The translations under genes and the position numbers were made by a program. From the NCBI RefSeq assembly GCF_900129195.1, contig NZ_FQUY01000011.1, positions 1 to 64,000 on the forward strand: a DNA stretch of 64,000 nucleotides, written 5' to 3'. The stretch's first letter is position 1. Every line of letters starts with the position of its first letter. Origin of the DNA: Desulforamulus putei DSM 12395. Lineage in GTDB: Bacteria > Bacillota > Desulfotomaculia > Desulfotomaculales > Desulfotomaculaceae. Below the pieces are notes generated by a model. It was not told the DNA's origin. It saw only the letters and a list, made by a program, of their open reading frames with translations, and searched no databases. Below, piece by piece: positions 1 through 64,000 of this stretch.

Positions 1-1
1 C

Positions 2-166
2 CATAGCATCTTAACCATAGTCTACCATATTTTAAAACGTAAGCAGCCATATATTGAGCTTGGTCCATCTTATTATGAAGAACGCAAACGTGATACTGTT
101 ATTAAGCAGTCCATCAAGAAGCTAGAATCGCTTGGAGTCAAGGTCATTGTTGAATCAGTAGCCTAA
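2..166 (+). CDS. IS110-family transposase, C-terminal end (partial)
   Basis: The window opens inside a reading frame that ends at TAA 164-166. The 54 visible residues (HSILTIVYHILK, ELGPSYYEERKRDT, KRLE-like KKLESLGVKV) match the extreme C-terminus of IS110/IS1111 (DEDD, Transposase_20) transposases from memory of the family. The catalytic parts lie upstream of the window, so activity cannot be judged. It sits directly before a decayed MFS gene, which suggests that the insertion damaged that gene. The element's right end is not visible as a clear terminal repeat, as expected for IS110 elements, which often lack inverted repeats. Confidence 0.7.
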   Translation, partial: HSILTIVYHILKRKQPYIELGPSYYEERKRDTVIKQSIKKLESLGVKVIVESVA

Positions 167-281
167 TTTCTCTTGGTTAACATATTATCCTTCTGCTATC
201 CGGAACCGTGTTTTTAAAAAAAGGTTAGTCCGGGTTAGTTTGTTATTGTCTTTTTCATGGCCATGTTGCTTTAATTTTCAG

Positions 282-491
282 GATAGTATAAAGGTGGATG
301 CCAGCTATGGGGCAGCCTTTGTTATCTACAATACCGCCTTTTCTTTGGGCTATCTGATAGGCCCCCTGATCGGAGGCGGCTGGCTGGAGTTTTTTTCTTT
401 ACCAAGTCTGCTAGTGGCTTATAGTTTTTTCCTTTTACTTGCAGGCCTACCTGTTTTAGCGCCCACGGGCAAAGGCCAACCGGCCAGGTAG
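282..491 (+). pseudogene. MFS transporter remnant (C-terminal segment)
   Basis: About 70 residues of a hydrophobic frame (DASYGAAFVIYNTAFSLGY, then LIGPLIGGGW, then a last membrane span) resemble the final two helices of a drug/sugar major facilitator transporter. No ribosome site or full-length frame precedes it, and residues encoded before about 282 do not look like MFS. It lies about 115 bp after the end of an IS110-type transposase, so the 5' part was probably lost or displaced by that insertion. Inference: a dead remnant, not a functional small protein. Confidence 0.6.
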
Positions 492-627
492 ATCTCCCTG
501 TCTTATTATTCAAAATTATTAAACTGTTTTTGCTAGTGTTTCTTTGCCTCATCTCCTTGTGACCCCTCGACATGTGTGGTACCCTTTTTAAAACAGCTGT
601 CTTGAGCTAGTGAGGGGATGATGATTT

Positions 628-816
628 ATGACTGACAAAGTGAAAAACGGCACTAGCTTGTTTCGTTTCTATGAACTGGTTGTGTTACAAAAAATACAAA
701 ATTCCAAGCCCAAGAAAAAACAGGCCGTTAAACCTGCTAAATGCGAGCCGGAAATTCTTTGTGATTGCTTCGGCCAGATGATTTACAGCCTCACCGTAAA
801 GCCAGGTCTGGAGTAA
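628..816 (+). CDS. small basic hypothetical protein, 62 aa
   Basis: I do not recognise this protein. The ATG follows a purine-rich site (GAGGGGATG) at suitable distance, and a strong hairpin terminator follows at 865-886, which together suggest a real short transcription unit. The protein is rich in Lys in its middle (KPKKKQAVKPAK) and has three Cys in its second half (AKCEPEILCDCFG), which could bind a metal. There is no signal peptide or membrane span. It could also be a chance frame in a decayed region. Confidence 0.4.
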   Translation: MTDKVKNGTSLFRFYELVVLQKIQNSKPKKKQAVKPAKCEPEILCDCFGQMIYSLTVKPGLE

Positions 817-864
817 TGCAGTCAAAACAAAACCCGAGCGCCTGCACCTCATCATAAGTAAAAA

Positions 865-886
865 CCCAGGCAAACCTGGGTTTTTT
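865..886. terminator. intrinsic terminator, probably bidirectional
   Basis: A 6-bp GC-rich stem (CCCAGG/CCTGGG) with a 4-nt loop is followed by six T on the plus strand and preceded by A-rich sequence that gives T on the minus strand. It would end the 62-aa gene and also any transcript from the minus-strand remnant beyond it. Confidence 0.75.
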
Positions 887-900
887 ACTTTGCTCTGTTC

Positions 901-1035
901 TTATACCTTAAATTGAACAACCAATCCCCTCAGTTCGTCCGACAGTTTACTGAGGGTTTCCGCAGTCCCGGTAACCTCTTCCATGGCGGCCGTTTGCTGT
1001 TCCATAGAGGCCGTTGCGTTCTGTTCCCCGCCCCC
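901..1035 (-). pseudogene. methyl-accepting chemotaxis protein remnant (C-terminal tail)
   Basis: The minus strand encodes about 44 residues ending in TAA at 901-903 that read like the end of an MCP signalling domain: repeated ASMEQQTAAMEEVTGTAETL, then KLSDELRGLVVQFKV. This is the usual coiled-coil adaptation region and C-terminus of MCPs. The frame runs into unrelated sequence and a stop near 1056, within the end of the MobB-ThiF gene, so only the tail survives. It was probably joined here by deletion. No start or ribosome site is present. Confidence 0.65.
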
Positions 1036-1053
1036 AGGGCCCAGGTATTCTGC

Positions 1054-2340
1054 TCAACCCAGGTGACCACATTCGGGACAGGCGGGATCCCGTTTAACTT
1101 CAACTTCTTGAAAGGTCATGGACAATGCGTCCATGGTCAGCAGGCGGCCCACCAGTAGGTCGCCCTGGCCAAGCAGAAATTTGACCGCTTCGGTGGCTTG
1201 AATGCAGCCGATGATACCCGCCACCGAACCTAAAATCCCCACTTCGGCGGTGGATTTCACAGCCTTGGCGGCAGGGAGTTCCCGGAAAATGCAGCGGAAG
1301 CAGGGACCCCGGCCCGGCAAGACGGTCAGAACCTGGCCCACCATGGAGAGAACGCCGCCGTATATAAAGGGTTTGCCTGCGGATATACAGGCCCGGTTCA
1401 GGTAATACCGGCTTTCCAGGTTATCTGTGGCATCCACCACGATGTCGTACTGCCTCACCAGCTCCGCCGCATTGTCCTGGCAAATACGGTAGGGGTAGAC
1501 CTCCACCTGGATGTCCGGGTTGATGGCTGAAAGTTTTTCCCGGGCAGACTCCACTTTCAGCCGGCCCACATCCGCGGTGGCATGCAGAATCTGCCGCTGC
1601 AGGTTGGAAAAATCCACGGCATCGGCGTCCGCCAAACCCAACCGGCCAATGCCGGCTGCCGCTAGGTAGTAAGCCACCGGCGAGCCCAAACCCCCGGCTC
1701 CCACCACCAGAGCCGAGGACTTCAGCAGCTTCAGCTGTCCCTGCTCTCCCACGCCGGGCAGCATGATGTTGCGGTGATAGCGTTTTTTCTGCTGGTGGCT
1801 TAACGCCTGTCTGTTGACATCTCCGAACCCTTTAAGAAAACGCTCCTCAATCAGGTCTGCCACACCGGCGGTATCCGTTAAGGCAAAACGGGGAATTCCC
1901 AGTTCCAGCGGCAGGTCGCTGACCACAGCTGTCAGTTCTTCCGGAGAACAGACCGGCGAACCGGAGATCTCGGACCGAACCAACTCAATCTTGGGTTGGG
2001 GGCCTTTTTTAAAGCCTTCAAGCAAGACGATGTCCACCCCGGACATATACTCGAGAATCTCGGCCAGTGACAGTTCCTGCTCCAGTTTTTTTACCAGACC
2101 AAAGCCGGTGGGCGTGGCCAATGCCACAGTGTCTGCCCCGGCTTGGGCATGCCGCCAGGTATCTTTGCCTTCAATATCAAACGCAAAGACGCCCCGGTGG
2201 TGTTTAACGGTACCGACAAGATACCCGCGGAATTTTAATTCCCGGATCAACTTTTCCAAAAAGGTGGTTTTCCCCGAATTGGAACAACCCACCAGGGAAA
2301 CAACCGGCGGTGGCGTTGTTTTAAGCCTGTACGATGTCAA
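1054..2340 (-). CDS. MobB-ThiF/MoeB fusion protein for molybdopterin cofactor
   Basis: Two domains are fused in 428 residues. Residues 1-170 are MobB-like: P-loop GCSNSGKTT (18-26) and DTWRHAQAGAD, typical of the GTPase that helps insert nucleotide-bound cofactor. Residues about 186-428 are a ThiF/MoeB/HesA E1-like adenylyltransferase: nucleotide loop GAGGLGS (214-220), then ADAVDFSNLQRQ, and zinc-type Cys pairs (PCFRC; CPEC at 421-424). By family knowledge, the second part adenylates the C-terminal Gly of a MoaD-type sulfur carrier, probably the MoaD encoded upstream at 5783-6019. It is the last gene of the AOR/cofactor operon and overlaps the MOSC gene by 20 bp. A separate MobA or MoaE is not seen here. 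Confidence 0.85.
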   Translation of the reverse strand: MTSYRLKTTPPPVVSLVGCSNSGKTTFLEKLIRELKFRGYLVGTVKHHRGVFAFDIEGKDTWRHAQAGADTVALATPTGFGLVKKLEQELSLAEILEYMSGVDIVLLEGFKKGPQPKIELVRSEISGSPVCSPEELTAVVSDLPLELGIPRFALTDTAGVADLIEERFLKGFGDVNRQALSHQQKKRYHRNIMLPGVGEQGQLKLLKSSALVVGAGGLGSPVAYYLAAAGIGRLGLADADAVDFSNLQRQILHATADVGRLKVESAREKLSAINPDIQVEVYPYRICQDNAAELVRQYDIVVDATDNLESRYYLNRACISAGKPFIYGGVLSMVGQVLTVLPGRGPCFRCIFRELPAAKAVKSTAEVGILGSVAGIIGCIQATEAVKFLLGQGDLLVGRLLTMDALSMTFQEVEVKRDPACPECGHLG

Positions 2341-2758
2341 TGGAGTCCCCTACCTTTACAGGTCCCCCCTGCAGGACCCGGATAAAAATGCCTTCCTTTG
2401 GCATGACACAGTCCCCGGCCTGGTGATAAATGGCACAACGGGTGTGGCATTCTTTGCCGATTTGCGTCACTTCACCCAGGGCGCTCTCACCTATCTTCAG
2501 TTTGGTGCCAACCGGCAGAGAAACCAGGTCAATGCCCTCGGTGGTTAAATTCTCGGCAAAGTCACCCGGCCCCACCTTTAGCCCCATCCGGCGCATTTTT
2601 TCAATACTTTCCATGGCCAGTAAACTTACCTGGCGGTGCCAATCCCCCACATGGGCATCTCCCTGCAGCCCGTGTTCCACCACCAGAATACCTTCGCCTA
2701 CGTTTTTCTTCCGCATTCCCTTTTTCGGACTGGTGCAAACTGCCACTATTTTTCCCAT
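2321..2758 (-). CDS. MOSC domain protein
   Basis: This 145-residue protein is essentially one MOSC domain ([20 protein letters not shown], then GDFAENL, and the conserved Cys in KECHTRC). MOSC domains are small beta-rich domains found at the C-terminus of Moco sulfurases and as stand-alone proteins; they are thought to carry sulfur or bind the pterin cofactor. It begins with ATG after GGGAGGGAG, overlaps the end of moaC by 13 bp and the start of MobB-ThiF by 20 bp, so the three are translated together. Stand-alone MOSC proteins next to moaC are common in Clostridia; the exact reaction is not known to me. Confidence 0.85.
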
Positions 2759-3240
2759 GGTTTCTCTCCCTCCCGTAAAAAATCGACGCTCTTGCCGCCG
2801 CTTTTGTGTACCAACCGAATATTTTGGATCACTATCGACTTGTCCACCGCTTTACACATGTCGTAGATGGTCAATGCGGCTACACTGACGGCGGTAAGGG
2901 CTTCCATCTCCACCCCTGTTTTGCCGTCGGTCTTAACGATCCCCCGGATCTCCACCACATTGGGCGGCACAAATTGAAAGTCAATGTTCACCCCGGTAAT
3001 CATAATGGGATGGGCCATGGGGATTAAACCGGGGGTGTTTTTGGCTGCCATAATGCCGGCAACCCTGGCCACCCCCAGGACATCTCCCTTGGCCATGCCG
3101 CCCTGTTGAATCAACTCCAGGGTGGACGGAGACATCATGACTTCCCCCCGTACTTCTGCCACCCGGTGGGTTTCCTTCTTCTCCGTAATGTCCACCATGC
3201 GGGCATTGCCCCTGGCGTCAAAGTGTGTTAACTGGGACAT
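2746..3240 (-). CDS. moaC: cyclic pyranopterin monophosphate synthase MoaC
   Basis: MoaC makes cyclic pyranopterin monophosphate from the MoaA product, the first committed step to the molybdo/tungstopterin cofactor. The family core is intact: [12 protein letters not shown] near the N-terminus, GLIPMAHPI, and [28 protein letters not shown] near the C-terminus, including the catalytic Lys and Asp of that block. I place the start at ATG 3240 (MSQLTHFD), because GGAGG lies 9 bases upstream; an in-frame extension to 3285 would overlap moaA. The resulting 164 residues are the normal length. It starts 5 bases after the moaA stop. Confidence 0.95.
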
Positions 3241-3245
3241 GTTCT

Positions 3246-4223
3246 TTATCCTCCTATCTGGCTCATCACCCTGCGGTCCGTCCAACCGTCTTGCATGTGG
3301 TGCCGGCCAGGCTTGTGTCGAATAGCCTTCGCCATTAATGCCGCCAGTTCCTGTCTGCCGGCGCCGTTTCTTAAAGGGGTCTTCAGGTCAAATTCCTGGT
3401 TGCCGTACAGACAGGGACGAAGCTGCCCGTTGGCGGTCAGGCGCAGGCGGTTGCAGCTGCCGCAAAAATGTTCGCTGATGGCGGTAATAAAACCAATGGT
3501 TCCCCTGGCGCCGGGCAACCGGTAATATTTGGCCGGTCCGCTGCCGGTCACCTTGATTTGTGTCTCCAGGGGACCGAACTCCTGCTGCAAGCGCTGTATA
3601 ATTTCTTCGGCGGAAATAAAATTCCCCACCGCCCAGGGGTTGCATTCTCCGATGGGCATTAATTCGATAAATCGAATATGCAGCGGCATTTCCCTGCTTA
3701 AACGGGCAAAATCCGCAAACTCCCCATCATTGACCCCCCGGACCGCCACAACGTTTAATTTTACCGGATGAAGCTCAAGTTCCAATGCTTTCCGGATGCC
3801 CCGCCAGACATCATCAAATTTTCCCACCCGGGTAATATCCTTAAAATTTTCAGGCACCAGGCTGTCCAAACTGAAGTTAACCCGTTTTAAACCGGCTTTC
3901 TTTAAATCCTCTGCCATGTCTGCAAACAGCACCCCGTTGGTGGTGATGGAGAGATCATCAATGGCAGGGTTGGCAGAAATTGCTTGAAACAACTCCAAGA
4001 TATTTTTCCTCACCAGCGGTTCACCGCCGGTAATGCGAATTTTCCGAATGCCGATGTCCGATGCCGCATCCACCACCCGGCTGATTTCTTCCAGGCTTAA
4101 TATTTCCCAGTGGGGGGTTTGTTTCACCCCTTCCGGGGGCATGCAGTACACACAGCGCAAATTGCACCGGTCGGTCACGGATATGCGGAGGTAATTGATA
4201 TTTCTTTTATAATCATCCATCAT
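3246..4223 (-). CDS. moaA: GTP 3',8-cyclase MoaA (radical SAM)
   Basis: MoaA converts GTP to 3',8-cyclo-GTP using two 4Fe-4S clusters. The N-terminal radical-SAM cluster motif CNLRCVYC (CxxxCxxC) is present near residue 20, and the C-terminal cluster cysteines are seen in [18 protein letters not shown]. The protein ends in Gly-Gly, as active MoaA does; that tail enters the active site. Length (325) is normal. The gene begins two bases after the tupC stop, with AGGGGGC as ribosome site; two adjacent ATG codons make the exact first residue uncertain by one. Confidence 0.95.
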
Positions 4224-4225
4224 TT

Positions 4226-4990
4226 TTAATGCCCCCTTTTTTGAGAAATGAGAAGTGGCATCTCACTTCTAAACGGTACCCACTGGAGCAGTCTTGCCAC
4301 GGCCTGGTTTTTGGGACGCTCATAAATTTGCCGGGGCGTACCGGTTTGAATGATTCGTCCCTGGTCTAACACCGCCAACCGGTGAGCCAGGTATGGGATC
4401 TCTGCATAATCATGGGTAACAAACAAGGTCGCCATTTTCGTTCCTTGCAGCAATTTTGCCATGTCTAACAGCAGTTGTCCCCGGGTGGGGCTATCCAGAC
4501 CTGTAAAAGGTTCATCCAAAAACAACACTTCCGGCTCCAGGGCCAGGGCCCGGGCAATGCTGACCCGCTGGGCCTCCCCACCGGAGAGAAAACGAACAGG
4601 GCCATCGGCCAGGTGTTGGATATCCAGTTTTTCCAGCCACAACGCCACCCGCCGGTCAATTTCTTTTTTGGCTACCTTGCGTAACCGGAGACCTGTTTCT
4701 ATATTTTCGCGCACTGTCATGTCCAACAACAGGGGTTGTTGAAACACAAAGGCCATCCTTTTCCGTAATGGCAGCAGGTTTTTTTTACCGGCGGGCTCCC
4801 CTTTAAACAGCACCTGCCCGGAGGTTGGCTGTTGCAGCAGAGCCAGGATTTGCATGAAAGAGGTTTTTCCCGCCCCGTTGACACCGATGAGGGCCGTCAC
4901 TTCACCTTCACGCAAAGTGAAAGTGTCAATATCCAGAATCCTTCTGCCATTTTTAATAAACTTGATATCCTTTGCTTCTAAAACAACCAC
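4226..4990 (-). CDS. tupC: tungstate ABC transporter ATP-binding protein TupC
   Basis: A 254-residue ABC ATPase: Walker A GVNGAGKTS, Q-loop in VFQQPLLLDMTV, signature LSGGEAQR, Walker B VLFLDEP and the H-loop FVTHD. The short length and pairing with a TupB-like permease inside an operon for a tungstoenzyme indicate tungstate rather than molybdate uptake. It starts immediately after the permease stop (coordinates abut). The call of tungstate specificity is inference from context; sequence alone would allow molybdate or sulfate. Confidence 0.8.
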   Translation of the reverse strand: MVVLEAKDIKFIKNGRRILDIDTFTLREGEVTALIGVNGAGKTSFMQILALLQQPTSGQVLFKGEPAGKKNLLPLRKRMAFVFQQPLLLDMTVRENIETGLRLRKVAKKEIDRRVALWLEKLDIQHLADGPVRFLSGGEAQRVSIARALALEPEVLFLDEPFTGLDSPTRGQLLLDMAKLLQGTKMATLFVTHDYAEIPYLAHRLAVLDQGRIIQTGTPRQIYERPKNQAVARLLQWVPFRSEMPLLISQKRGH

Positions 4991-5689
4991 TCAGGGACAC
5001 CTCCCCCGCTGTTGGGCCGTGGTCAGAATCACTGTGACGGCAAAAGCGATGAATAAAAGGATTATACTGAAAGCTATTCCCAGTTCCTGCTGGCCTTTAT
5101 TAACCGCCAGCACCGTGGCGGTGGTCAGCGTCCTGGTAGATCCAACCAGGTTGCCGCCCACCATCATGGAGGCACCCACTTCGGAAACGGCTCCCCCAAA
5201 ACCGGCCATCACCGCCGCCAGCAGCCCCATGCGGGCCTCCCTGGCCATCAGCCAGAGCAGCTGCAGCCGGGAAGCCCCCAGGGATAAAATCTGCAGCATT
5301 AATTTAGGGTGCAGCTGCTGAAAGGCGGCCAACGTAAACCCGGTCACAATGGGAAAGGCAATGATTCCCTGGGCAACAACCATGGCGGCGGGCGTATACA
5401 ACAGTCCCAGCATGCCGAAGGGGCCATACCGGCTGAGCAACAACCATACCACCAGACCCACCACCACGGGTGGCAAACCCATACCGTAATTGATGATACT
5501 CACCAAAAGGTTTCTGCCGGGGAAGGAAGTCAGGGCCAGGAGAAAGCCTATGGGAACACCGATGAAAACCGCAATCAAAGTGGCAGTACCGGAAACCTTT
5601 AAGGTTAATAAGGCAATTTCGATAATTTCTTTGTCTCCGGCCAGTAGAAGTTTAACGGCCATCACAAATCCATTCAGGAATACGTCCAC
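4991..5689 (-). CDS. tupB: tungstate ABC transporter permease TupB
   Basis: A hydrophobic binding-protein-dependent permease with about five or six membrane spans. The early EIIEIALLTLKVSGTATLIAV block and the EAA-type loop around LSLGASRLQLLWLMAREARMGLLAAVMAGF match TupB/WtpB/ModB-like permeases, closest in memory to TupB (GGAVSEVGASMMVGGNLVG). I choose GTG 5689 (VDVFLNGFVM) because a GGTGGTGG run lies about ten bases upstream; an in-frame ATG at 5740 gives an unusual Cys-rich leader. The tungstate-binding protein TupA normally encoded with it is absent from this operon. Confidence 0.8.
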   Translation of the reverse strand: MDVFLNGFVMAVKLLLAGDKEIIEIALLTLKVSGTATLIAVFIGVPIGFLLALTSFPGRNLLVSIINYGMGLPPVVVGLVVWLLLSRYGPFGMLGLLYTPAAMVVAQGIIAFPIVTGFTLAAFQQLHPKLMLQILSLGASRLQLLWLMAREARMGLLAAVMAGFGGAVSEVGASMMVGGNLVGSTRTLTTATVLAVNKGQQELGIAFSIILLFIAFAVTVILTTAQQRGRCP

Positions 5690-5782
5690 TAACCAGCCAC
5701 CACCATTATGTTTGAATAAGCATAACGACTTGTTGCACAAGGGCAGAGGAAATTTCCCCTGCCCCTGACTTCCCTGGTCGGT

Positions 5783-6019
5783 TTAGCCGCCGCCCACCGG
5801 CGGGAAAAGGGCAACCCGGTCACCGTCTTGTAAAACAGTGTCAAAGGGCTTATGCAAGCCGTTTATCAATGCGCTGAACACTTCCTCCTCCGGGATCCCA
5901 TATCGCTTGATAACATCCCGGACGGTGGTTCCCTCAGCCAATTGTAACGTGATTAACTCGCCGTAACGAGTCCCCGTATATTTTTCCAGGCCTGTATATA
6001 CCCTTAACTCAATTACCAT
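5783..6019 (-). CDS. MoaD/ThiS-family sulfur carrier protein
   Basis: A 78-residue beta-grasp protein ending in VGGG, so it has the C-terminal Gly-Gly needed for adenylation and thiocarboxylate formation. Typical family segments are GTTVRDVIKRYGIPEE, NG in the centre and DGDRVALFPPVGGG. It would donate the dithiolene sulfurs to the pterin and be activated by the ThiF part of the fusion protein further down the operon. Position directly after the AOR gene, as is frequent in bacteria with AOR, suggests dedication to tungstopterin. Confidence 0.9.
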   Translation of the reverse strand: MVIELRVYTGLEKYTGTRYGELITLQLAEGTTVRDVIKRYGIPEEEVFSALINGLHKPFDTVLQDGDRVALFPPVGGG

Positions 6020-6068
6020 GTCCAGGTCACCTCAAAGTTTATTATACTACAAATAGTCTGTCTCTGAA

Positions 6069-7799
6069 CTAGAAATTAAATACAGAGTCTAACTCTTCAT
6101 CGGTAACGTCGAATACAGTGTTGTGCGGAGCCAGTTTATCGGTGTAGAAGAATTCCGGCAGGCGATCATCCGCGTTGGTGAAGCCGGCCCTAGCATTAAA
6201 TTCGCGCTCGTTCTTCAGGATGCTCTTGCCAAGTTCAACCACGCTGTCAACGGTCAGTTCCAGACCATATTGGGCGTTGAGCATCTCAACGATGGTGGGC
6301 AGGCCTTCGGGATTATCCAGTACAGCAAAGGCCACAAACAGGCACAGGCCGGTAGCATCCACGGCTGCGGTGGCAATTTGCAGGTTTCTGGACAGTTCTA
6401 CCTGGCCTTCCGGCTTGGTAGGATCTACATAACCGCCCACTTTCAGGATGTTGGCGGTTACGGCATAACCGGCGGTGTGGTCGCCGCCCATGGGGGAAGT
6501 AGCGTAGGTAACACCGTTACCTTTGCAGGATCTGGGATCGTAAGCGGGGATGCCCTGTCCCTTAACCGCAGGAACTCTGGTTACGCCATAGGCTTTACCG
6601 ACAAACACGGCGCCGTTGCCTAAGATGCGGCCGGCAGGGGTTCCCTTGCCCACTTCTTCCAGGGCCTTGATGGCAGCTTCGCCGTCACCGAAGGGAATGA
6701 CGCCGGCCTCCATTAATACGCCCAGAGCAACACCCATTTCAATGGTGTCGAGACCGATATCATTGCAGAGGTAGTTCAGTTTGGCAACGACGTCCAGATC
6801 ACTGATTTCCAGGTTGGGACCAAAGCACCAAGCGGTTTCATACTCGATGGGAGCACAAACTTTACCGTCGGGCATGGGATATACGTTGGAGCAGCGCATA
6901 ACGCAACCGGGGTGGCAAGCGTGGGTTGCTTTACCGCCGCGGGCCTTGGCAACTTCTGCTAAGGTTTCGCCGCCAACGTTATTGGCCTTATCAAAACGTC
7001 CGACATTACCAAAGTTGCGGACAGGCAGGGTGCCGGCTTCGTTGATAATGTTCATCAGCACGTTGGTACCGAAGTTGGGCAGACCTTCACCGGTAACGGG
7101 GTGATCCATAAGGATCTTGGCAAATTTCTTGGCAGCGGCGGAGAAGCGCTCTTTGTCCTTAACGGGAACGTCGAAGGTCTTGGGAGCATCCACCACGATA
7201 GCCTTGATGCCCTTGGAGCCCATGACTGCGCCCAGCCCGCCACGGCCGGCGTAACGGCTGGAGTTGCCGTCGCTGTCATTGTTGGTTACACCGGCGCCCA
7301 TCAGCATCATTTCACCGGCGGGGCCAATGCAAATGACGCCAACTTTACTGCCGTAGCGCTCCCGGAGGATGGCGGTCACTTCATAGGTGCCCTTCATGGC
7401 CAGGTCGTCGGCAGGCAGTAATTCTGCGCCTTCGGGAGAGATTTTTACCATCCAGGTGCCCTTCTCGGCAGGCTTACCTTCTATAATAATGGCTTTAATG
7501 TCCAGGTTGGCAAGTTTCTGAGAGCAAATGCCGCCGGCGTTGGACTCCTTGATGCCACCGGTCAAGGGGCTCTTGCCGCCAACAGACAGTCGGCCCGAAG
7601 AAGGAGCATTGGTGCCAGATAATAAACCAGGTGCGATGACTAATTTGTTAAACTCACCCAGGGGATGACAGGTCGGAGGAACTTCATCCAATACCAGTTG
7701 CGAGGTCAGCGCCCTACCGCCCAGACCCAAGTACTTCTCGGGACAATCTTCCCATTTGACTTGCTTTTTACTCATGTCAATCCGTAAAAACTTTGGCAC
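6069..7799 (-). CDS. aor: aldehyde:ferredoxin oxidoreductase (tungsten enzyme)
   Basis: This 576-residue protein belongs to the AOR family, which oxidises aldehydes to carboxylic acids with reduction of ferredoxin and binds a tungsten bis-pterin. The N-terminal pterin domain is clear (GLGGRAL, APSSGRLSVGGKSPLTGG). Cluster cysteines are visible as C295, C299 and C303 (CHPGCVMRC) and C486 (DATGLC). The start is GTG 7799 with GGAGGG upstream. It is the first gene of the cofactor/tungstate operon and has a sigma-54 promoter about 135 bp upstream. The genes for two alcohol dehydrogenases nearby suggest a route alcohol to aldehyde to acid, or the reverse. Substrate range cannot be read from sequence. 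Confidence 0.92.
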   Translation of the reverse strand: MPKFLRIDMSKKQVKWEDCPEKYLGLGGRALTSQLVLDEVPPTCHPLGEFNKLVIAPGLLSGTNAPSSGRLSVGGKSPLTGGIKESNAGGICSQKLANLDIKAIIIEGKPAEKGTWMVKISPEGAELLPADDLAMKGTYEVTAILRERYGSKVGVICIGPAGEMMLMGAGVTNNDSDGNSSRYAGRGGLGAVMGSKGIKAIVVDAPKTFDVPVKDKERFSAAAKKFAKILMDHPVTGEGLPNFGTNVLMNIINEAGTLPVRNFGNVGRFDKANNVGGETLAEVAKARGGKATHACHPGCVMRCSNVYPMPDGKVCAPIEYETAWCFGPNLEISDLDVVAKLNYLCNDIGLDTIEMGVALGVLMEAGVIPFGDGEAAIKALEEVGKGTPAGRILGNGAVFVGKAYGVTRVPAVKGQGIPAYDPRSCKGNGVTYATSPMGGDHTAGYAVTANILKVGGYVDPTKPEGQVELSRNLQIATAAVDATGLCLFVAFAVLDNPEGLPTIVEMLNAQYGLELTVDSVVELGKSILKNEREFNARAGFTNADDRLPEFFYTDKLAPHNTVFDVTDEELDSVFNF

Positions 7800-7932
7800 A
7801 GCATATCCCTCCTTAATTTATAATACCTAACTAATTCGATTCGTGTTCGACTTTTCCTGCTTTTATTTATATTCAAAATATTTTTCGGAGTTGGCCCCCT
7901 TTCTATTGATGTCTTTGAATTCCATAGTTAAA

Positions 7933-7948
7933 TGCAAACAATGTACCA
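7933..7948 (-). promoter_or_regulatory. sigma-54 (-24/-12) promoter of the AOR operon
   Basis: On the minus strand the sequence reads TGGTACATTGTTTGCA: GG and GC are separated by exactly ten bases, the invariant spacing for RpoN promoters, and 11 or so positions agree with TGGCAC-N5-TTGCA. Transcription would start near 7921, leaving a leader of about 120 bases before the GTG of AOR. A sigma-54 activator is encoded close by at 8431-9966, in support of this reading. Confidence 0.8.
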
Positions 7949-8018
7949 TAGGCCGAAGCTTTCTGAAATCTCAAAAAACAGCCAAAATGGTACAACCTTT
8001 CGTTCCAAAGTAAAACAG

Positions 8019-8037
8019 CTGTGTCAAAATACCACAG
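8019..8037. promoter_or_regulatory. candidate enhancer site upstream of AOR promoter
   Basis: An inverted repeat CTGTG-N9-CACAG contains TGTCAAAATACC (8022-8033). The near-identical TGTCAAAATTCC occurs at 14340-14351, upstream of the other sigma-54 promoter. Both are about 75-100 bp upstream of the -24 element, the normal place for an activator of the NtrC type. This is inference from co-occurrence. Confidence 0.45.
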
Positions 8038-8121
8038 GAAAAGAGTACATTTTCGTTATATAATGGGAGAAGATATTGCGTGTGTTTAATTGTAAAAGAC
8101 TGGGTGCAGGAGGTGCTGTCC

Positions 8122-8406
8122 TTGGGAGCCATTGAATTAAGGGGCTTTGCCAAACTTCAGGCAGTTATGAAAGAAAAGGGTTTTGGCTTTCCGGAAATGT
8201 ACGAGGTGGGAGACGGCCTCACCGGTTACCAACTTCTGGAACAATTAGCCATACAGCAGGATGATGTGGAGGCCATTATGGTAAACGGCTCGGTTTGCAG
8301 TTTGTCGTACTTTATTAAACCCGGTGACAGGGTGGCCATCCTCCCCCCGGGCACACCGGGCCCCTACAGGGTGATTTTAGGTATTGTGGGAAAAAAGGAT
8401 CAATAA
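8122..8406 (+). CDS. MoaD/ThiS-like beta-grasp protein without C-terminal Gly-Gly
   Basis: About 94 residues with a MoaD/ThiS-like pattern: ELRGFAKLQAVMKEKGF, a LLEQLAIQQDDVEAIMVNGSV centre and KPGDRVAILPPGTPGPYRV at the place where a carrier would end. It then continues 12 residues instead of stopping at Gly-Gly, so it cannot be activated in the usual way unless processed. The start is taken as TTG 8122, which has AGGAGG eight bases upstream; the frame extends to 8080. A TATAAT box lies at 8059-8064. The gene is divergent from AOR. Some W/Mo enzymes use such unprocessed ThiS-like partners, but its role is unknown to me. Confidence 0.7.
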   Translation: MGAIELRGFAKLQAVMKEKGFGFPEMYEVGDGLTGYQLLEQLAIQQDDVEAIMVNGSVCSLSYFIKPGDRVAILPPGTPGPYRVILGIVGKKDQ

Positions 8407-8432
8407 AAATGAGGGGACACCCCCTCATTTTT
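8405..8432. terminator. bidirectional intrinsic terminator
   Basis: A stem GAGGGG/CCCCTC with ACAC loop is flanked by A5 and T5 runs, so it can stop both the MoaD-like gene (plus) and the response-regulator operon (minus), which converge here. Confidence 0.85.
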
Positions 8433-9966
8433 ATGAACCGCTTATATGAATGTTATATTCCTTTGCCTTGCGATACAAAGTGTTACGGCCAATTCCCAGC
8501 GCCCTGGCGCTCATACTGACATTGCCGTTGAAAAATTCCAGCGTTTCTTCGATGGCCCGTGCTTCCATTTCTTGCATGGAAATGGGAAAAACAGCCGTTA
8601 TTCCTTTTTTCCCCATGGTGCGGTGTAAAGCCCTGTAAAGGGTTTGCACTTTCCGGTATAAATTCAGCAAGCTCTCCTCGTCCAACTGCTCTAAATGTTC
8701 CGGTTCGATGGTCAAAACAGGCGAAAAATCTTCGCTGCCCTTTGGTAATTCCCTCATTTCGGGCCTGCCGGCTTGCAAGAGCTGCCCGTTAATTTTCCCG
8801 GACAGGTGTTCCGGCAGCACCATGCTGCCGTCGCACAGGGCCAAAGCTTGTTCTACGGCATTGGCCAGCTCGCGGACATTTCCCGGCCAATGGTAATTCA
8901 GCAGGGCTTCCAGGCAGGAAGGAGAAAAGGTTGGCGCCGGACCGGCATTTTTATCCCAGAATCTATGAATAAAATGTTCCACAAACTGCGGAATATCCTC
9001 TTTCCTTTCCCGGAGGGGCGGCAGTTCCAAACGGACCACATCTAACCGGTAAAATAAATCCTCTCGAAAATGTTTTTGACTTACCGCTTCCTCCAAATCA
9101 ACGTTGGTGGCGGCAATGATCCTCACATTTGTTTTAACGGGTTTCTCACCGCCAACCCTTAAAAATTCTCCGGTCTCGAGAACTCTCAGGAGTTTCACCT
9201 GAATGGCCAGACTGGCTTCCCCGATTTCATCCAGAAATAACGTGCCGTTGTTGGCTAATTCAAAGATCCCTTTCCGCTGGACGCTGGCCCCGGTAAAGGA
9301 GCCCTTTTCGTGTCCAAACAATTCACTCTCCAACAGGTTTTCCGGCAGCGCTCCGCAGTTAATGGCTAAAAAAGGTTTATCCCTCCGGTGGCTGGCTGCG
9401 TGGATAAACCGGGCCAGGACTTCTTTACCGGTGCCGGTTTCGCCGTGAATTAAGACGTTAATATCCTTGGTGGCAATGCGCTCGGCAATATTCACCAGTT
9501 TGATCATCTGGGGCGTTTTCCCCACCTGAAAACCAATCTGCTCCGCCACTTCGCTCCAGCTATAGGAACTCCTGCCCGGTTGTCCGGTTGTTTTCCCAAA
9601 CAGCATCGCCTTTTCAATTAGCTGCTCAACCAATGCGATATCGTCAAAGGGTTTTTCTATATAATCAAAGGCGCCAAATTGGATAGCTTTCACCGCGGTC
9701 CGGGTGGTGCTGTAGCCGGTCATGATGATCACTTCGCACTGGGGTTGTACCGATTTAATATGCTGCAGCAGGCTCAACCCATCAGCATCCGGCAGTTTCA
9801 AGTCCACCATAGCCACGTCATAATTTTCACGGGCAATGAGTTCATGGGCTTGCGCTCCCGAGCCGGCTACACCGATGCGGTAACCTTTGGTCCGCAGCAG
9901 CCTGGTAAAAAATTTTCCTACAGGTTGTTCATCGTCAATAATCAGGATGCCCGGTGCACTGACCAT
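8431..9966 (-). CDS. sigma-54-dependent response regulator (NtrC type)
   Basis: Domain order: receiver (1-125, phospho-acceptor D55 in MVDLKLPD, acidic pair DD 11-12, conserved Thr in IIMTGYST), AAA+ sigma-54 activator domain (Walker A GETGTGKE, Walker B NGTLFLDEIG), and a C-terminal Fis-like helix-turn-helix (ARALGIGRNTLYRKAKEY). The sigma-54 contact loop reads GSFTGA rather than GAFTGA, a substitution seen in some working activators. It overlaps the kinase gene by one base. Its likely targets are the -24/-12 promoters before AOR and the 12996-14162 dehydrogenase; that is inferred from position and shared upstream motifs. Confidence 0.92.
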   Translation of the reverse strand: MVSAPGILIIDDEQPVGKFFTRLLRTKGYRIGVAGSGAQAHELIARENYDVAMVDLKLPDADGLSLLQHIKSVQPQCEVIIMTGYSTTRTAVKAIQFGAFDYIEKPFDDIALVEQLIEKAMLFGKTTGQPGRSSYSWSEVAEQIGFQVGKTPQMIKLVNIAERIATKDINVLIHGETGTGKEVLARFIHAASHRRDKPFLAINCGALPENLLESELFGHEKGSFTGASVQRKGIFELANNGTLFLDEIGEASLAIQVKLLRVLETGEFLRVGGEKPVKTNVRIIAATNVDLEEAVSQKHFREDLFYRLDVVRLELPPLRERKEDIPQFVEHFIHRFWDKNAGPAPTFSPSCLEALLNYHWPGNVRELANAVEQALALCDGSMVLPEHLSGKINGQLLQAGRPEMRELPKGSEDFSPVLTIEPEHLEQLDEESLLNLYRKVQTLYRALHRTMGKKGITAVFPISMQEMEARAIEETLEFFNGNVSMSARALGIGRNTLYRKAKEYNIHISGS

Positions 9967-11642
9967 CAGGTCTCACCCCCATTTTCATGTTTCAAGGGTA
10001 GCAGGAATCGAAATGTACTACCCAACCCCGGCCGGCTTTCCACTTTAATGGTGCCTCCGTGGGATTGAGCGATGCCTAAACTGACCGAAAGTCCCAGGCC
10101 AGTGCCTTTGCTGGCTTCCTTGCTGGTATAAAAGGGGTTAAAGATCTTATTCAGGTTATCCGGATCGATACCGCAGCCGTTATCCTTTACGGCAATGACC
10201 GCCCATTCCTTGTCCTGCTCCGTCTCAATTCCCGTGCAGATGGAGATGCATTTCTCCCCTTCGGTTTCTTCCAGGGCATCCCGGGCATTCAGCAGCAAGT
10301 TTATGAGCACCTGCTGCAATTGATGCCCGTTGGCCATCACACTGGGAATGTTTGGGTCCAAATTTTTCACGATCTCAATATTGTTACGGTTAATCTGGTA
10401 ATGAATGAGGCTTAATACTTTCTCCACCTGTTCATTAATATTGGTTTCCGCAAAAGAGAATTGTCCCTGCCGGGAGAAGGAAAGCAGGTTTTGAATGATT
10501 TTTTTGCACCGCATGCCGCAGCTGATAATGTCATCCAACCACTCAGCCCGGGGGTCTTCGCTGCCCATGTCCCGTTGCATCATTTGGGCAGTGCCGATAA
10601 TCACGGTCATGGGGCTGTTCAGCTCGTGAGCCACCCCGGCGGCCATTTCCCCGATGGCAACCATTTTAGCCGACTGCACCAGTTGGGCCTCCATTTTTAC
10701 CTTCTCGGTGACATCCTTTGCATGAAGAATCACAGCATAGGTTTCTCCACCGGAGTCAATCATGGGGTAATAAAAAGCATCAAAAATGGTTCCATCGTTC
10801 TGGATCTGCCGGTAAACTCCTTTGCCGGTCCGGTGAACTTCCTCCATACTGCAATTTTCGCAGGGCGTATTTCTTTTCCACAGGATACTGTAACACTTGG
10901 GCTTTTCCTCCTGGTCATCAATACCCGGGACAATATTATTGTTTCTATGATTATGACGGAGCACATTATAACTCTTATCAATCAAAAAGATGGGGTCGGG
11001 AACCGCTCTAAAGGTTGCCTCCCATTCTTGTTTTCCCTTGGATACTTCTTTGTACAGCCTGGCGTTCTCAATACAAATGGCCAGCTGATCCGCCAATTGT
11101 TCGATAAAGGCCAGCTCGGAACTGCCGTAGGTAAAATCCTGATTATCGCCGACAATGAACACCCCGATGACCTGGTTTCTCACCTGCAGCGGCACAATGG
11201 CAGCCGACTTGAGGCCCCAGCTCTCCACCGGGTCCTGCACATCCTCCGATGAGCTTACACGCTCCCCTTCAGTGTTCAGGTTATAGAGAAGCCGCTGGCG
11301 TTCGGTATAGCACTTCCAGAGTATCGATGTCCCGGGCACCGGCTGCCCAAGGCGCCGGTTGTCCGGTATGGCCGCAGTCATGACCAACCGGTCTCCTTTG
11401 GCCAGGGCTAACCCCAAAAAACAGCAGGGCACAGCCTGGGGGAGTTTGTTGTAAACTCGTTCCACAATATCCGCCAGAGACATGTCAATATTGATATCTT
11501 TGATTAACTGGTGCAGAAGTTCCAATCGATTGATCTGTATCTTAATCTGCTCGTTGGAACGTTGAACTTCCAGGTAATAGTTAAGTTTGGAAGAGTTAAC
11601 CCCTGTTAAATTCTGAATAATGGTTAATTTGTCATCAAACAT
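9966..11642 (-). CDS. soluble sensor histidine kinase (GAF-PAS-HisKA-HATPase)
   Basis: A 558-residue kinase without membrane spans or signal peptide, so it senses something inside the cell. A GAF domain occupies roughly 45-200 (ending near LADQLAICIENARLYKEV), a PAS domain roughly 205-320 with a Cys pair in NTPCENCSMEEV, then the phospho-acceptor His in GVAHELNSPMTVIIG and the ATPase boxes (NLLLNARDALEE, DNGCGID, GTGLGLSVS). It is cognate to the downstream regulator, whose start overlaps its stop. The PAS cysteines could carry a redox or Fe-S signal; the ligand is unknown, with aldehyde/alcohol metabolism suggested by neighbours. Confidence 0.9.
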   Translation of the reverse strand: MFDDKLTIIQNLTGVNSSKLNYYLEVQRSNEQIKIQINRLELLHQLIKDINIDMSLADIVERVYNKLPQAVPCCFLGLALAKGDRLVMTAAIPDNRRLGQPVPGTSILWKCYTERQRLLYNLNTEGERVSSSEDVQDPVESWGLKSAAIVPLQVRNQVIGVFIVGDNQDFTYGSSELAFIEQLADQLAICIENARLYKEVSKGKQEWEATFRAVPDPIFLIDKSYNVLRHNHRNNNIVPGIDDQEEKPKCYSILWKRNTPCENCSMEEVHRTGKGVYRQIQNDGTIFDAFYYPMIDSGGETYAVILHAKDVTEKVKMEAQLVQSAKMVAIGEMAAGVAHELNSPMTVIIGTAQMMQRDMGSEDPRAEWLDDIISCGMRCKKIIQNLLSFSRQGQFSFAETNINEQVEKVLSLIHYQINRNNIEIVKNLDPNIPSVMANGHQLQQVLINLLLNARDALEETEGEKCISICTGIETEQDKEWAVIAVKDNGCGIDPDNLNKIFNPFYTSKEASKGTGLGLSVSLGIAQSHGGTIKVESRPGLGSTFRFLLPLKHENGGET

Positions 11643-11656
11643 CAGGCACTCCCCCT

Positions 11657-12823
11657 TTAAAGGGCCCTTCTGTACAAATCTTCAATTTCATCGGCGCTGC
11701 AGTCCCTGGGATTGGTCACCAAGCAGGCGTCCTTGAGGGCATTCAAACTAAGTTTCTGGATATGTTCCTCTTTCATGCCCACTTGGGACAGCCTTTCCGG
11801 TATGCCAATATCCCTGAACAGCCTGCGCACCGCGGCGATTCCCCTTTCAGCCGCCTTCCATTTGCCCAGCCCGGTGGTTTGCACTCCCATGGCTTCTGCG
11901 ATATTGACAAACTTTTCGCCGCAGGAAATCATGTTAAATTCCATAACATAGGGGAGCAAAATCCCGTTGGTTTCGCCATGATGCAGGTCCAGTAGGCCGT
12001 CCACCTGGTGCGTCATGGCATGGGTGGCCCCCAAAATGGCGTTGGAAAAAGCCAGCCCGGCCTGTAGACTGGCCATGGCCATGGCTGACTTGGCCTCCAG
12101 GTTGGTCCTGCAGGCTACGGATTCCCGCAGGTTGGCAGAGATAAGACGAATGGCCGCCAGGGCATGGACATCCGTCAGGGGCGTGGCAGCCAGGGATACA
12201 TAGGCCTCGATGGCGTGGCTCAAGGCATCCACGCCGGTGGCGGCGGTCAAGCGCGCGCTCATGGTTTGCAATAAAGACGGGTCCACAATGGCGATATCCG
12301 GAATCAATGACTTGGAGATAATAGCCATTTTAACCTGTCTTTGTTTTTCAACAATCATGGAAAACTGGGATACATCGGCGCCGGATCCGCCGGTACTGGA
12401 TACCATGACCATGGGCGGCAGCGGGGAGGATATTTTGTTGACCCCTTCGTAGTCTTTAATTTGCCCGCCGTTGGTGGCCAAAATGGCAATGGCTTTGGCC
12501 ACGTCAATGGGACTGCCGCCGCCCACCGCCACAATTCCGTCACAGCCGCTGGCCAGGTAATGACCGGCGCCCTCTGCCACTTCACAATCCTTTGGGTTGG
12601 TGGTCAAGCCGTACCAGACATAAGAACCAATGCCCACTTCTTTGAGAAAGGCCAGGGCTTTCTCCACCCAACCGGCCTCCATCACCCCTTGGTCGCTGAC
12701 TAAAAATGCCTTTTTAATCCCCAACCGGGCAGCGCTTTCCCCCACCTGACTCAAGGCTCCCAGGCCAAAGATCACCTCGGGGGCAACGAATTTACTGATG
12801 TTTAGTAAACTGTTTTTGGGCAT
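11657..12823 (-). CDS. iron-containing alcohol dehydrogenase (group III)
   Basis: A 388-residue Fe-ADH family protein. Visible are the NAD-binding GGGSPIDVAKA, and metal-ligand regions DALSHAIEAY and ATHAMTHQVDGLLDLHHGETN, which hold the expected Asp and three His. It reversibly oxidises alcohols to aldehydes with NAD(P). The gene ends 15 bp before the histidine kinase and probably forms an operon with it and the regulator. It is paralogous to the next gene upstream, with which it shares length and layout, but sequence is clearly diverged. No sigma-54 site is visible directly before it. Confidence 0.88.
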   Translation of the reverse strand: MPKNSLLNISKFVAPEVIFGLGALSQVGESAARLGIKKAFLVSDQGVMEAGWVEKALAFLKEVGIGSYVWYGLTTNPKDCEVAEGAGHYLASGCDGIVAVGGGSPIDVAKAIAILATNGGQIKDYEGVNKISSPLPPMVMVSSTGGSGADVSQFSMIVEKQRQVKMAIISKSLIPDIAIVDPSLLQTMSARLTAATGVDALSHAIEAYVSLAATPLTDVHALAAIRLISANLRESVACRTNLEAKSAMAMASLQAGLAFSNAILGATHAMTHQVDGLLDLHHGETNGILLPYVMEFNMISCGEKFVNIAEAMGVQTTGLGKWKAAERGIAAVRRLFRDIGIPERLSQVGMKEEHIQKLSLNALKDACLVTNPRDCSADEIEDLYRRAL

Positions 12824-12923
12824 GGCCTTTGATACCTCCGGAATATTCTAAGAAACTTTAATCCTCCGTCTCAAATCCCAATAAAACATATTCTCCAAAA
12901 AAGTTTTCATCCCTGCACTGCGG

Positions 12924-12953
12924 AAAAAAACAGGTGGGCAAAGATCCCACCTG
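12924..12953 (-). terminator. intrinsic terminator after the first alcohol dehydrogenase
   Basis: On the minus strand an 8-bp stem (CAGGTGGG/CCCACCTG) with a 7-nt loop is followed by seven T. It separates the two dehydrogenase genes, so the downstream one depends on read-through or its own promoter. Confidence 0.85.
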
Positions 12954-12995
12954 TCAGAACAGAATATATAATATAGGGGTTTATGATGGCAGTAT

Positions 12996-14162
12996 TTACA
13001 TAGCAGCCTTGAAGATGCCAATGACATCCTCCAGGGTGGCGGTTCTCGGGTTGGTAAAGCTGCAAGCATCCTTCATGGCGTTTTCTGCCATAATCTTCAG
13101 GTCCTCTTCCTTTACACCCAGCTCGGCTAAGCCGGAAGGAATACCGATATCGGCAGACAGCTTCTTGATGGCGGCCAGGGCCTTGTCGGCAGCTTCACGA
13201 ACAGATAGTCCTTCTACGTTCTCACCCATGGCCACGGCAATGTCAACAAAGCGTTCGGGGCATGCGATCAGGTTGAAGGCTTCAACGTGAGGCAGCAGAA
13301 TAGCGTTGCATACGCCGTGGGGCAGATTATAAAAGCCGCCCAGTTGGTGAGCCATGGCGTGAACATAACCCAGGGATGCGTTGTTAAAGGCCATACCGGC
13401 TAAGAACTCGGCATAAGCCATCTTGTCACGGGCCTCCATGTTTTGGCCGTTGGCTACAGCTTGACGCAGGTTTTGAGAGATCAGTTTGATGGCCATTAAA
13501 GCGGCGGAATCGGTTACCGGGGTAGCAATGGTGGATACATAGGCCTCAACGGCGTGGGTCAGCGCATCCATACCGGTGGCAGCAGTCAGAGCCGGGGGCA
13601 TACCAACCATTAACAGCGGGTCGTTGATGGCTACGTTGGGAGTGCAGCGCCAGTCCACAATGGCCATTTTCACTTTATTGCTGGTGTTGGTAATAATGCA
13701 GAAACGAGTCATTTCAGAAGCAGTGCCGGCGGTGGTGTTTACGGCGATAAAGGGAGGCATCGGCTTGCTGCTCTTGTTGATGCCTTCAAAGTCACGGATG
13801 TGGCCGCCGTTTGTGGCCACCAGGCCGATCCCTTTGGCACAGTCGTGGGAGCTGCCGCCGCCCAGGGAGAGGATCATGTCAGCGCCGCACTCTTGATATA
13901 CCTTTAAGCCGTCATGCACGTTGATATCGGTGGGATTCGGCTCAGCGCCGGCATAAACGGTAACCTTAATGCCTTCAGCTTCCAGCATGGCTTTGATGTC
14001 ATCGGCCATACCGCCGGGGCGCCCCAGAAAAGCATCGGTAACGATCAGGACGTTGCTGCCGCCAAGGGTCTTCACCTGGTTGGGGATCTCCTTGTGGGCT
14101 CCAACACCCATGAGGTTAACCGTGGGAATAAAATAACCGTAAACCTGTTCGCCTAATGCCAT
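12996..14162 (-). CDS. iron-containing alcohol dehydrogenase (group III)
   Basis: A 388-residue Fe-ADH with the motifs GGGSSHDCAKG, DALTHAVEAY and YVHAMAHQLGGFYNLPHGVCNAILLP, containing the Asp and His metal ligands. It resembles methanol/ethanol/1,3-propanediol-type dehydrogenases of anaerobes. The ATG is preceded by AAGGAGG. A near-perfect sigma-54 promoter lies 73-88 bp upstream, and a strong terminator follows, so it is likely transcribed alone and at high level on command of the neighbouring activator. Product aldehyde could feed AOR. Confidence 0.9.
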   Translation of the reverse strand: MALGEQVYGYFIPTVNLMGVGAHKEIPNQVKTLGGSNVLIVTDAFLGRPGGMADDIKAMLEAEGIKVTVYAGAEPNPTDINVHDGLKVYQECGADMILSLGGGSSHDCAKGIGLVATNGGHIRDFEGINKSSKPMPPFIAVNTTAGTASEMTRFCIITNTSNKVKMAIVDWRCTPNVAINDPLLMVGMPPALTAATGMDALTHAVEAYVSTIATPVTDSAALMAIKLISQNLRQAVANGQNMEARDKMAYAEFLAGMAFNNASLGYVHAMAHQLGGFYNLPHGVCNAILLPHVEAFNLIACPERFVDIAVAMGENVEGLSVREAADKALAAIKKLSADIGIPSGLAELGVKEEDLKIMAENAMKDACSFTNPRTATLEDVIGIFKAAM

Positions 14163-14234
14163 GAAAGAACTCCTCCTTAATTTAAATTTATTTTTTTGGG
14201 GTATCTCCCCTTTGTTTTACTTGTCCATTTATAA

Positions 14235-14250
14235 AGCAAAGTCTGTGCCA
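14235..14250 (-). promoter_or_regulatory. sigma-54 (-24/-12) promoter of the alcohol dehydrogenase
   Basis: The minus strand reads TGGCACAGACTTTGCT, which matches the TGGCAC-N5-TTGCW consensus at every defined position. A candidate activator motif TGTCAAAATTCC sits at 14340-14351. The rest of the 14163-14488 gap shows no other feature. Confidence 0.9.
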
Positions 14251-14488
14251 AACAATTCATTATTCATAAAATTTTCTAACTTTACTGTATATTGCGACTA
14301 TGGACATGTATTCTTTACTAGATAAAAGGGGCCTGTCACTGTCAAAATTCCTTCATGTGCGTTATCAGGACAAGGGACACGTGCCAAAACAGAACAATGC
14401 TCTAAGCTTGAACATTTTTTCTCCGGCAGGACTAATGGACCAGACGGCGAATAGGTGATCAAAAACGCCAGGATGTGATCTTAAATTG

Positions 14489-15670
14489 ATGAAAACTCTT
14501 TTATTAACCCTCGCTTTCTCCCTTGCCCTGCTGGGGTGCGGTACTGTCACCGCCGACACCCCTCCTGAGTCCTCTGCCGGACCGACTCCCTCCCCACCGC
14601 AAAGGGTTACCATTGCCGCTGCAGGAGATTTCTTAATGCACATGCCGGTGGTCCAATCAGCCAAATTGCCGGACGGCTCCTATGATTTTAAGCCTATTTT
14701 TTATGAAGTGAAGGATCTCTTAAGCAGCCCGGACCTAACCATCGTCAACCTTGAAACCAGGCTGGCCGGCAAGGAGTTTGGCTTCTCCGGCTACCCCGCC
14801 TTTAATACGCCCGCAGCGCTGGCCTATGACATGAAGGACCTGGGGGTTGATGTGGTTCTTACCGCCAATAACCACAGCCTGGACCGGGGCTGGCCAGGGA
14901 TTGTCAATACCTTAAATAACCTGGAGGCGGCCGGTCTGAGTCCTGTGGGCACCTACCGCAGCGCCGAGGAAGCCTGTAAAGTGTTTATGACGGAAGTTAA
15001 AAACATTAAGATTGGCATCCTGAACTATACAGAAAGCACCAACGGGATCCCTTTGCCAAAGGGAAAGGAATTTGCGGTAGACTTAATCAATGGGCAAAAA
15101 ATGTATGATGATATCGAGAAATTAAAGGCCCGGGGGGCCGAGGTCATCATTGCTTGCCTGCATTTTGGCACGGAATACCGGCGTTATCCCAACGAGTTTC
15201 AAACCAAACTTGTGGAAGACCTGTTTAAACGGGGCGTAGACATTGTTTTGGGCAATCATGTTCATGTCATTCAACCCATGGATTTACGGAAAACCTCAAC
15301 CGAGGATGGGGAAAAACAGTGTTTTGTGGCCTATTCATTGGGAAATTTTATTTCTAACCAGAGTTGGCGCTACTCAAACTGTGGTTTGATCACCAATGTA
15401 GAGCTGGAAAAGAACGGCGACCGGGTCACAATAAAAAAAGTTGATTATGTTCCGGTATGGGTGGATACCTATATAAAGAACGGACAAAAAAAATACCGGG
15501 TCTTACCGGTACAGAAAGCCATGGAAGATTACCGGGCCAATACCGACCCTCTGTTGACCAAAGAAGATTTTATAAAATTACAGGAAGTATGGCAGGATAC
15601 AACGGCCCTCATCTCCGGCACCTGCCCGGTTATTGCGCCAAGGAACGTCCCGGGAGGAAGTAAGATATAA
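14489..15670 (+). CDS. CapA-like metallophosphatase lipoprotein
   Basis: A 393-residue protein starting with a lipoprotein signal peptide (MKTLLLTLAFSLALLGC, lipobox LLGC) followed by a Pro/Ser-rich linker, so it is anchored outside the membrane. The body is a PGA_cap domain (CapA of poly-gamma-glutamate synthesis): AAAGDFLMH, NLETRLAG, LTANNHSLDRG, HFGTEY, GNHVHVIQP and YSLGNFISNQ, holding the metal-binding His and Asn residues of the calcineurin-like fold. No capB/capC are adjacent, so a capsule role is not supported; stand-alone copies are frequent in Clostridia with unknown substrate. Confidence 0.85.
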   Translation: MKTLLLTLAFSLALLGCGTVTADTPPESSAGPTPSPPQRVTIAAAGDFLMHMPVVQSAKLPDGSYDFKPIFYEVKDLLSSPDLTIVNLETRLAGKEFGFSGYPAFNTPAALAYDMKDLGVDVVLTANNHSLDRGWPGIVNTLNNLEAAGLSPVGTYRSAEEACKVFMTEVKNIKIGILNYTESTNGIPLPKGKEFAVDLINGQKMYDDIEKLKARGAEVIIACLHFGTEYRRYPNEFQTKLVEDLFKRGVDIVLGNHVHVIQPMDLRKTSTEDGEKQCFVAYSLGNFISNQSWRYSNCGLITNVELEKNGDRVTIKKVDYVPVWVDTYIKNGQKKYRVLPVQKAMEDYRANTDPLLTKEDFIKLQEVWQDTTALISGTCPVIAPRNVPGGSKI

Positions 15671-15683
15671 TAGCATACGAAAA

Positions 15684-15714
15684 GGAGTCTGGTACCAATT
15701 TCCAGGCTCCTTTT
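15684..15714 (+). terminator. intrinsic terminator after capA-like gene
   Basis: A 9-bp stem (GGAGTCTGG/CCAGGCTCC, one G-T pair) with a 9-nt loop is followed by TTTT. Confidence 0.7.
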
Positions 15715-15782
15715 GCGTTGCACCCCTCACACTTTATTATTTTTTACATATTATGGAATAAAACTGCAAAGAGAGGTGACCT

Positions 15783-17186
15783 GTGTTGGGCATAACAGAA
15801 AATACTCTGCAGAAACTTCGCATGGCCAACCTGGGACTAAAGATCTTGTTAGTGACTGTTGTCTGCAGTTCCCTGCTCATCGCTGTAGAATTTTTGGGAT
15901 TAAAAACAATCTACCAACCGGAGGTTTTTCTACCCATTCATACCAATATAGAATTTTTTTGTGTTTTTGTGGCCTTAAGCACTTTCACAGTAACCTGGTA
16001 TTCCTATCTAAATAACTGTTCATACTACAGTTATTTTATCGGACTCGGCCTGCTGGCGGTGGGTTTTATCGATCTGTTTCACTTTTACTCCTATGAAGGA
16101 ATGCCTCACATTTTTACCAGGGCCTGCGCCAACAAGGCTACGCTGTATCATCTTTTGGGCCGACTGATTATGGCTGTTACCTTTCTGGTCAGTGTCTTAT
16201 TATATAAGAAAAAGACTTGTTTCATCGGACGCTTTCGCTGTTATATGCTGGCAGTTACATTGACAATAGTAGGATTTGTTTTTACCATCGTAACCTGGAA
16301 TCCGGATCTTTACCCAGTTATGTTTATTAAGGGACAGGGCCTTACGCAGCCTAAAGTATTAACGGAGTACTTCATCATTGCCATCTTGCTGGCAGCTGTT
16401 TTTGGTTATCTCAGGCTATATAAAAAGCACATGGACGGTTACCTGCAATTCATTATCATCACGCTCATTATTCTAGTTTTTAGTGAGTTGTGTTTTACCT
16501 CTTACCAGAGTTTATATGATACTGTCAATTTGTTAGGACACTTGTTTCGTTTTGCATCCTATGTTCTCATTTACGTAGCCATATTTTTAAATAATGTCAA
16601 ACGCCCATATCTGGAACTGGTCTCAGCCAGGGAAGAATTAGCCAGAGCAAATACCGTTTTGGAAGAAAAAGTTCGCGAACGCACCCGGGATTTGCAAGAA
16701 GCCAATGAAAAATTGACCTGGGCCGCCAGCCACGATTCTCTCACCGGCGCCATCAACCGCATGGAATTTTCCAACCGGTTCAAGAAATTGGTGGAAAATC
16801 CTCGGGAACAGGCGGTTCACTGTGTGGTAGCCATTGATTTTGACAGCTTTAAAAAAATCAATGACACCTACGGCCACGCTGTTGGGGACGAATGTCTCAA
16901 GACCTTTGTCAGAGCCGCCCGGGAAGTGTTGCGACCTGCCGACTCGGTGGCCCGCTTCGGCGGGGATGAATTCATGCTGCTGCTCCCCAATACCCCCAGA
17001 GAGGGCGCCCGGGTGGCGGGGGAAAAGCTCAGATCTCATTTGGTAAAAATTGCTGATCCACCCTTTACCACTTCCATGGGCATTGCTGAATGGCCAAAGG
17101 ATGGCCGCAAGGAAAAAGAACTGCTGAACAGGGCAGATAAAGCTCTTTACCTGGCCAAAGAAAAAGGAAAAAACAGAGTTGAGTAA
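15783..17186 (+). CDS. MASE3-GGDEF diguanylate cyclase
   Basis: A membrane-bound c-di-GMP synthase of 467 residues. Seven or eight hydrophobic spans fill about residues 15-275 and carry the MASE3-type signature LGLLAVGFIDLFHFYSYEGMP. A coiled coil (about 280-315) links to a GGDEF domain with intact active site RFGGDEF near residue 400. An RxxD inhibitory site (RPAD) lies five residues before GGDEF, so product inhibition is expected. Start at GTG 15783 after GAGAGGTGA. It stands alone between terminator and nitrilase; the sensed signal is unknown. Confidence 0.9.
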   Translation: MLGITENTLQKLRMANLGLKILLVTVVCSSLLIAVEFLGLKTIYQPEVFLPIHTNIEFFCVFVALSTFTVTWYSYLNNCSYYSYFIGLGLLAVGFIDLFHFYSYEGMPHIFTRACANKATLYHLLGRLIMAVTFLVSVLLYKKKTCFIGRFRCYMLAVTLTIVGFVFTIVTWNPDLYPVMFIKGQGLTQPKVLTEYFIIAILLAAVFGYLRLYKKHMDGYLQFIIITLIILVFSELCFTSYQSLYDTVNLLGHLFRFASYVLIYVAIFLNNVKRPYLELVSAREELARANTVLEEKVRERTRDLQEANEKLTWAASHDSLTGAINRMEFSNRFKKLVENPREQAVHCVVAIDFDSFKKINDTYGHAVGDECLKTFVRAAREVLRPADSVARFGGDEFMLLLPNTPREGARVAGEKLRSHLVKIADPPFTTSMGIAEWPKDGRKEKELLNRADKALYLAKEKGKNRVE

Positions 17187-17251
17187 AGGCTTCTGGACTT
17201 GTCAAAACATTCTGTGCTATGCTGATGAAAACTGCAGAGCGAGGTAATGGT

Positions 17252-18100
17252 ATGCCATTGAACTTTAAGTTGGGTCTCTGCCAATTGCCGGTAACCGCTG
17301 AGAAAATTGTCAATCTTAACAATGCCCGCAGGGCAGTCAAGGAGGCCGCCAGCGGGGGCTGCCAGTTGGTGGCCCTGCCGGAAATGTTTAATTGCCCCTA
17401 CGGGAATAAATTTTTCCCTGCATATGCGGAAGAATTTCCCGCCGGGGAAACCATCAATATCCTTGCCCACCTGGCTCGGGAACATTCCGTCTACCTGGTG
17501 GGGGGCTCGATTCCGGAAAGAGAAGCAGAAAATCTCTACAATACTTCCTTCGTGTTTGGACCCGACGGCAACCTGTTGGCCCGTCACCGCAAAATTCATC
17601 TATTTGATATTGACATCCCGGGCGGCATTACTTTTAAGGAATCCGCTACCCTCTCTGCCGGTGATACTGTCACTGTTTTTGATACCCCCTTCTGCCGGGT
17701 TGGTGTGGCCATTTGTTATGACATACGGTTTCCCGAACTATCCCGCACCATGGCTTTGATGGGTATCCACCTCCTGGTTTTGCCTGCTGCCTTCAACATG
17801 ACCACCGGCCCTGCTCACTGGGAACTGACCATGCGGGCCCGGGCCCTGGACAATCAAATCTATGTTGCCGCCGTATCACCGGCCAGGGATGAAAAGGCGG
17901 ATTATGTGGCTTACGGTCATTCCATGGTAACAACCCCCTGGGGAGATGTGCTGGTACAAGCCGACGAAAAACCCGCTGTCCTGACGGCGGATATCGACCT
18001 GCAGTACCTTTGCCGCATCAGGCAGCAGTTGCCGCTGCTCAAACACCGCCGGGAAAGCGTGTACCATGGCATAGGCCGTGGTTTTAAGGAATATGTTTGA
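17252..18100 (+). CDS. carbon-nitrogen hydrolase, Nit2/omega-amidase type
   Basis: A 282-residue nitrilase-superfamily hydrolase with the catalytic triad in place: Glu in LPEMFNCPYG, Lys in RHRKIHLFDID and Cys in VAICYDIRFPEL. These flanking sequences are those of Nit2, which hydrolyses alpha-ketoglutaramate and alpha-ketosuccinamate. I choose ATG 17252 (MPLNFKLGL) with GAGGTAATGG just upstream; the frame continues to 17219 without a ribosome site. It may clear deamidated transamination by-products; substrate is inferred. Confidence 0.85.
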   Translation: MPLNFKLGLCQLPVTAEKIVNLNNARRAVKEAASGGCQLVALPEMFNCPYGNKFFPAYAEEFPAGETINILAHLAREHSVYLVGGSIPEREAENLYNTSFVFGPDGNLLARHRKIHLFDIDIPGGITFKESATLSAGDTVTVFDTPFCRVGVAICYDIRFPELSRTMALMGIHLLVLPAAFNMTTGPAHWELTMRARALDNQIYVAAVSPARDEKADYVAYGHSMVTTPWGDVLVQADEKPAVLTADIDLQYLCRIRQQLPLLKHRRESVYHGIGRGFKEYV

Positions 18101-18119
18101 TATGGAAGGGAGGTATAAA

Positions 18120-18884
18120 ATGGCGAAAAAACTGGTTGTTTTAGATCCCGGCCACGGTGGGCGGGACCCCGGAGCAGTGGGCAATGGCTTACTGGAAAAG
18201 GAGATCACTCTGATGTTGGCCCGCAAGGTTGCCAAAAGACTGGGGTTCTACGATGTGGCGGTAAAGCTGACCCGGGACGACGACACCTATCTCTCTCTGG
18301 AGGCCAGGGCTAATTTTGCCAATAACCTGGGAGCGGATTATTTCCTTTCCATTCATGTCAATGCAGGCGGTGGTACCGGATTCGAAAGTTTTATTTACAA
18401 CGGTCCGGTAAACGCCAGCACTTCTTCCTATCGTTCAATAATACACAAAAACATTGTAGCCTTTCTAAAAAATTACGGCGTGGTCGACAGGGGGGAAAAA
18501 ACAGCCAATTTTGTTGTTCTAAGGGAAACGATTATGCCTGCGGTGTTAATTGAAAATCTTTTTATTGATACAGCCAAAGATGCGGCATTGTTAAAGGATG
18601 ATGAATTTATCAACGGGTTATGTGACGGGATCACCAGGGGGATTGTGAACGCTTTGAAATTATCCCCGGCCTCTCCGGAACCGGAACCGAAACCGACGCC
18701 AGCGCCTGAACCCACCCCAACACCACCCCCGGTGGGCCCGCCGGTTTGGAACCCTCAGCAGGAAATTCAGAAACTAAAGGAAGCAGGTCTTTTGGCCAAT
18801 GATCATCCTGCCGATGCTCCGGTAACCTGGGGTGAGTTTGCAACCGTTATCAACCGGCTGCTCCACCGTATTAACAATGATTAA
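18120..18884 (+). CDS. N-acetylmuramoyl-L-alanine amidase
   Basis: A zinc amidase (Amidase_3) that cuts between MurNAc and the peptide. Metal ligands and catalytic Glu are seen in LDPGHGGRDPG, LLEKEITL, SIHVNAG and LIENLFID, residues about 5-175. A Pro/Glu/Lys-rich linker (repeated PEPKPTPAPEPTPTPPP) of about 25 residues leads to a 45-residue tail that resembles a single SLH-like or wall-binding motif. There is no signal peptide, so it is either released by lysis, as phage endolysins are, or used in the spore mother cell. Start ATG 18120 has a perfect GGGAGG; it overlaps nothing and follows the nitrilase by 19 bp. Confidence 0.88.
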   Translation: MAKKLVVLDPGHGGRDPGAVGNGLLEKEITLMLARKVAKRLGFYDVAVKLTRDDDTYLSLEARANFANNLGADYFLSIHVNAGGGTGFESFIYNGPVNASTSSYRSIIHKNIVAFLKNYGVVDRGEKTANFVVLRETIMPAVLIENLFIDTAKDAALLKDDEFINGLCDGITRGIVNALKLSPASPEPEPKPTPAPEPTPTPPPVGPPVWNPQQEIQKLKEAGLLANDHPADAPVTWGEFATVINRLLHRINND

Positions 18885-18965
18885 TTGCATCCAGGTAACA
18901 TAAAAATTAGGAAACATGTTGGCTATCAAAAACTTTAAAATGCTATAATATGCCTGGTGATTGAA

Positions 18966-19865
18966 ATGAACTTAGCAACACTGCAAACGTTTATCGCTGT
19001 GGCCGAAAAGAAAAACTTGTCCCTGGCTGCCCAAGAAATTCACATTACCCAACCCGCCATCAGTAAGCAGTTAAGTGCGCTGGAGTCTCACTTCGGAACT
19101 GCCCTGGTGGAGCGAAAGGGCCGGGGTGTAAGCCTTACCCCGGCCGGGGAGGTATTTTACCGGCATGCCAGGGAAATCGTAGACCTTATGAACCGGGCGG
19201 AGCGAGACATCCGACAGATGTCCGGCGAGATTCGCGGCCGTATGATTGTCTGGGCCAGCACCATTCCCGGTCACTATATTTTGCCTCCCATTATCGGCGC
19301 CTTTAAAAAGGAATACCCGGACGTACAATTCGTATTGCACATCGGGGACTCCAAAGAAGCCATTCGGAAGCTGCTGGAAGAATCCGCTCACCTGGCTGCC
19401 GTTGGCATGCTGCCCAATAACAAGCGCATTGAAGGAGTTAAATTTTTTTCCGACGAGTTGGTGGTCATTGTTCCCCCGGAACACCCCTTTGCGGGTTCTC
19501 CGGAGATTACTTTACATGAACTGGCCCGGGAACCTCTGGTTTGGCGGGAAACAGGTTCCGGGACCAGATCGGTGGTGGAATCCCACTTAGCCCAGGGGGG
19601 CCTGACACCGGATAAACTGAACATTGCTCTGGAACTGGGGAGTACCGGAGCTGTCATTACAGCAGTGGAAGCCGGCGCCGGCGTTTCCGTTGTTTCTCGC
19701 TGGGCGGTATTAAAGGAACAAGCCCTGGGGAAGATTGTAACGATAAAGGTGAAGGACTATCCCATGCAGCGGGATTTATACCTGGTTTATCCCCGCCGTA
19801 AAAATAAAAGTCCCATGGTGGAGACCTTTATTCAGTTTGCACTGAAGCAAAATCCCCCTGCCTAG
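18966..19865 (+). CDS. LysR-family transcriptional regulator
   Basis: A full-length LysR protein (about 300 residues). The winged helix lies at 1-60 (SLAAQEIHITQPAISKQLSALE), followed by the linker helix and the inducer-binding domain (ASTIPGHYILPPII, ETGSGTRSVVE, LGSTGAVITAVEAGAGVSVVS) of the CysB/CbbR-like subgroup. It is convergent with the two NifU-like genes and shares the 3' intergenic space with the UGA-containing one. A subgroup of similar LysR proteins has been linked with selenium genes; whether this belongs is a guess. A GTG three codons upstream (18957) is an alternative start. Its stop lies in an 8-bp GC hairpin. Confidence 0.88.
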   Translation: MNLATLQTFIAVAEKKNLSLAAQEIHITQPAISKQLSALESHFGTALVERKGRGVSLTPAGEVFYRHAREIVDLMNRAERDIRQMSGEIRGRMIVWASTIPGHYILPPIIGAFKKEYPDVQFVLHIGDSKEAIRKLLEESAHLAAVGMLPNNKRIEGVKFFSDELVVIVPPEHPFAGSPEITLHELAREPLVWRETGSGTRSVVESHLAQGGLTPDKLNIALELGSTGAVITAVEAGAGVSVVSRWAVLKEQALGKIVTIKVKDYPMQRDLYLVYPRRKNKSPMVETFIQFALKQNPPA

Positions 19866-19878
19866 CAGGGGGATATAA

Positions 19879-20103
19879 CTATACCTGTACAACTTCTTTA
19901 ACTTCCGGAACAGCCTGCTTGAGCGACCGCTCAATCCCGTTTTTCAGGGTATAAACAGCGCCGGGTCAACCACCGCAGGCTCCCTTCAGTTTTACCTTGA
20001 CAACGCCGGTGGCCTCATCAACATCCACCAGTTCAACATCGCCACCGTCTCTCTGCAGAAACGGGCGAACCTTATCCAAAGCCTCTTGAACCTTCTCACG
20101 CAT
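19879..20103 (-). CDS. NifU-type Fe-S scaffold selenoprotein (in-frame UGA = Sec46)
   Basis: Reading the minus strand from ATG 20103, preceded by AAGGGGGGTG, gives a 74-residue NifU C-terminal-domain protein if the single in-frame TGA (19966-19968) is read as selenocysteine. The line is [19 protein letters not shown], then GGDVELVD, then [19 protein letters not shown], ending EVKEVVQV before TAG. The UGA replaces the second Cys of the CxxC that binds the cluster; the tandem paralogue at 20178-20402 has Cys at that place. Similarity continues without loss on both sides of the UGA, and conservative differences argue for selection. A SECIS-like hairpin follows (19919-19934). Role: assembling or carrying Fe-S clusters, or thiol/selenol redox chemistry. 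Alternative: a pseudogene with a nonsense mutation, which I consider less likely. Confidence 0.82.
19919..19934 (-). promoter_or_regulatory. candidate bacterial SECIS hairpin
   Basis: In the mRNA a perfect 6-bp stem UUGAGC/GCUCAA closes a GGUC tetraloop, the same loop sequence as in the E. coli fdhF SECIS. The loop begins 37 nt after the UGA, at the long end of the known range. The Cys-containing paralogue has GAGCGCACUUUG here and cannot form the hairpin. Confidence 0.65.
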
Positions 20104-20177
20104 TTTGTTTCACCCCCCTTGTTGCAGGTCCTAATCTAAAATATCTCCAGAACCGCTGCTCTTTAGTACAAAGAGTT

Positions 20178-20402
20178 TTAGTCCACACGCACAACTTCTT
20201 TAACTTCAGGAACCTGTTGCTTCAAAGTGCGCTCGATACCATTTTTTAACGTATACAGGGCTCCGGGGCAGCTGCCGCAAGCGCCTCTTAGCTTTACTTT
20301 CACTACGCCGTTTTCATCGCAATCAACAAATTCAACATCCCCGCCGTCTCTTTGGAGGAAAGGCCGAACTTGCTCTAATACTTCTTTTACCTTCTCTTTC
20401 AT
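20178..20402 (-). CDS. NifU-type Fe-S scaffold protein (Cys form)
   Basis: A 74-residue protein equal to the C-terminal domain of NifU (also called Nfu), which binds a 4Fe-4S or 2Fe-2S cluster between two subunits and passes it to client enzymes. The cluster motif CGSC is at 42-45 in [24 protein letters not shown] 20402 is preceded by AAAGGAGG. The next gene downstream (19879-20103), 74 bp away, is a close duplicate with UGA instead of the codon for Cys45. The pair probably arose by tandem duplication. Confidence 0.93.
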
Positions 20403-20543
20403 TGTTTAGCCTCCTTTATTAGGACAAACTTCTTATCCTGTGTTATAACCTCCATGTCACAAAATCATTGTAACCATTTTTATACAGCATGACAAGCAGT
20501 ATTTGGTTATTTAATTAAAATGTAAGACCCTTCACAAAACATT

Positions 20544-20576
20544 AAAACCGAAGCAACATCTAAGCGCTCCGGTTTT
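20544..20576 (-). terminator. intrinsic terminator of the ECF sigma/anti-sigma operon
   Basis: On the minus strand an 11-bp stem (one internal mismatch region, AAAACCGGAGC/GCTTCGGTTTT) with an 11-nt loop ends in a T run. It lies 18 bp beyond the anti-sigma stop. Confidence 0.65.
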
Positions 20577-20593
20577 GCCCAATATATAAATGT

Positions 20594-21670
20594 TTACATC
20601 AGGGTAACGGTAATAAGACAGTAACTGCTGCGGTCTTCTAATTGCTTTATTGTCTCAATCTGTTCTTCCAAGGAAGCATTTACTTCTGCCAATTGTTTTT
20701 GCAGGTCAGCACTCAACCCTTCTGTGAGCTTTGCTTCAAGTTCTGTCTGCCTGGCCTTGAGCTGTCTCATCTTTTCCCTGGCTTCCTTGTGCGTGACGCT
20801 TAAGTCCTTTTCGCTGGGCAGATAAGTGACAACATTGCCTAAACTTTGCAAGGAGCCAATGGCTTGCTGATAGCTGCTTCTGGGAATTTTTATACCGACG
20901 GTCCCGGTTTCATCCGAACCGGAGTAGGGCTGATAAACAGAACCCCCGCTATTTTGGACAATGGCATTCACAGACTTCAAAGCTGCTTCCAAATTCTCAA
21001 CGTCCAACTTCAGGATGGCGCTGGCGGCAACCATGCCTTCACTGGGCTGAGGCACAAAACTTTCTCCCTGCCAAATACTCCTGTTGTTAGAAACGGTCAC
21101 GGCTGCACCAGTCTTACCCGGGGTTGCGTCATCCCCAACATTGGGACCCAGGGAAGGGGGGGCAGGGTTGGTGACTGCGCCACCGGGTTCCTGAGGAGGG
21201 ATTTGCAGGTCATCCAGGGGAACCGTCTGATCTTTGCCGGGTTGCTGTGGTTCCTGAACCGCAACAACCGTATCCCTGGCTCCGGGATCAACAGGAAGAA
21301 ACTGGTTGCCTTCCTTCTCCCAAAGGGCTGTCAGTCCAATGGTCATGGCCATGACAGCTGCCACCGCAGCCATACGGTACCAGGTACTTCTGGCCACACC
21401 GCTGACCCGGTCTAACCAGCCTTTATACTGAGGTACCTGTTCAGGAGCAGGTAATTGTTCAATCTTTTCCATCAAGCCAGCCCGAAAACCGGCTGGCGGG
21501 GTCAGTTCAGGGAGTTCCTGCAGCAGGCGCCGGGTAGTCCTGAGTCTTTCCAGCTCAGCACCGCATCCGGGGCAACGGGCCAGGTGAACGCGCACCGCCT
21601 CCCGCTCGGCGTGAGTAAGCGCCCCGTCCAGGTAAGGTGACAGCATTTCTAAAACATCCTGGCAACGCAC
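20594..21670 (-). CDS. anti-sigma factor with zinc finger and DUF4349 sensor domain
   Basis: A 358-residue protein. The N-terminal anti-sigma zinc finger (zf-HC2) shows HLARCPGCGAEL near residue 30. A single membrane span (MAAVAAVMAMTIGLTALW) follows near residue 95, then an acidic/Pro-rich linker, and outside the cell a DUF4349 domain with a long coiled coil (KEAREKMRQLKARQTELEAKL). It would hold the ECF sigma factor encoded just upstream and release it on an envelope signal. Start taken as GTG 21670, because AAAGGAGGG lies 9 bases before it and the finger begins there; the frame runs open to 21889 over the sigma gene. DUF4349 proteins normally end in a second span, which is missing here. 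Confidence 0.85.
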   Translation of the reverse strand: MRCQDVLEMLSPYLDGALTHAEREAVRVHLARCPGCGAELERLRTTRRLLQELPELTPPAGFRAGLMEKIEQLPAPEQVPQYKGWLDRVSGVARSTWYRMAAVAAVMAMTIGLTALWEKEGNQFLPVDPGARDTVVAVQEPQQPGKDQTVPLDDLQIPPQEPGGAVTNPAPPSLGPNVGDDATPGKTGAAVTVSNNRSIWQGESFVPQPSEGMVAASAILKLDVENLEAALKSVNAIVQNSGGSVYQPYSGSDETGTVGIKIPRSSYQQAIGSLQSLGNVVTYLPSEKDLSVTHKEAREKMRQLKARQTELEAKLTEGLSADLQKQLAEVNASLEEQIETIKQLEDRSSYCLITVTLM

Positions 21671-21684
21671 GGAACATCCCTCCT

Positions 21685-22284
21685 TTACTTTGCTAGACGT
21701 TTGCAGGGGGATGAAGGTTCCAGGTGTTTGCTGATTTTCTCCTTCAACGCCTGTCTGGCCCGGCTTAAACGGGATTTTACAGTTCCCAAAGAACAACCCA
21801 GTATCTCTGCAATTTCTTCGTAGGACAGTTCCTGAATCTCCCGCATGACCAGAATGGTCCGGTAATCGTCCGACAGAGTATTGAGGCAATGTTGTATCAT
21901 TGCCTGAGTTTCACTGCGATCCAGCATTTCTTCCGGACCAGGAGCGGCGCTTCGGATCTCATATGTATTGTTATTCCCGTCAGCTGCAGGTTCATCCAGT
22001 GAAACTGTCGGCCTTCTTTGCCTTTTCCGTAATTCATCCCGGCAGACATTGACGGTAATGTGATAAATCCATGTGCTGAAACTGGAGTCGCCCCGGAAAT
22101 TTGGCAGTGCCTGGTAGATTTTGATAAAAGCTTCCTGGGCCAGGTCTGCTGCATCCGCATGATTTCCCATCAATCTGTAAGCAATGGTATAAACCTTATT
22201 TTCATATAATTGGACGAGGTGTTCAAAGGCCTCCCGATCACCTTTTTTGCTGCGCTCCACTAATAACTGATCTTCCAGGGGCAA
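21685..22284 (-). CDS. ECF RNA polymerase sigma factor (SigW/RpoE type)
   Basis: A 199-residue extracytoplasmic-function sigma factor. Region 2 (NHADAADLAQEAFIKIYQALPNFRGDSSFSTWIYHI) and region 4 (SYEEIAEILGCSLGTVKSRLSRARQAL) are complete. Translation starts at TTG 22284 after GGAGGGGG. It is cotranscribed with the membrane anti-sigma factor 14 bp downstream, the usual arrangement for autoregulated envelope-stress systems. A possible vegetative promoter is TTGACG-N16-TATGCC at about 22349-22371 on the minus strand; no convincing ECF-type promoter was recognised. Confidence 0.92.
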   Translation of the reverse strand: MPLEDQLLVERSKKGDREAFEHLVQLYENKVYTIAYRLMGNHADAADLAQEAFIKIYQALPNFRGDSSFSTWIYHITVNVCRDELRKRQRRPTVSLDEPAADGNNNTYEIRSAAPGPEEMLDRSETQAMIQHCLNTLSDDYRTILVMREIQELSYEEIAEILGCSLGTVKSRLSRARQALKEKISKHLEPSSPCKRLAK

Positions 22285-22595
22285 GGGTCCCCCTCCTTCT
22301 CCACCACAAGGTTTGTATGTCTCTTCCAGAATATTAAAGCACTGGCATAATGTTTCCAGTTAGCTCGTCAAATAACCTCAATATATCCTGCAAAAAGATT
22401 GTTCTACATCCCCTTCGATAATTCCTTTAGCTAAAAAAAACCATGTATGGCAGCCGCTGCCCCCGCCGGTCACAAATCAGAAAAGCAGATAACTCTTCAA
22501 TTATATGACTGGTAACTTCAACTTTTTGTAACAAAAAAATATTATTTTTTCAATCATTTTCTACCCAGGGGGAGTAAAAAAACTTTATTTTGCTC
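22285..22595. other. intergenic region between sigma factor and tRNA-Leu
   Basis: About 310 bases separate the divergent sigma gene and tRNA. Apart from the sigma-gene promoter candidate near 22349-22371 and a GC-rich patch at 22450-22480 that shows no clear fold, I see nothing coding or structured. Confidence 0.5.
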
Positions 22596-22624
22596 TTGAA
22601 ACTTTGCTTGTATTTTCGTATAAT
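22596..22624 (+). promoter_or_regulatory. vegetative promoter of tRNA-Leu
   Basis: TTGAAA and TATAAT are separated by 17 bases, with the start expected near 22631, 14 bases before the mature tRNA. Confidence 0.8.
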
Positions 22625-22644
22625 GAACAAGCAGTTACTTTTAA

Positions 22645-22779
<135 letters not shown>

Positions 22780-22811
22780 TGCACGTCTGGTCGGTTTTTT
22801 ATTTTATGTTA

Positions 22812-22970
22812 TTATGCATTGACCCCATGATCCGAGCTATTATTACTGTACTTTTTAATAAGTTCTTCCAATTCATTAAGAAAATCCTCAATTTTTTCTA
22901 ATCCAGCCTCCGTGATTCTTGAGAACAGTTCCTCTTTTACCTTCCTTTGCAGTTCTTCATTGTTTTTCAT
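22812..22970 (-). CDS. small helical hypothetical protein, 52 aa
   Basis: A short charged protein, not recognised. From ATG 22970 it reads MKNNEELQRKVKEELF, then SRITEAGLEKIEDFLNE and LEELIKKYSNN, ending at TAA 22812. The heptad-like spacing of Leu/Ile/Phe suggests one or two amphipathic helices or a coiled coil. A GGGGGTG ribosome site lies about 7 bases upstream and coding looks clean (no rare interruptions), which supports a real gene. No membrane span or Cys. Function unknown; the surrounding 22980-23140 sequence holds nothing recognisable. Confidence 0.55.
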   Translation of the reverse strand: MKNNEELQRKVKEELFSRITEAGLEKIEDFLNELEELIKKYSNNSSDHGVNA

Positions 22971-23138
22971 CCCTTTCACCCCCAAGAGTACTTAACATTA
23001 TCTAGCGTTATATTGTTCCATAATATGGATACAAATGCAGAGAGGTTCCACTTTTTTGCTAAATATGGTAAACATGGTGAACATCCCAAGACGATTCTGT
23101 TTTGTGGAAACGCGTATTATGATTTGATTATATCTTCG

Positions 23139-23169
23139 AAAAAAGAAAAACCTGCAAATGATACAGGTT
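23139..23169 (-). terminator. intrinsic terminator after YjfB-like gene
   Basis: Minus-strand stem AACCTG/CAGGTT with a 9-nt loop and a T-rich tail (TTTTTCTTTTTT). It lies 32 bp beyond the stop at 23201. Confidence 0.75.
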
Positions 23170-23200
23170 CGAAAGACGGATCACTGTCCGGGCAAAAACA

Positions 23201-23389
23201 CTAGGCATATTGATCTACATATTTTCCCAAATGAGATTCCGGAACATGGTCCATGGAGTCGGAAATTAACTTATTAATGGCATTGGCGTTTTGCACGGCA
23301 ATATCTATCACTTTGTCCAGGACCATGATCCCTGCGGCTTCTTTGGTCTTGGCTTGTGATAAAGCCGTAGATACTGCAGCAACGTCCAT
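23201..23389 (-). CDS. YjfB-family putative motility protein
   Basis: About 62 residues starting MDVAAVSTALSQAKTKEAAG, then IMVLDKVIDIAVQNANAIN. This pattern (MDVxxxxxALSQA...VLKxxxDxA) is the YjfB family, short proteins of flagellated Firmicutes annotated as putative motility proteins without a known mechanism. The start is the second of two ATGs (23389), six bases after GGGGGG; the frame stays open to 23482 but the extension lacks a ribosome site. No flagellar genes are next to it here. Confidence 0.75.
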   Translation of the reverse strand: MDVAAVSTALSQAKTKEAAGIMVLDKVIDIAVQNANAINKLISDSMDHVPESHLGKYVDQYA

Positions 23390-23648
23390 CATTCTCCCCC
23401 CTTGTTTCTGGTTTGGGTAAACCCACAGCCAAGCAACAGGGGCATGGTGATTGTTCTCCCTGCCTGGCAGCCCGGCTGTCATAGCATTGGTTGCATTAGA
23501 CCCGTGGCTTTGCGTCCTTAGCTTTCGCCAAGTTTGCCTTTTTCAGTGGTTATAGAGTTATTATAAAGCAAATTCTTCTTAATGTGATAATATTTTCCTT
23601 TTACGGTGATGGGTAGGGAGAAGGCCCGGCAGAATCCGGATCTTCAGG

Positions 23649-25409
23649 TTAAACATAATTTCTTCCGATACTGGCCATAGCGGCGCCGATATTGAGCAGT
23701 TGATCATAGGTGGCTACAATTTGTTCCAGAGAACTGGTTACCACCTTGATAGCCTTTTCCTGCTCCATGATCATGATACTGTCTTCTCGCAAACGCGCTA
23801 AAACACTGGCAATATCCTCAAAGGCCTTGGTGGCCTTTTCGGACTGGAGCTTGCTTTGGGCGGCAATTTTTCTAATCTCTTCAATATCCGAAGAGGCCAG
23901 GGGCTGTTGGGGTAAAGCATCGTCTTCCATGGGTAATTGATACTGAGAGACCATTAGCAAGACCTTGTTGGCCAATTCCAGGGTGTCCTTGGCGATGGTG
24001 TTGGTTTCCTTAATCAAGGCCTCTAGTTGTTGGTTCCTGCTGTTTATTTTAGATGTGGTGCCCTTGAGGGTAAGGGTCGAAAAATTAATGGATTCCATAG
24101 AAAGCATTAATTTATTGCTCATATCCATCAGGCTGTTGGTCAAGGCGGGAACCTGTCTTAACAGGAAGGGCAAGCACATTTCCTTTTCAGCCATCCCCTG
24201 CAGGCATGCCACAGCCTTTTCCCAGCAGGTATCATAACCACAGGCGCTGCAGTTAATGAGATCTCTGATGTTATGTTTGCCGGTTTCTTTCAGGGTTTGC
24301 CAGACCTGTTCCTCCGTGAAAGTTTTCTTCAAGACCGGCCTGGCTTTGAATGTTCTTGTGAAATCCAACTTCTCCAGTACCGGCTGCATCTCTTCGTTAC
24401 AAACGGAATGATTACTTTGATTAACGGTTTTCGCCACCTGATGAGACCTTACCACATAGGACTTATCACTGACCACCCCCGGCCCCATGACACAGCCTTC
24501 GCAAACCAGCATATCAACAAACCTGGGGGTGAAATCTCCGCTGTCAATGGCCTTTAGGACTTCGATGCAGCGCCGGGCCCCTTCAACCACTACGATGTCC
24601 ATGCTGGTGATATCCTCAAACATGCCGGCAGTTTTTAAAAGGCCGCCGCTGATGGGGAAGGTACGGGCTATATGCGGCTGCGGGTTGTCCCATGGCTGTT
24701 CTGCCAGTTGCCGCCAATCAATCTCTGACCTGTCAAACCAGTGGTTGAGCTGCCTGAAAGTAATCACCGCGTCAACATATCCCTCTGTGTTAGGGTCTGT
24801 GGACTCGTACTTTTTAGAAAAACACGGGCCGATAAAAACAACTTTAGAGTCCGGTTGAACGGCTTTCATAACCTTGGCCTGGATTAACATGGGCGAATCG
24901 ATGGGAGCAAGGTTTTCGATTAGGTTTGGAAAGTGTTTTTCCACCAGTTGAACAACCGCAGGGCAAGCGGTTGAAATCATGGTTTTGACGTTCTGCCCAC
25001 TGAAATATTTTGCATACTCTCTGGCACAAATTCCAGCGCCGTAGGCCACTTCCTGTACACTGGAAAACCCCAAGCGACGGAGTGCGGCAACCAGTTGACC
25101 GCCTTTTAATTGAAAGGAAGCCGGGTAAGACGGCGCAACCATTGCAAGTACCCTGGTTCCCTCGGACAACCACTTTTGAATCATGGGAGTATCGTCCTGA
25201 ACTATTTTCGCGCCTATTGAACATGCCAGTACACACTGCCCGCATCCCAAACATCCAGCCTCTACAATTTCCGGCAGGCCGTTTTTAATTGAAATGGTCT
25301 TAACAGGGCAGGCCCTTACACAGGCATAACACTTGCGGCAATTGTCATGATCAGTGGTTATTAATGCAATAATGATCACCCCCCGGGCATCAAACAAGGA
25401 GTTATACAA
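23649..25409 (-). CDS. [FeFe]-hydrogenase-like iron-sulfur protein, probably a sensor
   Basis: 586 residues. Two ferredoxin-type 4Fe-4S motifs come first (CRKCYACVRACP and CLGCGQCVLACS, about 24-66), then a hydrogenase H-cluster-like domain (about 85-370), a further four-Cys Fe-S motif (CSACGYDTCWEKAVAC), and a long alpha-helical coiled-coil C-terminus (about 430-586) like a chemoreceptor or signalling rod. The H-cluster motifs are altered: STACPAV in place of TSCCPxW, GPCFSKK in place of MPCxxK, and VCEGCVMGPG with C-x2-C in place of C-x3-C. The proton-transfer Cys is missing, so hydrogen catalysis is unlikely. No membrane span. Start is unsure: TTG 25409 or GTG 25379. Confidence 0.8.
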   Translation of the reverse strand: MYNSLFDARGVIIIALITTDHDNCRKCYACVRACPVKTISIKNGLPEIVEAGCLGCGQCVLACSIGAKIVQDDTPMIQKWLSEGTRVLAMVAPSYPASFQLKGGQLVAALRRLGFSSVQEVAYGAGICAREYAKYFSGQNVKTMISTACPAVVQLVEKHFPNLIENLAPIDSPMLIQAKVMKAVQPDSKVVFIGPCFSKKYESTDPNTEGYVDAVITFRQLNHWFDRSEIDWRQLAEQPWDNPQPHIARTFPISGGLLKTAGMFEDITSMDIVVVEGARRCIEVLKAIDSGDFTPRFVDMLVCEGCVMGPGVVSDKSYVVRSHQVAKTVNQSNHSVCNEEMQPVLEKLDFTRTFKARPVLKKTFTEEQVWQTLKETGKHNIRDLINCSACGYDTCWEKAVACLQGMAEKEMCLPFLLRQVPALTNSLMDMSNKLMLSMESINFSTLTLKGTTSKINSRNQQLEALIKETNTIAKDTLELANKVLLMVSQYQLPMEDDALPQQPLASSDIEEIRKIAAQSKLQSEKATKAFEDIASVLARLREDSIMIMEQEKAIKVVTSSLEQIVATYDQLLNIGAAMASIGRNYV

Positions 25410-25708
25410 TCAGAATTCGACAATGTGTTAATAACTCCTCTTATAGAATACCGGAACATTCGCTTAAAAAGGATTTTTCCAAACTGTTTAGAAACCAAGA
25501 TAAATTGAACACAGATCATCTTATGGCTTTATTACACGCAAAATTAATGCCCGGATCCTACAGAAGTCTTCAAAATTAATCTATGAGTCTATTAAAATAA
25601 AATGATTGTTTCCGAACGAGACAGATTGCCCTGATATAACGGGGAACCGCCTCTTTTTGAAACAACATGGTATAATAAATTTCTAGCAATGGAAAAGGAG
25701 GTCGTCCT
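25410..25708. other. intergenic region, divergent promoters only
   Basis: AT-rich spacer between the hydrogenase-like gene (minus) and the UPF0489 gene (plus). A TGGTATAAT extended -10 element lies near 25668-25676 and probably serves the plus-strand gene. I see no ORF or RNA structure. Confidence 0.5.
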
Positions 25709-26419
25709 TTGGTCCTTTATTTAGATATCGATTTGGACTATTTTGTTTCTCCCATTATAAGGGAATCAGTTACCAACCACCGGCCCGCCGCCGGTGAAAC
25801 CTTTGAGATAAGGGAACCGGCAGGCCTGTTTACTATTCTAAAACAAAAAGAAGTTTTTTTCGGACACAAGCGTTATCTCTTTACCAACCACATGCAGAGC
25901 CATTTACGATGGTGGTTGAATGGAAAGCCTGATAACACTGTCATTCACATTGATGCACACAGTGATTTATACGGACACAGCAGTCCAAGCCTGACCAACC
26001 TCAAAATGCTGGGATGCCAGAACTATTTGTGGCATTCCATTCGGGAGGGGCTGATTTCGGACATCTACTGGGTCTTCCCCGATGATGCCGTGGATATTAG
26101 CCAGCCGAACTTGCTCCATACCATGTTTGCACCCTCCCAACTGGGAAAGACTTTTTTACAGGATAACATTCTGCACGCGGAACTACTTTGTCTGTTACCG
26201 GATGGGCGGAAGAAGACAGTATCTTACCGTTTATTGAAGGCGGAGTCCCTTCCTGTTTTCCGGGAGACCGCAGAGATAATCACCGTGGCTACGTCTCCCG
26301 AATTCATTCCCAGACAGGCGGATGGATTGATCGATTCCATCGGGCGACTTCTCGGTATGGATGAAACAGTGGTACAAAATGTTTTAAAACGGCACGCCGA
26401 CATGAAAACGGTTCGCTGA
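25709..26419 (+). CDS. UPF0489-family protein
   Basis: 236 residues beginning LYLDIDLDYFVSP and containing VIHIDAHSDLYGH, the two acidic/His clusters of the UPF0489 family (related by fold to arginase/deacetylase metal enzymes). The DxDxD and HxDAHxD patterns suggest a binuclear metal site and a hydrolase, but no substrate is known to me. Start is TTG 25709, seven bases after AAAAGGAGG. It is a single-gene unit; the 26420-26610 stretch after it holds nothing clear before the corA leader. Confidence 0.75.
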   Translation: MVLYLDIDLDYFVSPIIRESVTNHRPAAGETFEIREPAGLFTILKQKEVFFGHKRYLFTNHMQSHLRWWLNGKPDNTVIHIDAHSDLYGHSSPSLTNLKMLGCQNYLWHSIREGLISDIYWVFPDDAVDISQPNLLHTMFAPSQLGKTFLQDNILHAELLCLLPDGRKKTVSYRLLKAESLPVFRETAEIITVATSPEFIPRQADGLIDSIGRLLGMDETVVQNVLKRHADMKTVR

Positions 26420-26611
26420 TTTATAGTAAGATTTTGGGGAATGATCAGAGTGCGACAAACCGAACTTAGCAGAAGTTATTCTTAGGAAGCAATAGATAAA
26501 TAACAATATTTGTAACCAATCCCCGCTGGCAAGCCAAATTGCTTAAAATTTACCCAATATGTGTTGACACTTTGGCTTGTATATTCTATATTTTATATTA
26601 AGTGAATAGTT

Positions 26612-26775
26612 TTCTTCGTTAGGTGAGGCTTCTACATAGACAGATGCCACTGCCCGGAAATGTCGAGAGACTCTAACGGGTTAACAGGTACTACCGGCTT
26701 AAGGTTTTACCTAATGTGGCTGGGGCACATGTCCCTAGCTATGTATGTGCTAAAGCTTGTACGAGAGGAGAAGGC
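26612..26775 (+). promoter_or_regulatory. M-box (ykoK) magnesium riboswitch
   Basis: The leader matches the M-box consensus at the conserved blocks: GTTAGGTGAGGCTTCTACATA, then CCACTGCCCGGAAATGTCGAGAGAC, GGGTTAACAGGTA, CCTAATGTGGCTGGGGC, and GCTAAAGCTTGTACGAGAGGAG at the 3' side. Binding of Mg2+ folds the aptamer and favours the terminator at 26805-26831, shutting off corA. The GAGAAGG segment just 3' of the aptamer can pair with the CCTTC arm of the terminator, forming the likely antiterminator. Confidence 0.92.
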
Positions 26776-26804
26776 CTGAGTGCCCTTTTACGGGTGTTTT
26801 TATG

Positions 26805-26831
26805 ACCTTCTGTTTACACGAAGGTTTTTTT
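26805..26831 (+). terminator. riboswitch-controlled terminator
   Basis: Stem ACCTTC/GAAGGT with a 9-nt loop and seven T, directly downstream of the M-box aptamer and upstream of corA. Confidence 0.85.
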
Positions 26832-26856
26832 ATTTTGCCAGTGGGAGGTGGTAAGA

Positions 26857-26964
26857 ATGGATGATCCGTATCCTGGGGATTTACCAAAAATACTATTCTT
26901 TCATTCTTACCCATTTGGCCCCCTTTGCCAAATGACAGCGCTCATTGGAGGTGAATGCCGATGA
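26857..26964 (+). CDS. upstream ORF (35 aa leader peptide) coupled to corA
   Basis: A 35-codon frame starts at ATG 26857 with an excellent ribosome site (GGGAGGTGG, 7 bases upstream), lies after the riboswitch terminator, and stops with TGA 26962-26964 that overlaps the ATG of corA at 26961 (ATGA). The peptide begins MDDPYPGDLPKILFF and is rich in Pro and aromatics. The overlap and the strong initiation site suggest translational coupling; a regulatory leader role, comparable to mgtL/corL of enterobacteria, is inference. Confidence 0.6.
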   Translation: MDDPYPGDLPKILFFHSYPFGPLCQMTALIGGECR

Positions 26965-27929
26965 TTAAGACCTATCTTTATGACCATACTGAAAAGAAAA
27001 TGCGTCATGACATCAGTCTGGACAACTTGCACCAGGTACTGGCCCATAAAGAAAACCTGCTGTGGGTGGACCTGTATAACTTCTCCGAGCAGGAATTAAA
27101 ATATGTGGCCAACGCCTTTGGCTTTCACGAACTGGCAGTGGAGGACTGCATGCACTACAGCCCCCGGGCCAAGTTGGACAAATACGACGATTATCATTTT
27201 CTGGTGATCCACGCCATACGCTATAACGAAGAACGGGACGAAGAAATTATGTTGGTGCAGCTCAACATTTTTCTGGGTGAAAACTATGTGGTAACCGTTC
27301 ATAAAAACACCCTGCCCAGTCTGGGCAGGATGGCAAAAATCTGCCTGACAGACACCAAGGTGTCCAATAAAGGTAAAGACTTTTTTCTTTACTCCATTAT
27401 CGACGGTTTGGTGGATGAATACTTTCCGGTACTGGACCGAATCGGCGATCGTATTGAAGACCTGGAAGATGAAATTTACGAAAAGCCCAGCCGAGAGACC
27501 ACCGATGAGTTCCTGGCCCTCAAGAGAACCATTTTAACCATGCGCCGGGCCATCACTCCCCAGCGCAAGATCTTTTACAACATCAGCAGCAGCTCCTTTG
27601 CCATCAGTGAGGACAACCAGCCCTACTACCTGGACTTGAAGGACCATCTGGAGCGGATTTCCGACACCATTGACGGTTATAAGGACTTGGTGGACGGCGC
27701 CCTGGCCACCTATTCTTCTATTATCAGCGCCCGGACCAACGAGACCATGCGGGTTTTAACGGTGATTTCTACGATCTTCATGCCCTTAACCTTTGTGACC
27801 GGTTTTTTTGGTATGAATGTTCCTTTACCGGACCAGGATTCCGTATGGTCCACCGTGAGCATTACCATAGGTTTGATTTTGGTTTCCATGTGGATGATTG
27901 TGATTTTTCGCCAAAAGAAATGGATGTAA
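26961..27929 (+). CDS. corA: magnesium/cobalt transporter CorA
   Basis: CorA forms a pentameric Mg2+ channel in the inner membrane. The 322-residue protein has the long cytosolic domain, a first membrane helix ending in the invariant GMN signature (FFGMNVP) near the C-terminus and a second helix (SVSITIGLILVSMWMIVIF), then a basic tail. I choose ATG 26961 because GGAGG is 9 bases upstream; ATG 26955 is only 3 bases from it. Expression is controlled by the M-box riboswitch and probably by the coupled upstream ORF. Confidence 0.95.
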   Translation: MIKTYLYDHTEKKMRHDISLDNLHQVLAHKENLLWVDLYNFSEQELKYVANAFGFHELAVEDCMHYSPRAKLDKYDDYHFLVIHAIRYNEERDEEIMLVQLNIFLGENYVVTVHKNTLPSLGRMAKICLTDTKVSNKGKDFFLYSIIDGLVDEYFPVLDRIGDRIEDLEDEIYEKPSRETTDEFLALKRTILTMRRAITPQRKIFYNISSSSFAISEDNQPYYLDLKDHLERISDTIDGYKDLVDGALATYSSIISARTNETMRVLTVISTIFMPLTFVTGFFGMNVPLPDQDSVWSTVSITIGLILVSMWMIVIFRQKKWM

Positions 27930-27931
27930 AG

Positions 27932-27966
27932 AAAATGCCTCTACCGCTGCGTGGCAGAGGCATTTT
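27932..27966. terminator. convergent terminator between corA and rsgI
   Basis: An 11-12 bp stem (AAAATGCCTCT/AGAGGCATTTT) with a 12-nt loop and T tails on both strands. It lies within the last codons of rsgI. Confidence 0.85.
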
Positions 27967-29104
27967 CTTTATTTATAAAGTTTTTATCCTCTTTTTCTTT
28001 TCCTTTCGGCCCTTTATCGGGTTTGCCGGGTTGAGTCCCGTCGGAAGGATGGGACGGATGTTTCTCCGCCGGCGCTTTATCCAAAGCGCTGTCTTTGATT
28101 TGCTGTGTATGCTGCGGCGGGCCTGAAGGGCTATGGCGACGGTCATACCGCCGCTGTTCAGTCTCATCTTCATCTTTTTGTTTCTTGTCCTCTTTACCTT
28201 CTTGATTGCCTTGATCCTCTCCATGATCTTGTTTCTTTTGGTTGGTTTGCAGGGGCTTGTTGTTTGGCAGCCGTTGTTGTCTTTGCTCTTTTGTGATTTG
28301 TCCCGGCGGCATCTGTTTGAACCGGTGGTTAACTGGTTTTAAGTCCTCTTGACCTTTAAATTTAGCATGGGGCAAAACATGTTGTATTTCAATGCCCTTT
28401 TCCTTTTCTAATTGACCAAGTCCCTTGTTCTTTACTTCATCAAGGGAAATTCGGGCCCCTTGCTTGCTGCTGCCCTGGTGAATTAAATAGCGCCCCACGG
28501 AAACTCCCTTTTGGCCGGCCAGCTTGTGCTCTTCAACGGTAGCCCTTTCGGTGATCACTTTCACCGGGGTGTTTAAGGCAGTCACAGTATGATTGACTGT
28601 AGCCGCCAGTTTTTCTTCATCCACCACGGTTGTATTTTCCCTGGCCGGGGTCACGGTGGCCAGCACCACATTATTGGTATCATTTAAATAGTGATACCGG
28701 GCCGCACCTGCCACCAGCAGTTCCACCGCCTGGTAAACTTCCAGTTTCTCAGGCGGCACCTTTTTTAATAATTGCCGGCCGTCTTCATCCAACCCCGTGG
28801 CTTTCATCACCGTTCCCTTATTGTCCACCGCCAATTCCAAGCTGGGGTTAATATCCAGAGCCACATAGGCCGCCGCAGAAGCCGGCATCATTTTGGCCCA
28901 CAGGCCGATGATACAAACCAGGATAAGGACGGAAGCCACTGCCCCCCCCTGAAGCAAGGAGGGAAATTTTAGTTCAATCCCTGTTACCTCCTGCCCAAGG
29001 GTACGGTGATTTTTTCTTAACAACACCCGGACAAACCGCCCGTCCGGGGTCATTACCACACCGACAGGCCCTTTGGTTTGAACCAAAATCCCTTTAATCA
29101 CCAC
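27941..29104 (-). CDS. rsgI: anti-sigma-I factor RsgI-like protein
   Basis: 387 residues. The N-terminal cytosolic RsgI domain (GILVQTKGPVGVVMTPDGRFVRV, residues 5-45) binds SigI; one membrane span follows (GAVASVLILVCIIGLWAKMM, about 53-72); outside, a conserved region (AYVALDINPSLELAVDNKGTV) is typical of RsgI. The last 130 residues are low-complexity and rich in Lys, Gln, Glu, Asp and Pro, unlike the cellulose-binding ends of clostridial homologues. The gene overlaps sigI by 11 bp. It should sense an outside cue, perhaps heat or cell-wall state. Confidence 0.88.
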   Translation of the reverse strand: MVIKGILVQTKGPVGVVMTPDGRFVRVLLRKNHRTLGQEVTGIELKFPSLLQGGAVASVLILVCIIGLWAKMMPASAAAYVALDINPSLELAVDNKGTVMKATGLDEDGRQLLKKVPPEKLEVYQAVELLVAGAARYHYLNDTNNVVLATVTPARENTTVVDEEKLAATVNHTVTALNTPVKVITERATVEEHKLAGQKGVSVGRYLIHQGSSKQGARISLDEVKNKGLGQLEKEKGIEIQHVLPHAKFKGQEDLKPVNHRFKQMPPGQITKEQRQQRLPNNKPLQTNQKKQDHGEDQGNQEGKEDKKQKDEDETEQRRYDRRHSPSGPPQHTQQIKDSALDKAPAEKHPSHPSDGTQPGKPDKGPKGKEKEDKNFINKENASATQR

Positions 29105-29885
29105 TGCTTCCCTCCTCTCCTTTTGACCAACCGGTTAGTTTTAAATAAGAATACAGGTAAATAAAACGCTCCCTTTGATGCAACAACAGCGCCATGGCAA
29201 TGATATACCGTCGTCCCTTTTCGATGGTTTTCCGGTGCAGCCCTGAGCTTAAGGCCAATTCTTTAACGGGCAACCGCCTGGTGCGGATTAAATGATCCAT
29301 TAAATCCGGCTGTTCTGCCACTTGTTTTGCCACTGCCATCAAACTTTCCCGGGAGTCCCTGTGCTTTGGCGAAGCTTCCACCAGTTCACTGAAGCTAATG
29401 CCATACAGGGATAGTTCCTTTTGAAAATCAATCACTTCCTCCTGCCGTTCTCTGGCCTCCGCTTCAAACAGATACTTTTCCCAGGCCTGAGTGGTTTCCA
29501 ATTGAACCGGCACATCATCCGCCGCCTGGTACTCCAGGGGCTGGTGCCTGTGCCGGGCTTCCCGGCGAAAATAATCTGCCAGCCGGCTTTTGATCACCAG
29601 ACGGGCAAACCCAAGGAAAGGAATGTTCCTTTTTTCTTCAAACCGGTCAATGGCTTCATTAAACGCCATAAGACCAACGCTCAATTCATCGTCCCTGCCC
29701 CATTCCAGAGAACGCCCGCAAACCTTGATACAGGCGCTTTGAATAAACGGTTTGGCCTCGGTTAATAGTTGTTCTCTGGCAAGGGTATCGCCCTTTCTGG
29801 CCTGATCCAGATACTGTGCCGTATATTGCTCTAATGTCAAAACGTGGTCACTCCCCCTGACCCCGAACTGATCCCCCCCGAACAT
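29094..29885 (-). CDS. sigI: RNA polymerase sigma factor SigI
   Basis: A 263-residue sigma-I family protein, with core-binding and -10 regions (LEWGRDDELSVGLMAFNEAIDRFEEKRNIPFLGFARLVIKSRLADYFRRE) and a C-terminal DNA-binding part (LPVKELALSSGLHRKTIEKGRRYIIAMALLL). SigI acts in heat and wall stress in Bacillus and controls cellulosome genes in Clostridium. It is paired with rsgI. Start uncertain: ATG 29885 lacks a good site; TTG 29840, after AGGGGGA, would give about 248 residues and fits the family start better. Confidence 0.88.
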   Translation of the reverse strand: MFGGDQFGVRGSDHVLTLEQYTAQYLDQARKGDTLAREQLLTEAKPFIQSACIKVCGRSLEWGRDDELSVGLMAFNEAIDRFEEKRNIPFLGFARLVIKSRLADYFRREARHRHQPLEYQAADDVPVQLETTQAWEKYLFEAEARERQEEVIDFQKELSLYGISFSELVEASPKHRDSRESLMAVAKQVAEQPDLMDHLIRTRRLPVKELALSSGLHRKTIEKGRRYIIAMALLLHQRERFIYLYSYLKLTGWSKGEEGSSGD

Positions 29886-29943
29886 GATTTGTGTTGTCTG
29901 TTATTTATTACGAAGCCGTTATCATATATGGGGGTGTCGGAAT

Positions 29944-29976
29944 AAAAAAACCCCTGCTTTATAAAATTGGCAGGGG
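29944..29976 (-). terminator. terminator of the trp operon
   Basis: Minus-strand stem CCCCTGC/GCAGGGG with a 12-nt loop and seven T, 56 bp past the trpA stop. Confidence 0.88.
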
Positions 29977-30031
29977 ACAAGGTCTACTATTATTTTATCT
30001 GGGATGGCAATAATGAGCAACCCGAAAATTG

Positions 30032-30859
30032 TTATCCATTTTTTCCAAATTGTACCTGGGCGGATGATAAAACTCCTTTAAGCTGCCTGGTTAAACCGGC
30101 CACGGATTGTAAACTGTCCTCTCCCTGCTCCTCCACCAATCGGACCAGGGCGCTTCCCACCACCACACCGTCACAGTACCGTGCCACCGCTGCTGCTTGA
30201 TCCGTTGTGGCAATACCAAACCCCGCCACAATGGGCAGGTCCGTAAACTCCCTGACCTGGCCGGCAAGCCGGGCGATCTCGCCGGTGACGTCCTGCCGGG
30301 TACCGGTGATGCCTGTTACGGTGACACAGTAAATAAATCCCCGGGCGGCGGCGGTGATCTTGGCCAAACGGTGCCTGTTGCTGGTGGGGGCCGCCAGGGG
30401 AATCAACGCCAAACCCACCTTGTCTGCCTCGGTGATCAGGGGACCGGCCTCCTCTACGGGCAAGTCCGGTATAATCAGACCCGCCACCCCGGCCCGGGCG
30501 GCATCGGCACAAAAAGCGTTAAGACCGTATTGCAGGATGGGGTTGTAATAGGACATCAAAACCAGCGGGGTTTTTACTTTTTCTCTTACCTCTTCCACCA
30601 GCTTTAGAATGCCCGCCGGGTTTGTATGATTCCGGAGAGCCCTGGTGGAAGCCCGCTGGATCACCGGCCCGTCGGCCGACGGATCGGAAAAGGGAACTCC
30701 CAGTTCAATGATGTCGGCCCCGGCCCGGTCCATGGCTAAAACCAGCCGGCCGGTGGTTTGCATGTCAGGGTCGCCGGCGGTAATATACGTCACCAGAGCC
30801 TTTTCGCTCCGCTTTTTTAACAGGGCAAATTTCTCTGCCAACTGCTGAACTCCGGTCAT
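30032..30859 (-). CDS. trpA: tryptophan synthase alpha subunit
   Basis: Splits indole-3-glycerol phosphate to indole, which passes through the tunnel to TrpB. The TIM-barrel motifs are complete: [28 protein letters not shown] (catalytic Glu and Asp), [17 protein letters not shown] and VAGFGI. ATG 30859 overlaps the trpB stop by 4 bp (ATGA); an in-frame extension to 31027 lies inside trpB. Normal length, 275 residues. Last gene of the operon. Confidence 0.96.
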
Positions 30860-32046
30860 CCTAAATCCACCCCCATTTCTCTGGCCACGGTATGCACGTC
30901 TTTGTCTCCCCGGCCCGATAAACAAACCAGAATGTTCTGGTGGCTTTCCATTTGCGGGGCCAGTTTTACCGCCTCGGACAGGGCATGGGAACTCTCCAGG
31001 GCCGGCAGAATGCCCTCGGTGCGGCAAAGCAGGTGAAAGGCCGCCAGAGCCTCCTGGTCGGTGGCAACGGCGTAGTGTACCCTTCCGTTATCCTTTAAAT
31101 AACTGTGTTCCGGACCTACACCCGGGTAGTCCAACCCGGCCGATATGGAATGAACCGGCGTAACCTGGCCGTACCGATCCTGCACCAGGTAGCTGTAAGA
31201 CCCGTGCAGCACCCCCGGCCGGCCGGCATTTAAAGGAGCGGCGTGTTTCCCGGATGATAGTCCCAGTCCACCGGCCTCCACCCCCACCAGCTTTACATCG
31301 GCATCCTCTAAAAAGGCGTGAAAGATCCCCATGGAGTTGCTTCCGCCGCCCACACAGGCCACCACACAGTGGGGCAGGGCGCCGGTTTGTTCCAGCATTT
31401 GCCGCCTAGCTTCCCGTCCTATGACAGCTTGAAAATCCCTTACCATCATGGGATAAGGATGGGGGCCGGCCACCGAACCAATGACATAAAAGGTATCCCG
31501 CACATTGGTTACCCAATCCCGCATGGCTTCATTCATGGCGTCCTTCAGAGTGCCGCTGCCGGAACAAACCTCCACCACCTCGGCTCCCAGCAGGCGCATG
31601 CGGAACACGTTCAGGGACTGGCGCTCCGTATCTTCTTTTCCCATATACACCACACATTTCATACCCAGCATGGCGGCTACCGTAGCGGTGGCCACCCCGT
31701 GCTGGCCGGCCCCGGTTTCCGCTACAATACGTTGTTTACCCATACGGCGGGCCAGCAGCAGTTGACCGATGGTGTTGTTTATCTTATGGGCGCCGGTATG
31801 GTTCAGGTCTTCCCGTTTGAGAAAGATGCGGGCTCCCCCGATTTGCCTGCTGAGGGCTGCGGCGAAATAGACCGGGGAGGGGCGTCCCACGTAGTGATGC
31901 AAGTAGTACTCTACTTCTCTTTGGAAATCATCGTCTTGCCGGGCTTTCTGGTAGGCCTCTATGAGTTCCTCCAGGGCCGGCATCAGGGTCTCGGGAACAA
32001 AGGTCCCCCCGTAGGCCCCAAAATATCCTCTGCTATCCGGCTGCAT
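30856..32046 (-). CDS. trpB: tryptophan synthase beta subunit
   Basis: PLP enzyme joining indole and serine. The PLP lysine motif [15 protein letters not shown] and phosphate-binding GGGSNSMG are present, and the N-terminus ([22 protein letters not shown]) marks the TrpB1 type that pairs with TrpA. The start is ATG 32046 after GGGAGGTG; the frame continues to 32067. It overlaps trpF by 14 bp. 396 residues, normal. Confidence 0.96.
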
Positions 32047-32677
32047 ATGCGGACACCTCCCTGGCACGTTTAATAAAGGCTTTTATAAGCTGCAAATCCT
32101 TTTGCCCGTTGACCTCCACCCCGCTGGAAACATCCACCCCGTAGGGGCGCACCAGGGCCACTGCCCGCCCAACGTTGGCCGGGTTCAGTCCCCCGGCCAG
32201 GATTAAAGGCGCTTTCAGGGGCAAGTTCTCCAGCAGTCGCCAGTTGAAGGGCTGACCGGTACCACCGGCCACACCTTCTAAGTAAGTATCCACCAGCAGG
32301 GCGGCCACAGGGTAGATGCTGGCCTGTTCCAGGGTCTGCCGGTTCCGGGCGGGTACCGCTTTGATGCAGCGCAGGCCCAGTTCCCGGCAGTAGTCCGGGC
32401 TTTCCCGGCCGTGCAGCTGCACCAGGTCCAGCCCGCAGTAGTGGGCGATCTGACGCACCTCTGCCGCCGGAGTATCCACAAAGACCCCCACCCGGGCAAC
32501 CAGCGGGGGGATGGCCTGGCAGATGGCACGGGCCTGCTCGGGGGTCACCTGACGCCTGCCGGGGGCAAAGACCATGCCGATGGCATCTGCCCCGGCCAGA
32601 GCTGCGGTTTCAGCAATCCGGGGATCCCGGACGCCGCAAATTTTTATGCGGACGGTATTAACTTGCAATGCAGCCAC
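32033..32677 (-). CDS. trpF: phosphoribosylanthranilate isomerase
   Basis: Amadori rearrangement of phosphoribosylanthranilate. The N-terminal KICGVRD carries the catalytic Cys and the [13 protein letters not shown] block the phosphate site; the catalytic Asp lies in [11 protein letters not shown]. 214 residues. Overlaps trpC by 20 bp and trpB by 14 bp. The first codon may be GTG 32677 or TTG 32668; the latter is better spaced from GGAGG. Confidence 0.95.
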
Positions 32678-33455
32678 CTCCCCCTGCCAATTCCCTTACT
32701 TTGCACCCAATGTCCCGGGCGGTCACCAGGGCCTCTCCCACCAAAGCGGCATGAACTCCCAGGCTGTTAAGGAACTGTATATGCTCCCGGTTGTGAATAC
32801 CGCTTTCACTGACAACCGTAATACCTGGCCCGTTGATCAATCCCATCAGAGTACCGGTAGTGACCAGGTCGGTATCAAAGGTATGCAGGTTGCGGTTGTT
32901 GATACCGATGATTTCGGCCCCTGCTTGCAGTACTCTCATTAGTTCTTCCTGTGTATGCACCTCCACCAGAGCCTGCAGACCCAGGTCTTCAGCCAATGCC
33001 AGCAATTGGGTCAGTTCCTCATCGGAAAGGACGGCGGCAATCAGTAAAACGGCATCGGCACCGGCCAGCCTGCTCTGGTAAAGCTGCAACGGGTCCATGA
33101 TAAAGTCTTTGCGCAGCAGGGGAAGCTCGGTTTCCTGACGCACCTCCTCCAGGTAGGCCAGGTGCCCGCGAAAAAACGGGGCATCGGTGAGGACAGAGAT
33201 GGCGGCAGCCCCGTTTTCACTGTAAATGCGGGCCAACCGGCGGTGATCAAAGTCAGGGCAAAGAATCCCTTTGGAAGGAGAAGCTTTCTTAATCTCCGCT
33301 ATCAGGCTTACGCTGCCGGGCAAACCGATGGCTTTCTTAAAATCCCTGGCCGGCGGTAACTTGGTGATTTGCCGTGCCATGTCTCTCAGATCGGAGGTCC
33401 TTTTTAATTTCTCAACTTCTTGCTTCTTGCTTTCGATGATCCTTTGTAAAATCAA
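32658..33455 (-). CDS. trpC: indole-3-glycerol phosphate synthase
   Basis: Closes the indole ring. Active-site blocks are seen in order: IAEIKKASPSKG, LTDAPFFRGHLAYL, LRKDFIMDPLQLYQ, VEVHTQEEL, GINNRNLHTF and VSESGI. 265 residues, normal. It overlaps the trpD stop by 4 bp, typical of coupled translation. Confidence 0.96.
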   Translation of the reverse strand: MILQRIIESKKQEVEKLKRTSDLRDMARQITKLPPARDFKKAIGLPGSVSLIAEIKKASPSKGILCPDFDHRRLARIYSENGAAAISVLTDAPFFRGHLAYLEEVRQETELPLLRKDFIMDPLQLYQSRLAGADAVLLIAAVLSDEELTQLLALAEDLGLQALVEVHTQEELMRVLQAGAEIIGINNRNLHTFDTDLVTTGTLMGLINGPGITVVSESGIHNREHIQFLNSLGVHAALVGEALVTARDIGCKVRELAGGGGCIAS

Positions 33456-34489
33456 AGCGCCGCCGTCCTTTCCCTGACCAGAGTCTGCGAAAACTCCACC
33501 AGCTGTTTTAACTTCTTCCGGGCGCTGCCCGAGTCGATGACATCCTGAGCCAGCCTGACGCCGGTGGCAATGTCCCGGGCCATCCCCCCTGCCACCAGGC
33601 CTAGGGCTGCGTTTATGACCACCACATCCCTCTGGGGTCCGGGAGCGCCGTCTAAGATATTTTGGATCATTCTGGCGTTCTTCTTGGCATCCCCACCGGC
33701 CAGGGCCGCGATGGGAGCCCGTGCAAGTCCAAAATCAAGGGGATCCAGGGAGATCTGTTTAACCTCGTTCCCCCTTACCTCATAGACCAGGGCCTCCCCG
33801 GCCAGGGACACTTCGTCCAGGCCGCCGCAGCCGTGGATCACAAAGGACCTCCCGGTGCCCAAATTGGCCAGAACCCGGGCCATGACCGGGGCGAGATCGG
33901 CACAGTAGACTCCCAGTACCTGGTTCCGGGCAAAGGCGGGATTGGTCAGGGGACCCAGGACATTAAAAACAGTCCGAATGCCGATTTCTTTTCTGGGACC
34001 TGCGGCATACTTCATGGCCCCGTGCAGCAACGGCGCATAGAGAAAGGTAATTCCCACCTTATCAAGACACAATCCCGCTTCTTCCGGGGTCAGGTTTACG
34101 GCCACACCCAAGTGCTCCAGCACATCGGCGCTGCCGCACTTGCTGGAAACCGATCGGTTGCCGTGTTTGGCCACCGGCAAACCGGCCCCGGCCAGTACCA
34201 GCGCACAGGCAGTGGAAATGTTAAAGGTGTTGGCGCCGTCCCCGCCTGTGCCGCAGGTATCCACCAGGCCGGTTCGCGAGGTTTTAACCGGGGTCACCTT
34301 TTCCCGCATGGTGCGGGCAAAACCGGTAATTTCCGCCGCCGTTTCTCCCTTCAGGTGCAGGGCTGTCAGCAAACAGGCAATTTGCGCCGGGGTGGCCCGG
34401 CCTTCCATGATTTCCTTCATGGTATCCCGGGCTTCCGCCTCGGACAGGTCTTCTCCCGTCACCACTTTCTTAATGGCTTCAGTGATCAC
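33452..34489 (-). CDS. trpD: anthranilate phosphoribosyltransferase
   Basis: Transfers phosphoribose from PRPP to anthranilate. Recognised from VDTCGTGGDGANTFNISTA (PRPP/diphosphate loop), KHGNRSVSSKCGSADVLE and the FLYAPLLHGAMKY segment. 345 residues, complete. Its ATG lies about 30 bp after the trpG stop. Confidence 0.96.
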   Translation of the reverse strand: MITEAIKKVVTGEDLSEAEARDTMKEIMEGRATPAQIACLLTALHLKGETAAEITGFARTMREKVTPVKTSRTGLVDTCGTGGDGANTFNISTACALVLAGAGLPVAKHGNRSVSSKCGSADVLEHLGVAVNLTPEEAGLCLDKVGITFLYAPLLHGAMKYAAGPRKEIGIRTVFNVLGPLTNPAFARNQVLGVYCADLAPVMARVLANLGTGRSFVIHGCGGLDEVSLAGEALVYEVRGNEVKQISLDPLDFGLARAPIAALAGGDAKKNARMIQNILDGAPGPQRDVVVINAALGLVAGGMARDIATGVRLAQDVIDSGSARKKLKQLVEFSQTLVRERTAAL

Positions 34490-34519
34490 TCTTCTCTCCT
34501 CCTTCTCAACTCAACTCAT

Positions 34520-35089
34520 TTATGAACACTGCTGAAGAAAATTTCTCAGCAGGGCTTTCCCCTGGGTGGTGGCAATGGACTCGGGGTGAAACTGAACTCC
34601 CTCCACCGGGTAATGTAGATGACGGATTCCCATCACCTCCCCTTCCGGCGTTTTGGCAGTTACTTTAAGGCAGGAGGGCAATGTCTCTTCCTCCACCGCC
34701 AGCGAATGGTAGCGGGTGGCTGTAAAGGACCGGGGAAGATCCTTGTAAAGCCCGCAGCCATCGTGCAGGATGATGGACGTCTTGCCGTGCATCAGGCGAC
34801 CGGCCGCAATGATCTTACCTCCCAGGGCCTGGGCAATGGTTTGATGTCCCAGGCAAACGCCCAGAATGGGTATTTTATCATGCAGCTGCCGCACGGCTTC
34901 CAGGCAGATGCCGGCCTGTTCCGGTCTGCCAGGCCCCGGCGAGAGAATCAAACCGGTCACACCCTCAGCCAACAATTCTGCCGGTGTAATGGCATCATTG
35001 CGATAAACCCTGACTTCCTGCCCCAGCTCCCTGACCAACTGAACAAGGTTATAGGTAAAGGAATCATAATTATCGATCACGGCCAGCAC
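34520..35089 (-). CDS. trpG: anthranilate synthase glutamine amidotransferase subunit
   Basis: Class I amidotransferase that supplies ammonia to TrpE. Catalytic Cys in PILGVCLGHQ and His/Glu in GVQFHPESI. Starts at GTG 35089 (VLAVIDNYDSFTYNLVQ) with AAGGGGGGAG upstream; the open frame to 35341 lies within trpE. 189 residues; overlaps trpE by 20 bp. In some Firmicutes the gene also serves folate synthesis; no pab gene is here. Confidence 0.95.
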   Translation of the reverse strand: MLAVIDNYDSFTYNLVQLVRELGQEVRVYRNDAITPAELLAEGVTGLILSPGPGRPEQAGICLEAVRQLHDKIPILGVCLGHQTIAQALGGKIIAAGRLMHGKTSIILHDGCGLYKDLPRSFTATRYHSLAVEEETLPSCLKVTAKTPEGEVMGIRHLHYPVEGVQFHPESIATTQGKALLRNFLQQCS

Positions 35090-36593
35090 GGGAGCTCCCC
35101 CCTTCCTTTTCTGATACTGCCAGGACAGCCGCTGCCATGGCCCTGGCCTTGTGCAGGGATTCTTCGTATTCCCTGGCGGGGTCGGAATCTGCCACAATCC
35201 CCGCCCCTGCCTGCAAGTAAGCTCTCCCGCCGTGCAGCACGGCGGTGCGAATGGTGATGGCGGTATCCATATTGCCGGCAAAATCAAGATAACCCACCGC
35301 TCCGGCATAAAGCCCCCGGCGTAAGGGCTCCAATTCTTCAATGATTTCCATGGCCCTTATTTTGGGCGCCCCGGAGACCGTACCCGCAGGGAAGCAGGCA
35401 GCCAGCACGTCCAGGTTGGTTTTACCTACCTCCAGTGTTCCCGTTACCTCCGAAACCAGGTGCATGACATGGGAGTAACGTTCCACCTTCATAAAATACG
35501 GCACTGCAACGGTTCCCGGGATACAGACCCTGCCCAGATCATTGCGCCCCAGGTCCACCAGCATCAGGTGTTCCGCCCTTTCCTTTTCGTCCTCCAGCAA
35601 CTCCGCCGCCAGTTTGACATCCTCGGCGGCATCCTTGCCCCGGGGTCTGGTGCCGGCAATGGGGCGGGTAAACACCCTTTCCCCTTCCACCCGTACCAGC
35701 ATTTCCGGGGAAGCCCCCACCACCGCCAGGTCTCCGAAATTTAAGTAAAAGAGATAGGGTGAAGGATTAATGGACCGCAGCCTGCGGTAGAGATCAAAGG
35801 GGGCGCCGGCAAAGGGAAGGCTGAACCTCTGGGATAACACCACCTGAAAAATGTCCCCGGCACGGATATATTCTAATGCCCGGCTGACAGCAGCTTCAAA
35901 CTGGTTGCGGCTTAAAGAGGAATGCTCTTTTAAATACTGGTTTAACAGGTCTTTGGGATAGGGTACGGAGCCGCTCAGAGGGTAAATTACCGGGGTGCCT
36001 TGAGGCGAAAAAATTTGTTCCGCCACCTGCTCAATCTTTTTTACAGCCTCCCGGTAGGTCTCTGCCGGGTGGCCGGACAAAGGAAGATTGGCCACCACCA
36101 ACAGTGTGCGGCGGACATGGTCAAAGGCCAGCACCATTCCCGGAAACATCAACTGGCAAAGGGGCAGACCCAGGTCATCCTGTTTAAATTCAGGTAGACG
36201 TTCCAGGAAACGCACCAGGTCGTAGCCAAAAAACCCCACGCCGCCGGAGGTAAAGCGGGGCATATCCGGCAGTACAGGGGTTTGGAACCTGCTCAACAGG
36301 CCCCCCAGCGCCTTTAGCGGACTACCATGCAGCTTGGCCCGGCCCGCAGTTCCCCAGTATTCCCCCTGGTTACGAAAACGAAAGTTTAGAAAACAATCCA
36401 TTCCTATAAATGAGTACCGTGCCAGTGTCGTCCCACCTTCTACGCTTTCCAACAGGAAGCTGGGTCCCCGGGGAGACAACTTATGATAGATGGACACGGG
36501 AGTTTCGGTATCCGCCAGGTATTCACGGCAGACCGGAATGAGGTTATATTCCTCCGATAATGAGCAATATTCTTCAAGGGAGGGGTAGTACAA
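35070..36593 (-). CDS. trpE: anthranilate synthase component I
   Basis: Makes anthranilate from chorismate. The feedback-binding LLESVEGG motif near residue 50 indicates tryptophan inhibition. The C-terminal chorismate domain is complete (IRAGDIFQVVLSQRF, RPIAGTRPRG, DLGRNDLGRV, FPAGTVSGAPKIRAMEII). 507 residues. TTG start 36593 is preceded by AGGAGGTGATT. First gene of trpEGDCFBA; its leader contains a TRAP-type attenuator. Confidence 0.96.
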   Translation of the reverse strand: MYYPSLEEYCSLSEEYNLIPVCREYLADTETPVSIYHKLSPRGPSFLLESVEGGTTLARYSFIGMDCFLNFRFRNQGEYWGTAGRAKLHGSPLKALGGLLSRFQTPVLPDMPRFTSGGVGFFGYDLVRFLERLPEFKQDDLGLPLCQLMFPGMVLAFDHVRRTLLVVANLPLSGHPAETYREAVKKIEQVAEQIFSPQGTPVIYPLSGSVPYPKDLLNQYLKEHSSLSRNQFEAAVSRALEYIRAGDIFQVVLSQRFSLPFAGAPFDLYRRLRSINPSPYLFYLNFGDLAVVGASPEMLVRVEGERVFTRPIAGTRPRGKDAAEDVKLAAELLEDEKERAEHLMLVDLGRNDLGRVCIPGTVAVPYFMKVERYSHVMHLVSEVTGTLEVGKTNLDVLAACFPAGTVSGAPKIRAMEIIEELEPLRRGLYAGAVGYLDFAGNMDTAITIRTAVLHGGRAYLQAGAGIVADSDPAREYEESLHKARAMAAAVLAVSEKEGGSSRAGRDR

Positions 36594-36675
36594 GAAAAAT
36601 CACCTCCTACTTTTTTATAAAATCCACTTGCCGTACCCCTTGGCGCCGGGCAGATGCCTTCTCTCTGGAAATAAA

Positions 36676-36712
36676 AACAAAAAAACCGGCAGCTCGAAAG
36701 GGAGCACCGGTT
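36676..36712 (-). terminator. trp operon attenuator (leader terminator)
   Basis: On the minus strand AACCGG-GCTC pairs with GAGC-CCGGTT around a short loop, followed by seven T. Its 5' arm (GCTCC) can instead pair with GGAGC within the upstream (G/U)AG array, giving an antiterminator that TRAP binding would prevent. Confidence 0.85.
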
Positions 36713-36723
36713 TCTAAACAGAC

Positions 36724-36817
36724 CTATCCCGCTCACTTTTCTCAGCTCCTCTCAACTCTGCTCTGCTATTTAACTAAGATCAACTCAACTAATCTATGCT
36801 AACTACCAATTAGACTA
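36724..36817 (-). promoter_or_regulatory. TRAP-binding site array in the trp leader
   Basis: Reading the minus strand there are 15 GAG or TAG triplets in 94 bases, most separated by two bases, for example TAG-CA-TAG-AT-TAG-TT-GAG and GAG-CA-GAG-TT-GAG-AG-GAG-CT-GAG. This is the known binding pattern of TRAP, which wraps 11 such triplets round its ring when loaded with tryptophan. The first one or two may fall within the promoter: TTGACT (about 36837-36842) with an extended -10-like TGTTAGTCT. MtrB is encoded at 44163-44396. No other feature was seen in the 36820-36951 gap. Confidence 0.9.
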
Positions 36818-36951
36818 ACACAAAAGAAGTGTCCCAGTCAATGATTATTTGACAGAAAATGAAAACTTGTTGTTAAAGAAGGAATTATGGTGATGGCTGC
36901 ATAAACTATCATATAAAATCAGATTGAACATCAGAAAGGTGGCTATTTACG

Positions 36952-37185
36952 TTGTCAGGCAAGAATTTATCGGTAAAGCTCTTTGAACCTTACCCCGTCG
37001 GCGATCTGGTGGTCTATATAACCGGCCCGGACCGGGGGTCTGTGGTGGAAGCGGACTGTCGTTGGGAGTTAACCACCACCCTGAACAGTTGCGACTGCTG
37101 TACCTTCCGCTGGCGCTCCCGCCGCGATCCCTCTTTTAAATGCCGTCATATTTTAGCATTGCGGCAGGTTTTAGGTCTGGAATAG
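36952..37185 (+). CDS. small SWIM-like zinc-finger protein
   Basis: 77 residues with four possible zinc ligands as CDCC and CRH (CDCCTFRWRSRRDPSFKCRHILAL), the CxC-xn-CxH pattern of SWIM domains, which bind DNA or proteins. The N-terminal part (LFEPYPVGDLVVYITGPDRG) is not recognised. Start TTG 36952 follows GAAAGGTGG. It is divergent from the trp operon, sharing its promoter region. A part in trp control would be a guess. Confidence 0.6.
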   Translation: MSGKNLSVKLFEPYPVGDLVVYITGPDRGSVVEADCRWELTTTLNSCDCCTFRWRSRRDPSFKCRHILALRQVLGLE

Positions 37186-37221
37186 GAAAGAACTCTCCTG
37201 GCAACCAGGGGAGTATTGGTT

Positions 37222-38175
37222 TTATTCCATCAGAGCATTACTAAAATGCAGTCGGCCCGCCAATTGTTTAATGACAGCTTCCCCCAGTATACGGTAGCCT
37301 TGATGAGTCGGATGTCCCCCGTCCAGCAGGTACCTGGGATCCCCCTGGCCTGAATTCCCATCCAGCAGGGGAGTGTGGAAATCCAGGGTCAGCAGACCCC
37401 TTTCCCCGGCATACTGCCTGATCCATTGTCGGATTTGCTCCAACCTGGTGAAATACCGCCGGGCCTCTTCTTGGGTCCCCTCATAACACTGCAGCATTTG
37501 CCGGATATTGAGGGGTGAGGGTAAGACAAGGATGGGGCAGATGCCGTTAGCAAAGGCCCGGTTAACAACAGCAATGATATTTTCTTGTACTTCCGCCAGA
37601 GATATACCCATCCACCCGTCGTTATGGCCGCCGGCAAAGATGACATAGGCGGGTTCCTCAGCTGCCACATCCCGCTCAAAGCGGGCCAGCATTTGTCCGG
37701 TGGTTTCACCGCTGATACCGCGGTTGATAAAAGGATAACCGGTGGCCGCCGCCACGACGGTTACCCAGGAACATGGGGGACCGTCCGGATAGCCGTAGGT
37801 AATGCTGTCCCCTAGGCAGACAATTTTCTGCCTGACGGCCACCCTCCGAAAGGCCTCAACCCCTTTCTCATCGGGCAAAGCAAAGGTTACTTCCTCAATG
37901 TCTGAACCCAGGGACAAATATCTCCTTACTTCCGAAACCATCAACCTGGCGGCGGCCTCCGGGGATATTTGCTCCGCCCTTGCGTTTATCACCGGTATCA
38001 ACAGGGATTTTAACCCCCTGGCCTCCGCAACCCTGCAGGTCTCCCCCGTAACAATGCGGATTCTATGCTCACAGGACGCTTCCGGAGGTCCAAAATCCTC
38101 AGCGTGCATCACTTGTTCGCCCTTTCGTTCCTGCAGTCCCAGCAGGGATGTATCCAACTGAACGACATTGATCAT
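37222..38175 (-). CDS. SGNH/GDSL hydrolase with N-terminal macro-like half-domain
   Basis: 317 residues. The C-terminal half (about 125-317) is an SGNH esterase: block I GDSITYG, block II Gly in RGISGETTG, block III AGGHND, block V DGGHPTHQGY with the catalytic Asp and His. The N-terminal part (about 50-120: ETCRVAEARGLKSLLIPVIN, then ISPEAAARLMVSEVRRYL, DIEEVTFALPDEKGVEAFRRV) resembles the C-terminal half of a macro domain, the ADP-ribose-binding fold; the loop that normally holds the ligand differs. Start ATG 38175 follows AAGGAGGG. Substrate unknown; deacylation of a nucleotide-sugar or ADP-ribose ester is a speculation. Confidence 0.75.
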   Translation of the reverse strand: MINVVQLDTSLLGLQERKGEQVMHAEDFGPPEASCEHRIRIVTGETCRVAEARGLKSLLIPVINARAEQISPEAAARLMVSEVRRYLSLGSDIEEVTFALPDEKGVEAFRRVAVRQKIVCLGDSITYGYPDGPPCSWVTVVAAATGYPFINRGISGETTGQMLARFERDVAAEEPAYVIFAGGHNDGWMGISLAEVQENIIAVVNRAFANGICPILVLPSPLNIRQMLQCYEGTQEEARRYFTRLEQIRQWIRQYAGERGLLTLDFHTPLLDGNSGQGDPRYLLDGGHPTHQGYRILGEAVIKQLAGRLHFSNALME

Positions 38176-38363
38176 GGGGAACTCCCTCCTTAACAACGAG
38201 ATAATCAAATGCAATGCATCTTCTATAGCAATATGCAGGAACATTCGGCAAATGAACTCTGTTTCCTTCAGGCGTTATGCGGAATACCAAAAGTAAAAAC
38301 GGCAAGGCTGGCATCATTGCAGGTATTTTAAAAAACTGCCATAATGCAAGCCTGACCCTTGTT

Positions 38364-38966
38364 TCATGAAACCTTATTCCTATGATAAAAAGGAATCCTG
38401 TGGCGAAAAATGTAGATGAGCAAGATGAGACCCCCTGCCACCCAGAACCATTTCAACCAGGGGGTGTCCATGAGGCGGTGCCAGTTTCTGCCCAGCAGGG
38501 CCCCGGCGCCTAAAAAGGTGGTTACCCAGAGCAGGGCATGGATCATGTCATACAACAGGAAGCGAACCAGGGATATGCCGCTGATGCCTGCCACGTAGGG
38601 AGTGATGTTGCCAACGGTGGGGATGAACCGCCCCCCGATAATGAATCCCGGGGCGGATTTTTGCAGCCATTGCCGGGCATGGTCAAACCGTTGCGGCGTC
38701 AATTGCAGGAACCTGCCCCACCTTTTGATAAAGGGCTCCCCCACGTGACGCCCGATTAAAAAAGCGGTGGTTGACCCCAATATGTACCCCAGCAGGGACA
38801 CCAGCCAGGCCAGGATCATGTTGATTTTTCCCTGTTTGGACAGGAAACCGGCCAGGGCCACCAGAACGCTGCCCGGAAAGGGTACCCCCAGGGCCTCCAG
38901 GTATACTCCCGCCAACAACCCGGGCAGCCCCAGGCTGCTCAGTATTTTTAAGATCTTGTCAAACAA
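38364..38966 (-). CDS. DedA-family membrane protein
   Basis: 200 residues with four or five membrane spans and the DedA/SNARE-associated pattern: GVPFPGSVLVALAGFL, STTAFLIGRHVGEPFIKRWG, and the conserved GGRFIPTVGNITPYVAGISG. DedA proteins recycle the lipid carrier undecaprenyl phosphate or flip phospholipids and help keep proton motive force. It stands alone, about 190 bp from the SGNH gene; the gap between has only an imperfect hairpin (38306-38355). Confidence 0.88.
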   Translation of the reverse strand: MFDKILKILSSLGLPGLLAGVYLEALGVPFPGSVLVALAGFLSKQGKINMILAWLVSLLGYILGSTTAFLIGRHVGEPFIKRWGRFLQLTPQRFDHARQWLQKSAPGFIIGGRFIPTVGNITPYVAGISGISLVRFLLYDMIHALLWVTTFLGAGALLGRNWHRLMDTPWLKWFWVAGGLILLIYIFRHRIPFYHRNKVS

Positions 38967-39050
38967 TAGCCTCCCTCCCCGGCTTATTATAGCCGGGCAG
39001 GGCGTTAACTATTTAAAAAAGCGCTAACTGCAAATCATTTCCAATAACCC

Positions 39051-39085
39051 AAAAACCACCTGTAAGAGTCCCCTTACAGGTGGTT
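39051..39085 (-). terminator. terminator of the acc-pfkA-pyk operon
   Basis: Perfect 13-bp stem (39054-39066 with 39073-39085), 6-nt loop and a TTTTT tail on the minus strand; 32 bp past pyk. Confidence 0.85.
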
Positions 39086-39096
39086 TCCATTTTCTA

Positions 39097-39116
39097 AGCC
39101 AAAGGCCAAAGGCCAA
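39097..39116. repeat. short 7-bp-period repeat tract
   Basis: AGCC-AAAGGCC-AAAGGCC-AA, directly after the pyk stop. It belongs to the same family as tracts at 52905, 56295 and 57024. Confidence 0.55.
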
Positions 39117-40868
39117 TTAAAGCACCCTGGCCACGCCGCCGTAGACCAGTCCCCGCTGGCCGTCTACGGTGATAATCTCCCCGTCGGGCAGAATATCGGT
39201 GGCGTTATCAACACCCACAATCACCGGGATGCCAAACTCCAGTCCTACAATGGCGGCATGGGAGGTCAGTCCGCCCTCTTCGGTGATGACGGCCGCTGAT
39301 TTTTCCATGGCGGGTACAAAATCCCGGTCGGTGGCCATGGTGACCAGGATATCGCCGGGCTGCACCTTTTCCATTGCATCCTGCGCTGTCCGGCAAATCC
39401 GTACTTTACCGGTGGCAGCCCGCTGGCCGATGCCTGTACCCTTGGCCAACAGCGTGCCCACGGTATGGACCTTCATCATGTTGGTGGTGCCGTGTACGCC
39501 CACCGGCACACCGGCGGTGATGACCACCAGGTCGCCGGCGGACACCAGGCCGGAGGCCAGCGCTGCTTCCACCGAGCTGGCAATCATTTCGTCCGTTCCC
39601 CTCACATCGCCGATCAACAGGGGCTCCACACCCCAGACCAGGGCCAGTTTTCTCAGGACACCGGCCCTCGGGGTTACGGCAATTACAGGGACTTTGGGAC
39701 GATACTTGGCAATCATCCTGGCAGTATGGCCGCTGGCAGTGGCGGTAATGATGGCGGTAACACCCAGTTCCTTGGCAATGGTGCACACGGCATGGCTGAT
39801 CCCGTCGGTGACCGTCCTTTGGATGGCGGCGCCCCGGGTTACCAGCAGGTCATCAAAATCCACAGCCAGTTCCGCCCGCCGGGCAATCCGGGCCATGGTT
39901 TCCACCGCCTGTACCGGGTACTTGCCGGCAGCGGTCTCGCCGGAGAGCATAATGGCGTCGGTGCCGTCAAAGATGGCGTTGGCCACATCACTGGCCTCGG
40001 CACGGGTTGGTCTGGGGTTTTGGGTCATGGATTCCAGCATCTGGGTAGCAGTGATGACCGGTTTACCGGCCAGGTTACACATTTCAATCATGGTCTTCTG
40101 TAAAACAGGGACCTCTTCGGCCGGGATTTCCACGCCCAGGTCACCCCTAGCCACCATAATCCCGTCGGCAACATTGATGATTTCCGCCAAGTTGTCCACG
40201 CCCTGGCGGCTTTCAATCTTGGCGATAATGTCAACGTCTGCGCCGTATTGCTCCACAATTTGACGGATGGCAATGACATCGGAGGGCTTTCGGATAAAGG
40301 AAGCAGCGATAAAATCCACGCCCTGCTCCAAACCGAAACGGATATCCGCGATATCCTTATCGGTGATGGACGGCAAATTAACATTCACGCCGGGCAGGTT
40401 GACACCCTTCTGGTTGGAAAGCTGCCCGCCGTTAATGACCCGGCAGTGAACATCCTGGCCCTCAACGGCTTCCACTTCCATCTCGATTAAACCGTCCGCT
40501 ATGGCCACCTTGCTGCCCGGCCGCACATCCTTGGGTAAATCCATGTAGGTGACCGAAACGATGGTATTGTCCCCCAGCACCTCCCGGGTTGTCAGGGTAA
40601 AGCGTTGTCCCGGCCCCAATGTAACAGGCGGATTGGCAAATTTTTTTAAACGAATCTCCGGACCCTTAGTATCCAGCATAATGGCAATATTCTTGCCCAC
40701 TTCAGCGGCTGCCTGGCGTATGGCAGCAATTCTCCTGCCGTGGTCTTCATGGGTGCCGTGGGAAAAATTCAGTCTTGCTACATTCATACCGGCCAGCATC
40801 ATTTTTTTTAAAGTCTCCACATTCTCACTGGCCGGACCTATGGTACAGACAATTTTAGTGCGTCTCAT
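39117..40868 (-). CDS. pyk: pyruvate kinase with C-terminal phosphohistidine domain
   Basis: Final step of glycolysis, PEP + ADP to pyruvate + ATP. Residues 1-470 are the standard kinase (TKIVCTIGPAS, LNFSHGTHEDH, MLDTKGPEIR, MVARGDLGVEI, ATQMLESM). Residues about 480-583 add a PEP-utiliser mobile domain (VMATDRD-like TMATDRDFVPAMEKS, then EGGLTSHAAIVG with the phospho-His), seen in Bacillus and many Clostridia. Start ATG 40868 with AGGGGG upstream; 583 residues. Last gene of accD-accA-pfkA-pyk. Confidence 0.95.
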   Translation of the reverse strand: MRRTKIVCTIGPASENVETLKKMMLAGMNVARLNFSHGTHEDHGRRIAAIRQAAAEVGKNIAIMLDTKGPEIRLKKFANPPVTLGPGQRFTLTTREVLGDNTIVSVTYMDLPKDVRPGSKVAIADGLIEMEVEAVEGQDVHCRVINGGQLSNQKGVNLPGVNVNLPSITDKDIADIRFGLEQGVDFIAASFIRKPSDVIAIRQIVEQYGADVDIIAKIESRQGVDNLAEIINVADGIMVARGDLGVEIPAEEVPVLQKTMIEMCNLAGKPVITATQMLESMTQNPRPTRAEASDVANAIFDGTDAIMLSGETAAGKYPVQAVETMARIARRAELAVDFDDLLVTRGAAIQRTVTDGISHAVCTIAKELGVTAIITATASGHTARMIAKYRPKVPVIAVTPRAGVLRKLALVWGVEPLLIGDVRGTDEMIASSVEAALASGLVSAGDLVVITAGVPVGVHGTTNMMKVHTVGTLLAKGTGIGQRAATGKVRICRTAQDAMEKVQPGDILVTMATDRDFVPAMEKSAAVITEEGGLTSHAAIVGLEFGIPVIVGVDNATDILPDGEIITVDGQRGLVYGGVARVL

Positions 40869-40896
40869 GTTTGATCCCCCTTGTTCCACAGGACGT

Positions 40897-42890
<1,994 letters not shown>

Positions 42891-42902
42891 ACCGGCCTCC
42901 TT

Positions 42903-43757
42903 TTACCTTTTGTGAAGTGAAAGAATCTTCGCCAGTGTTTCTTTCATTTGGGGGCGGTTTACAATCATATCCACCATGCCGTGCTGCCGCATGAATTCCG
43001 CCCTTTGGAAACCTTCCGGCAGTTTTTGACGGATGGTTTGCTCGATCACCCTTGGGCCGGTAAAACCAATTAACGCACCGGGTTCAGCGATAATAACATC
43101 TCCCAGGGAAGCAAAACTGGCCGTCACTCCGCCGGTGGTGGGATCTGTCAGAACCGAAACAAATAACAACCCGGCTTCATCCAGTTTGGCCAGAGCAGCG
43201 GCGGTTTTGGCCATTTGCATGAGAGACAGAATCCCTTCCTGCATGCGGGCGCCCCCGGAGGTACTAAAGATAATCACCGGCAGTTTCTTTTCAATGGCCC
43301 GCTCAATGGACCGGGCGATTTTCTCCCCCACCACCGAACCCATACTGCCCATGATGAAGTGCGAGTCCATAATACCCACCACCACCGGGAACCCATCGAT
43401 GGTTCCCTCTCCGGTGACCACCGCTTCTTTAAGGCCGGTGGCTTCCTGGGCGGCTGCCACTTTCTCGGAGTAATTGGGAAAATTAAGCGGGTTTACAGTA
43501 GTTAACTCATTGTCATATTCTTTGAAGGAACCTTCGTCCAGGGTCATGCGAATCCTTTCTCTGGCGCCCAGACGAAAATGAAAGTTGCACTTTTGACAAA
43601 CCTTAAAGTTTTTTTCCAACTCTTTCGTATACAGAATTTCATTACAACGGGTACATTTTACCCATAAACCTTCAGGTATGTCTCTTTTTTCGCTGTCCCG
43701 GGCAGTTTCCGGTCGTACGGTTACATATTTAGGCTTACGAAAAATCTCTAAAACCAA
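42903..43757 (-). CDS. accD: acetyl-CoA carboxylase carboxyltransferase beta subunit
   Basis: 284 residues. The N-terminal zinc ribbon ([27 protein letters not shown]) is intact and the carboxyltransferase core follows ([44 protein letters not shown]). Start is TTG 43757 after GAGAGGTGA. The ribbon can also bind acc mRNA in E. coli. First gene of the acc-pfkA-pyk run. Confidence 0.96.
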
Positions 43758-43786
43758 GACTCACCTCTCCCTTAGCTGTCATACGT

Positions 43787-43978
43787 TTAAACGGTGTTTA
43801 TGATTTCCAACGCTTCGTCAACCTCGGATTCAGGCACCAAAATCTCTACCGCTCCGTTTTCATTGCCATTCGGCAGTCCGATATTGCGTAATTTAACCAG
43901 CAAGCCCTCCTGTTGCAAAGCTTGTTGTAGTCGCTCGGCTTGTTTTTTGTTCGGCGCAATATATACCACCGTCCACAC
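43787..43978 (-). CDS. DUF2007-like small protein
   Basis: 63 residues: MWTVVYIAPNKKQAERLQQALQ, then GLLVKLRNIG and EILVPESEVDEALEII. The pattern of a short alpha-beta protein handling two adjacent strands (VYIA...AEILVPESE) fits the DUF2007 group, called signal-transducing by similarity to PII, but function is unproven. GTG start. It lies 29 bp before accD and may be cotranscribed. Confidence 0.6.
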   Translation of the reverse strand: MWTVVYIAPNKKQAERLQQALQQEGLLVKLRNIGLPNGNENGAVEILVPESEVDEALEIINTV

Positions 43979-44077
43979 TTGTCAAAGGCCCCCTTGAATT
44001 AACATAATAAGTATGAAAATGAATCCAATATAGATAGATGTTTCTATTTATTCCCCGGGTATTCCTCTTTTTCCCCA

Positions 44078-44112
44078 CAAAAATAAGTATATCCAGAGAA
44101 CTGTCTCTGGAT
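44078..44112 (-). terminator. terminator of mtrB
   Basis: Perfect 9-bp stem ATCCAGAGA/TCTCTGGAT with a 4-nt loop, followed on the minus strand by ATACTTATTTTTG. Confidence 0.7.
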
Positions 44113-44162
44113 ACTGTTGCTGTTCCTATGAAGTTCCGCTTTATCCTGCGATACCTTTATTT

Positions 44163-44396
44163 TTAATCGGTATCCGTACGGATCTTTCCGTGCTTGGTTA
44201 ACAGTTCCGCCCGTCCCCGGATCTTGATGGCCGAGGTGTGTTCGGTGAACTGAGCAATCATGATTTCCCCTTTATCAAGCTTTTCCGAGTGATGAAATTT
44301 AGTCACGCCGCCTCTGGTTAAACCAATGATGGTGACGCCGTTTTCCAACGCCTTCACCACAACATAATCACCGGCTATATCAAATCTGTTCGTCAT
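44163..44396 (-). CDS. mtrB: trp RNA-binding attenuation protein (TRAP)
   Basis: 77 residues with the TRAP core almost unchanged from Bacillus: [44 protein letters not shown]. These hold the tryptophan-binding Thr/His residues and the RNA-binding Lys of SEKLDKG and Lys/Arg of AIKIRG. TRAP forms an 11-subunit ring that, with tryptophan, binds GAG/UAG repeats and ends trp transcription; such repeats precede trpE in this window. Start ATG 44396 after GGGGTG (GTG 44405 is possible). It stands alone with its own promoter and terminator, unlike Bacillus, where it is paired with mtrA. Confidence 0.95.
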
Positions 44397-44435
44397 AGGA
44401 TTCACCCCGTATAATTTCCTCTTTTTGTCAGACCA

Positions 44436-44464
44436 ATCATATCATATTTAAAGGTGTTTGACAA
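44436..44464 (-). promoter_or_regulatory. vegetative promoter of mtrB
   Basis: Minus strand TTGTCA - 17 bases - TATGAT, with start expected near 44429, about 33 bases before the ATG. Confidence 0.7.
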
Positions 44465-44501
44465 GCAAGTTAGCCTGTGGGGTCGTTCTCCTGGTTCAAG
44501 T

Positions 44502-45170
44502 CTAGCGCGTACAATCCGAACAAAGCAGCAGGTGAATATTTCGTATATTACCGTATACGATCAGTTTATCCCCCACTTGCAAGACCTGGCTTCCCCTGGG
44601 CGAATGAATAAATGCATCGGACCGTTCGATGGCCAGGATGAAAATATCCTGATCCCTGATCTTGCTGGCGGCAATGGTTTGGCCCACCAGATGGCTATTT
44701 GCTTGCAGTGTCACCTCTGCCACGCCATACTGCCGGTCTAACCGCAACACTTCTTCCACGGACCTTTTTTGCAGCGAGCGGTGGCGCGACAACTGTCGTT
44801 CAATGCCCCGATCCAGGCGAACACGCAGTCGGCGGCTGGAAACCAAACTAAAGGCCAGCAGTACAATGACAATGGCTGTGCCCACTTGCAGCAGCGTAAG
44901 GGGGTGTCGCATAATATTGATCAGGGCCGTGACAATGGTGGCGGTTCCCAGGTAGCCCAGCACCATCAGCACCATAATAATGCGCCGGCGCACATGGTGC
45001 TTCACCACTGCTTCGGAATCCGATGTGGTGTACCCCACTGTGACCAGGGCCGAAAGGGCCTGAAAACGGGCCACGTGCAGGTCCATGCCCGTCAGCTTTA
45101 AGGCGATGGCGGAGATCTCTACAATAATCACAAGGACCAGGATAAAGCACACCAAAAAAACCAGGCTCAT
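44502..45170 (-). CDS. membrane protein with C-terminal TrkA-C (RCK_C) domain
   Basis: 222 residues. The first half has three membrane spans (VFLVCFILVLVIIVEISAIAL; IIMVLMVLGYLGTATIVTALI; LLQVGTAIVIVLLAFSLVS), then a charged linker and a RCK_C domain (GVAEVTLQANSHLVGQTIAASKIRDQDIFILAIER, ending GDKLIVYGNI). RCK_C domains sense ligands, including cyclic-di-AMP, in K+ systems, but no channel pore is visible here. Start ATG 45170 with AAGGGAGG. Function unknown. Confidence 0.75.
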   Translation of the reverse strand: MSLVFLVCFILVLVIIVEISAIALKLTGMDLHVARFQALSALVTVGYTTSDSEAVVKHHVRRRIIMVLMVLGYLGTATIVTALINIMRHPLTLLQVGTAIVIVLLAFSLVSSRRLRVRLDRGIERQLSRHRSLQKRSVEEVLRLDRQYGVAEVTLQANSHLVGQTIAASKIRDQDIFILAIERSDAFIHSPRGSQVLQVGDKLIVYGNIRNIHLLLCSDCTR

Positions 45171-45252
45171 TGATCATCCTCCCTTAATTCCGTGACATGA
45201 TTATATCAGCGGGACAAGGGCTGACACAAGTTGGCAGCGCAGTCAGCCAACA

Positions 45253-45294
45253 GGAAAAAGACCGGGCCTGAAAGAAATTCTTTCAGGCCCGGTC
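45253..45294 (-). terminator. terminator of dnaE
   Basis: Perfect 15-bp GC-rich stem (45260-45274 with 45280-45294), 5-nt loop and a TTTTT tail on the minus strand, 12 bp after the dnaE stop. Confidence 0.92.
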
Positions 45295-45306
45295 ACATAT
45301 TTTAGC

Positions 45307-48300
45307 TTATAGATCCAGTAAACTGTTTGGCAGGGGATAGAAATCCGGATTAAAGGAACCGGCCGGTATCTTCGGGGCAACAGAAGGTACCCTTTGATTT
45401 TGATTTGCCGGTGCGGGCCCTTCTAACTTGACTGCCGGAACAGCCCGGGAAGGCGCATCCTTTGGGCGCGTATCCCCGGTGGCAGCCACCGGAGCCCTTC
45501 CCGGCAGGTTGGAGCGAAGCTTAATATTATCTTTACCCAAAAGACCGGTTAATGCTGTTTTCAGTTCGGTGTTCAGACTGACCCATAACCGGTTTTCCAA
45601 CCGGAACGCCTTTTTGTTGTCCGGATTAAACAGATACACCGGTGTGTTTCCCGGGTGCCGGGTTAATAAGGTCTCCAACTCCTTAAAAGCCTCTGCATCC
45701 CTTTCATTAAATTTCAGCCAGAGTTGGCAGCCAATATTGTCGATGGGGATCATTTCCTCGGCCAGTACTTTGGTCTCTTCGCCGTTATTGTTGACCCGGC
45801 CCTTTAACAAAAGGGGCCCCTTGGGGTCCAGAGTTTTACCATAACGACGGTAGACCTCCGGAAAGACCACCACCTCACAATTGCCGGTCAAATCTTCCAG
45901 GTTGACAAAGGCCATGGGTTCTCCCTTACGGGAAGTAATCCTTTTGATGGTGGAAACCATACCCGCCAGCAGCAGGGGCCGGCCGTCCGGGATCTCGGGC
46001 AGGTCCACCACCCGCTGCACTTCCAAAGCCTCTAAAATCCAGCTAAATTCGGATAGGGGATGGCCGGAGATATACAGCCCCAGGGCTTCTTTCTCAAACT
46101 CTAACTGCTGTTTAGGGCTCAAACGGGGAACCTCAGGCAGTTGCAGTTCTGCCGCCTGCTCCGGAAGTTCTGGCATCAAGTCAAACAGATTGACCTGCCC
46201 CTGCTCCCTGTCCCGCTGGACCCGTGCGGCATATTCGAGACCCGTGTCCAACCCTGCCAAAAGCTGGGCCCGGTGACCAAAGGCATCCAGGGCCCCTGCC
46301 TTGACCAAACTCTCCAGTACCCGCCGGTTGGCCAACCGGTTGTCTACCCGGCTGCAAAAATCTGAAAAAGAAGTGAAGGGTCCTCCTTTTTCCCGGGCCT
46401 GTATTATGGCCTGCACTGCGCCCCAACCGACGTTTTTCACCGCAGCCAGACCGAAGCGAATGGATCCCTCCATTGCCGTAAAATTTTCCCGGCTGTGATT
46501 GATATCCGGCGGCAAGACCTGAATTCCCATACGGCGGCATTCCTCGATATATAAAACCACTTTGTCCGTATTGTCCCGTACGGAGGTCAACAGGGCCGTC
46601 ATATACTCCGCCGGGTAGTTGGCCTTCAGGTAAGCGGTCTGGTAAGAGACCAGGGCATAGGCCGCCGAATGGGATTTATTAAAGCCGTAGCCGGCAAAGT
46701 ACTCCATCAGGTCAAACATTTTCTCTGCCAGCTGCCGGTCATATCCCCTGGCCACCGCCCCAGGGATGGGGTTCTTGAGAGGGTTCCCCTTTTCGTCCGT
46801 GGTTGTCCCGTTAACAAACCACTGCCGGTGCATAGCCATCATTTGGGGTATTTTCTTGCCCATGGCCTTTCTCAGGGAATCAGCCTGTCCCAGTGTGTAG
46901 CCCGCCATCACCCGGGCAATCATCATCACCTGTTCCTGATACAAAATCACCCCGTAGGTTTCCCGGAGGATGGGTTCCAAATCCGGGTGGAAATAATCCA
47001 CCCGGGTCTGACCGTGCTTGCGCTGAATAAAGTCCTCCACCATGCCGCTGCCCAGGGGGCCGGGGCGGTATAAGGCCACCAGGGCCACGATGTCTTCAAA
47101 GGCATTGGGCTTCAGTTCCTTCAGGATGCTGCGCATGCCGCTGCTTTCCAGTTGGAAGACGCCGATGCCCTCACCCCGGGTAAGCATCTCAAAGGTGGCC
47201 TGGTCATCCAGAGGAATATTGTTGATGTCCAACTGACGGCCCCTTATTTGCTCAATCAGGTTGACAGCCTCGCCGATAACCGTCAGGTTGCGTAACCCCA
47301 GCAAGTCCATCTTAAGGAGGCCCAGCTCCTCCACCGTGGTCATGGGAAACTGGGTGGTCACCAACCCGTCAGAGGTCTTGTTCAGGGGTAAATATTCCAC
47401 CAGGGGTTCCCGTGCAATCACCACGCCCGCCGCATGGGTGGAAGCATGCCGGGGCATGCCTTCCAATTCCATGGCAGTGTCAATCAGTCGTTTTACCTCG
47501 GGATCATGGTCGTAAACTTCCTTTAATTCCGGGGAATTGGCCAGGGCTTTTTCAATGGTCATGTTTAATTCCATGGGCACCAGTTTGGCCACCCGGTCCA
47601 CGTCTCCATAGGGCATGTCCAGGGCCCGCCCCACATCCCGAATGGCTGCCCTAGCGGCCATGGTACCGAAGGTGATGATCTGGGCCACCCGGTCGGCGCC
47701 GTATTTCTGCACGATGTACTCGATGACTTCGCCCCGGCGCTCGTAATCAAAGTCAATATCAATATCCGGCATGGATATCCGTTCCGGATTTAAAAAACGT
47801 TCAAACAGCAGGCCGTATTTCAGCGGATCGATATTGGTGATCTCCAAAACGTAGGCTACCATGCTGCCGGCGGCGGAACCGCGTCCCGGTCCCACGGCGA
47901 TACCCCGCTCCCGGGCGTATCGAATGAAATCCCAAACAATGAGAAAATACTCATCGTAGCCCATTTGGCCGATGACCTTCAGTTCATATTCCAGGCGTTC
48001 CCAAACCGGTCCGGAACAATGACCGTACCGTTTGACGGCGCCGGCCAGGCACTTCTCTTGCAGGTAGCCGGCCGGCGTATACCCGTCCGGCACGGTAAAA
48101 TAGGGCAGATGCAGCTTGCCAAATTCAATTTCCACCTGGCATCGTTCGGCAATTCTTACGGTGTTGCGCAGGGCCTCCGGGATTTCCCCAAACAACAAAT
48201 TCATTTCATGGGGACTTTTCAAATACATTTCCCGGGATTCAAATTTCATCCGTCCGGGGGTATTTATGCTCTTGCCGGTCTGAATGCACAGCAAAACATC

Positions 48301-48957
48301 CTGAATGTCAGCATGTTCCCGTCTTAAATAATGGACGTCATTGGTGGCCACCAGTGGGATGTTTAATTCCCTGGCGATCTTCAAGAGTTCCCGGTTGACC
48401 GTCCTTTGTTCCTGATACCCGTGGTCCTGCAGTTCCAGGTAATAACGGTCAGGCCCGAAAATGTCCAGATAGTCCCGGGCTGCCTGGCGGGCCTTATCCG
48501 GCTGGCCGTTTAAAATTTTATCCGCCACTTCCCCCGCCAGGCAGCCGCTCAAGGCGATCAGGCCGTCCTGGTAACGGGCCAGCAGTTCCTTATCAACTCT
48601 CGGCTTATAGTAAAACCCTTCGGTATAGCCAAGGGAGACCAGTTTCAACAGGTTTTTGTATCCCCTTTGATTTTCCGCCAGCAAAACCAGGTGGCTGGGC
48701 TGGTCATCCAGCTTGGGTGTCCGGTCTGTTCGCCGGCGGGGCGCCACGTAGACTTCACAGCCCAGGATGGGCTTAACCCCTTCTTTATGGCAGGCTTTAT
48801 AAAAATCAATCACCCCGTACATGCAGCCGTGGTCAGTAATGGCCAGGGCGTTCATGCCGCTTTCCCTGGCCTGCCTGGCCACCTGGCTGATGCGGGTTGC
48901 CCCGTCCAGCAAACTGTATTCAGTGTGTAGATGAAGGTGAACAAATTGATTTTCCAG
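45307..48957 (-). CDS. dnaE: DNA polymerase III alpha subunit DnaE
   Basis: A 1216-residue replicative polymerase of the DnaE type. N-terminal PHP domain (FVHLHLHTEYSLLDGATR, AITDHG), palm with catalytic acids in PDIDIDF (near residue 400), helix-hairpin-helix, and a C-terminal OB fold (MVSTIKRITSRKGEPMAFVNLEDLTGNCEVVVFP). The PHP metal motif HLHLHTEYS lies upstream of the first ATG/GTG/TTG; the in-frame stop TGA is just 3 codons further. The best start is CTG 48957, with AAGGGGTGA eight bases before it. A 60-residue Pro/Ala tail follows the OB region. It is followed by a strong terminator. Confidence 0.93.
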   Translation of the reverse strand: MENQFVHLHLHTEYSLLDGATRISQVARQARESGMNALAITDHGCMYGVIDFYKACHKEGVKPILGCEVYVAPRRRTDRTPKLDDQPSHLVLLAENQRGYKNLLKLVSLGYTEGFYYKPRVDKELLARYQDGLIALSGCLAGEVADKILNGQPDKARQAARDYLDIFGPDRYYLELQDHGYQEQRTVNRELLKIARELNIPLVATNDVHYLRREHADIQDVLLCIQTGKSINTPGRMKFESREMYLKSPHEMNLLFGEIPEALRNTVRIAERCQVEIEFGKLHLPYFTVPDGYTPAGYLQEKCLAGAVKRYGHCSGPVWERLEYELKVIGQMGYDEYFLIVWDFIRYARERGIAVGPGRGSAAGSMVAYVLEITNIDPLKYGLLFERFLNPERISMPDIDIDFDYERRGEVIEYIVQKYGADRVAQIITFGTMAARAAIRDVGRALDMPYGDVDRVAKLVPMELNMTIEKALANSPELKEVYDHDPEVKRLIDTAMELEGMPRHASTHAAGVVIAREPLVEYLPLNKTSDGLVTTQFPMTTVEELGLLKMDLLGLRNLTVIGEAVNLIEQIRGRQLDINNIPLDDQATFEMLTRGEGIGVFQLESSGMRSILKELKPNAFEDIVALVALYRPGPLGSGMVEDFIQRKHGQTRVDYFHPDLEPILRETYGVILYQEQVMMIARVMAGYTLGQADSLRKAMGKKIPQMMAMHRQWFVNGTTTDEKGNPLKNPIPGAVARGYDRQLAEKMFDLMEYFAGYGFNKSHSAAYALVSYQTAYLKANYPAEYMTALLTSVRDNTDKVVLYIEECRRMGIQVLPPDINHSRENFTAMEGSIRFGLAAVKNVGWGAVQAIIQAREKGGPFTSFSDFCSRVDNRLANRRVLESLVKAGALDAFGHRAQLLAGLDTGLEYAARVQRDREQGQVNLFDLMPELPEQAAELQLPEVPRLSPKQQLEFEKEALGLYISGHPLSEFSWILEALEVQRVVDLPEIPDGRPLLLAGMVSTIKRITSRKGEPMAFVNLEDLTGNCEVVVFPEVYRRYGKTLDPKGPLLLKGRVNNNGEETKVLAEEMIPIDNIGCQLWLKFNERDAEAFKELETLLTRHPGNTPVYLFNPDNKKAFRLENRLWVSLNTELKTALTGLLGKDNIKLRSNLPGRAPVAATGDTRPKDAPSRAVPAVKLEGPAPANQNQRVPSVAPKIPAGSFNPDFYPLPNSLLDL

Positions 48958-49013
48958 CTCAACTCACCCCTTGTGCAGGCTGCTCCTGTTATCCATTTTA
49001 CCAAAAGAGCGTT

Positions 49014-49048
49014 AAAAAGAGGTATACAGGTAACAACCCGTATACCTC
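49014..49048 (-). terminator. terminator of DUF2225 gene
   Basis: 9-bp stem GAGGTATAC/GTATACCTC with a 12-nt loop and TTTTT on the minus strand. Confidence 0.75.
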
Positions 49049-49053
49049 GCACC

Positions 49054-49743
49054 CTAACCCTTTTGTTTGATCTCTTCTCGAATGTCCTGCCAGCGGGACC
49101 TGGACATGCGGGCGAAGACCGGGTAGCGGTCCACTTCCGGGTGCTGGGTGACCGCCTGGAACCACTTGACGGCCTCCTTAAGATCTCCGTTGCGGTAGGA
49201 CAGGTCCCCGATCAAATACATCATACGCAGTTCCTTTTTGAGTTCGGATGTGGACTCCCTTTCATAGGCTCGCTTTAAAAATTCCAGGGCCCGCTGCAGA
49301 GCCTTTGCTTCGTTTTCTTTATGGCCCTGGTACCGGTACAGCCACCCTAACCGGAGGTACAGAGATCCCTTGACAGAATCCTTGGCGTTTCTCAGTTCCT
49401 GACAGAGGATGGCCAAATTATACGCTTTGATGGCTTGCTCCAGGGTCCTTAAGCCGGTGTATTGGGATCCTTCGGTATGCCAGCCGGACAGGATGGTGTT
49501 GATGGCGGCTTTCTCCGGTTCACTGAGGGGGACGTTTGTCTCCTTGGTAAATCCGTAACCACAATGCTTGCAGATCATAACATCATAAAAGATAGGATTA
49601 ATGCTGCTGTAATAAGCGCAAAAATCACTGTCTTGTTTTTTCACAGCAATGTATTTAGTTTTTACTTCAGGGTGCAGGAATTCTTGGCCACAGTTAGGGC
49701 AGGTCACTCTGATATGAAAGATCATTTCTTCGTTAACTTGCAT
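49054..49743 (-). CDS. DUF2225 protein with zinc ribbon and TPR-like repeats
   Basis: 229 residues. Two Cys pairs (TCPNCGQEF near 14 and ICKHCGYGF near 58) form a split zinc ribbon, with conserved SINPIFYDVMICKHCGY; the rest is helical with TPR-like pairs (AIKAYNLAILCQEL, ALEFLKRAYERE, GDLKEAVKWFQAV). This is the DUF2225 family common in Firmicutes, cytosolic and of unknown role. ATG preceded by weak GGGAGCG. Single gene. Confidence 0.82.
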   Translation of the reverse strand: MQVNEEMIFHIRVTCPNCGQEFLHPEVKTKYIAVKKQDSDFCAYYSSINPIFYDVMICKHCGYGFTKETNVPLSEPEKAAINTILSGWHTEGSQYTGLRTLEQAIKAYNLAILCQELRNAKDSVKGSLYLRLGWLYRYQGHKENEAKALQRALEFLKRAYERESTSELKKELRMMYLIGDLSYRNGDLKEAVKWFQAVTQHPEVDRYPVFARMSRSRWQDIREEIKQKG

Positions 49744-49835
49744 AATCTTACGCTCCCACCAATGAAGTTCTTGACCCTATTATACCAAATCATTATCAGG
49801 TGAGGACATTTATTACCGGTAACAAATGCTTAATT

Positions 49836-50637
49836 TTACAGATACCTTCTGGCTCCCAAGTACCGGCTGGCAAAAAAACGGTCCTCAAAGGAAGAAACCG
49901 TTACACCCTCTTTGGTCCTGGCGTTAATAAACAGGCCATCCCCCTGGTAAATTCCTACGTGTGAAGGGCCCGGATCAATGGTCGAAAAAAACACCAGGTC
50001 GCCGATTGCCAAATCTTCCTTTTCCACCGGAAAACCTGCCTTAAACTGATCCTGGGCATCCCTGGGCAGTTGAAAACCATTGACATAATAGGCCATGTAC
50101 GTTAACCCGGAACAATCGATGCCCCGTGCGGTCATGCCCCCCCATCGATAGGGCGCTCCGGCATACAGACCGGCCACCGCCAGAATCTGTTTTTTGTTAA
50201 TCGGTTGATTGGAACAAACAATTCGGGCATCCTCCCTGTGAACAAAGGCACTGCCCCCCCCGGGGTAAAGCGACCCGCAGGAACTCTTTTCCTTCTTCCA
50301 GTAAAGGCAGCCGGCTGCCCAGAAATAAGGTACAAAACCGGTCTCCGGTGTTATTGGATTCCATGTGTAAAACGGCCGTTGCCCGCACGATCTGCACAAC
50401 CTCAGAGTGTGCCGGCCACCGGGGCAAGCAGAACTGATTCACCTTTGCCCATCCCGGTGAACCGTCCTGGGCCTGCATGTGAAACCAGTCTCCCTCAATG
50501 CCCATAATCTGCGCCGGCCACCCCATTAAAAGTTGCGTTACCAGGGGAATTCCCTCCTCCGGTTGCTCCAGCACATCACTTACGGCCACAGCCGCAACCA
50601 CGGTGGTGCCGGCTTCAACTTCCCGCAGATCAAGCAT
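49836..50637 (-). pseudogene. SH3-NlpC/P60 cell-wall endopeptidase split by a frameshift
   Basis: One protein is written in two frames. Residues from ATG 50637 give bacterial SH3-like segments (AIMGIEGDWFHMQAQDGSPGWA-type, LRVALPRGG). The catalytic NlpC/P60 domain is in the other frame, down to 49836 (APYRWGGMTARGIDCSGLTYMAYY with the Cys; DPGPSHVGIYQGDGLFINA with the His). The frames cross at a run of eight G (minus strand; plus strand 50254-50261). With seven G the gene would be a continuous SH3-SH3-NlpC/P60 protein of about 266 residues, like YkfC, which cleaves gamma-D-Glu-diamino acid bonds. Either an indel, a phase-variable tract or a sequencing error. Confidence 0.8.
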
Positions 50638-50681
50638 GGAATCACTCCTTTGCCGGTTTTACCTAAACCATATTCCCCTGT

Positions 50682-50993
50682 TTATTTTACTATGCTTTCC
50701 ACAGTATAATTTCCAAAATCCGGTTGTCCGTTGAGAAGTTGCATCATTTGGAGAAAGCCTTTGGTGGCCCCCGGATCCGTGCTGAGCCTGGTCATAGCGG
50801 CCTGCTGGGCCTCCTCGCTTTCCCAAAATGAAATAACCAGAAACTTGTTGCTGTTGCCGTTGCACCTGGCCACATAGCCGTGCACCAGACCGGGTTGCTT
50901 GTTTATATAGTCCATATGTTCCCGGATGATTTCCAGTAAAGAATCACCCTGACCTTCCTGGGCTTGCAGTTTGCCAAATGTGATGACTTGCAA
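50682..50993 (-). CDS. ABM-type (antibiotic biosynthesis monooxygenase-like) protein
   Basis: 103 residues of ferredoxin-like alpha-beta fold: ITFGKLQAQEGQGDSLLEIIREHM, GLVHGYVARCNGNSNKFLVISFWESEEAQ. This matches the dimeric ABM group, which includes quinone monooxygenases and haem-degrading proteins; no haem-ligand set (as in IsdG) is obvious. It lies 14 bp before the end of bshA and may share its transcript. Function unassigned. Confidence 0.65.
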   Translation of the reverse strand: MQVITFGKLQAQEGQGDSLLEIIREHMDYINKQPGLVHGYVARCNGNSNKFLVISFWESEEAQQAAMTRLSTDPGATKGFLQMMQLLNGQPDFGNYTVESIVK

Positions 50994-51006
50994 GTTGTTA
51001 CCTCCC

Positions 51007-52125
51007 CTATTGATTCTCTAAAAGAAATCGGTAAAGTTGTTCATATTTTGCCACCCATTGGTCTGCATTAAACCTGGTGATGGCATGACTTCTGGCCCGG
51101 ACAGACATTTTTTGCCGCAGGGACCGGTCCTCTAACAGCAGCAAGGTCAGTCGGGCCATTTCCTCCACCTCGCCCACGCCGGTCAAAAAGCCCACCTTGC
51201 CATGTTCAATGACCTCCGGGATGCCCCCTGAGCGGGTGGCCACCACAGGCACGCCGCAGGCAAGGGCCTCCAGGGCGGCCAGGCCAAAACTTTCACAGCA
51301 GGATGGGAACAGCATGACGTCTGCGGCAGCCAAAATGGGGGCTACCGTGTCCTGTTGCCCCAGAAACAGGATATCCTTCGCTAACCCTAAAGATTGGGCC
51401 AGCTTTTGCGCCGCGGGCATATCCGGCCCGTCGCCGATCATCAGCAGCCGGGCCGGCCTCTGTTGACGGACCCGGTGAAATACCTGGATAACATCCGTCA
51501 CCCGTTTGAGGGGCCGAAAATTGGAGAGGTGAATAAGCAGGGCTTCATCGCCGGTTGTCATAAGGTTCCTGTCGGCAGCGGCCTCGGGTTTGAACACGTC
51601 GGTATCCACAAAATTATAAAGGACGGGCAATTCCTTTGTATAATGAAAGGTTTGCCGGGTCTGTTCCGCTAAAAAGGAGGAGACAACCGTGACCGCATCA
51701 CTGGCTGCCAGACCGTAGCGTGTAATCTCATAGAATTCCTGGTGCGCTCCCACCAGGGATGTATCGGTACCATGGAGTGTGGTGATAACAGGAATGTGTT
51801 TGCCAAAGATTTGCCGGGCCAAATGAGCCCCCAGGGAATGGGGCACTGCATAATGGGCATGCAGGACATCCAGTTGATAGCAGCGCAGCACCTCCACTGT
51901 TTTGTTCACCTGGGTGAGAAAATAGGGAGGTACTTCAAACAGCGGGTGATGAAAAGCCGCCACTTCATGGACAAAAATATTGTGCTGGTAGGTGCCCAGG
52001 CGAAAGGGGCGCCCCACGGTCACAAAGTGTACCTCATGACCCCGTTTTGCCAGGAGCTTGCCTAACTCTGAGGCCACCACACCGCTTCCCCCGTAGGTGG
52101 AGTGGCATAAGATGCCGATCTTCAC
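51007..52125 (-). CDS. bshA: N-acetyl-alpha-D-glucosaminyl L-malate synthase BshA
   Basis: First enzyme of bacillithiol synthesis: UDP-GlcNAc + L-malate. 372 residues, GT4 glycosyltransferase. The BshA-specific N-terminus KIGILCHSTYGGSGVVASELG is present, as are HAHYAVPHSLGAHLA, TLHGTDTSLVG and the donor site PSCCESFGLAALEALACG. GTG start 52125 overlaps the bshB1 stop (GTGA); AGGGGGTG lies just before it. Together with bshB1 it strongly indicates that the cell makes bacillithiol; bshC is not seen here. Confidence 0.9.
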   Translation of the reverse strand: MKIGILCHSTYGGSGVVASELGKLLAKRGHEVHFVTVGRPFRLGTYQHNIFVHEVAAFHHPLFEVPPYFLTQVNKTVEVLRCYQLDVLHAHYAVPHSLGAHLARQIFGKHIPVITTLHGTDTSLVGAHQEFYEITRYGLAASDAVTVVSSFLAEQTRQTFHYTKELPVLYNFVDTDVFKPEAAADRNLMTTGDEALLIHLSNFRPLKRVTDVIQVFHRVRQQRPARLLMIGDGPDMPAAQKLAQSLGLAKDILFLGQQDTVAPILAAADVMLFPSCCESFGLAALEALACGVPVVATRSGGIPEVIEHGKVGFLTGVGEVEEMARLTLLLLEDRSLRQKMSVRARSHAITRFNADQWVAKYEQLYRFLLENQ

Positions 52126-52850
52126 TCCTTCACCCCCAGCAATGCAAGTGGGTTGTGAATGGCCAGGGGCGATTTGGTGGTAAAACCTTCCCCATACATA
52201 CAACCGATCAATGAACCAAAATACCGGTCTCTGCTTTCAACGACGGACAGTAAACTGCCCGGTCCGGCATTTAAAAAGGTCTCCGTACTGTTCGGGCTTT
52301 TCCCGAATTGTGTTTGATGGGCCAAAATGGCCAGTCTTTTCGTGTGGTAACACTCTGATACATCCACAATAAACTTGGGTTCAACGGCGCCGGAAATATA
52401 ATAATACCATATTTGTCCGGCCCTGAAGGGAGGCAGCCGGGACCCGACCCTGGTTAAACCGGAATCAAACCAGGCTTCCTGCACCAGACGGCTGGCATTG
52501 ACATGGTCCGGGTGCCGGTCCTCCCAGTAGGGACATAATATCAGTCCGGGCCGGCTTTTCCTGATAACCTCCACCAGCCGCATCAGGTATTCTTTACCGG
52601 TGGTAATGCCTCGATCAGGGATAGCCAGGCACTGGCGCCAGGTGAGACCCAGTACCTCCCCGGCCCGCCGGGCCTCTTCCCGCCTCTCTTCGGCGGTGCC
52701 GTTGGTGGCCAGTTCGCCGGCGGTTAAATCAACAATCCCCACCCTGAGACCTGATTTGATAAGTTTTGCCACAAGGCCCCCGGCACCCACCTCCACATCA
52801 TCGGGATGGGCGCCGATGGCCATCACATCAACCTTAGATACGTTAACCAA
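52122..52850 (-). CDS. bshB1: bacillithiol biosynthesis deacetylase BshB1
   Basis: Removes the N-acetyl group from GlcNAc-malate. LmbE/PIG-L zinc deacetylase with metal site AIGAHPDDVE (AHPDD) near residue 14 and RHPDHVNAS with the third ligand; DLTAGELATNGT is characteristic of BshB1. 242 residues. The start (TTG 52850) is close to AAAGGGG and may be wrong; ATG 52823 would still keep the metal motif. Translationally coupled to bshA. Confidence 0.88.
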   Translation of the reverse strand: MVNVSKVDVMAIGAHPDDVEVGAGGLVAKLIKSGLRVGIVDLTAGELATNGTAEERREEARRAGEVLGLTWRQCLAIPDRGITTGKEYLMRLVEVIRKSRPGLILCPYWEDRHPDHVNASRLVQEAWFDSGLTRVGSRLPPFRAGQIWYYYISGAVEPKFIVDVSECYHTKRLAILAHQTQFGKSPNSTETFLNAGPGSLLSVVESRDRYFGSLIGCMYGEGFTTKSPLAIHNPLALLGVKE

Positions 52851-52904
52851 CCCCTTTGTAGTAGTAATTCGATGGTTGGGAGGAAAATCCTGTTGGCTGT
52901 TGAT

Positions 52905-52933
52905 TTATGGCCTTTAGCCTTTAGCCATCAGCC
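52905..52933. repeat. 7-bp-period repeat tract
   Basis: GGCCTTTA-GCCTTTA-GCCATCA-GCC: a tandem with 7-base period, between bshB1 and the GH57 gene. Same family as 56295 and 57024. Confidence 0.6.
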
Positions 52934-52940
52934 AAACGGA

Positions 52941-52965
52941 AAAGGCCGCTACATGAGCAGCCTTT
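52941..52965 (-). terminator. terminator of the GH57 gene
   Basis: Stem AAAGGC-GCT / AGC-GCCTTT with one mismatch and 5-nt loop; TTTTCC then TTT follow on the minus strand. Confidence 0.6.
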
Positions 52966-52971
52966 GTAAAA

Positions 52972-54585
52972 CTACGAAACCGCTTTCCGGCACTGGCCCT
53001 CCCGGGTCCGCCAGGAACGGTAGTCGATGTCCGGGAAGATATTATTCTGCCACTCCAGGTAAGAAACAAATCCTTCGTCAATACGGCAGTATTTAATATC
53101 ATCGTACAGCCTCAGGAAGTTGGCAATATGCTGTTTGGTTCTTTTGACAGCATAGGGAACCATGGTGCCGGTGGAGATAATGAAAGCCCAGTCGCTGCTT
53201 TGAGCCAGCAACAGTTCCCGGCCGGCCTGGTTTAAGGCCCGGCGCAGGTTGCCCTCCGCCCGGGGGAACAGATCCGCCAGTTCATTCATGCGGTCCGCCG
53301 CCATGTGCAGATGCCTGTAAATCCAGTGATTTTTCTCATTCAACCAGACCTGATTGTATCCTGCGTTGCCCCAGGTGGAAGGACAGGGTCTGGTCATCTG
53401 GTTGCATTTATGCATTTTCAGGTAATCCGACGGGGTTACCATCCTGAGGGTGCTACTTGTGGCCATCTTGCGAATCAGAAAGTCCAGCCACACGGGGCCC
53501 TCAAACCACCAGTGGCCAAAGAGCTCCGCATCATAGGGGGCCACGATAATGGGCGGTCGTTCCATGAAGGCAGACAAATACTCCACTTGTTTTTCACGGT
53601 TAAACATAAAATTGCCGGCATGAATTTCTGCCTTGTTCCTGGCCCATTCCGGGTAATAGGGCTGTTTATCCGCCAAATCCACTTTACCGGTAATCCGGTG
53701 ATATTTCATGCCGGTATGGGTGCGAATGCCGTCGGGATGTATATAATTTTTGATGTATTCTTCGTCCAGATCATACCCGATATCACGATAGAATTCCCGG
53801 TAATCCGGATCACCGGGATAACCTTCGTCGGCGCTCCAAACCTGTTTGGAGCTTTCCACGTCCCGCCCAAAGGCCGCCACACCGGAAGGACAGTAAATAG
53901 GGGCAAAGACGCCGAAGCGGGGCCGGTGGTAGGCAAACAGCACCCCATGATTGTCGGTAAAAAAGAATTTTAATCCGTATTCCTTAAGGATTTCATCCAC
54001 GCCATGGGCATAGCCGCATTCCGGCAGCCAGATGCCGTTGGGAGCACAGCCAAAGTGCTTTTGATGCAGATTGACTGCCGTCTCTATCTGGGCCCTTACC
54101 GCCTGCCTGTTTACCATCATCAGGGGTAAAAAGCCATGGGTGGCGGCGCAGGTGGTAATTTCCAGGCAGCCAAGGTTTTGCAGCCTTTTAAAGGCCTGCA
54201 CCAAATTACAGCCGTTCCGGTGAACAAAGATTTCGTAAGCCCGCTGGAATCTTTCCTTATACATTAAGGCGGCCTGGTGGAAAGGACCGCCGCAGGTTCT
54301 GGCCTCTTCCTTGTGGGCCAGCTCAATGAGCTTTTCTAAATGACGCACATATCGCTGCTGCATTAAGGGGTCGGTCATCATGGATAAAAGCGGTGGCGAA
54401 ATGGAAAAGGTGAGCCGGAAAGGGATGTTGTCCCCAACCAGCCTGTCAAAAACATCAATCAAGGGTATATACGTTTCCGTAACAGCTTCATAAAACCATT
54501 TTTCTTCCAGGATTTTTTCGCTTTCCGGGTGCCTTACGTAGGGTAAATGGGCATGTAAGACAATTGCCAGGTATCCTTTGGCCAA
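52972..54585 (-). CDS. GH57 (DUF1957) 1,4-alpha-glucan branching enzyme
   Basis: 537 residues. GH57 motifs in order: YLAIVLHAHLPYVRHP, ATHGFLPLM, nucleophile Glu in GIWLPECGYAHG, acid/base Asp in VAPYDAELFGHWWFEGP, and a C-terminal helical part with NEKNHWIYRHLHMAADRM. This set defines the branching-enzyme type of GH57, which adds alpha-1,6 branches to glycogen. It lies 17 bp after a DUF4912 gene and near a nucleotidyltransferase and GT4 enzyme (60.5-64 kb), so a role in glycogen or a related alpha-glucan is likely. Confidence 0.88.
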   Translation of the reverse strand: MAKGYLAIVLHAHLPYVRHPESEKILEEKWFYEAVTETYIPLIDVFDRLVGDNIPFRLTFSISPPLLSMMTDPLMQQRYVRHLEKLIELAHKEEARTCGGPFHQAALMYKERFQRAYEIFVHRNGCNLVQAFKRLQNLGCLEITTCAATHGFLPLMMVNRQAVRAQIETAVNLHQKHFGCAPNGIWLPECGYAHGVDEILKEYGLKFFFTDNHGVLFAYHRPRFGVFAPIYCPSGVAAFGRDVESSKQVWSADEGYPGDPDYREFYRDIGYDLDEEYIKNYIHPDGIRTHTGMKYHRITGKVDLADKQPYYPEWARNKAEIHAGNFMFNREKQVEYLSAFMERPPIIVAPYDAELFGHWWFEGPVWLDFLIRKMATSSTLRMVTPSDYLKMHKCNQMTRPCPSTWGNAGYNQVWLNEKNHWIYRHLHMAADRMNELADLFPRAEGNLRRALNQAGRELLLAQSSDWAFIISTGTMVPYAVKRTKQHIANFLRLYDDIKYCRIDEGFVSYLEWQNNIFPDIDYRSWRTREGQCRKAVS

Positions 54586-54602
54586 GGGATCATCCCCCCT
54601 CT

Positions 54603-55319
54603 TTATTGTTTAAACCCCGGCGAACTTATTCCGAGGGGTTTAATTGCTCCTGCAAAATCATTTTTACCTGCCAGTGCTTCGGAACCGCTGCCATAGGGGA
54701 CACGATGCAGCATTTTATAAATCCCTTCAATCCACATCCATTCTTCATCAATCCTTTGAGACACCGAATCTCTGGGAGTGGTTACCCGGTTGGAGGTGAG
54801 CAGTTTGATATATCTTCCGTCAGGCAGGAGACGCCCCAACTCCAGGAAAAAACTGCGGTCGGGCTGCCCCACTTCGATGAACCAGTTGTCCGCAAAGGGG
54901 TCTAAAAATATTTCCTGGTGGCTGTGAGCCGTAAGAGGACTTTCTTCAGCCAGGCCGGTAATGTCATAGACTCGTAACACCGGGCGGGAAGCGTGCCAGG
55001 CCTCCTCACCGTACCGGTGTACAAATTTCTGGTATTTATTGGAGGATATCTCCCAGTAGGCATAAAGCCAGTGTGGGTCTTTGGCCAAAACCACCAGTCT
55101 GTCAACACCATAATGGTGGGGAATAAAAAGATCTTCCGCTTCCCGTCTAACCGGCTGAGCCGTGGGGGAAATCTCTTCTGCCATTTCCTCCTTGGGCTCT
55201 ATCCTTGGAATGTCTAACTTTCTGGGAGCTGAGGCCGGTTTCGACAATCTTGGCAGCAGCGCCACACCCAGCACAACCAGAGCAGCCGCTCCCAGCAGCC
55301 AGAGCCACAAATTGTCCAT
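54603..55319 (-). CDS. membrane-anchored DUF4912 protein
   Basis: 238 residues. An N-terminal membrane anchor (LWLWLLGAAALVVLGVALL) precedes a Pro/Glu-rich linker and a DUF4912 domain (LVVLAKDPHWLYAYWEISSNKYQKF, LRVYDIT, WFIEVGQPDRSFFLELG). DUF4912 looks like a carbohydrate-binding fold and in Firmicutes is normally next to the GH57 branching enzyme, as here. It may dock the enzyme or its glucan at the membrane; that is inference. Confidence 0.8.
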   Translation of the reverse strand: MDNLWLWLLGAAALVVLGVALLPRLSKPASAPRKLDIPRIEPKEEMAEEISPTAQPVRREAEDLFIPHHYGVDRLVVLAKDPHWLYAYWEISSNKYQKFVHRYGEEAWHASRPVLRVYDITGLAEESPLTAHSHQEIFLDPFADNWFIEVGQPDRSFFLELGRLLPDGRYIKLLTSNRVTTPRDSVSQRIDEEWMWIEGIYKMLHRVPYGSGSEALAGKNDFAGAIKPLGISSPGFKQ

Positions 55320-55541
55320 TTTTTACCCCTCCTAGGAAGATATTTCAATTGATTTTAGGCGTTTTTTTAAATAAAAAGGAAAAAAATAAGGAAAAGTGAA
55401 CATAGTTTATGACTTTCCTTAGTATTGCCCAGCATTTTTGCCTTTATAATGTTTTTTCGATGGTTTCAGAAGCCTGAAGCAAAGCAGTAACAGTCAATCA
55501 TGGAATAGGCAGGAAAGTTCTCAAGGCAGGGATTCAATAGG

Positions 55542-56216
55542 ATGGATAGAGACAGAAGTAAAAAACTTTGGGAAATTTCAGATGTCCTCCTGGTTTTTGT
55601 TTTACGAGTGATCCTGGTTTACTTCATAAGCAAAGGTCTGCTTCCTTTATTTCCCGGCATTTCTCCCCGTTTGGTGGAGGTGCTGGATCGGGCTGTCCTG
55701 CTGGGGCTTACTCTGTTTTTGGTTTTACATAAGAGTGATTTGCGGAGTTTGGGAGTTCGTTTTGATGATCCCGGCAGGCAAATACTTTACGGGCTTCTGG
55801 GAGGGATATTTTTGTTCCTGCTGGCGGAAGGAACCCAGCGGGCAATGATGACCTTACTGGCGGCGGATATTGGTACCAACCCGCTGGTGAAGGCAGCTGC
55901 AAGCGCCAAAAGCCCTGCCGACCTGCTATGGCCCATCCTGATTGGCGGAGTCCTGGTACCCGTAACCGAGGAAACCTACTACCGGGGAATGGCCTTCACC
56001 GCCTTTGCCCGCAGGTGGGGGACGGTCCTTGGGTTGCTGGCAAGCGCACTTTTTTTCTCACTGGCACACCTCAGCGGCCTATGGTTTATCCAAATTGCAG
56101 TGGTGGGAGCCGGTCTGGCGATTATTTATGATCTCACCGGTTCTCTTCTCCCAGGTATCATTGCCCACGGTTTAGTAAACAGCAGCAGGCTGCTGATGGT
56201 GTATTGGGGAAGCTGA
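55542..56216 (+). CDS. CPBP-family intramembrane glutamic protease
   Basis: 224 residues, about seven spans. The CAAX/bacteriocin-processing signature is complete: EETYYRGMAFTAFARR (EExxxR), FFSLAHL and HGLVNSS, which hold the catalytic Glu and two His. Substrate unknown. A TATAAT lies at 55444-55449 in the preceding 220-bp gap; nothing else was recognised there. The gene converges on a repeat element at 56295. Confidence 0.85.
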   Translation: MDRDRSKKLWEISDVLLVFVLRVILVYFISKGLLPLFPGISPRLVEVLDRAVLLGLTLFLVLHKSDLRSLGVRFDDPGRQILYGLLGGIFLFLLAEGTQRAMMTLLAADIGTNPLVKAAASAKSPADLLWPILIGGVLVPVTEETYYRGMAFTAFARRWGTVLGLLASALFFSLAHLSGLWFIQIAVVGAGLAIIYDLTGSLLPGIIAHGLVNSSRLLMVYWGS

Positions 56217-56294
56217 AGTGTAGGGTTAGTTTATTTATGGGAAGACTGGAAAAACCCCCTAAACTTATGCTATCATCACTATGTAATTTAAATA

Positions 56295-56371
56295 GCCTTC
56301 AGCCATCGGCCATCAGCCCTCGCCTATAGGAAAAACAAAAAGCTGAAGGCTGAAGGCCGACGGCTGATGGC
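56295..56371. repeat. palindromic 7-bp-period repeat element
   Basis: Left side GCCTTCA-GCCATCG-GCCATCA-GCCCTCG, right side TGAAGGC-TGAAGGC-CGACGGC-TGATGGC, separated by CCTATAGGAAAAACAAAAAGC. The arms are imperfect inverted copies with a strict 7-base period. Shares AAAAACAAAAAGC with the element at 57024-57180. It may also serve as terminator between convergent genes. Confidence 0.75.
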
Positions 56372-56374
56372 CCC

Positions 56375-57043
56375 TTAAGTCTTCAATTTAATTAAAAACG
56401 GTACCAGTATCGGAACCAGTGTACTTAACACAGAACCACTGATAAAGGCAATCACTGCCATGTCGGTACCCGTAGCTTTTGTCACAACCGGCAGGGTTGT
56501 ATCCATGGTGGTTGCGCCGCCGGGCGCCACGGCGGAAAACCGGCCGATATAACGGGCCACCAAAGGAACCAGGATAAAGGTTAACAATTCCCGGGCCACG
56601 TTGGTAATAAAGGCCAAAGCGCCGGTCTCCACATTGTATATTTCTGCAATTAAAATACCGGATAAACTGTACCAACCAAAACCCGCGCCAATGGCTGTGG
56701 ATTCATTAAAGGGGAGTCCCAGCAGCAAACCGGAAACCGCCGCCCCGGCCAGGCTGCCTGTTGCGATTAGGGCCGGCAGCAGCAGCACTTGCCACCCCAT
56801 ATACCAGAGCCGGACCCATACTTCCTTTTGACGGCCTAAATCAATGCCGATGCCAAAGAGCAACAGGTACAGGGCGGTTGTGGTAACGGTATCCAAGTGC
56901 GATACTATTTGTTGGGGCAATATCCAGTACCCCAGGGCCAAACCCAGGGCTACGGAACCCAGTATCATCAAGGTCATATTGATCACCAACCTGTTAGACT
57001 TTGTGGTCAGTTCTTTTGGGTCCAGCCGTTGGCCCTTGGCCAT
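56375..57043 (-). CDS. LysO-type lysine exporter, C-terminal part
   Basis: About 222 residues with six hydrophobic spans. The family-typical GIDLGRQKEVW, GAGFGWYSLSGILIAEIY and APGGATTMDTTLPVVTKATG are seen, so this is the larger, C-terminal portion of the LysO/DUF340 transporter that exports lysine. The N-terminal portion is a separate gene at 57212. The first codons (MAKGQRLDPK) lie inside a 7-bp repeat tract and are probably not original; ATG 56973 (MTLMILGS) is an alternative start. Confidence 0.75.
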   Translation of the reverse strand: MAKGQRLDPKELTTKSNRLVINMTLMILGSVALGLALGYWILPQQIVSHLDTVTTTALYLLLFGIGIDLGRQKEVWVRLWYMGWQVLLLPALIATGSLAGAAVSGLLLGLPFNESTAIGAGFGWYSLSGILIAEIYNVETGALAFITNVARELLTFILVPLVARYIGRFSAVAPGGATTMDTTLPVVTKATGTDMAVIAFISGSVLSTLVPILVPFLIKLKT

Positions 57044-57180
57044 TGGCCGTTAGCTATTAGCGACTGGTCAATTTAAAAATACAAAGAATCTTAACTGTGT
57101 TTAATTTTAATGAAATGCAAAACTGTTGGATAGTAGGTAAAAACAAAAAGCCAAAAGCCAAAGGCCAAAAGCAATAGCCA
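57024..57180. repeat. palindromic 7-bp-period repeat element between lysO halves
   Basis: Left tract AGCCGTT-GGCCCTT-GGCCATT-GGCCGTT-AGCTATT-AGCGACT (57024-57067), right tract AAAAGCC-AAAAGCC-AAAGGCC-AAAAGCA in opposite sense (57146-57180), about 80 AT-rich bases between. AAAAACAAAAAGC precedes the right tract, as in the 56295 element. Confidence 0.7.
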
Positions 57181-57211
57181 AAATCTCGAATAATATTTAT
57201 AATCTCACCTG

Positions 57212-57505
57212 TTACTTACCTTCCTCTCTACTTTTTTGCAGTTGTTTGGCAATGTGGCTTTCGGCCAGTCTCACCAGCAAAACACTGCCGACTATGCTGC
57301 CAAAGGCCAGCACCAGGGCCTGCCAACCAAGGCTTCCCAGGTCCGCCAGAAGCTTTTCGTTGGCCCCCAGTTGAGCCCCCATGGCCAGGAGCATTACAAA
57401 TAAACACAGGGTGGTAAACCTTTCGGTAATTTTTCGATTGTGGGGTAACAAATTGAAGTGGCCCACCAGTATACCCAGGGCCACAGCAATCAGCACAGGT
57501 GCCAT
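57212..57505 (-). CDS. LysO-type lysine exporter, N-terminal part
   Basis: 97 residues with three spans (MAPVLIAVALGILVGHF; FTTLCLFVMLLAMGAQLGAN; LVLAFGSIVGSVLLVRLAES). Matches the N-terminal DUF340 portion of LysO. In many Clostridia the exporter is made of two cotranscribed chains, so the split may be natural rather than a break. Start ATG 57505, six bases after GGAAGGG; the frame runs to 57553. Confidence 0.7.
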   Translation of the reverse strand: MAPVLIAVALGILVGHFNLLPHNRKITERFTTLCLFVMLLAMGAQLGANEKLLADLGSLGWQALVLAFGSIVGSVLLVRLAESHIAKQLQKSREEGK

Positions 57506-57617
57506 CTCCATCCCTTCCTGACAAATTGAATTGAGACTCAATTTACCAAGCACGATAATACTTTAGCACGACCCCAAAATGGGGGTCAATAACCAATATT
57601 CAAGAGGAGGTTTTAAA

Positions 57618-58046
57618 GTGTATACCAATCCCAGCGACGAAAAAATCAAAGAACTTTTAACCCGCTGCAAAACCATTGCGGTTGTGGGGCTGTCGGACAA
57701 GCCCCACCGGGATAGTTATAAAGTGGCGGCGTATATGCAGTCCCAGGGCTACCGCATCATTCCGGTGCATCCTAGGGTAAAAGAAGTTCTGGGGGAAAAG
57801 GCCTATAAAACTTTGTCCGACATTCCGGACAAGGTGGATCTGGTGAATGTTTTTCGCAAGAGCGAAGAAACTCCGCCAGTGGTCCGGGAGGCTATCCCCT
57901 TAAAGCCGGCGGCCGTATGGCTCCAACTGGGAATTATCAATGATGAGGCCGCCCAAATTGCCTCGGATGCCGGTCTGGAGTTTATTCAGGATCGCTGTAT
58001 TAAGGTAGAACATGCAAGGCTGCTGGGCAATGGGAAACAGGAGTGA
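57618..58046 (+). CDS. CoA-binding domain protein (YccU type)
   Basis: 142 residues, a Rossmann-like CoA-binding domain: CKTIAVVGLSDKPHRDSYKVAAYMQSQGYRIIPVHP, YKTLSDIPDKVDLVNVFRKSEETP, AVWLQLGIINDEAAQIA and the final DRCIKVEH. Related to the alpha part of succinyl-CoA synthetases but stand-alone and without known reaction. Start GTG 57618 after AGAGGAGG. Overlaps nth by 17 bp. Confidence 0.85.
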   Translation: MYTNPSDEKIKELLTRCKTIAVVGLSDKPHRDSYKVAAYMQSQGYRIIPVHPRVKEVLGEKAYKTLSDIPDKVDLVNVFRKSEETPPVVREAIPLKPAAVWLQLGIINDEAAQIASDAGLEFIQDRCIKVEHARLLGNGKQE

Positions 58047-58698
58047 TCAGCCGGTCAGGAATCTCCCTGACCGGCTGAAGCAGATTCTGAGCCGGCTGGC
58101 CGAGGCCTATCCTAACGCCGCCACCGATTTAAAATACTCCACACCCTTTGAATTACTGGTGGCGGTTATCCTGTCGGCCCAGAGTACGGACGCTCAGGTT
58201 AATAAAATTACCGAAAAACTGTTTAAAAAATTCCGTACCCCGGAGGATTTTGCCCGGCTGACGCCGGAGGAACTGGCTGAACACATCAAAGGCTGCGGAC
58301 TCTTTAGAAATAAAAGCAAATTTATCGTGGAGGCCAGCCGCATCCTGGTGAAGGATTATCAAGGCCAAATTCCCCCAATAAGGGAACAGTTAGAAAAGCT
58401 CCCCGGCGTGGGAAGGAAAACCGCCAATGTTGTTCTGGGGGTTGCCTTTGGCCAGCATACTTTTCCGGTTGATACCCATGTCCACCGGGTAGCCCGCCGC
58501 CTCGGTTTGGCTTCCGGAAAAACACCGGAACTGACTGAAAAAGAATTATGCGCTTTGATACCGCCTGAATTGTGGCAGCCAACTCACCATCAAATCATTC
58601 AACACGGCAGAATGGTCTGCGATGCCCGCAGGCCTCGCTGCCCACAGTGCTGTTTAAAGGACCTCTGCCCGGAGGCCGGTAAAAAGGGGGAAAACTAG
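58030..58698 (+). CDS. nth: endonuclease III
   Basis: DNA glycosylase/AP lyase for oxidised pyrimidines. HhH motif LPGVGRKTANVVLG with the catalytic Lys, the catalytic Asp in FPVDTHVHRV, and the 4Fe-4S motif C-x6-C-x2-C-x5-C (CDARRPRCPQCCLKDLC) with one additional Cys. 222 residues. Start ATG 58030 lies within the end of the CoA-binding gene. Confidence 0.95.
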   Translation: MGNRSDQPVRNLPDRLKQILSRLAEAYPNAATDLKYSTPFELLVAVILSAQSTDAQVNKITEKLFKKFRTPEDFARLTPEELAEHIKGCGLFRNKSKFIVEASRILVKDYQGQIPPIREQLEKLPGVGRKTANVVLGVAFGQHTFPVDTHVHRVARRLGLASGKTPELTEKELCALIPPELWQPTHHQIIQHGRMVCDARRPRCPQCCLKDLCPEAGKKGEN

Positions 58699-59156
58699 TG
58701 CATATTGTTTTAGTGGAGCCGGAAATCCCTGCCAACACCGGCAACATCGCGCGGACCTGCTCTGTCACCGGAGCAAGCTTACACCTGGTGGAACCCCTGG
58801 GCTTCTCCACCGATGACCGCTATTTGAAGAGGGCCGGGCTGGACTACTGGCACCTGTTGGACCTGCATTATCATAAAAGTTTTAATGATCTGAGGGCAAA
58901 GTATCCCGCAGGGCGTTTCTGGTATTTCACCACCAAGGGCGGCAGATCTTATCATGAAGTTCAGTTTGCAGAGCACGACTTCCTGGTTTTTGGTAAGGAA
59001 ACCGCCGGTTTACCCAGGGAACTGTTAGCCGAAAACCCGGATGCTTGTTTGAGAATTCCCATGCTGGGTGAGGTCCGCTCCTTAAACCTGTCCAACTCGG
59101 TGGCCATAGCCTTGTACGAGGCCCTTAGACAATTAAACTTTCCCAACATGAAATAA
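58698..59156 (+). CDS. trmL: tRNA (cytidine/uridine-34 2'-O)-methyltransferase TrmL
   Basis: 152-residue SPOUT methyltransferase that methylates the wobble base of tRNA-Leu isoacceptors. Motifs: VEPEIPANTGNIARTC, VFGKETAGLP, and LNLSNSVAIALYEALRQ, which form the knotted SAM site. GTG start overlaps the nth stop. Its known substrates include tRNA-Leu with CAA anticodon, which is encoded in this window. Confidence 0.92.
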   Translation: MHIVLVEPEIPANTGNIARTCSVTGASLHLVEPLGFSTDDRYLKRAGLDYWHLLDLHYHKSFNDLRAKYPAGRFWYFTTKGGRSYHEVQFAEHDFLVFGKETAGLPRELLAENPDACLRIPMLGEVRSLNLSNSVAIALYEALRQLNFPNMK

Positions 59157-59163
59157 ATCTGCG

Positions 59164-59229
59164 AATTCAAGTCAAGAACCGTCCCCAACTTGAATGGTTT
59201 CAAGTTGGGGACGGTTCTTGACTTGAATT
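59164..59229. repeat. REP-like perfect 29-bp palindrome
   Basis: Perfect arms at 59164-59192 and 59201-59229 with an 8-nt loop. The core GAACCGTCCCC/GGGGACGGTTC is a motif I recall from REP elements mobilised by RAYT transposases in Firmicutes. It supplies the last codons and stop of the minus-strand gene. Confidence 0.85.
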
Positions 59230-60435
59230 ACCAATAAATTCGGTAATCATTTTCTGGATTTCCTTCAGTGGCAGTGCCTGGGCTTTTCCCTGAACGAAGT
59301 CGGGACTGCCTCCTCCTTTACCTTTGCATAAGGGCCACAAATCGGCGGCCAGCCGGTTTACGGGGATTTCCACCCCTTCGCCCCTGGCCAATACTACGTC
59401 AAAGGGGCCGTTGCCTCCGGTTAGAACCGCCAGCCGGCCCGGTTTCGCACACCAGGCAGCGGCGAGGCCCCGCAGCATTTCCATGTCGGCTTCCGGAAAA
59501 TGTTTCATCAATACCAGTACACCGCCAACATCCAAAGCCCGCTGCCATTGTTCTTCTGCCAGGTATTGATACTTAAAATTCAAAAGCTCTTTCCGTTCTT
59601 TCTGCAGCTTTTTCAGTGCCGCCTCGCGTTTTTCCAGCCGGCTGATGGCTTCGCTGCCGGAAGCCCCTACCGCCTGTTCCAGTTTGCGCAGGGATTCCGC
59701 CGTTTGCCACATCCAACGTACTGTCCTTTCCCCGCAGATAAAGTGAAGTCTTACCTGTCCCCTGATCTTTTCGGTTTTTAACAGTTTAACAGGACCCACT
59801 TCACCGGTATAACGGGGATGAGTGCCACAGCAGGCGTTCTCATCAATTCCCGGAATGATCACCAGACGAACCTCTTCCTCCCCCGGCGGAAGCCTTTTCA
59901 GCAGTTCGGGGCTTAAGGCTGCACGTTGATAAGTCTCAACTTTAACCGGCAGATTTTCCATCACAATACGGTTAACCTCTGTTTCCACTTCCTGCAATAC
60001 CTGACCAGAAAGATCCTTGACATGCAAATCAATGGTGCTGGTTTCCTCTCCCAGGTGGAACCCGATGGTCTCCCAGCCATATTTTTGCTCAAATACCGCT
60101 GATATAATATGCTGCCCGTGGTGCTGCTGCATGTGGTCCCGGCGTCGTTCGGCATCTACTCTCATGAATACGCCGGCTCCAGCGGACGGCGCGTCGGTAC
60201 CTGCCAGCCAGTGAACAATTCCCTCCGGTCTTTGTTCCACATGGACCACTTCATAGGAACGCCGGGCGCACACCAGGGTGCCCCGGTCGGAGGGCTGCCC
60301 GCCTCCTTCTGGATAAAAGATGTTGTCCTCAATCAGCACGCCGACCTTCCCGTTATCGGATACATGGCCCACAACCTTGGAACGATATTGCAACAGGTAG
60401 GGGTCCACCTGATAAATCCCTTGCAAATTCCCCAC
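59200..60435 (-). CDS. alanyl-tRNA editing protein (AlaX type with DHHA1)
   Basis: 411 residues. The N-terminal barrel and editing core of alanyl-tRNA synthetase (IEDNIFYPEGGGQPSDRG, zinc ligands HHGQH and CCGTHP), a coiled coil (LEKREAALKKLQKERKELL) and a C-terminal DHHA1 domain (KGGGSPDFVQGKAQ). It hydrolyses Ser- or Gly-tRNA-Ala. The aminoacylation part is absent. The last nine residues (NSSQEPSPT) and stop come from a REP-like palindrome. Start GTG 60435 or TTG 60426. Confidence 0.88.
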   Translation of the reverse strand: MGNLQGIYQVDPYLLQYRSKVVGHVSDNGKVGVLIEDNIFYPEGGGQPSDRGTLVCARRSYEVVHVEQRPEGIVHWLAGTDAPSAGAGVFMRVDAERRRDHMQQHHGQHIISAVFEQKYGWETIGFHLGEETSTIDLHVKDLSGQVLQEVETEVNRIVMENLPVKVETYQRAALSPELLKRLPPGEEEVRLVIIPGIDENACCGTHPRYTGEVGPVKLLKTEKIRGQVRLHFICGERTVRWMWQTAESLRKLEQAVGASGSEAISRLEKREAALKKLQKERKELLNFKYQYLAEEQWQRALDVGGVLVLMKHFPEADMEMLRGLAAAWCAKPGRLAVLTGGNGPFDVVLARGEGVEIPVNRLAADLWPLCKGKGGGSPDFVQGKAQALPLKEIQKMITEFIGNSSQEPSPT

Positions 60436-60544
60436 TCCTCTCAGGATTGTGAATTAATGTGCTTATTTCGACAGGAAGGGATTTATTCCTTGTTCTAATT
60501 TTCACCTACAGCCGGTTTTTTAGTGAATATTTTACATAAGATGG

Positions 60545-60572
60545 TAAAAAACCTAGCCGTTACCGGCTAGGT
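60545..60572 (-). terminator. terminator of the sugar nucleotidyltransferase gene
   Basis: Stem CCTAGCCG/CGGCTAGG, 4-nt loop, six T on the minus strand. The stop codon TAG of the gene lies within the stem. Confidence 0.88.
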
Positions 60573-63032
60573 GGCTGTGATTTGCTGTATTTTATCGGTG
60601 TAAAAATTGGTTAATTCCTCAGCTATTTCCATCGTGGCGCCCTCGGTAAAGATGCGGCAAACCGGTTCCTCCGGGTCCGGCAGGACCAGAGCCCAGCCTT
60701 CCGGGTGATAGACCTTCACCCCGTCCAGCAATTCCAACCGGCCGCCCGGGTCTTCGATGAGCCGTCGGATGACCCTGCCCTTGGCTTCCCAAGGCACTTC
60801 AACATCTCTTTTATTTAAGAAGAACCCGGGTATTTCTTCCACCAGATCCTCGATGGTGATGCCCTCCCTGGCACAGAACTCCAATACCTTCAACAGTGTC
60901 AGGAGAGCGTCAAAATTCATAAAGTGGTGCTGAACAGCGCCGCCGCTCTGGATATGATGGTTGATGATTTTGTCGATAAAGTCCTGCTGGGAGGTCTTGG
61001 TCCGGACAACCATTCCCTTGTAGCGGCTCGCCAGTTCATCGATGGCTCTGGGAGCGGTTACCGGTACAATCACCGGTCCGGCCTGTTCCTTGAGGATGAT
61101 TAAGGAAATAAGGGCCGTCAGCATTTCTTCGCTGACCACATTCCCCCGGCCGTCCACCAGGATTAATTGATCCCCGTTGGGGTCAAGGATGGCGCCGGCA
61201 GCTTTGCCCTTTCTTTTTACAGCGGCAGTCAACTCCCGGAGCAGTTCCTTGTGCCACTGCCAGTCCCTGGGTTCCCCGTTCGACTCAGCCTCAATATTTT
61301 CCGAGGTGATTCCCAAAGAAGTGAAGGCTTTGGACACAAAAGGATCAAGATTGCCCCTGTCGTAAAACAACACCATATGCGGACTTGCCTTTTTTAAAGC
61401 TTCCACATTCATATTTTTAATCAAATGGTTTACATAAGCATCGGCCATATCCGGAACCGTAACAACAGGCAGAACGCGATGAGCCTCCACCCGGCGAACG
61501 TCTTCCCTGGCCAGGGTATTTTCAATTTTACGCTCCTGACCGCGGGAGATATTGCCGCCCCTTTCATTGGTAAAGACCATGTTAATTTTATCTGCCCGTT
61601 GGGAGCTTATTCTTACATGGATTCCCGCTTGACAGCCGCCGGTTTTAACTGCATAACGATGCATCGGCGTAATGCCTTCCCCAAAATCCAGCACTTGCAA
61701 ACCGGCGGACTGCAGACCGCAGGCCAGGGCTTCTTTGATCATGCGGGAGGCCGCAAAACGATCGCTGGAAACCCCAACCCGGTCGCCTATGGCCAGGTTG
61801 GTGCCGAAGGCAGCGCCCAAACGGCAGGCAAACTCCGGGGTTATATCAATATTGGCGAGGCCGGTGACTCCTTCCATGCCAAACAGGTTCTTGGGTTTTG
61901 CCGTCCCCCAGACCAGACTGCTTTCCACCGTGGCGCCGGTCTCAACCACCTTGCCCGGCCACAGTTTAACGTCCGGTTTTAACAGCGCCCTTTCCTTGAT
62001 GATCGATTGGCTGCCAACCACCGAGCCTTCATAAACAGAGGCATTGGCATTTATTTTTACCCGGCTGCCAACTACGGCGCCGCGGACGGCAGACTTGGCG
62101 CCGATAAAAACATTGTCCCATAAAACACTGCGTTTTACCGTAGCCTGGTCTTGAACAATGCACCCGTTTCCCACCACGGTATAAGCATCAATGACTGCCC
62201 CGGCGCCAATCCGGCAGTTATCCCCGATGAGAACCGGCCCGTTGATGGTTGCAGCGGCATGGATCTCGCTGTTTTGTCCCACCCAGATGCCCGGGGCCAC
62301 CTGGGTGCCGGGAATGGATACAGCAACCTTGCCGGTTAAGCAGTCCTGATGGGCCTGTACATATTGTTGCAAGTTTCCGATGTCACACCAGTAGCCGGTC
62401 AGGGATACGCCAAATAAGGGTTGCTTTTCCCTTAACAAAATCGGGAATAAATCTTTGCTGAAGTCAAATTTCCGGCCTGGTTCAAAATAATTCAACACTT
62501 CCGGTTCCAGTATGTAAATGCCGGTATTTACTGTGTCGCTGAAAACCTCACCCCAACCGGGCTTCTCCAAAAATTGAGTAATCCTGCCGTCACGGTCAGT
62601 GATAACCACCCCGTATTCCAGGGGAATTTCCACCGGTGTTAAAACCAGGGTGGCAATGGCTCCCTTTTGCCGGTGGAACTCCAAAGCCCGGGTTAAATCA
62701 AGGTCGGTCAAGGCATCCCCGCTGATCACCACAAAGGTTTCGTCCAGAAACTGCTGGGCGTTTTTCACGCTGCCGGCAGTGCCTAGGGGAGTCTCCTCCA
62801 CATAGTAACGCATATGAACGCCAAAATCCGCGCCATTGCCAAAGTACCCCCGGATGGCTTCAGGCAGGTATTGCAGTGTTACGCCTATGTCGTGGATACC
62901 ATGCTTTTTTAACAATGCCACGATATGTTCCATCATGGGGCGATTAACCACCGGCATCATGGGCTTGGGACGGCCGCAAGTCAAGGGCCGCAGCCTGGTC
63001 CCCTCACCACCAGCCATGATAATAGCTTTCAA
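60567..63032 (-). CDS. sugar-1-phosphate nucleotidyltransferase fused to phosphomannomutase-like domain
   Basis: 821 residues. Residues 1-235 are a nucleotidyltransferase ([32 protein letters not shown]), about 245-370 a left-handed beta helix of hexapeptides, and about 385-821 a phosphohexomutase-like part. In the latter the phosphoserine loop TASHNP is replaced by ISSQRA, and the metal loop DGDGDR by DPNGDQ, so mutase activity is doubtful. Annotated relatives are mannose-1-phosphate guanylyltransferases of about 820-840 residues. The product could be GDP-mannose or another NDP-sugar. It lies 21 bp after a GT4 gene. Confidence 0.82.
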
Positions 63033-63053
63033 AAAACATCACTCCTGACTGAG

Positions 63054-64000
63054 TTACTGATAATGAGCAGCCAACCGAACCACCCTGCCAAGGAGTTTTC
63101 CTTTCTCCTGTTGATTCTTCCAGGGGGCCCTTTGGTCTGCCTCAATGACTTCCTGGTAAACCTTTTTAGTTTCCCGGGCAATGGATTCCCAGTTATATTT
63201 CTCAATCACATCCCGGTAAGCCCGCTCTTGCATTTTCCTGGCAGAATCGGGGTCCAGCAGGCAGTGTAATATGCTGTCCGCCAGGGAGTTGGCATTGCCG
63301 GTATAGGCCTTCATGCCGTTTACCCCGTGATGAATAATCTCTCCCAGTCCGCCCGTGTCTGATACCACCACCGGCGTCCGGGCGGCCATGGCTTCCAGGG
63401 CCACAATGCCAAAGGGCTCATATAAACTAGGAAATACTGCCACATCCGCATAATGATACAAACAGTTGCGGGTGACATCGTTAACATAGCCGGTAAAATA
63501 AACCCGGTTGTCAACCCCGAGGCAGGCAGCCTTATACTTTAATTCGCCTTCAAAGGACCCCTTACCGGCGATCACAAATTTGGTATTGGGATGGTAATGA
63601 AGAATTTTTGGGATGGCCTCCAGCAGCACCTGAACGCCCTTTTCCGGCACCAACCGCCCCACATAGTAAACAATCTTTTCCTCCTGGGACGCGTAATGTT
63701 CTCTTTTCACCAGTGCGCTGGCCCGGGGGTCGTATTTGAAATTTTCCGGGTCAACGCCGTTGGGAATAATTTTTAATTTATCATCCGGCAGTTGGAAGAT
63801 GTGCTTCAGTTGCCCCTGCATATAATGGCTGCAGCAAATCACCCGCCAGGATTCGTAGGTCAACCACCATTCTATGTCGCTTATGTGCCGCTGTACGTCA
63901 TTGTGCAAGCCGTTGTGCCTGCCCCATTCAGTGGCGTGGATGGTGGCGATGAGAGGAATTTTGTACGCATGTTTGCATACCTTGGCCGCATAGGCCACCA
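63054..64000 (-). CDS. GT4 glycosyltransferase, glycogen-synthase-like (5' part outside window)
   Basis: The C-terminal 315 residues of a retaining GT-B enzyme; the N-terminus lies beyond the window. Motifs: IATIHATEWGRHNG, VYYVGRLVPEKGVQVLLEA, FPSLYEPFGIVALEAMA (donor site Glu pair). The pattern resembles glycogen synthases and alpha-glucan GT4 enzymes next to GH57/DUF4912 genes. Probably acts with the downstream nucleotidyltransferase and the branching enzyme. Confidence 0.85.
   Translation of the reverse strand, partial: VAYAAKVCKHAYKIPLIATIHATEWGRHNGLHNDVQRHISDIEWWLTYESWRVICCSHYMQGQLKHIFQLPDDKLKIIPNGVDPENFKYDPRASALVKREHYASQEEKIVYYVGRLVPEKGVQVLLEAIPKILHYHPNTKFVIAGKGSFEGELKYKAACLGVDNRVYFTGYVNDVTRNCLYHYADVAVFPSLYEPFGIVALEAMAARTPVVVSDTGGLGEIIHHGVNGMKAYTGNANSLADSILHCLLDPDSARKMQERAYRDVIEKYNWESIARETKKVYQEVIEADQRAPWKNQQEKGKLLGRVVRLAAHYQ

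Follow-up and report, generated by a model that had tools for sequence, protein, structure and literature searches.

The trp operon and its promoter

The window, that is the whole stretch of 64,000 nucleotides of Desulforamulus putei DNA that was analysed, contains a trp operon with the gene order E-G-D-C-F-B-A. The operon is encoded on the minus strand, as are all elements of the trpE leader described below, and their coordinates are given on the plus-strand ruler. The first gene, trpE (35070..36593; PF00425 and PF04715), encodes anthranilate synthase component I and is preceded by the Shine-Dalgarno sequence AGGAGG at 36603..36608, identified by reading the sequence. It is followed by trpG (34520..35104), which encodes anthranilate synthase component II (TIGR00566, above cut-off) and for which the start codon is provisional. 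The part of the operon from trpD to trpA spans 30032..34489 and consists of open reading frames named from translations that were recognised by eye: trpD (33452-34489), trpC (32658-33455), trpF (32033-32677), trpB (30856-32067) and trpA (30032 to about 30860). Divergent from trpE, on the plus strand, is a small open reading frame of 77 aa (36952-37185) with a CDCC...CRH motif, which is found at the equivalent place in six other genomes of the genus with 78-91% identity. Compared with Pfam it matched nothing above cut-off, the SWIM zinc finger being a faint resemblance (E 0.39). Elsewhere in the window are an M-box magnesium riboswitch (26608-26776, plus strand, 146 bits) that precedes a gene for a CorA-family transporter (26955-27929), and a c-di-GMP-I-GGC riboswitch (23462-23547, minus strand, 75.9 bits) with an iron-only hydrogenase-like gene (23649-25409) on its upstream side and, on its downstream side, a short open reading frame that starts near 23390.

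The predicted promoter of the operon (36812..36841) is composed of the -35 element TTGACT (36841-36836), an 18-nt spacer and the -10 element TAGTCT (36817-36812), with a TG one base ahead of the -10. It was not listed by a generic promoter scan, in which the single site reported, at 36912-36884, was weak and no more frequent than in shuffles. Since the pattern TTGACN-N(17-18)-TGNTANNNT could be read at the equivalent place in all eight leaders of the genus, transcription is predicted to start near 36805.

The triplet array and terminator of the trpE leader

The predicted TRAP binding array (36741..36805, 65 nt) begins at about +1 of this predicted transcript and consists of 12 (G/U)AG triplets starting at 36805, 36801, 36796, 36791, 36786, 36776, 36768, 36763, 36758, 36753, 36748 and 36743. 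On the minus strand, from 36805 to 36741, it reads TAG T TAG CA TAG AT TAG TT GAG TTGATCT TAG TTAAA TAG CA GAG CA GAG TT GAG AG GAG CT GAG, so that the spacers are 1-2 nt save for two longer ones at mid-array, of 7 and 5 nt. Equivalents were found in all eight genus leaders, in which 12-13 triplets per 80 nt were counted, a density that was reached by none of 200 shuffles.

The array is real and far above chance. The strict pattern of five KAG-NN repeats was matched twice in the window, both times within the trpE array, while none were expected from 100 shuffles. The maximum for any 66-nt stretch of the window, counted without overlap, was the 12 triplets from 36805; the second-ranking separate cluster had 7 (34517, over the trpD Shine-Dalgarno) and the rest of the window at most 6. 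Control patterns with reversed or altered triplets reached a maximum of 9 with both strands counted; this is a loose control, some of the maxima possibly arising from the same GAG-rich array. GAG-rich tracts do occur elsewhere, for example around ribosome-binding sites, and the array could be viewed as one more purine-rich tract produced by chance or composition, trpE being controlled instead by, for instance, a T-box, a leader peptide or a repressor. This view is scarcely credible given the zero expectation in shuffles and the position of the array, which is conserved in eight members of the genus and across the order. Furthermore, Rfam scans of the window and of the trpE leader matched no TRAP or trp-leader model, and the leader itself had no match of any kind at the gathering score, with chance hits only below cut-off.

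The first-pass annotation had described 15 GAG/UAG triplets, mostly with 2-base spacing. The array is there, on the minus strand, which that annotation had left unstated, but the number has to be revised. From 36817 to 36714 there are 16 non-overlapping (G/T)AG triplets, separated by 15 spacers, of which 8 have a length of exactly 2 nt. The first triplet (36817-36815) is inside the predicted -10 and is probably not transcribed. The last three (36734, 36726 and 36716, within 36714..36734) follow spacers of 6, 5 and 7 nt, are out of phase and have no phased equivalent kept in the genus, and it is probable that they are incidental or belong to a competing RNA structure. The core of the trpE array is 11-12 triplets, not 15. 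In the genus leaders the conserved part often consists of a block of five triplets and, after a TTAAA linker, a block of six or seven (5 + 6 in G005, for example), and since such an arrangement offers about 11 sites, one 11-mer TRAP ring should be enough for the trpE leader. The suggestion that an excess over 11 sites would allow overlapping registers or two rings is therefore not supported for trpE. It could draw on the 16 triplets between 36817 and 36714, and on the report that B. subtilis TRAP needs only 7 or more repeats for stable RNA binding (PMC4027176), but about 22 sites would have to be available for two full rings, the core is about 11-12 triplets throughout the genus, and the surplus lies in the promoter or out of phase. 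Two rings or sliding registers on this leader, dropped after the genus leaders were compared, are thus very improbable.

Downstream of the array is an intrinsic terminator, the putative attenuator (36673..36714), which is predicted to form a hairpin from 36714 to 36682 followed by a U tract (-17.5 kcal/mol). For comparison, 30 trpE loci were taken from relatives and 26 were analysed for terminators; L066, L067 and L075 were left out as truncated or misplaced and so uninformative, and L056 was excluded for having its densest measured stretch far upstream. A terminator follows the array at the same place in all 26 leaders, and CUC, the complement of GAG, is found within the 5' arm or the loop of the terminator in 23 of them.

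It had also been proposed that the 5' arm of this terminator can pair with the array. The terminator itself was confirmed, but for the pairing the two predictions diverge. When the transcript is ended before the 3' arm of the terminator, pairing is predicted between the triplets at the end of the array, UUGAGAGGAGC, and the 5' side of the terminator, GCUCCCUUUCGAG, yet in a duplex test the complementarity between array and 5' arm in the window's trpE leader did not exceed that of shuffles (z -0.25). Across the 26 leaders the same test against shuffles gave a mean z of -1.38, with negative values in 20. A weak GU-rich hairpin is also predicted between the array and the terminator of the window's leader. 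Short hairpins between array and terminator, differing in sequence, are predicted in the trpE leaders L046, L049, L050, L052 and L053, and one example from G001 is GUUAUAAA...UUUAUAAC.

From these predictions it is likely that a hairpin (antiterminator) switch would operate at trpE. It could also be that the array binds TRAP and that the bound ring acts mainly by releasing RNA polymerase directly or by controlling trpE translation, the hairpin switch being secondary. The TRAP of B. subtilis can bring about termination with the attenuator hairpin mutated or removed altogether (PMC3913778), and in the window the position of the array at the predicted 5' end would bring the TRAP ring close behind the polymerase; the failure of the antiterminator pairing to exceed shuffles in this leader points the same way. 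However, all 26 leaders have a strong terminator after the array, and in 23 its 5' arm or loop contains CUC, which fits a hairpin switch, and we regard the alternative as unlikely, noting that polymerase release and a hairpin switch are not mutually exclusive.

MtrB and the distribution of TRAP

The mtrB gene (44163..44396, minus strand) is located 7.6 kb from trpE and is single-copy, being the sole match in the genome. Its product scored 134.2 bits against PF02081 (cut-off 21.3) and 137.5 bits against the NCBIfam equivalog model NF009724 (cut-off 117). The contact residues of MtrB were judged by alignment to the TRAP of solved structure 1c9s, to which it aligns without gaps over 67 residues, and to six relatives. 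In the seven-species alignment K39, K58, R60, E38 and D41, together with T27, T32, H36, Q49 and T51 (window numbering), are invariant. We take these residues to correspond to the known RNA contacts (KKR, E and D) and tryptophan contacts, the roles of which belong to established knowledge of TRAP. The initial identification of mtrB as encoding a well-conserved TRAP is therefore upheld by both the profile scores and the contact residues. Whether TRAP assembles as an 11-mer or a 12-mer is decided by C-terminal residues (PMC3435397).

In B. subtilis, TRAP has a partner regulator, anti-TRAP (rtpA), for which no gene had been seen in the window. A search of the whole D. putei genome gave no match to anti-TRAP (PF15777) at E <= 0.001, although it did pick up the B. 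subtilis control. Weak anti-TRAP matches in relatives were mostly in open frames of about 380 residues and are presumably DnaJ zinc fingers.

The locus had been presented as a TRAP attenuator outside the Bacillaceae with its regulator in the same window. TRAP-controlled attenuation of trpE, with mtrB in the same window, is well supported, but its place outside the Bacillaceae is unremarkable. Of 41 relatives, 38 have TRAP, always as a single copy, and in an even sample of 299 genomes from the phylum it was present in 152. In a scan of named genomes at least 581 confirmed TRAP stretches were obtained, the best 80 of which include Carboxydothermus, Pelotomaculum, Desulfotruncus, Moorella, Heliorestis, Alicyclobacillus and Paenibacillus. 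As for earlier reports of TRAP in Clostridia, Yanofsky, Merino and colleagues are said to have listed it in Carboxydothermus, Symbiobacterium and a Desulfitobacterium. The occurrence of TRAP outside the Bacillaceae is ordinary, and TRAP is not a speciality of that family.

Arrays were found across the order, and most trpE leaders of other families have dense ones. Among the phylum genomes with trpE, a clear array, defined as at least 9 triplets in 80 nt by a cut-off chosen after the data had been inspected, was present in 12 of 22 TRAP-positive genomes and in none of the 7 TRAP-negative genomes (8 loci); Fisher's test on loci gave p = 0.01 with kinship ignored. About ten TRAP-positive genomes of the phylum are without a clear trpE array, some of them with T-box-like sequence, and the presence of TRAP alone is therefore no proof of trpE control. 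One trpE leader, L070 of G013, has a phased array of 10 triplets, with no TRAP match in the G013 genome; since the genus mate G038 has TRAP, an assembly gap in G013 is likely.

Further TRAP-type arrays and the proposed control

When the whole genome was searched with the array pattern, four places besides trpE were found, namely the trpD site, the leader of a TrpP-type gene and two sites before a permease gene. The trpD site is a second TRAP-type array of 6-7 triplets (34489..34517, minus strand; GAGTTGAGTTGAGAAGGAGGAGAGAAGAG) covering the trpD Shine-Dalgarno, and its motif GAGNNGAGAAGGAGGAGAGNNGAG, or a close form, is present in all eight genus loci. In B. subtilis, TRAP blocks ribosome binding at trpG, trpP and ycbK (PMC11255114, PMC4347634). 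By analogy, the trpD array probably serves translational repression by TRAP, although the in-operon target of such control would be trpD in D. putei rather than trpG as in B. subtilis.

As in B. subtilis, a TrpP-family gene is among the predicted targets. It encodes the S component of an ECF transporter (L044 3101-3670, G000:C31, minus strand; PF17099, 57 bits), is accompanied by its own ATPases and T component, and heads the ECF transporter operon. Since its leader (L044 about 3670-3850, minus strand) has a TRAP-type array and a terminator, it is probably under attenuation, unlike B. subtilis trpP, which is controlled at translation. Comparable leaders were found in the other members of the genus that possess the TrpP-type gene.

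The remaining two arrays are successive, each followed by a terminator-like hairpin (L045 about 4111-4340, equivalent to G000:C34:51111-51340, plus strand), and precede an APC-family amino-acid permease gene (L045 4346-5755); this locus is outside the window. The first contains about 10-11 triplets and the second 8-11. Orthologues of the permease in G001 (L119) and G005 (L120), which are 89% identical, have the same two-unit layout, while the leader in G002 (L121) apparently has one unit, giving a tandem layout in three of the four species with the gene. More distant permease paralogues had no arrays in their leaders. Tandem riboswitches and tandem T-boxes likewise have a sensing element with its terminator twice over in the same leader; the permease leader differs from them in using TRAP-type arrays. 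The leader may be a tandem TRAP attenuator giving a tighter or steeper response to tryptophan, or its arrays may be two halves (about 5 + 6), with a terminator between them, that a single ring bridges; as the second cluster in G001 and G005 has only about six triplets, two ring sites and one bridging ring are both possible. We put this forward tentatively, with slightly less than even confidence, and since each hairpin is short, with four to six pairs, the tandem reading should be taken as a lead and not as a result. No report of tandem TRAP attenuators or of a bridging ring was found in the open-access literature that was searched.

Taken together, the trpEGDCFBA operon is very probably under a TRAP-dependent transcription attenuator. 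The parts of this attenuator are present and conserved, and it is supported by an array far above chance, a nearby single-copy TRAP with invariant contact residues, terminators in every leader analysed, the negative mean pairing z over those leaders, and arrays that tend to go with TRAP in the phylum. Control by TRAP is further supported by the arrays at tryptophan-related genes (the TrpP-type ECF transporter and trpD), for which the permease paralogues lacking arrays provide an internal control. The binding of TRAP, its dependence on tryptophan and the switch itself are proposed by analogy with the B. subtilis system. When tryptophan is plentiful, a Trp-loaded MtrB ring would bind the approximately eleven (G/U)AG triplets that directly follow the promoter and wrap the nascent RNA around itself, so that the array could no longer pair with the hairpin's 5' arm and the terminator would form ahead of trpE. 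When tryptophan is scarce, the free array would enter the competing pairing and the operon would be transcribed. In addition, trpD is probably repressed at translation through the shorter array over its ribosome-binding site.

The trpE system belongs to a known kind and TRAP is common in its lineage, but its architecture shows some differences. It shares with the trpEDCFBA leader of B. subtilis the use of TRAP, an array of about 11 (G/U)AG triplets with mostly 2-nt spacers, a downstream terminator and trpE as the first gene. In the B. subtilis leader the first repeats are from about +32 (PMC4027176) and a 5' stem-loop has been mapped before the array (PMC3913778), whereas in the genus the arrays start about 0-17 nt from the predicted start. 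With the array right at the predicted 5' end or close to it, hardly any space or none is left for such a stem-loop, which is an accessory and not a defining feature in B. subtilis; none was found in the stretch before the array, which given the predicted start is at most about 17 nt. The window's array also differs in its two longer mid-array spacers (7 and 5 nt), its terminator is richer in G+C, and D. putei has trpG inside the operon and a ribosome-binding-site array at trpD.

If the permease is indeed preceded by a tandem attenuator, this suggests that its substrate is tryptophan or another aromatic amino acid. D. putei adds a clear case of TRAP control, and the searches of the phylum indicate that TRAP is common in these lineages. 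It also offers testable differences from the textbook system, namely the array at or near the 5' end, no anti-TRAP, the conserved site at the trpD start, the probable control of the TrpP-type gene by attenuation and not at translation, and the possible tandem attenuator of the permease.
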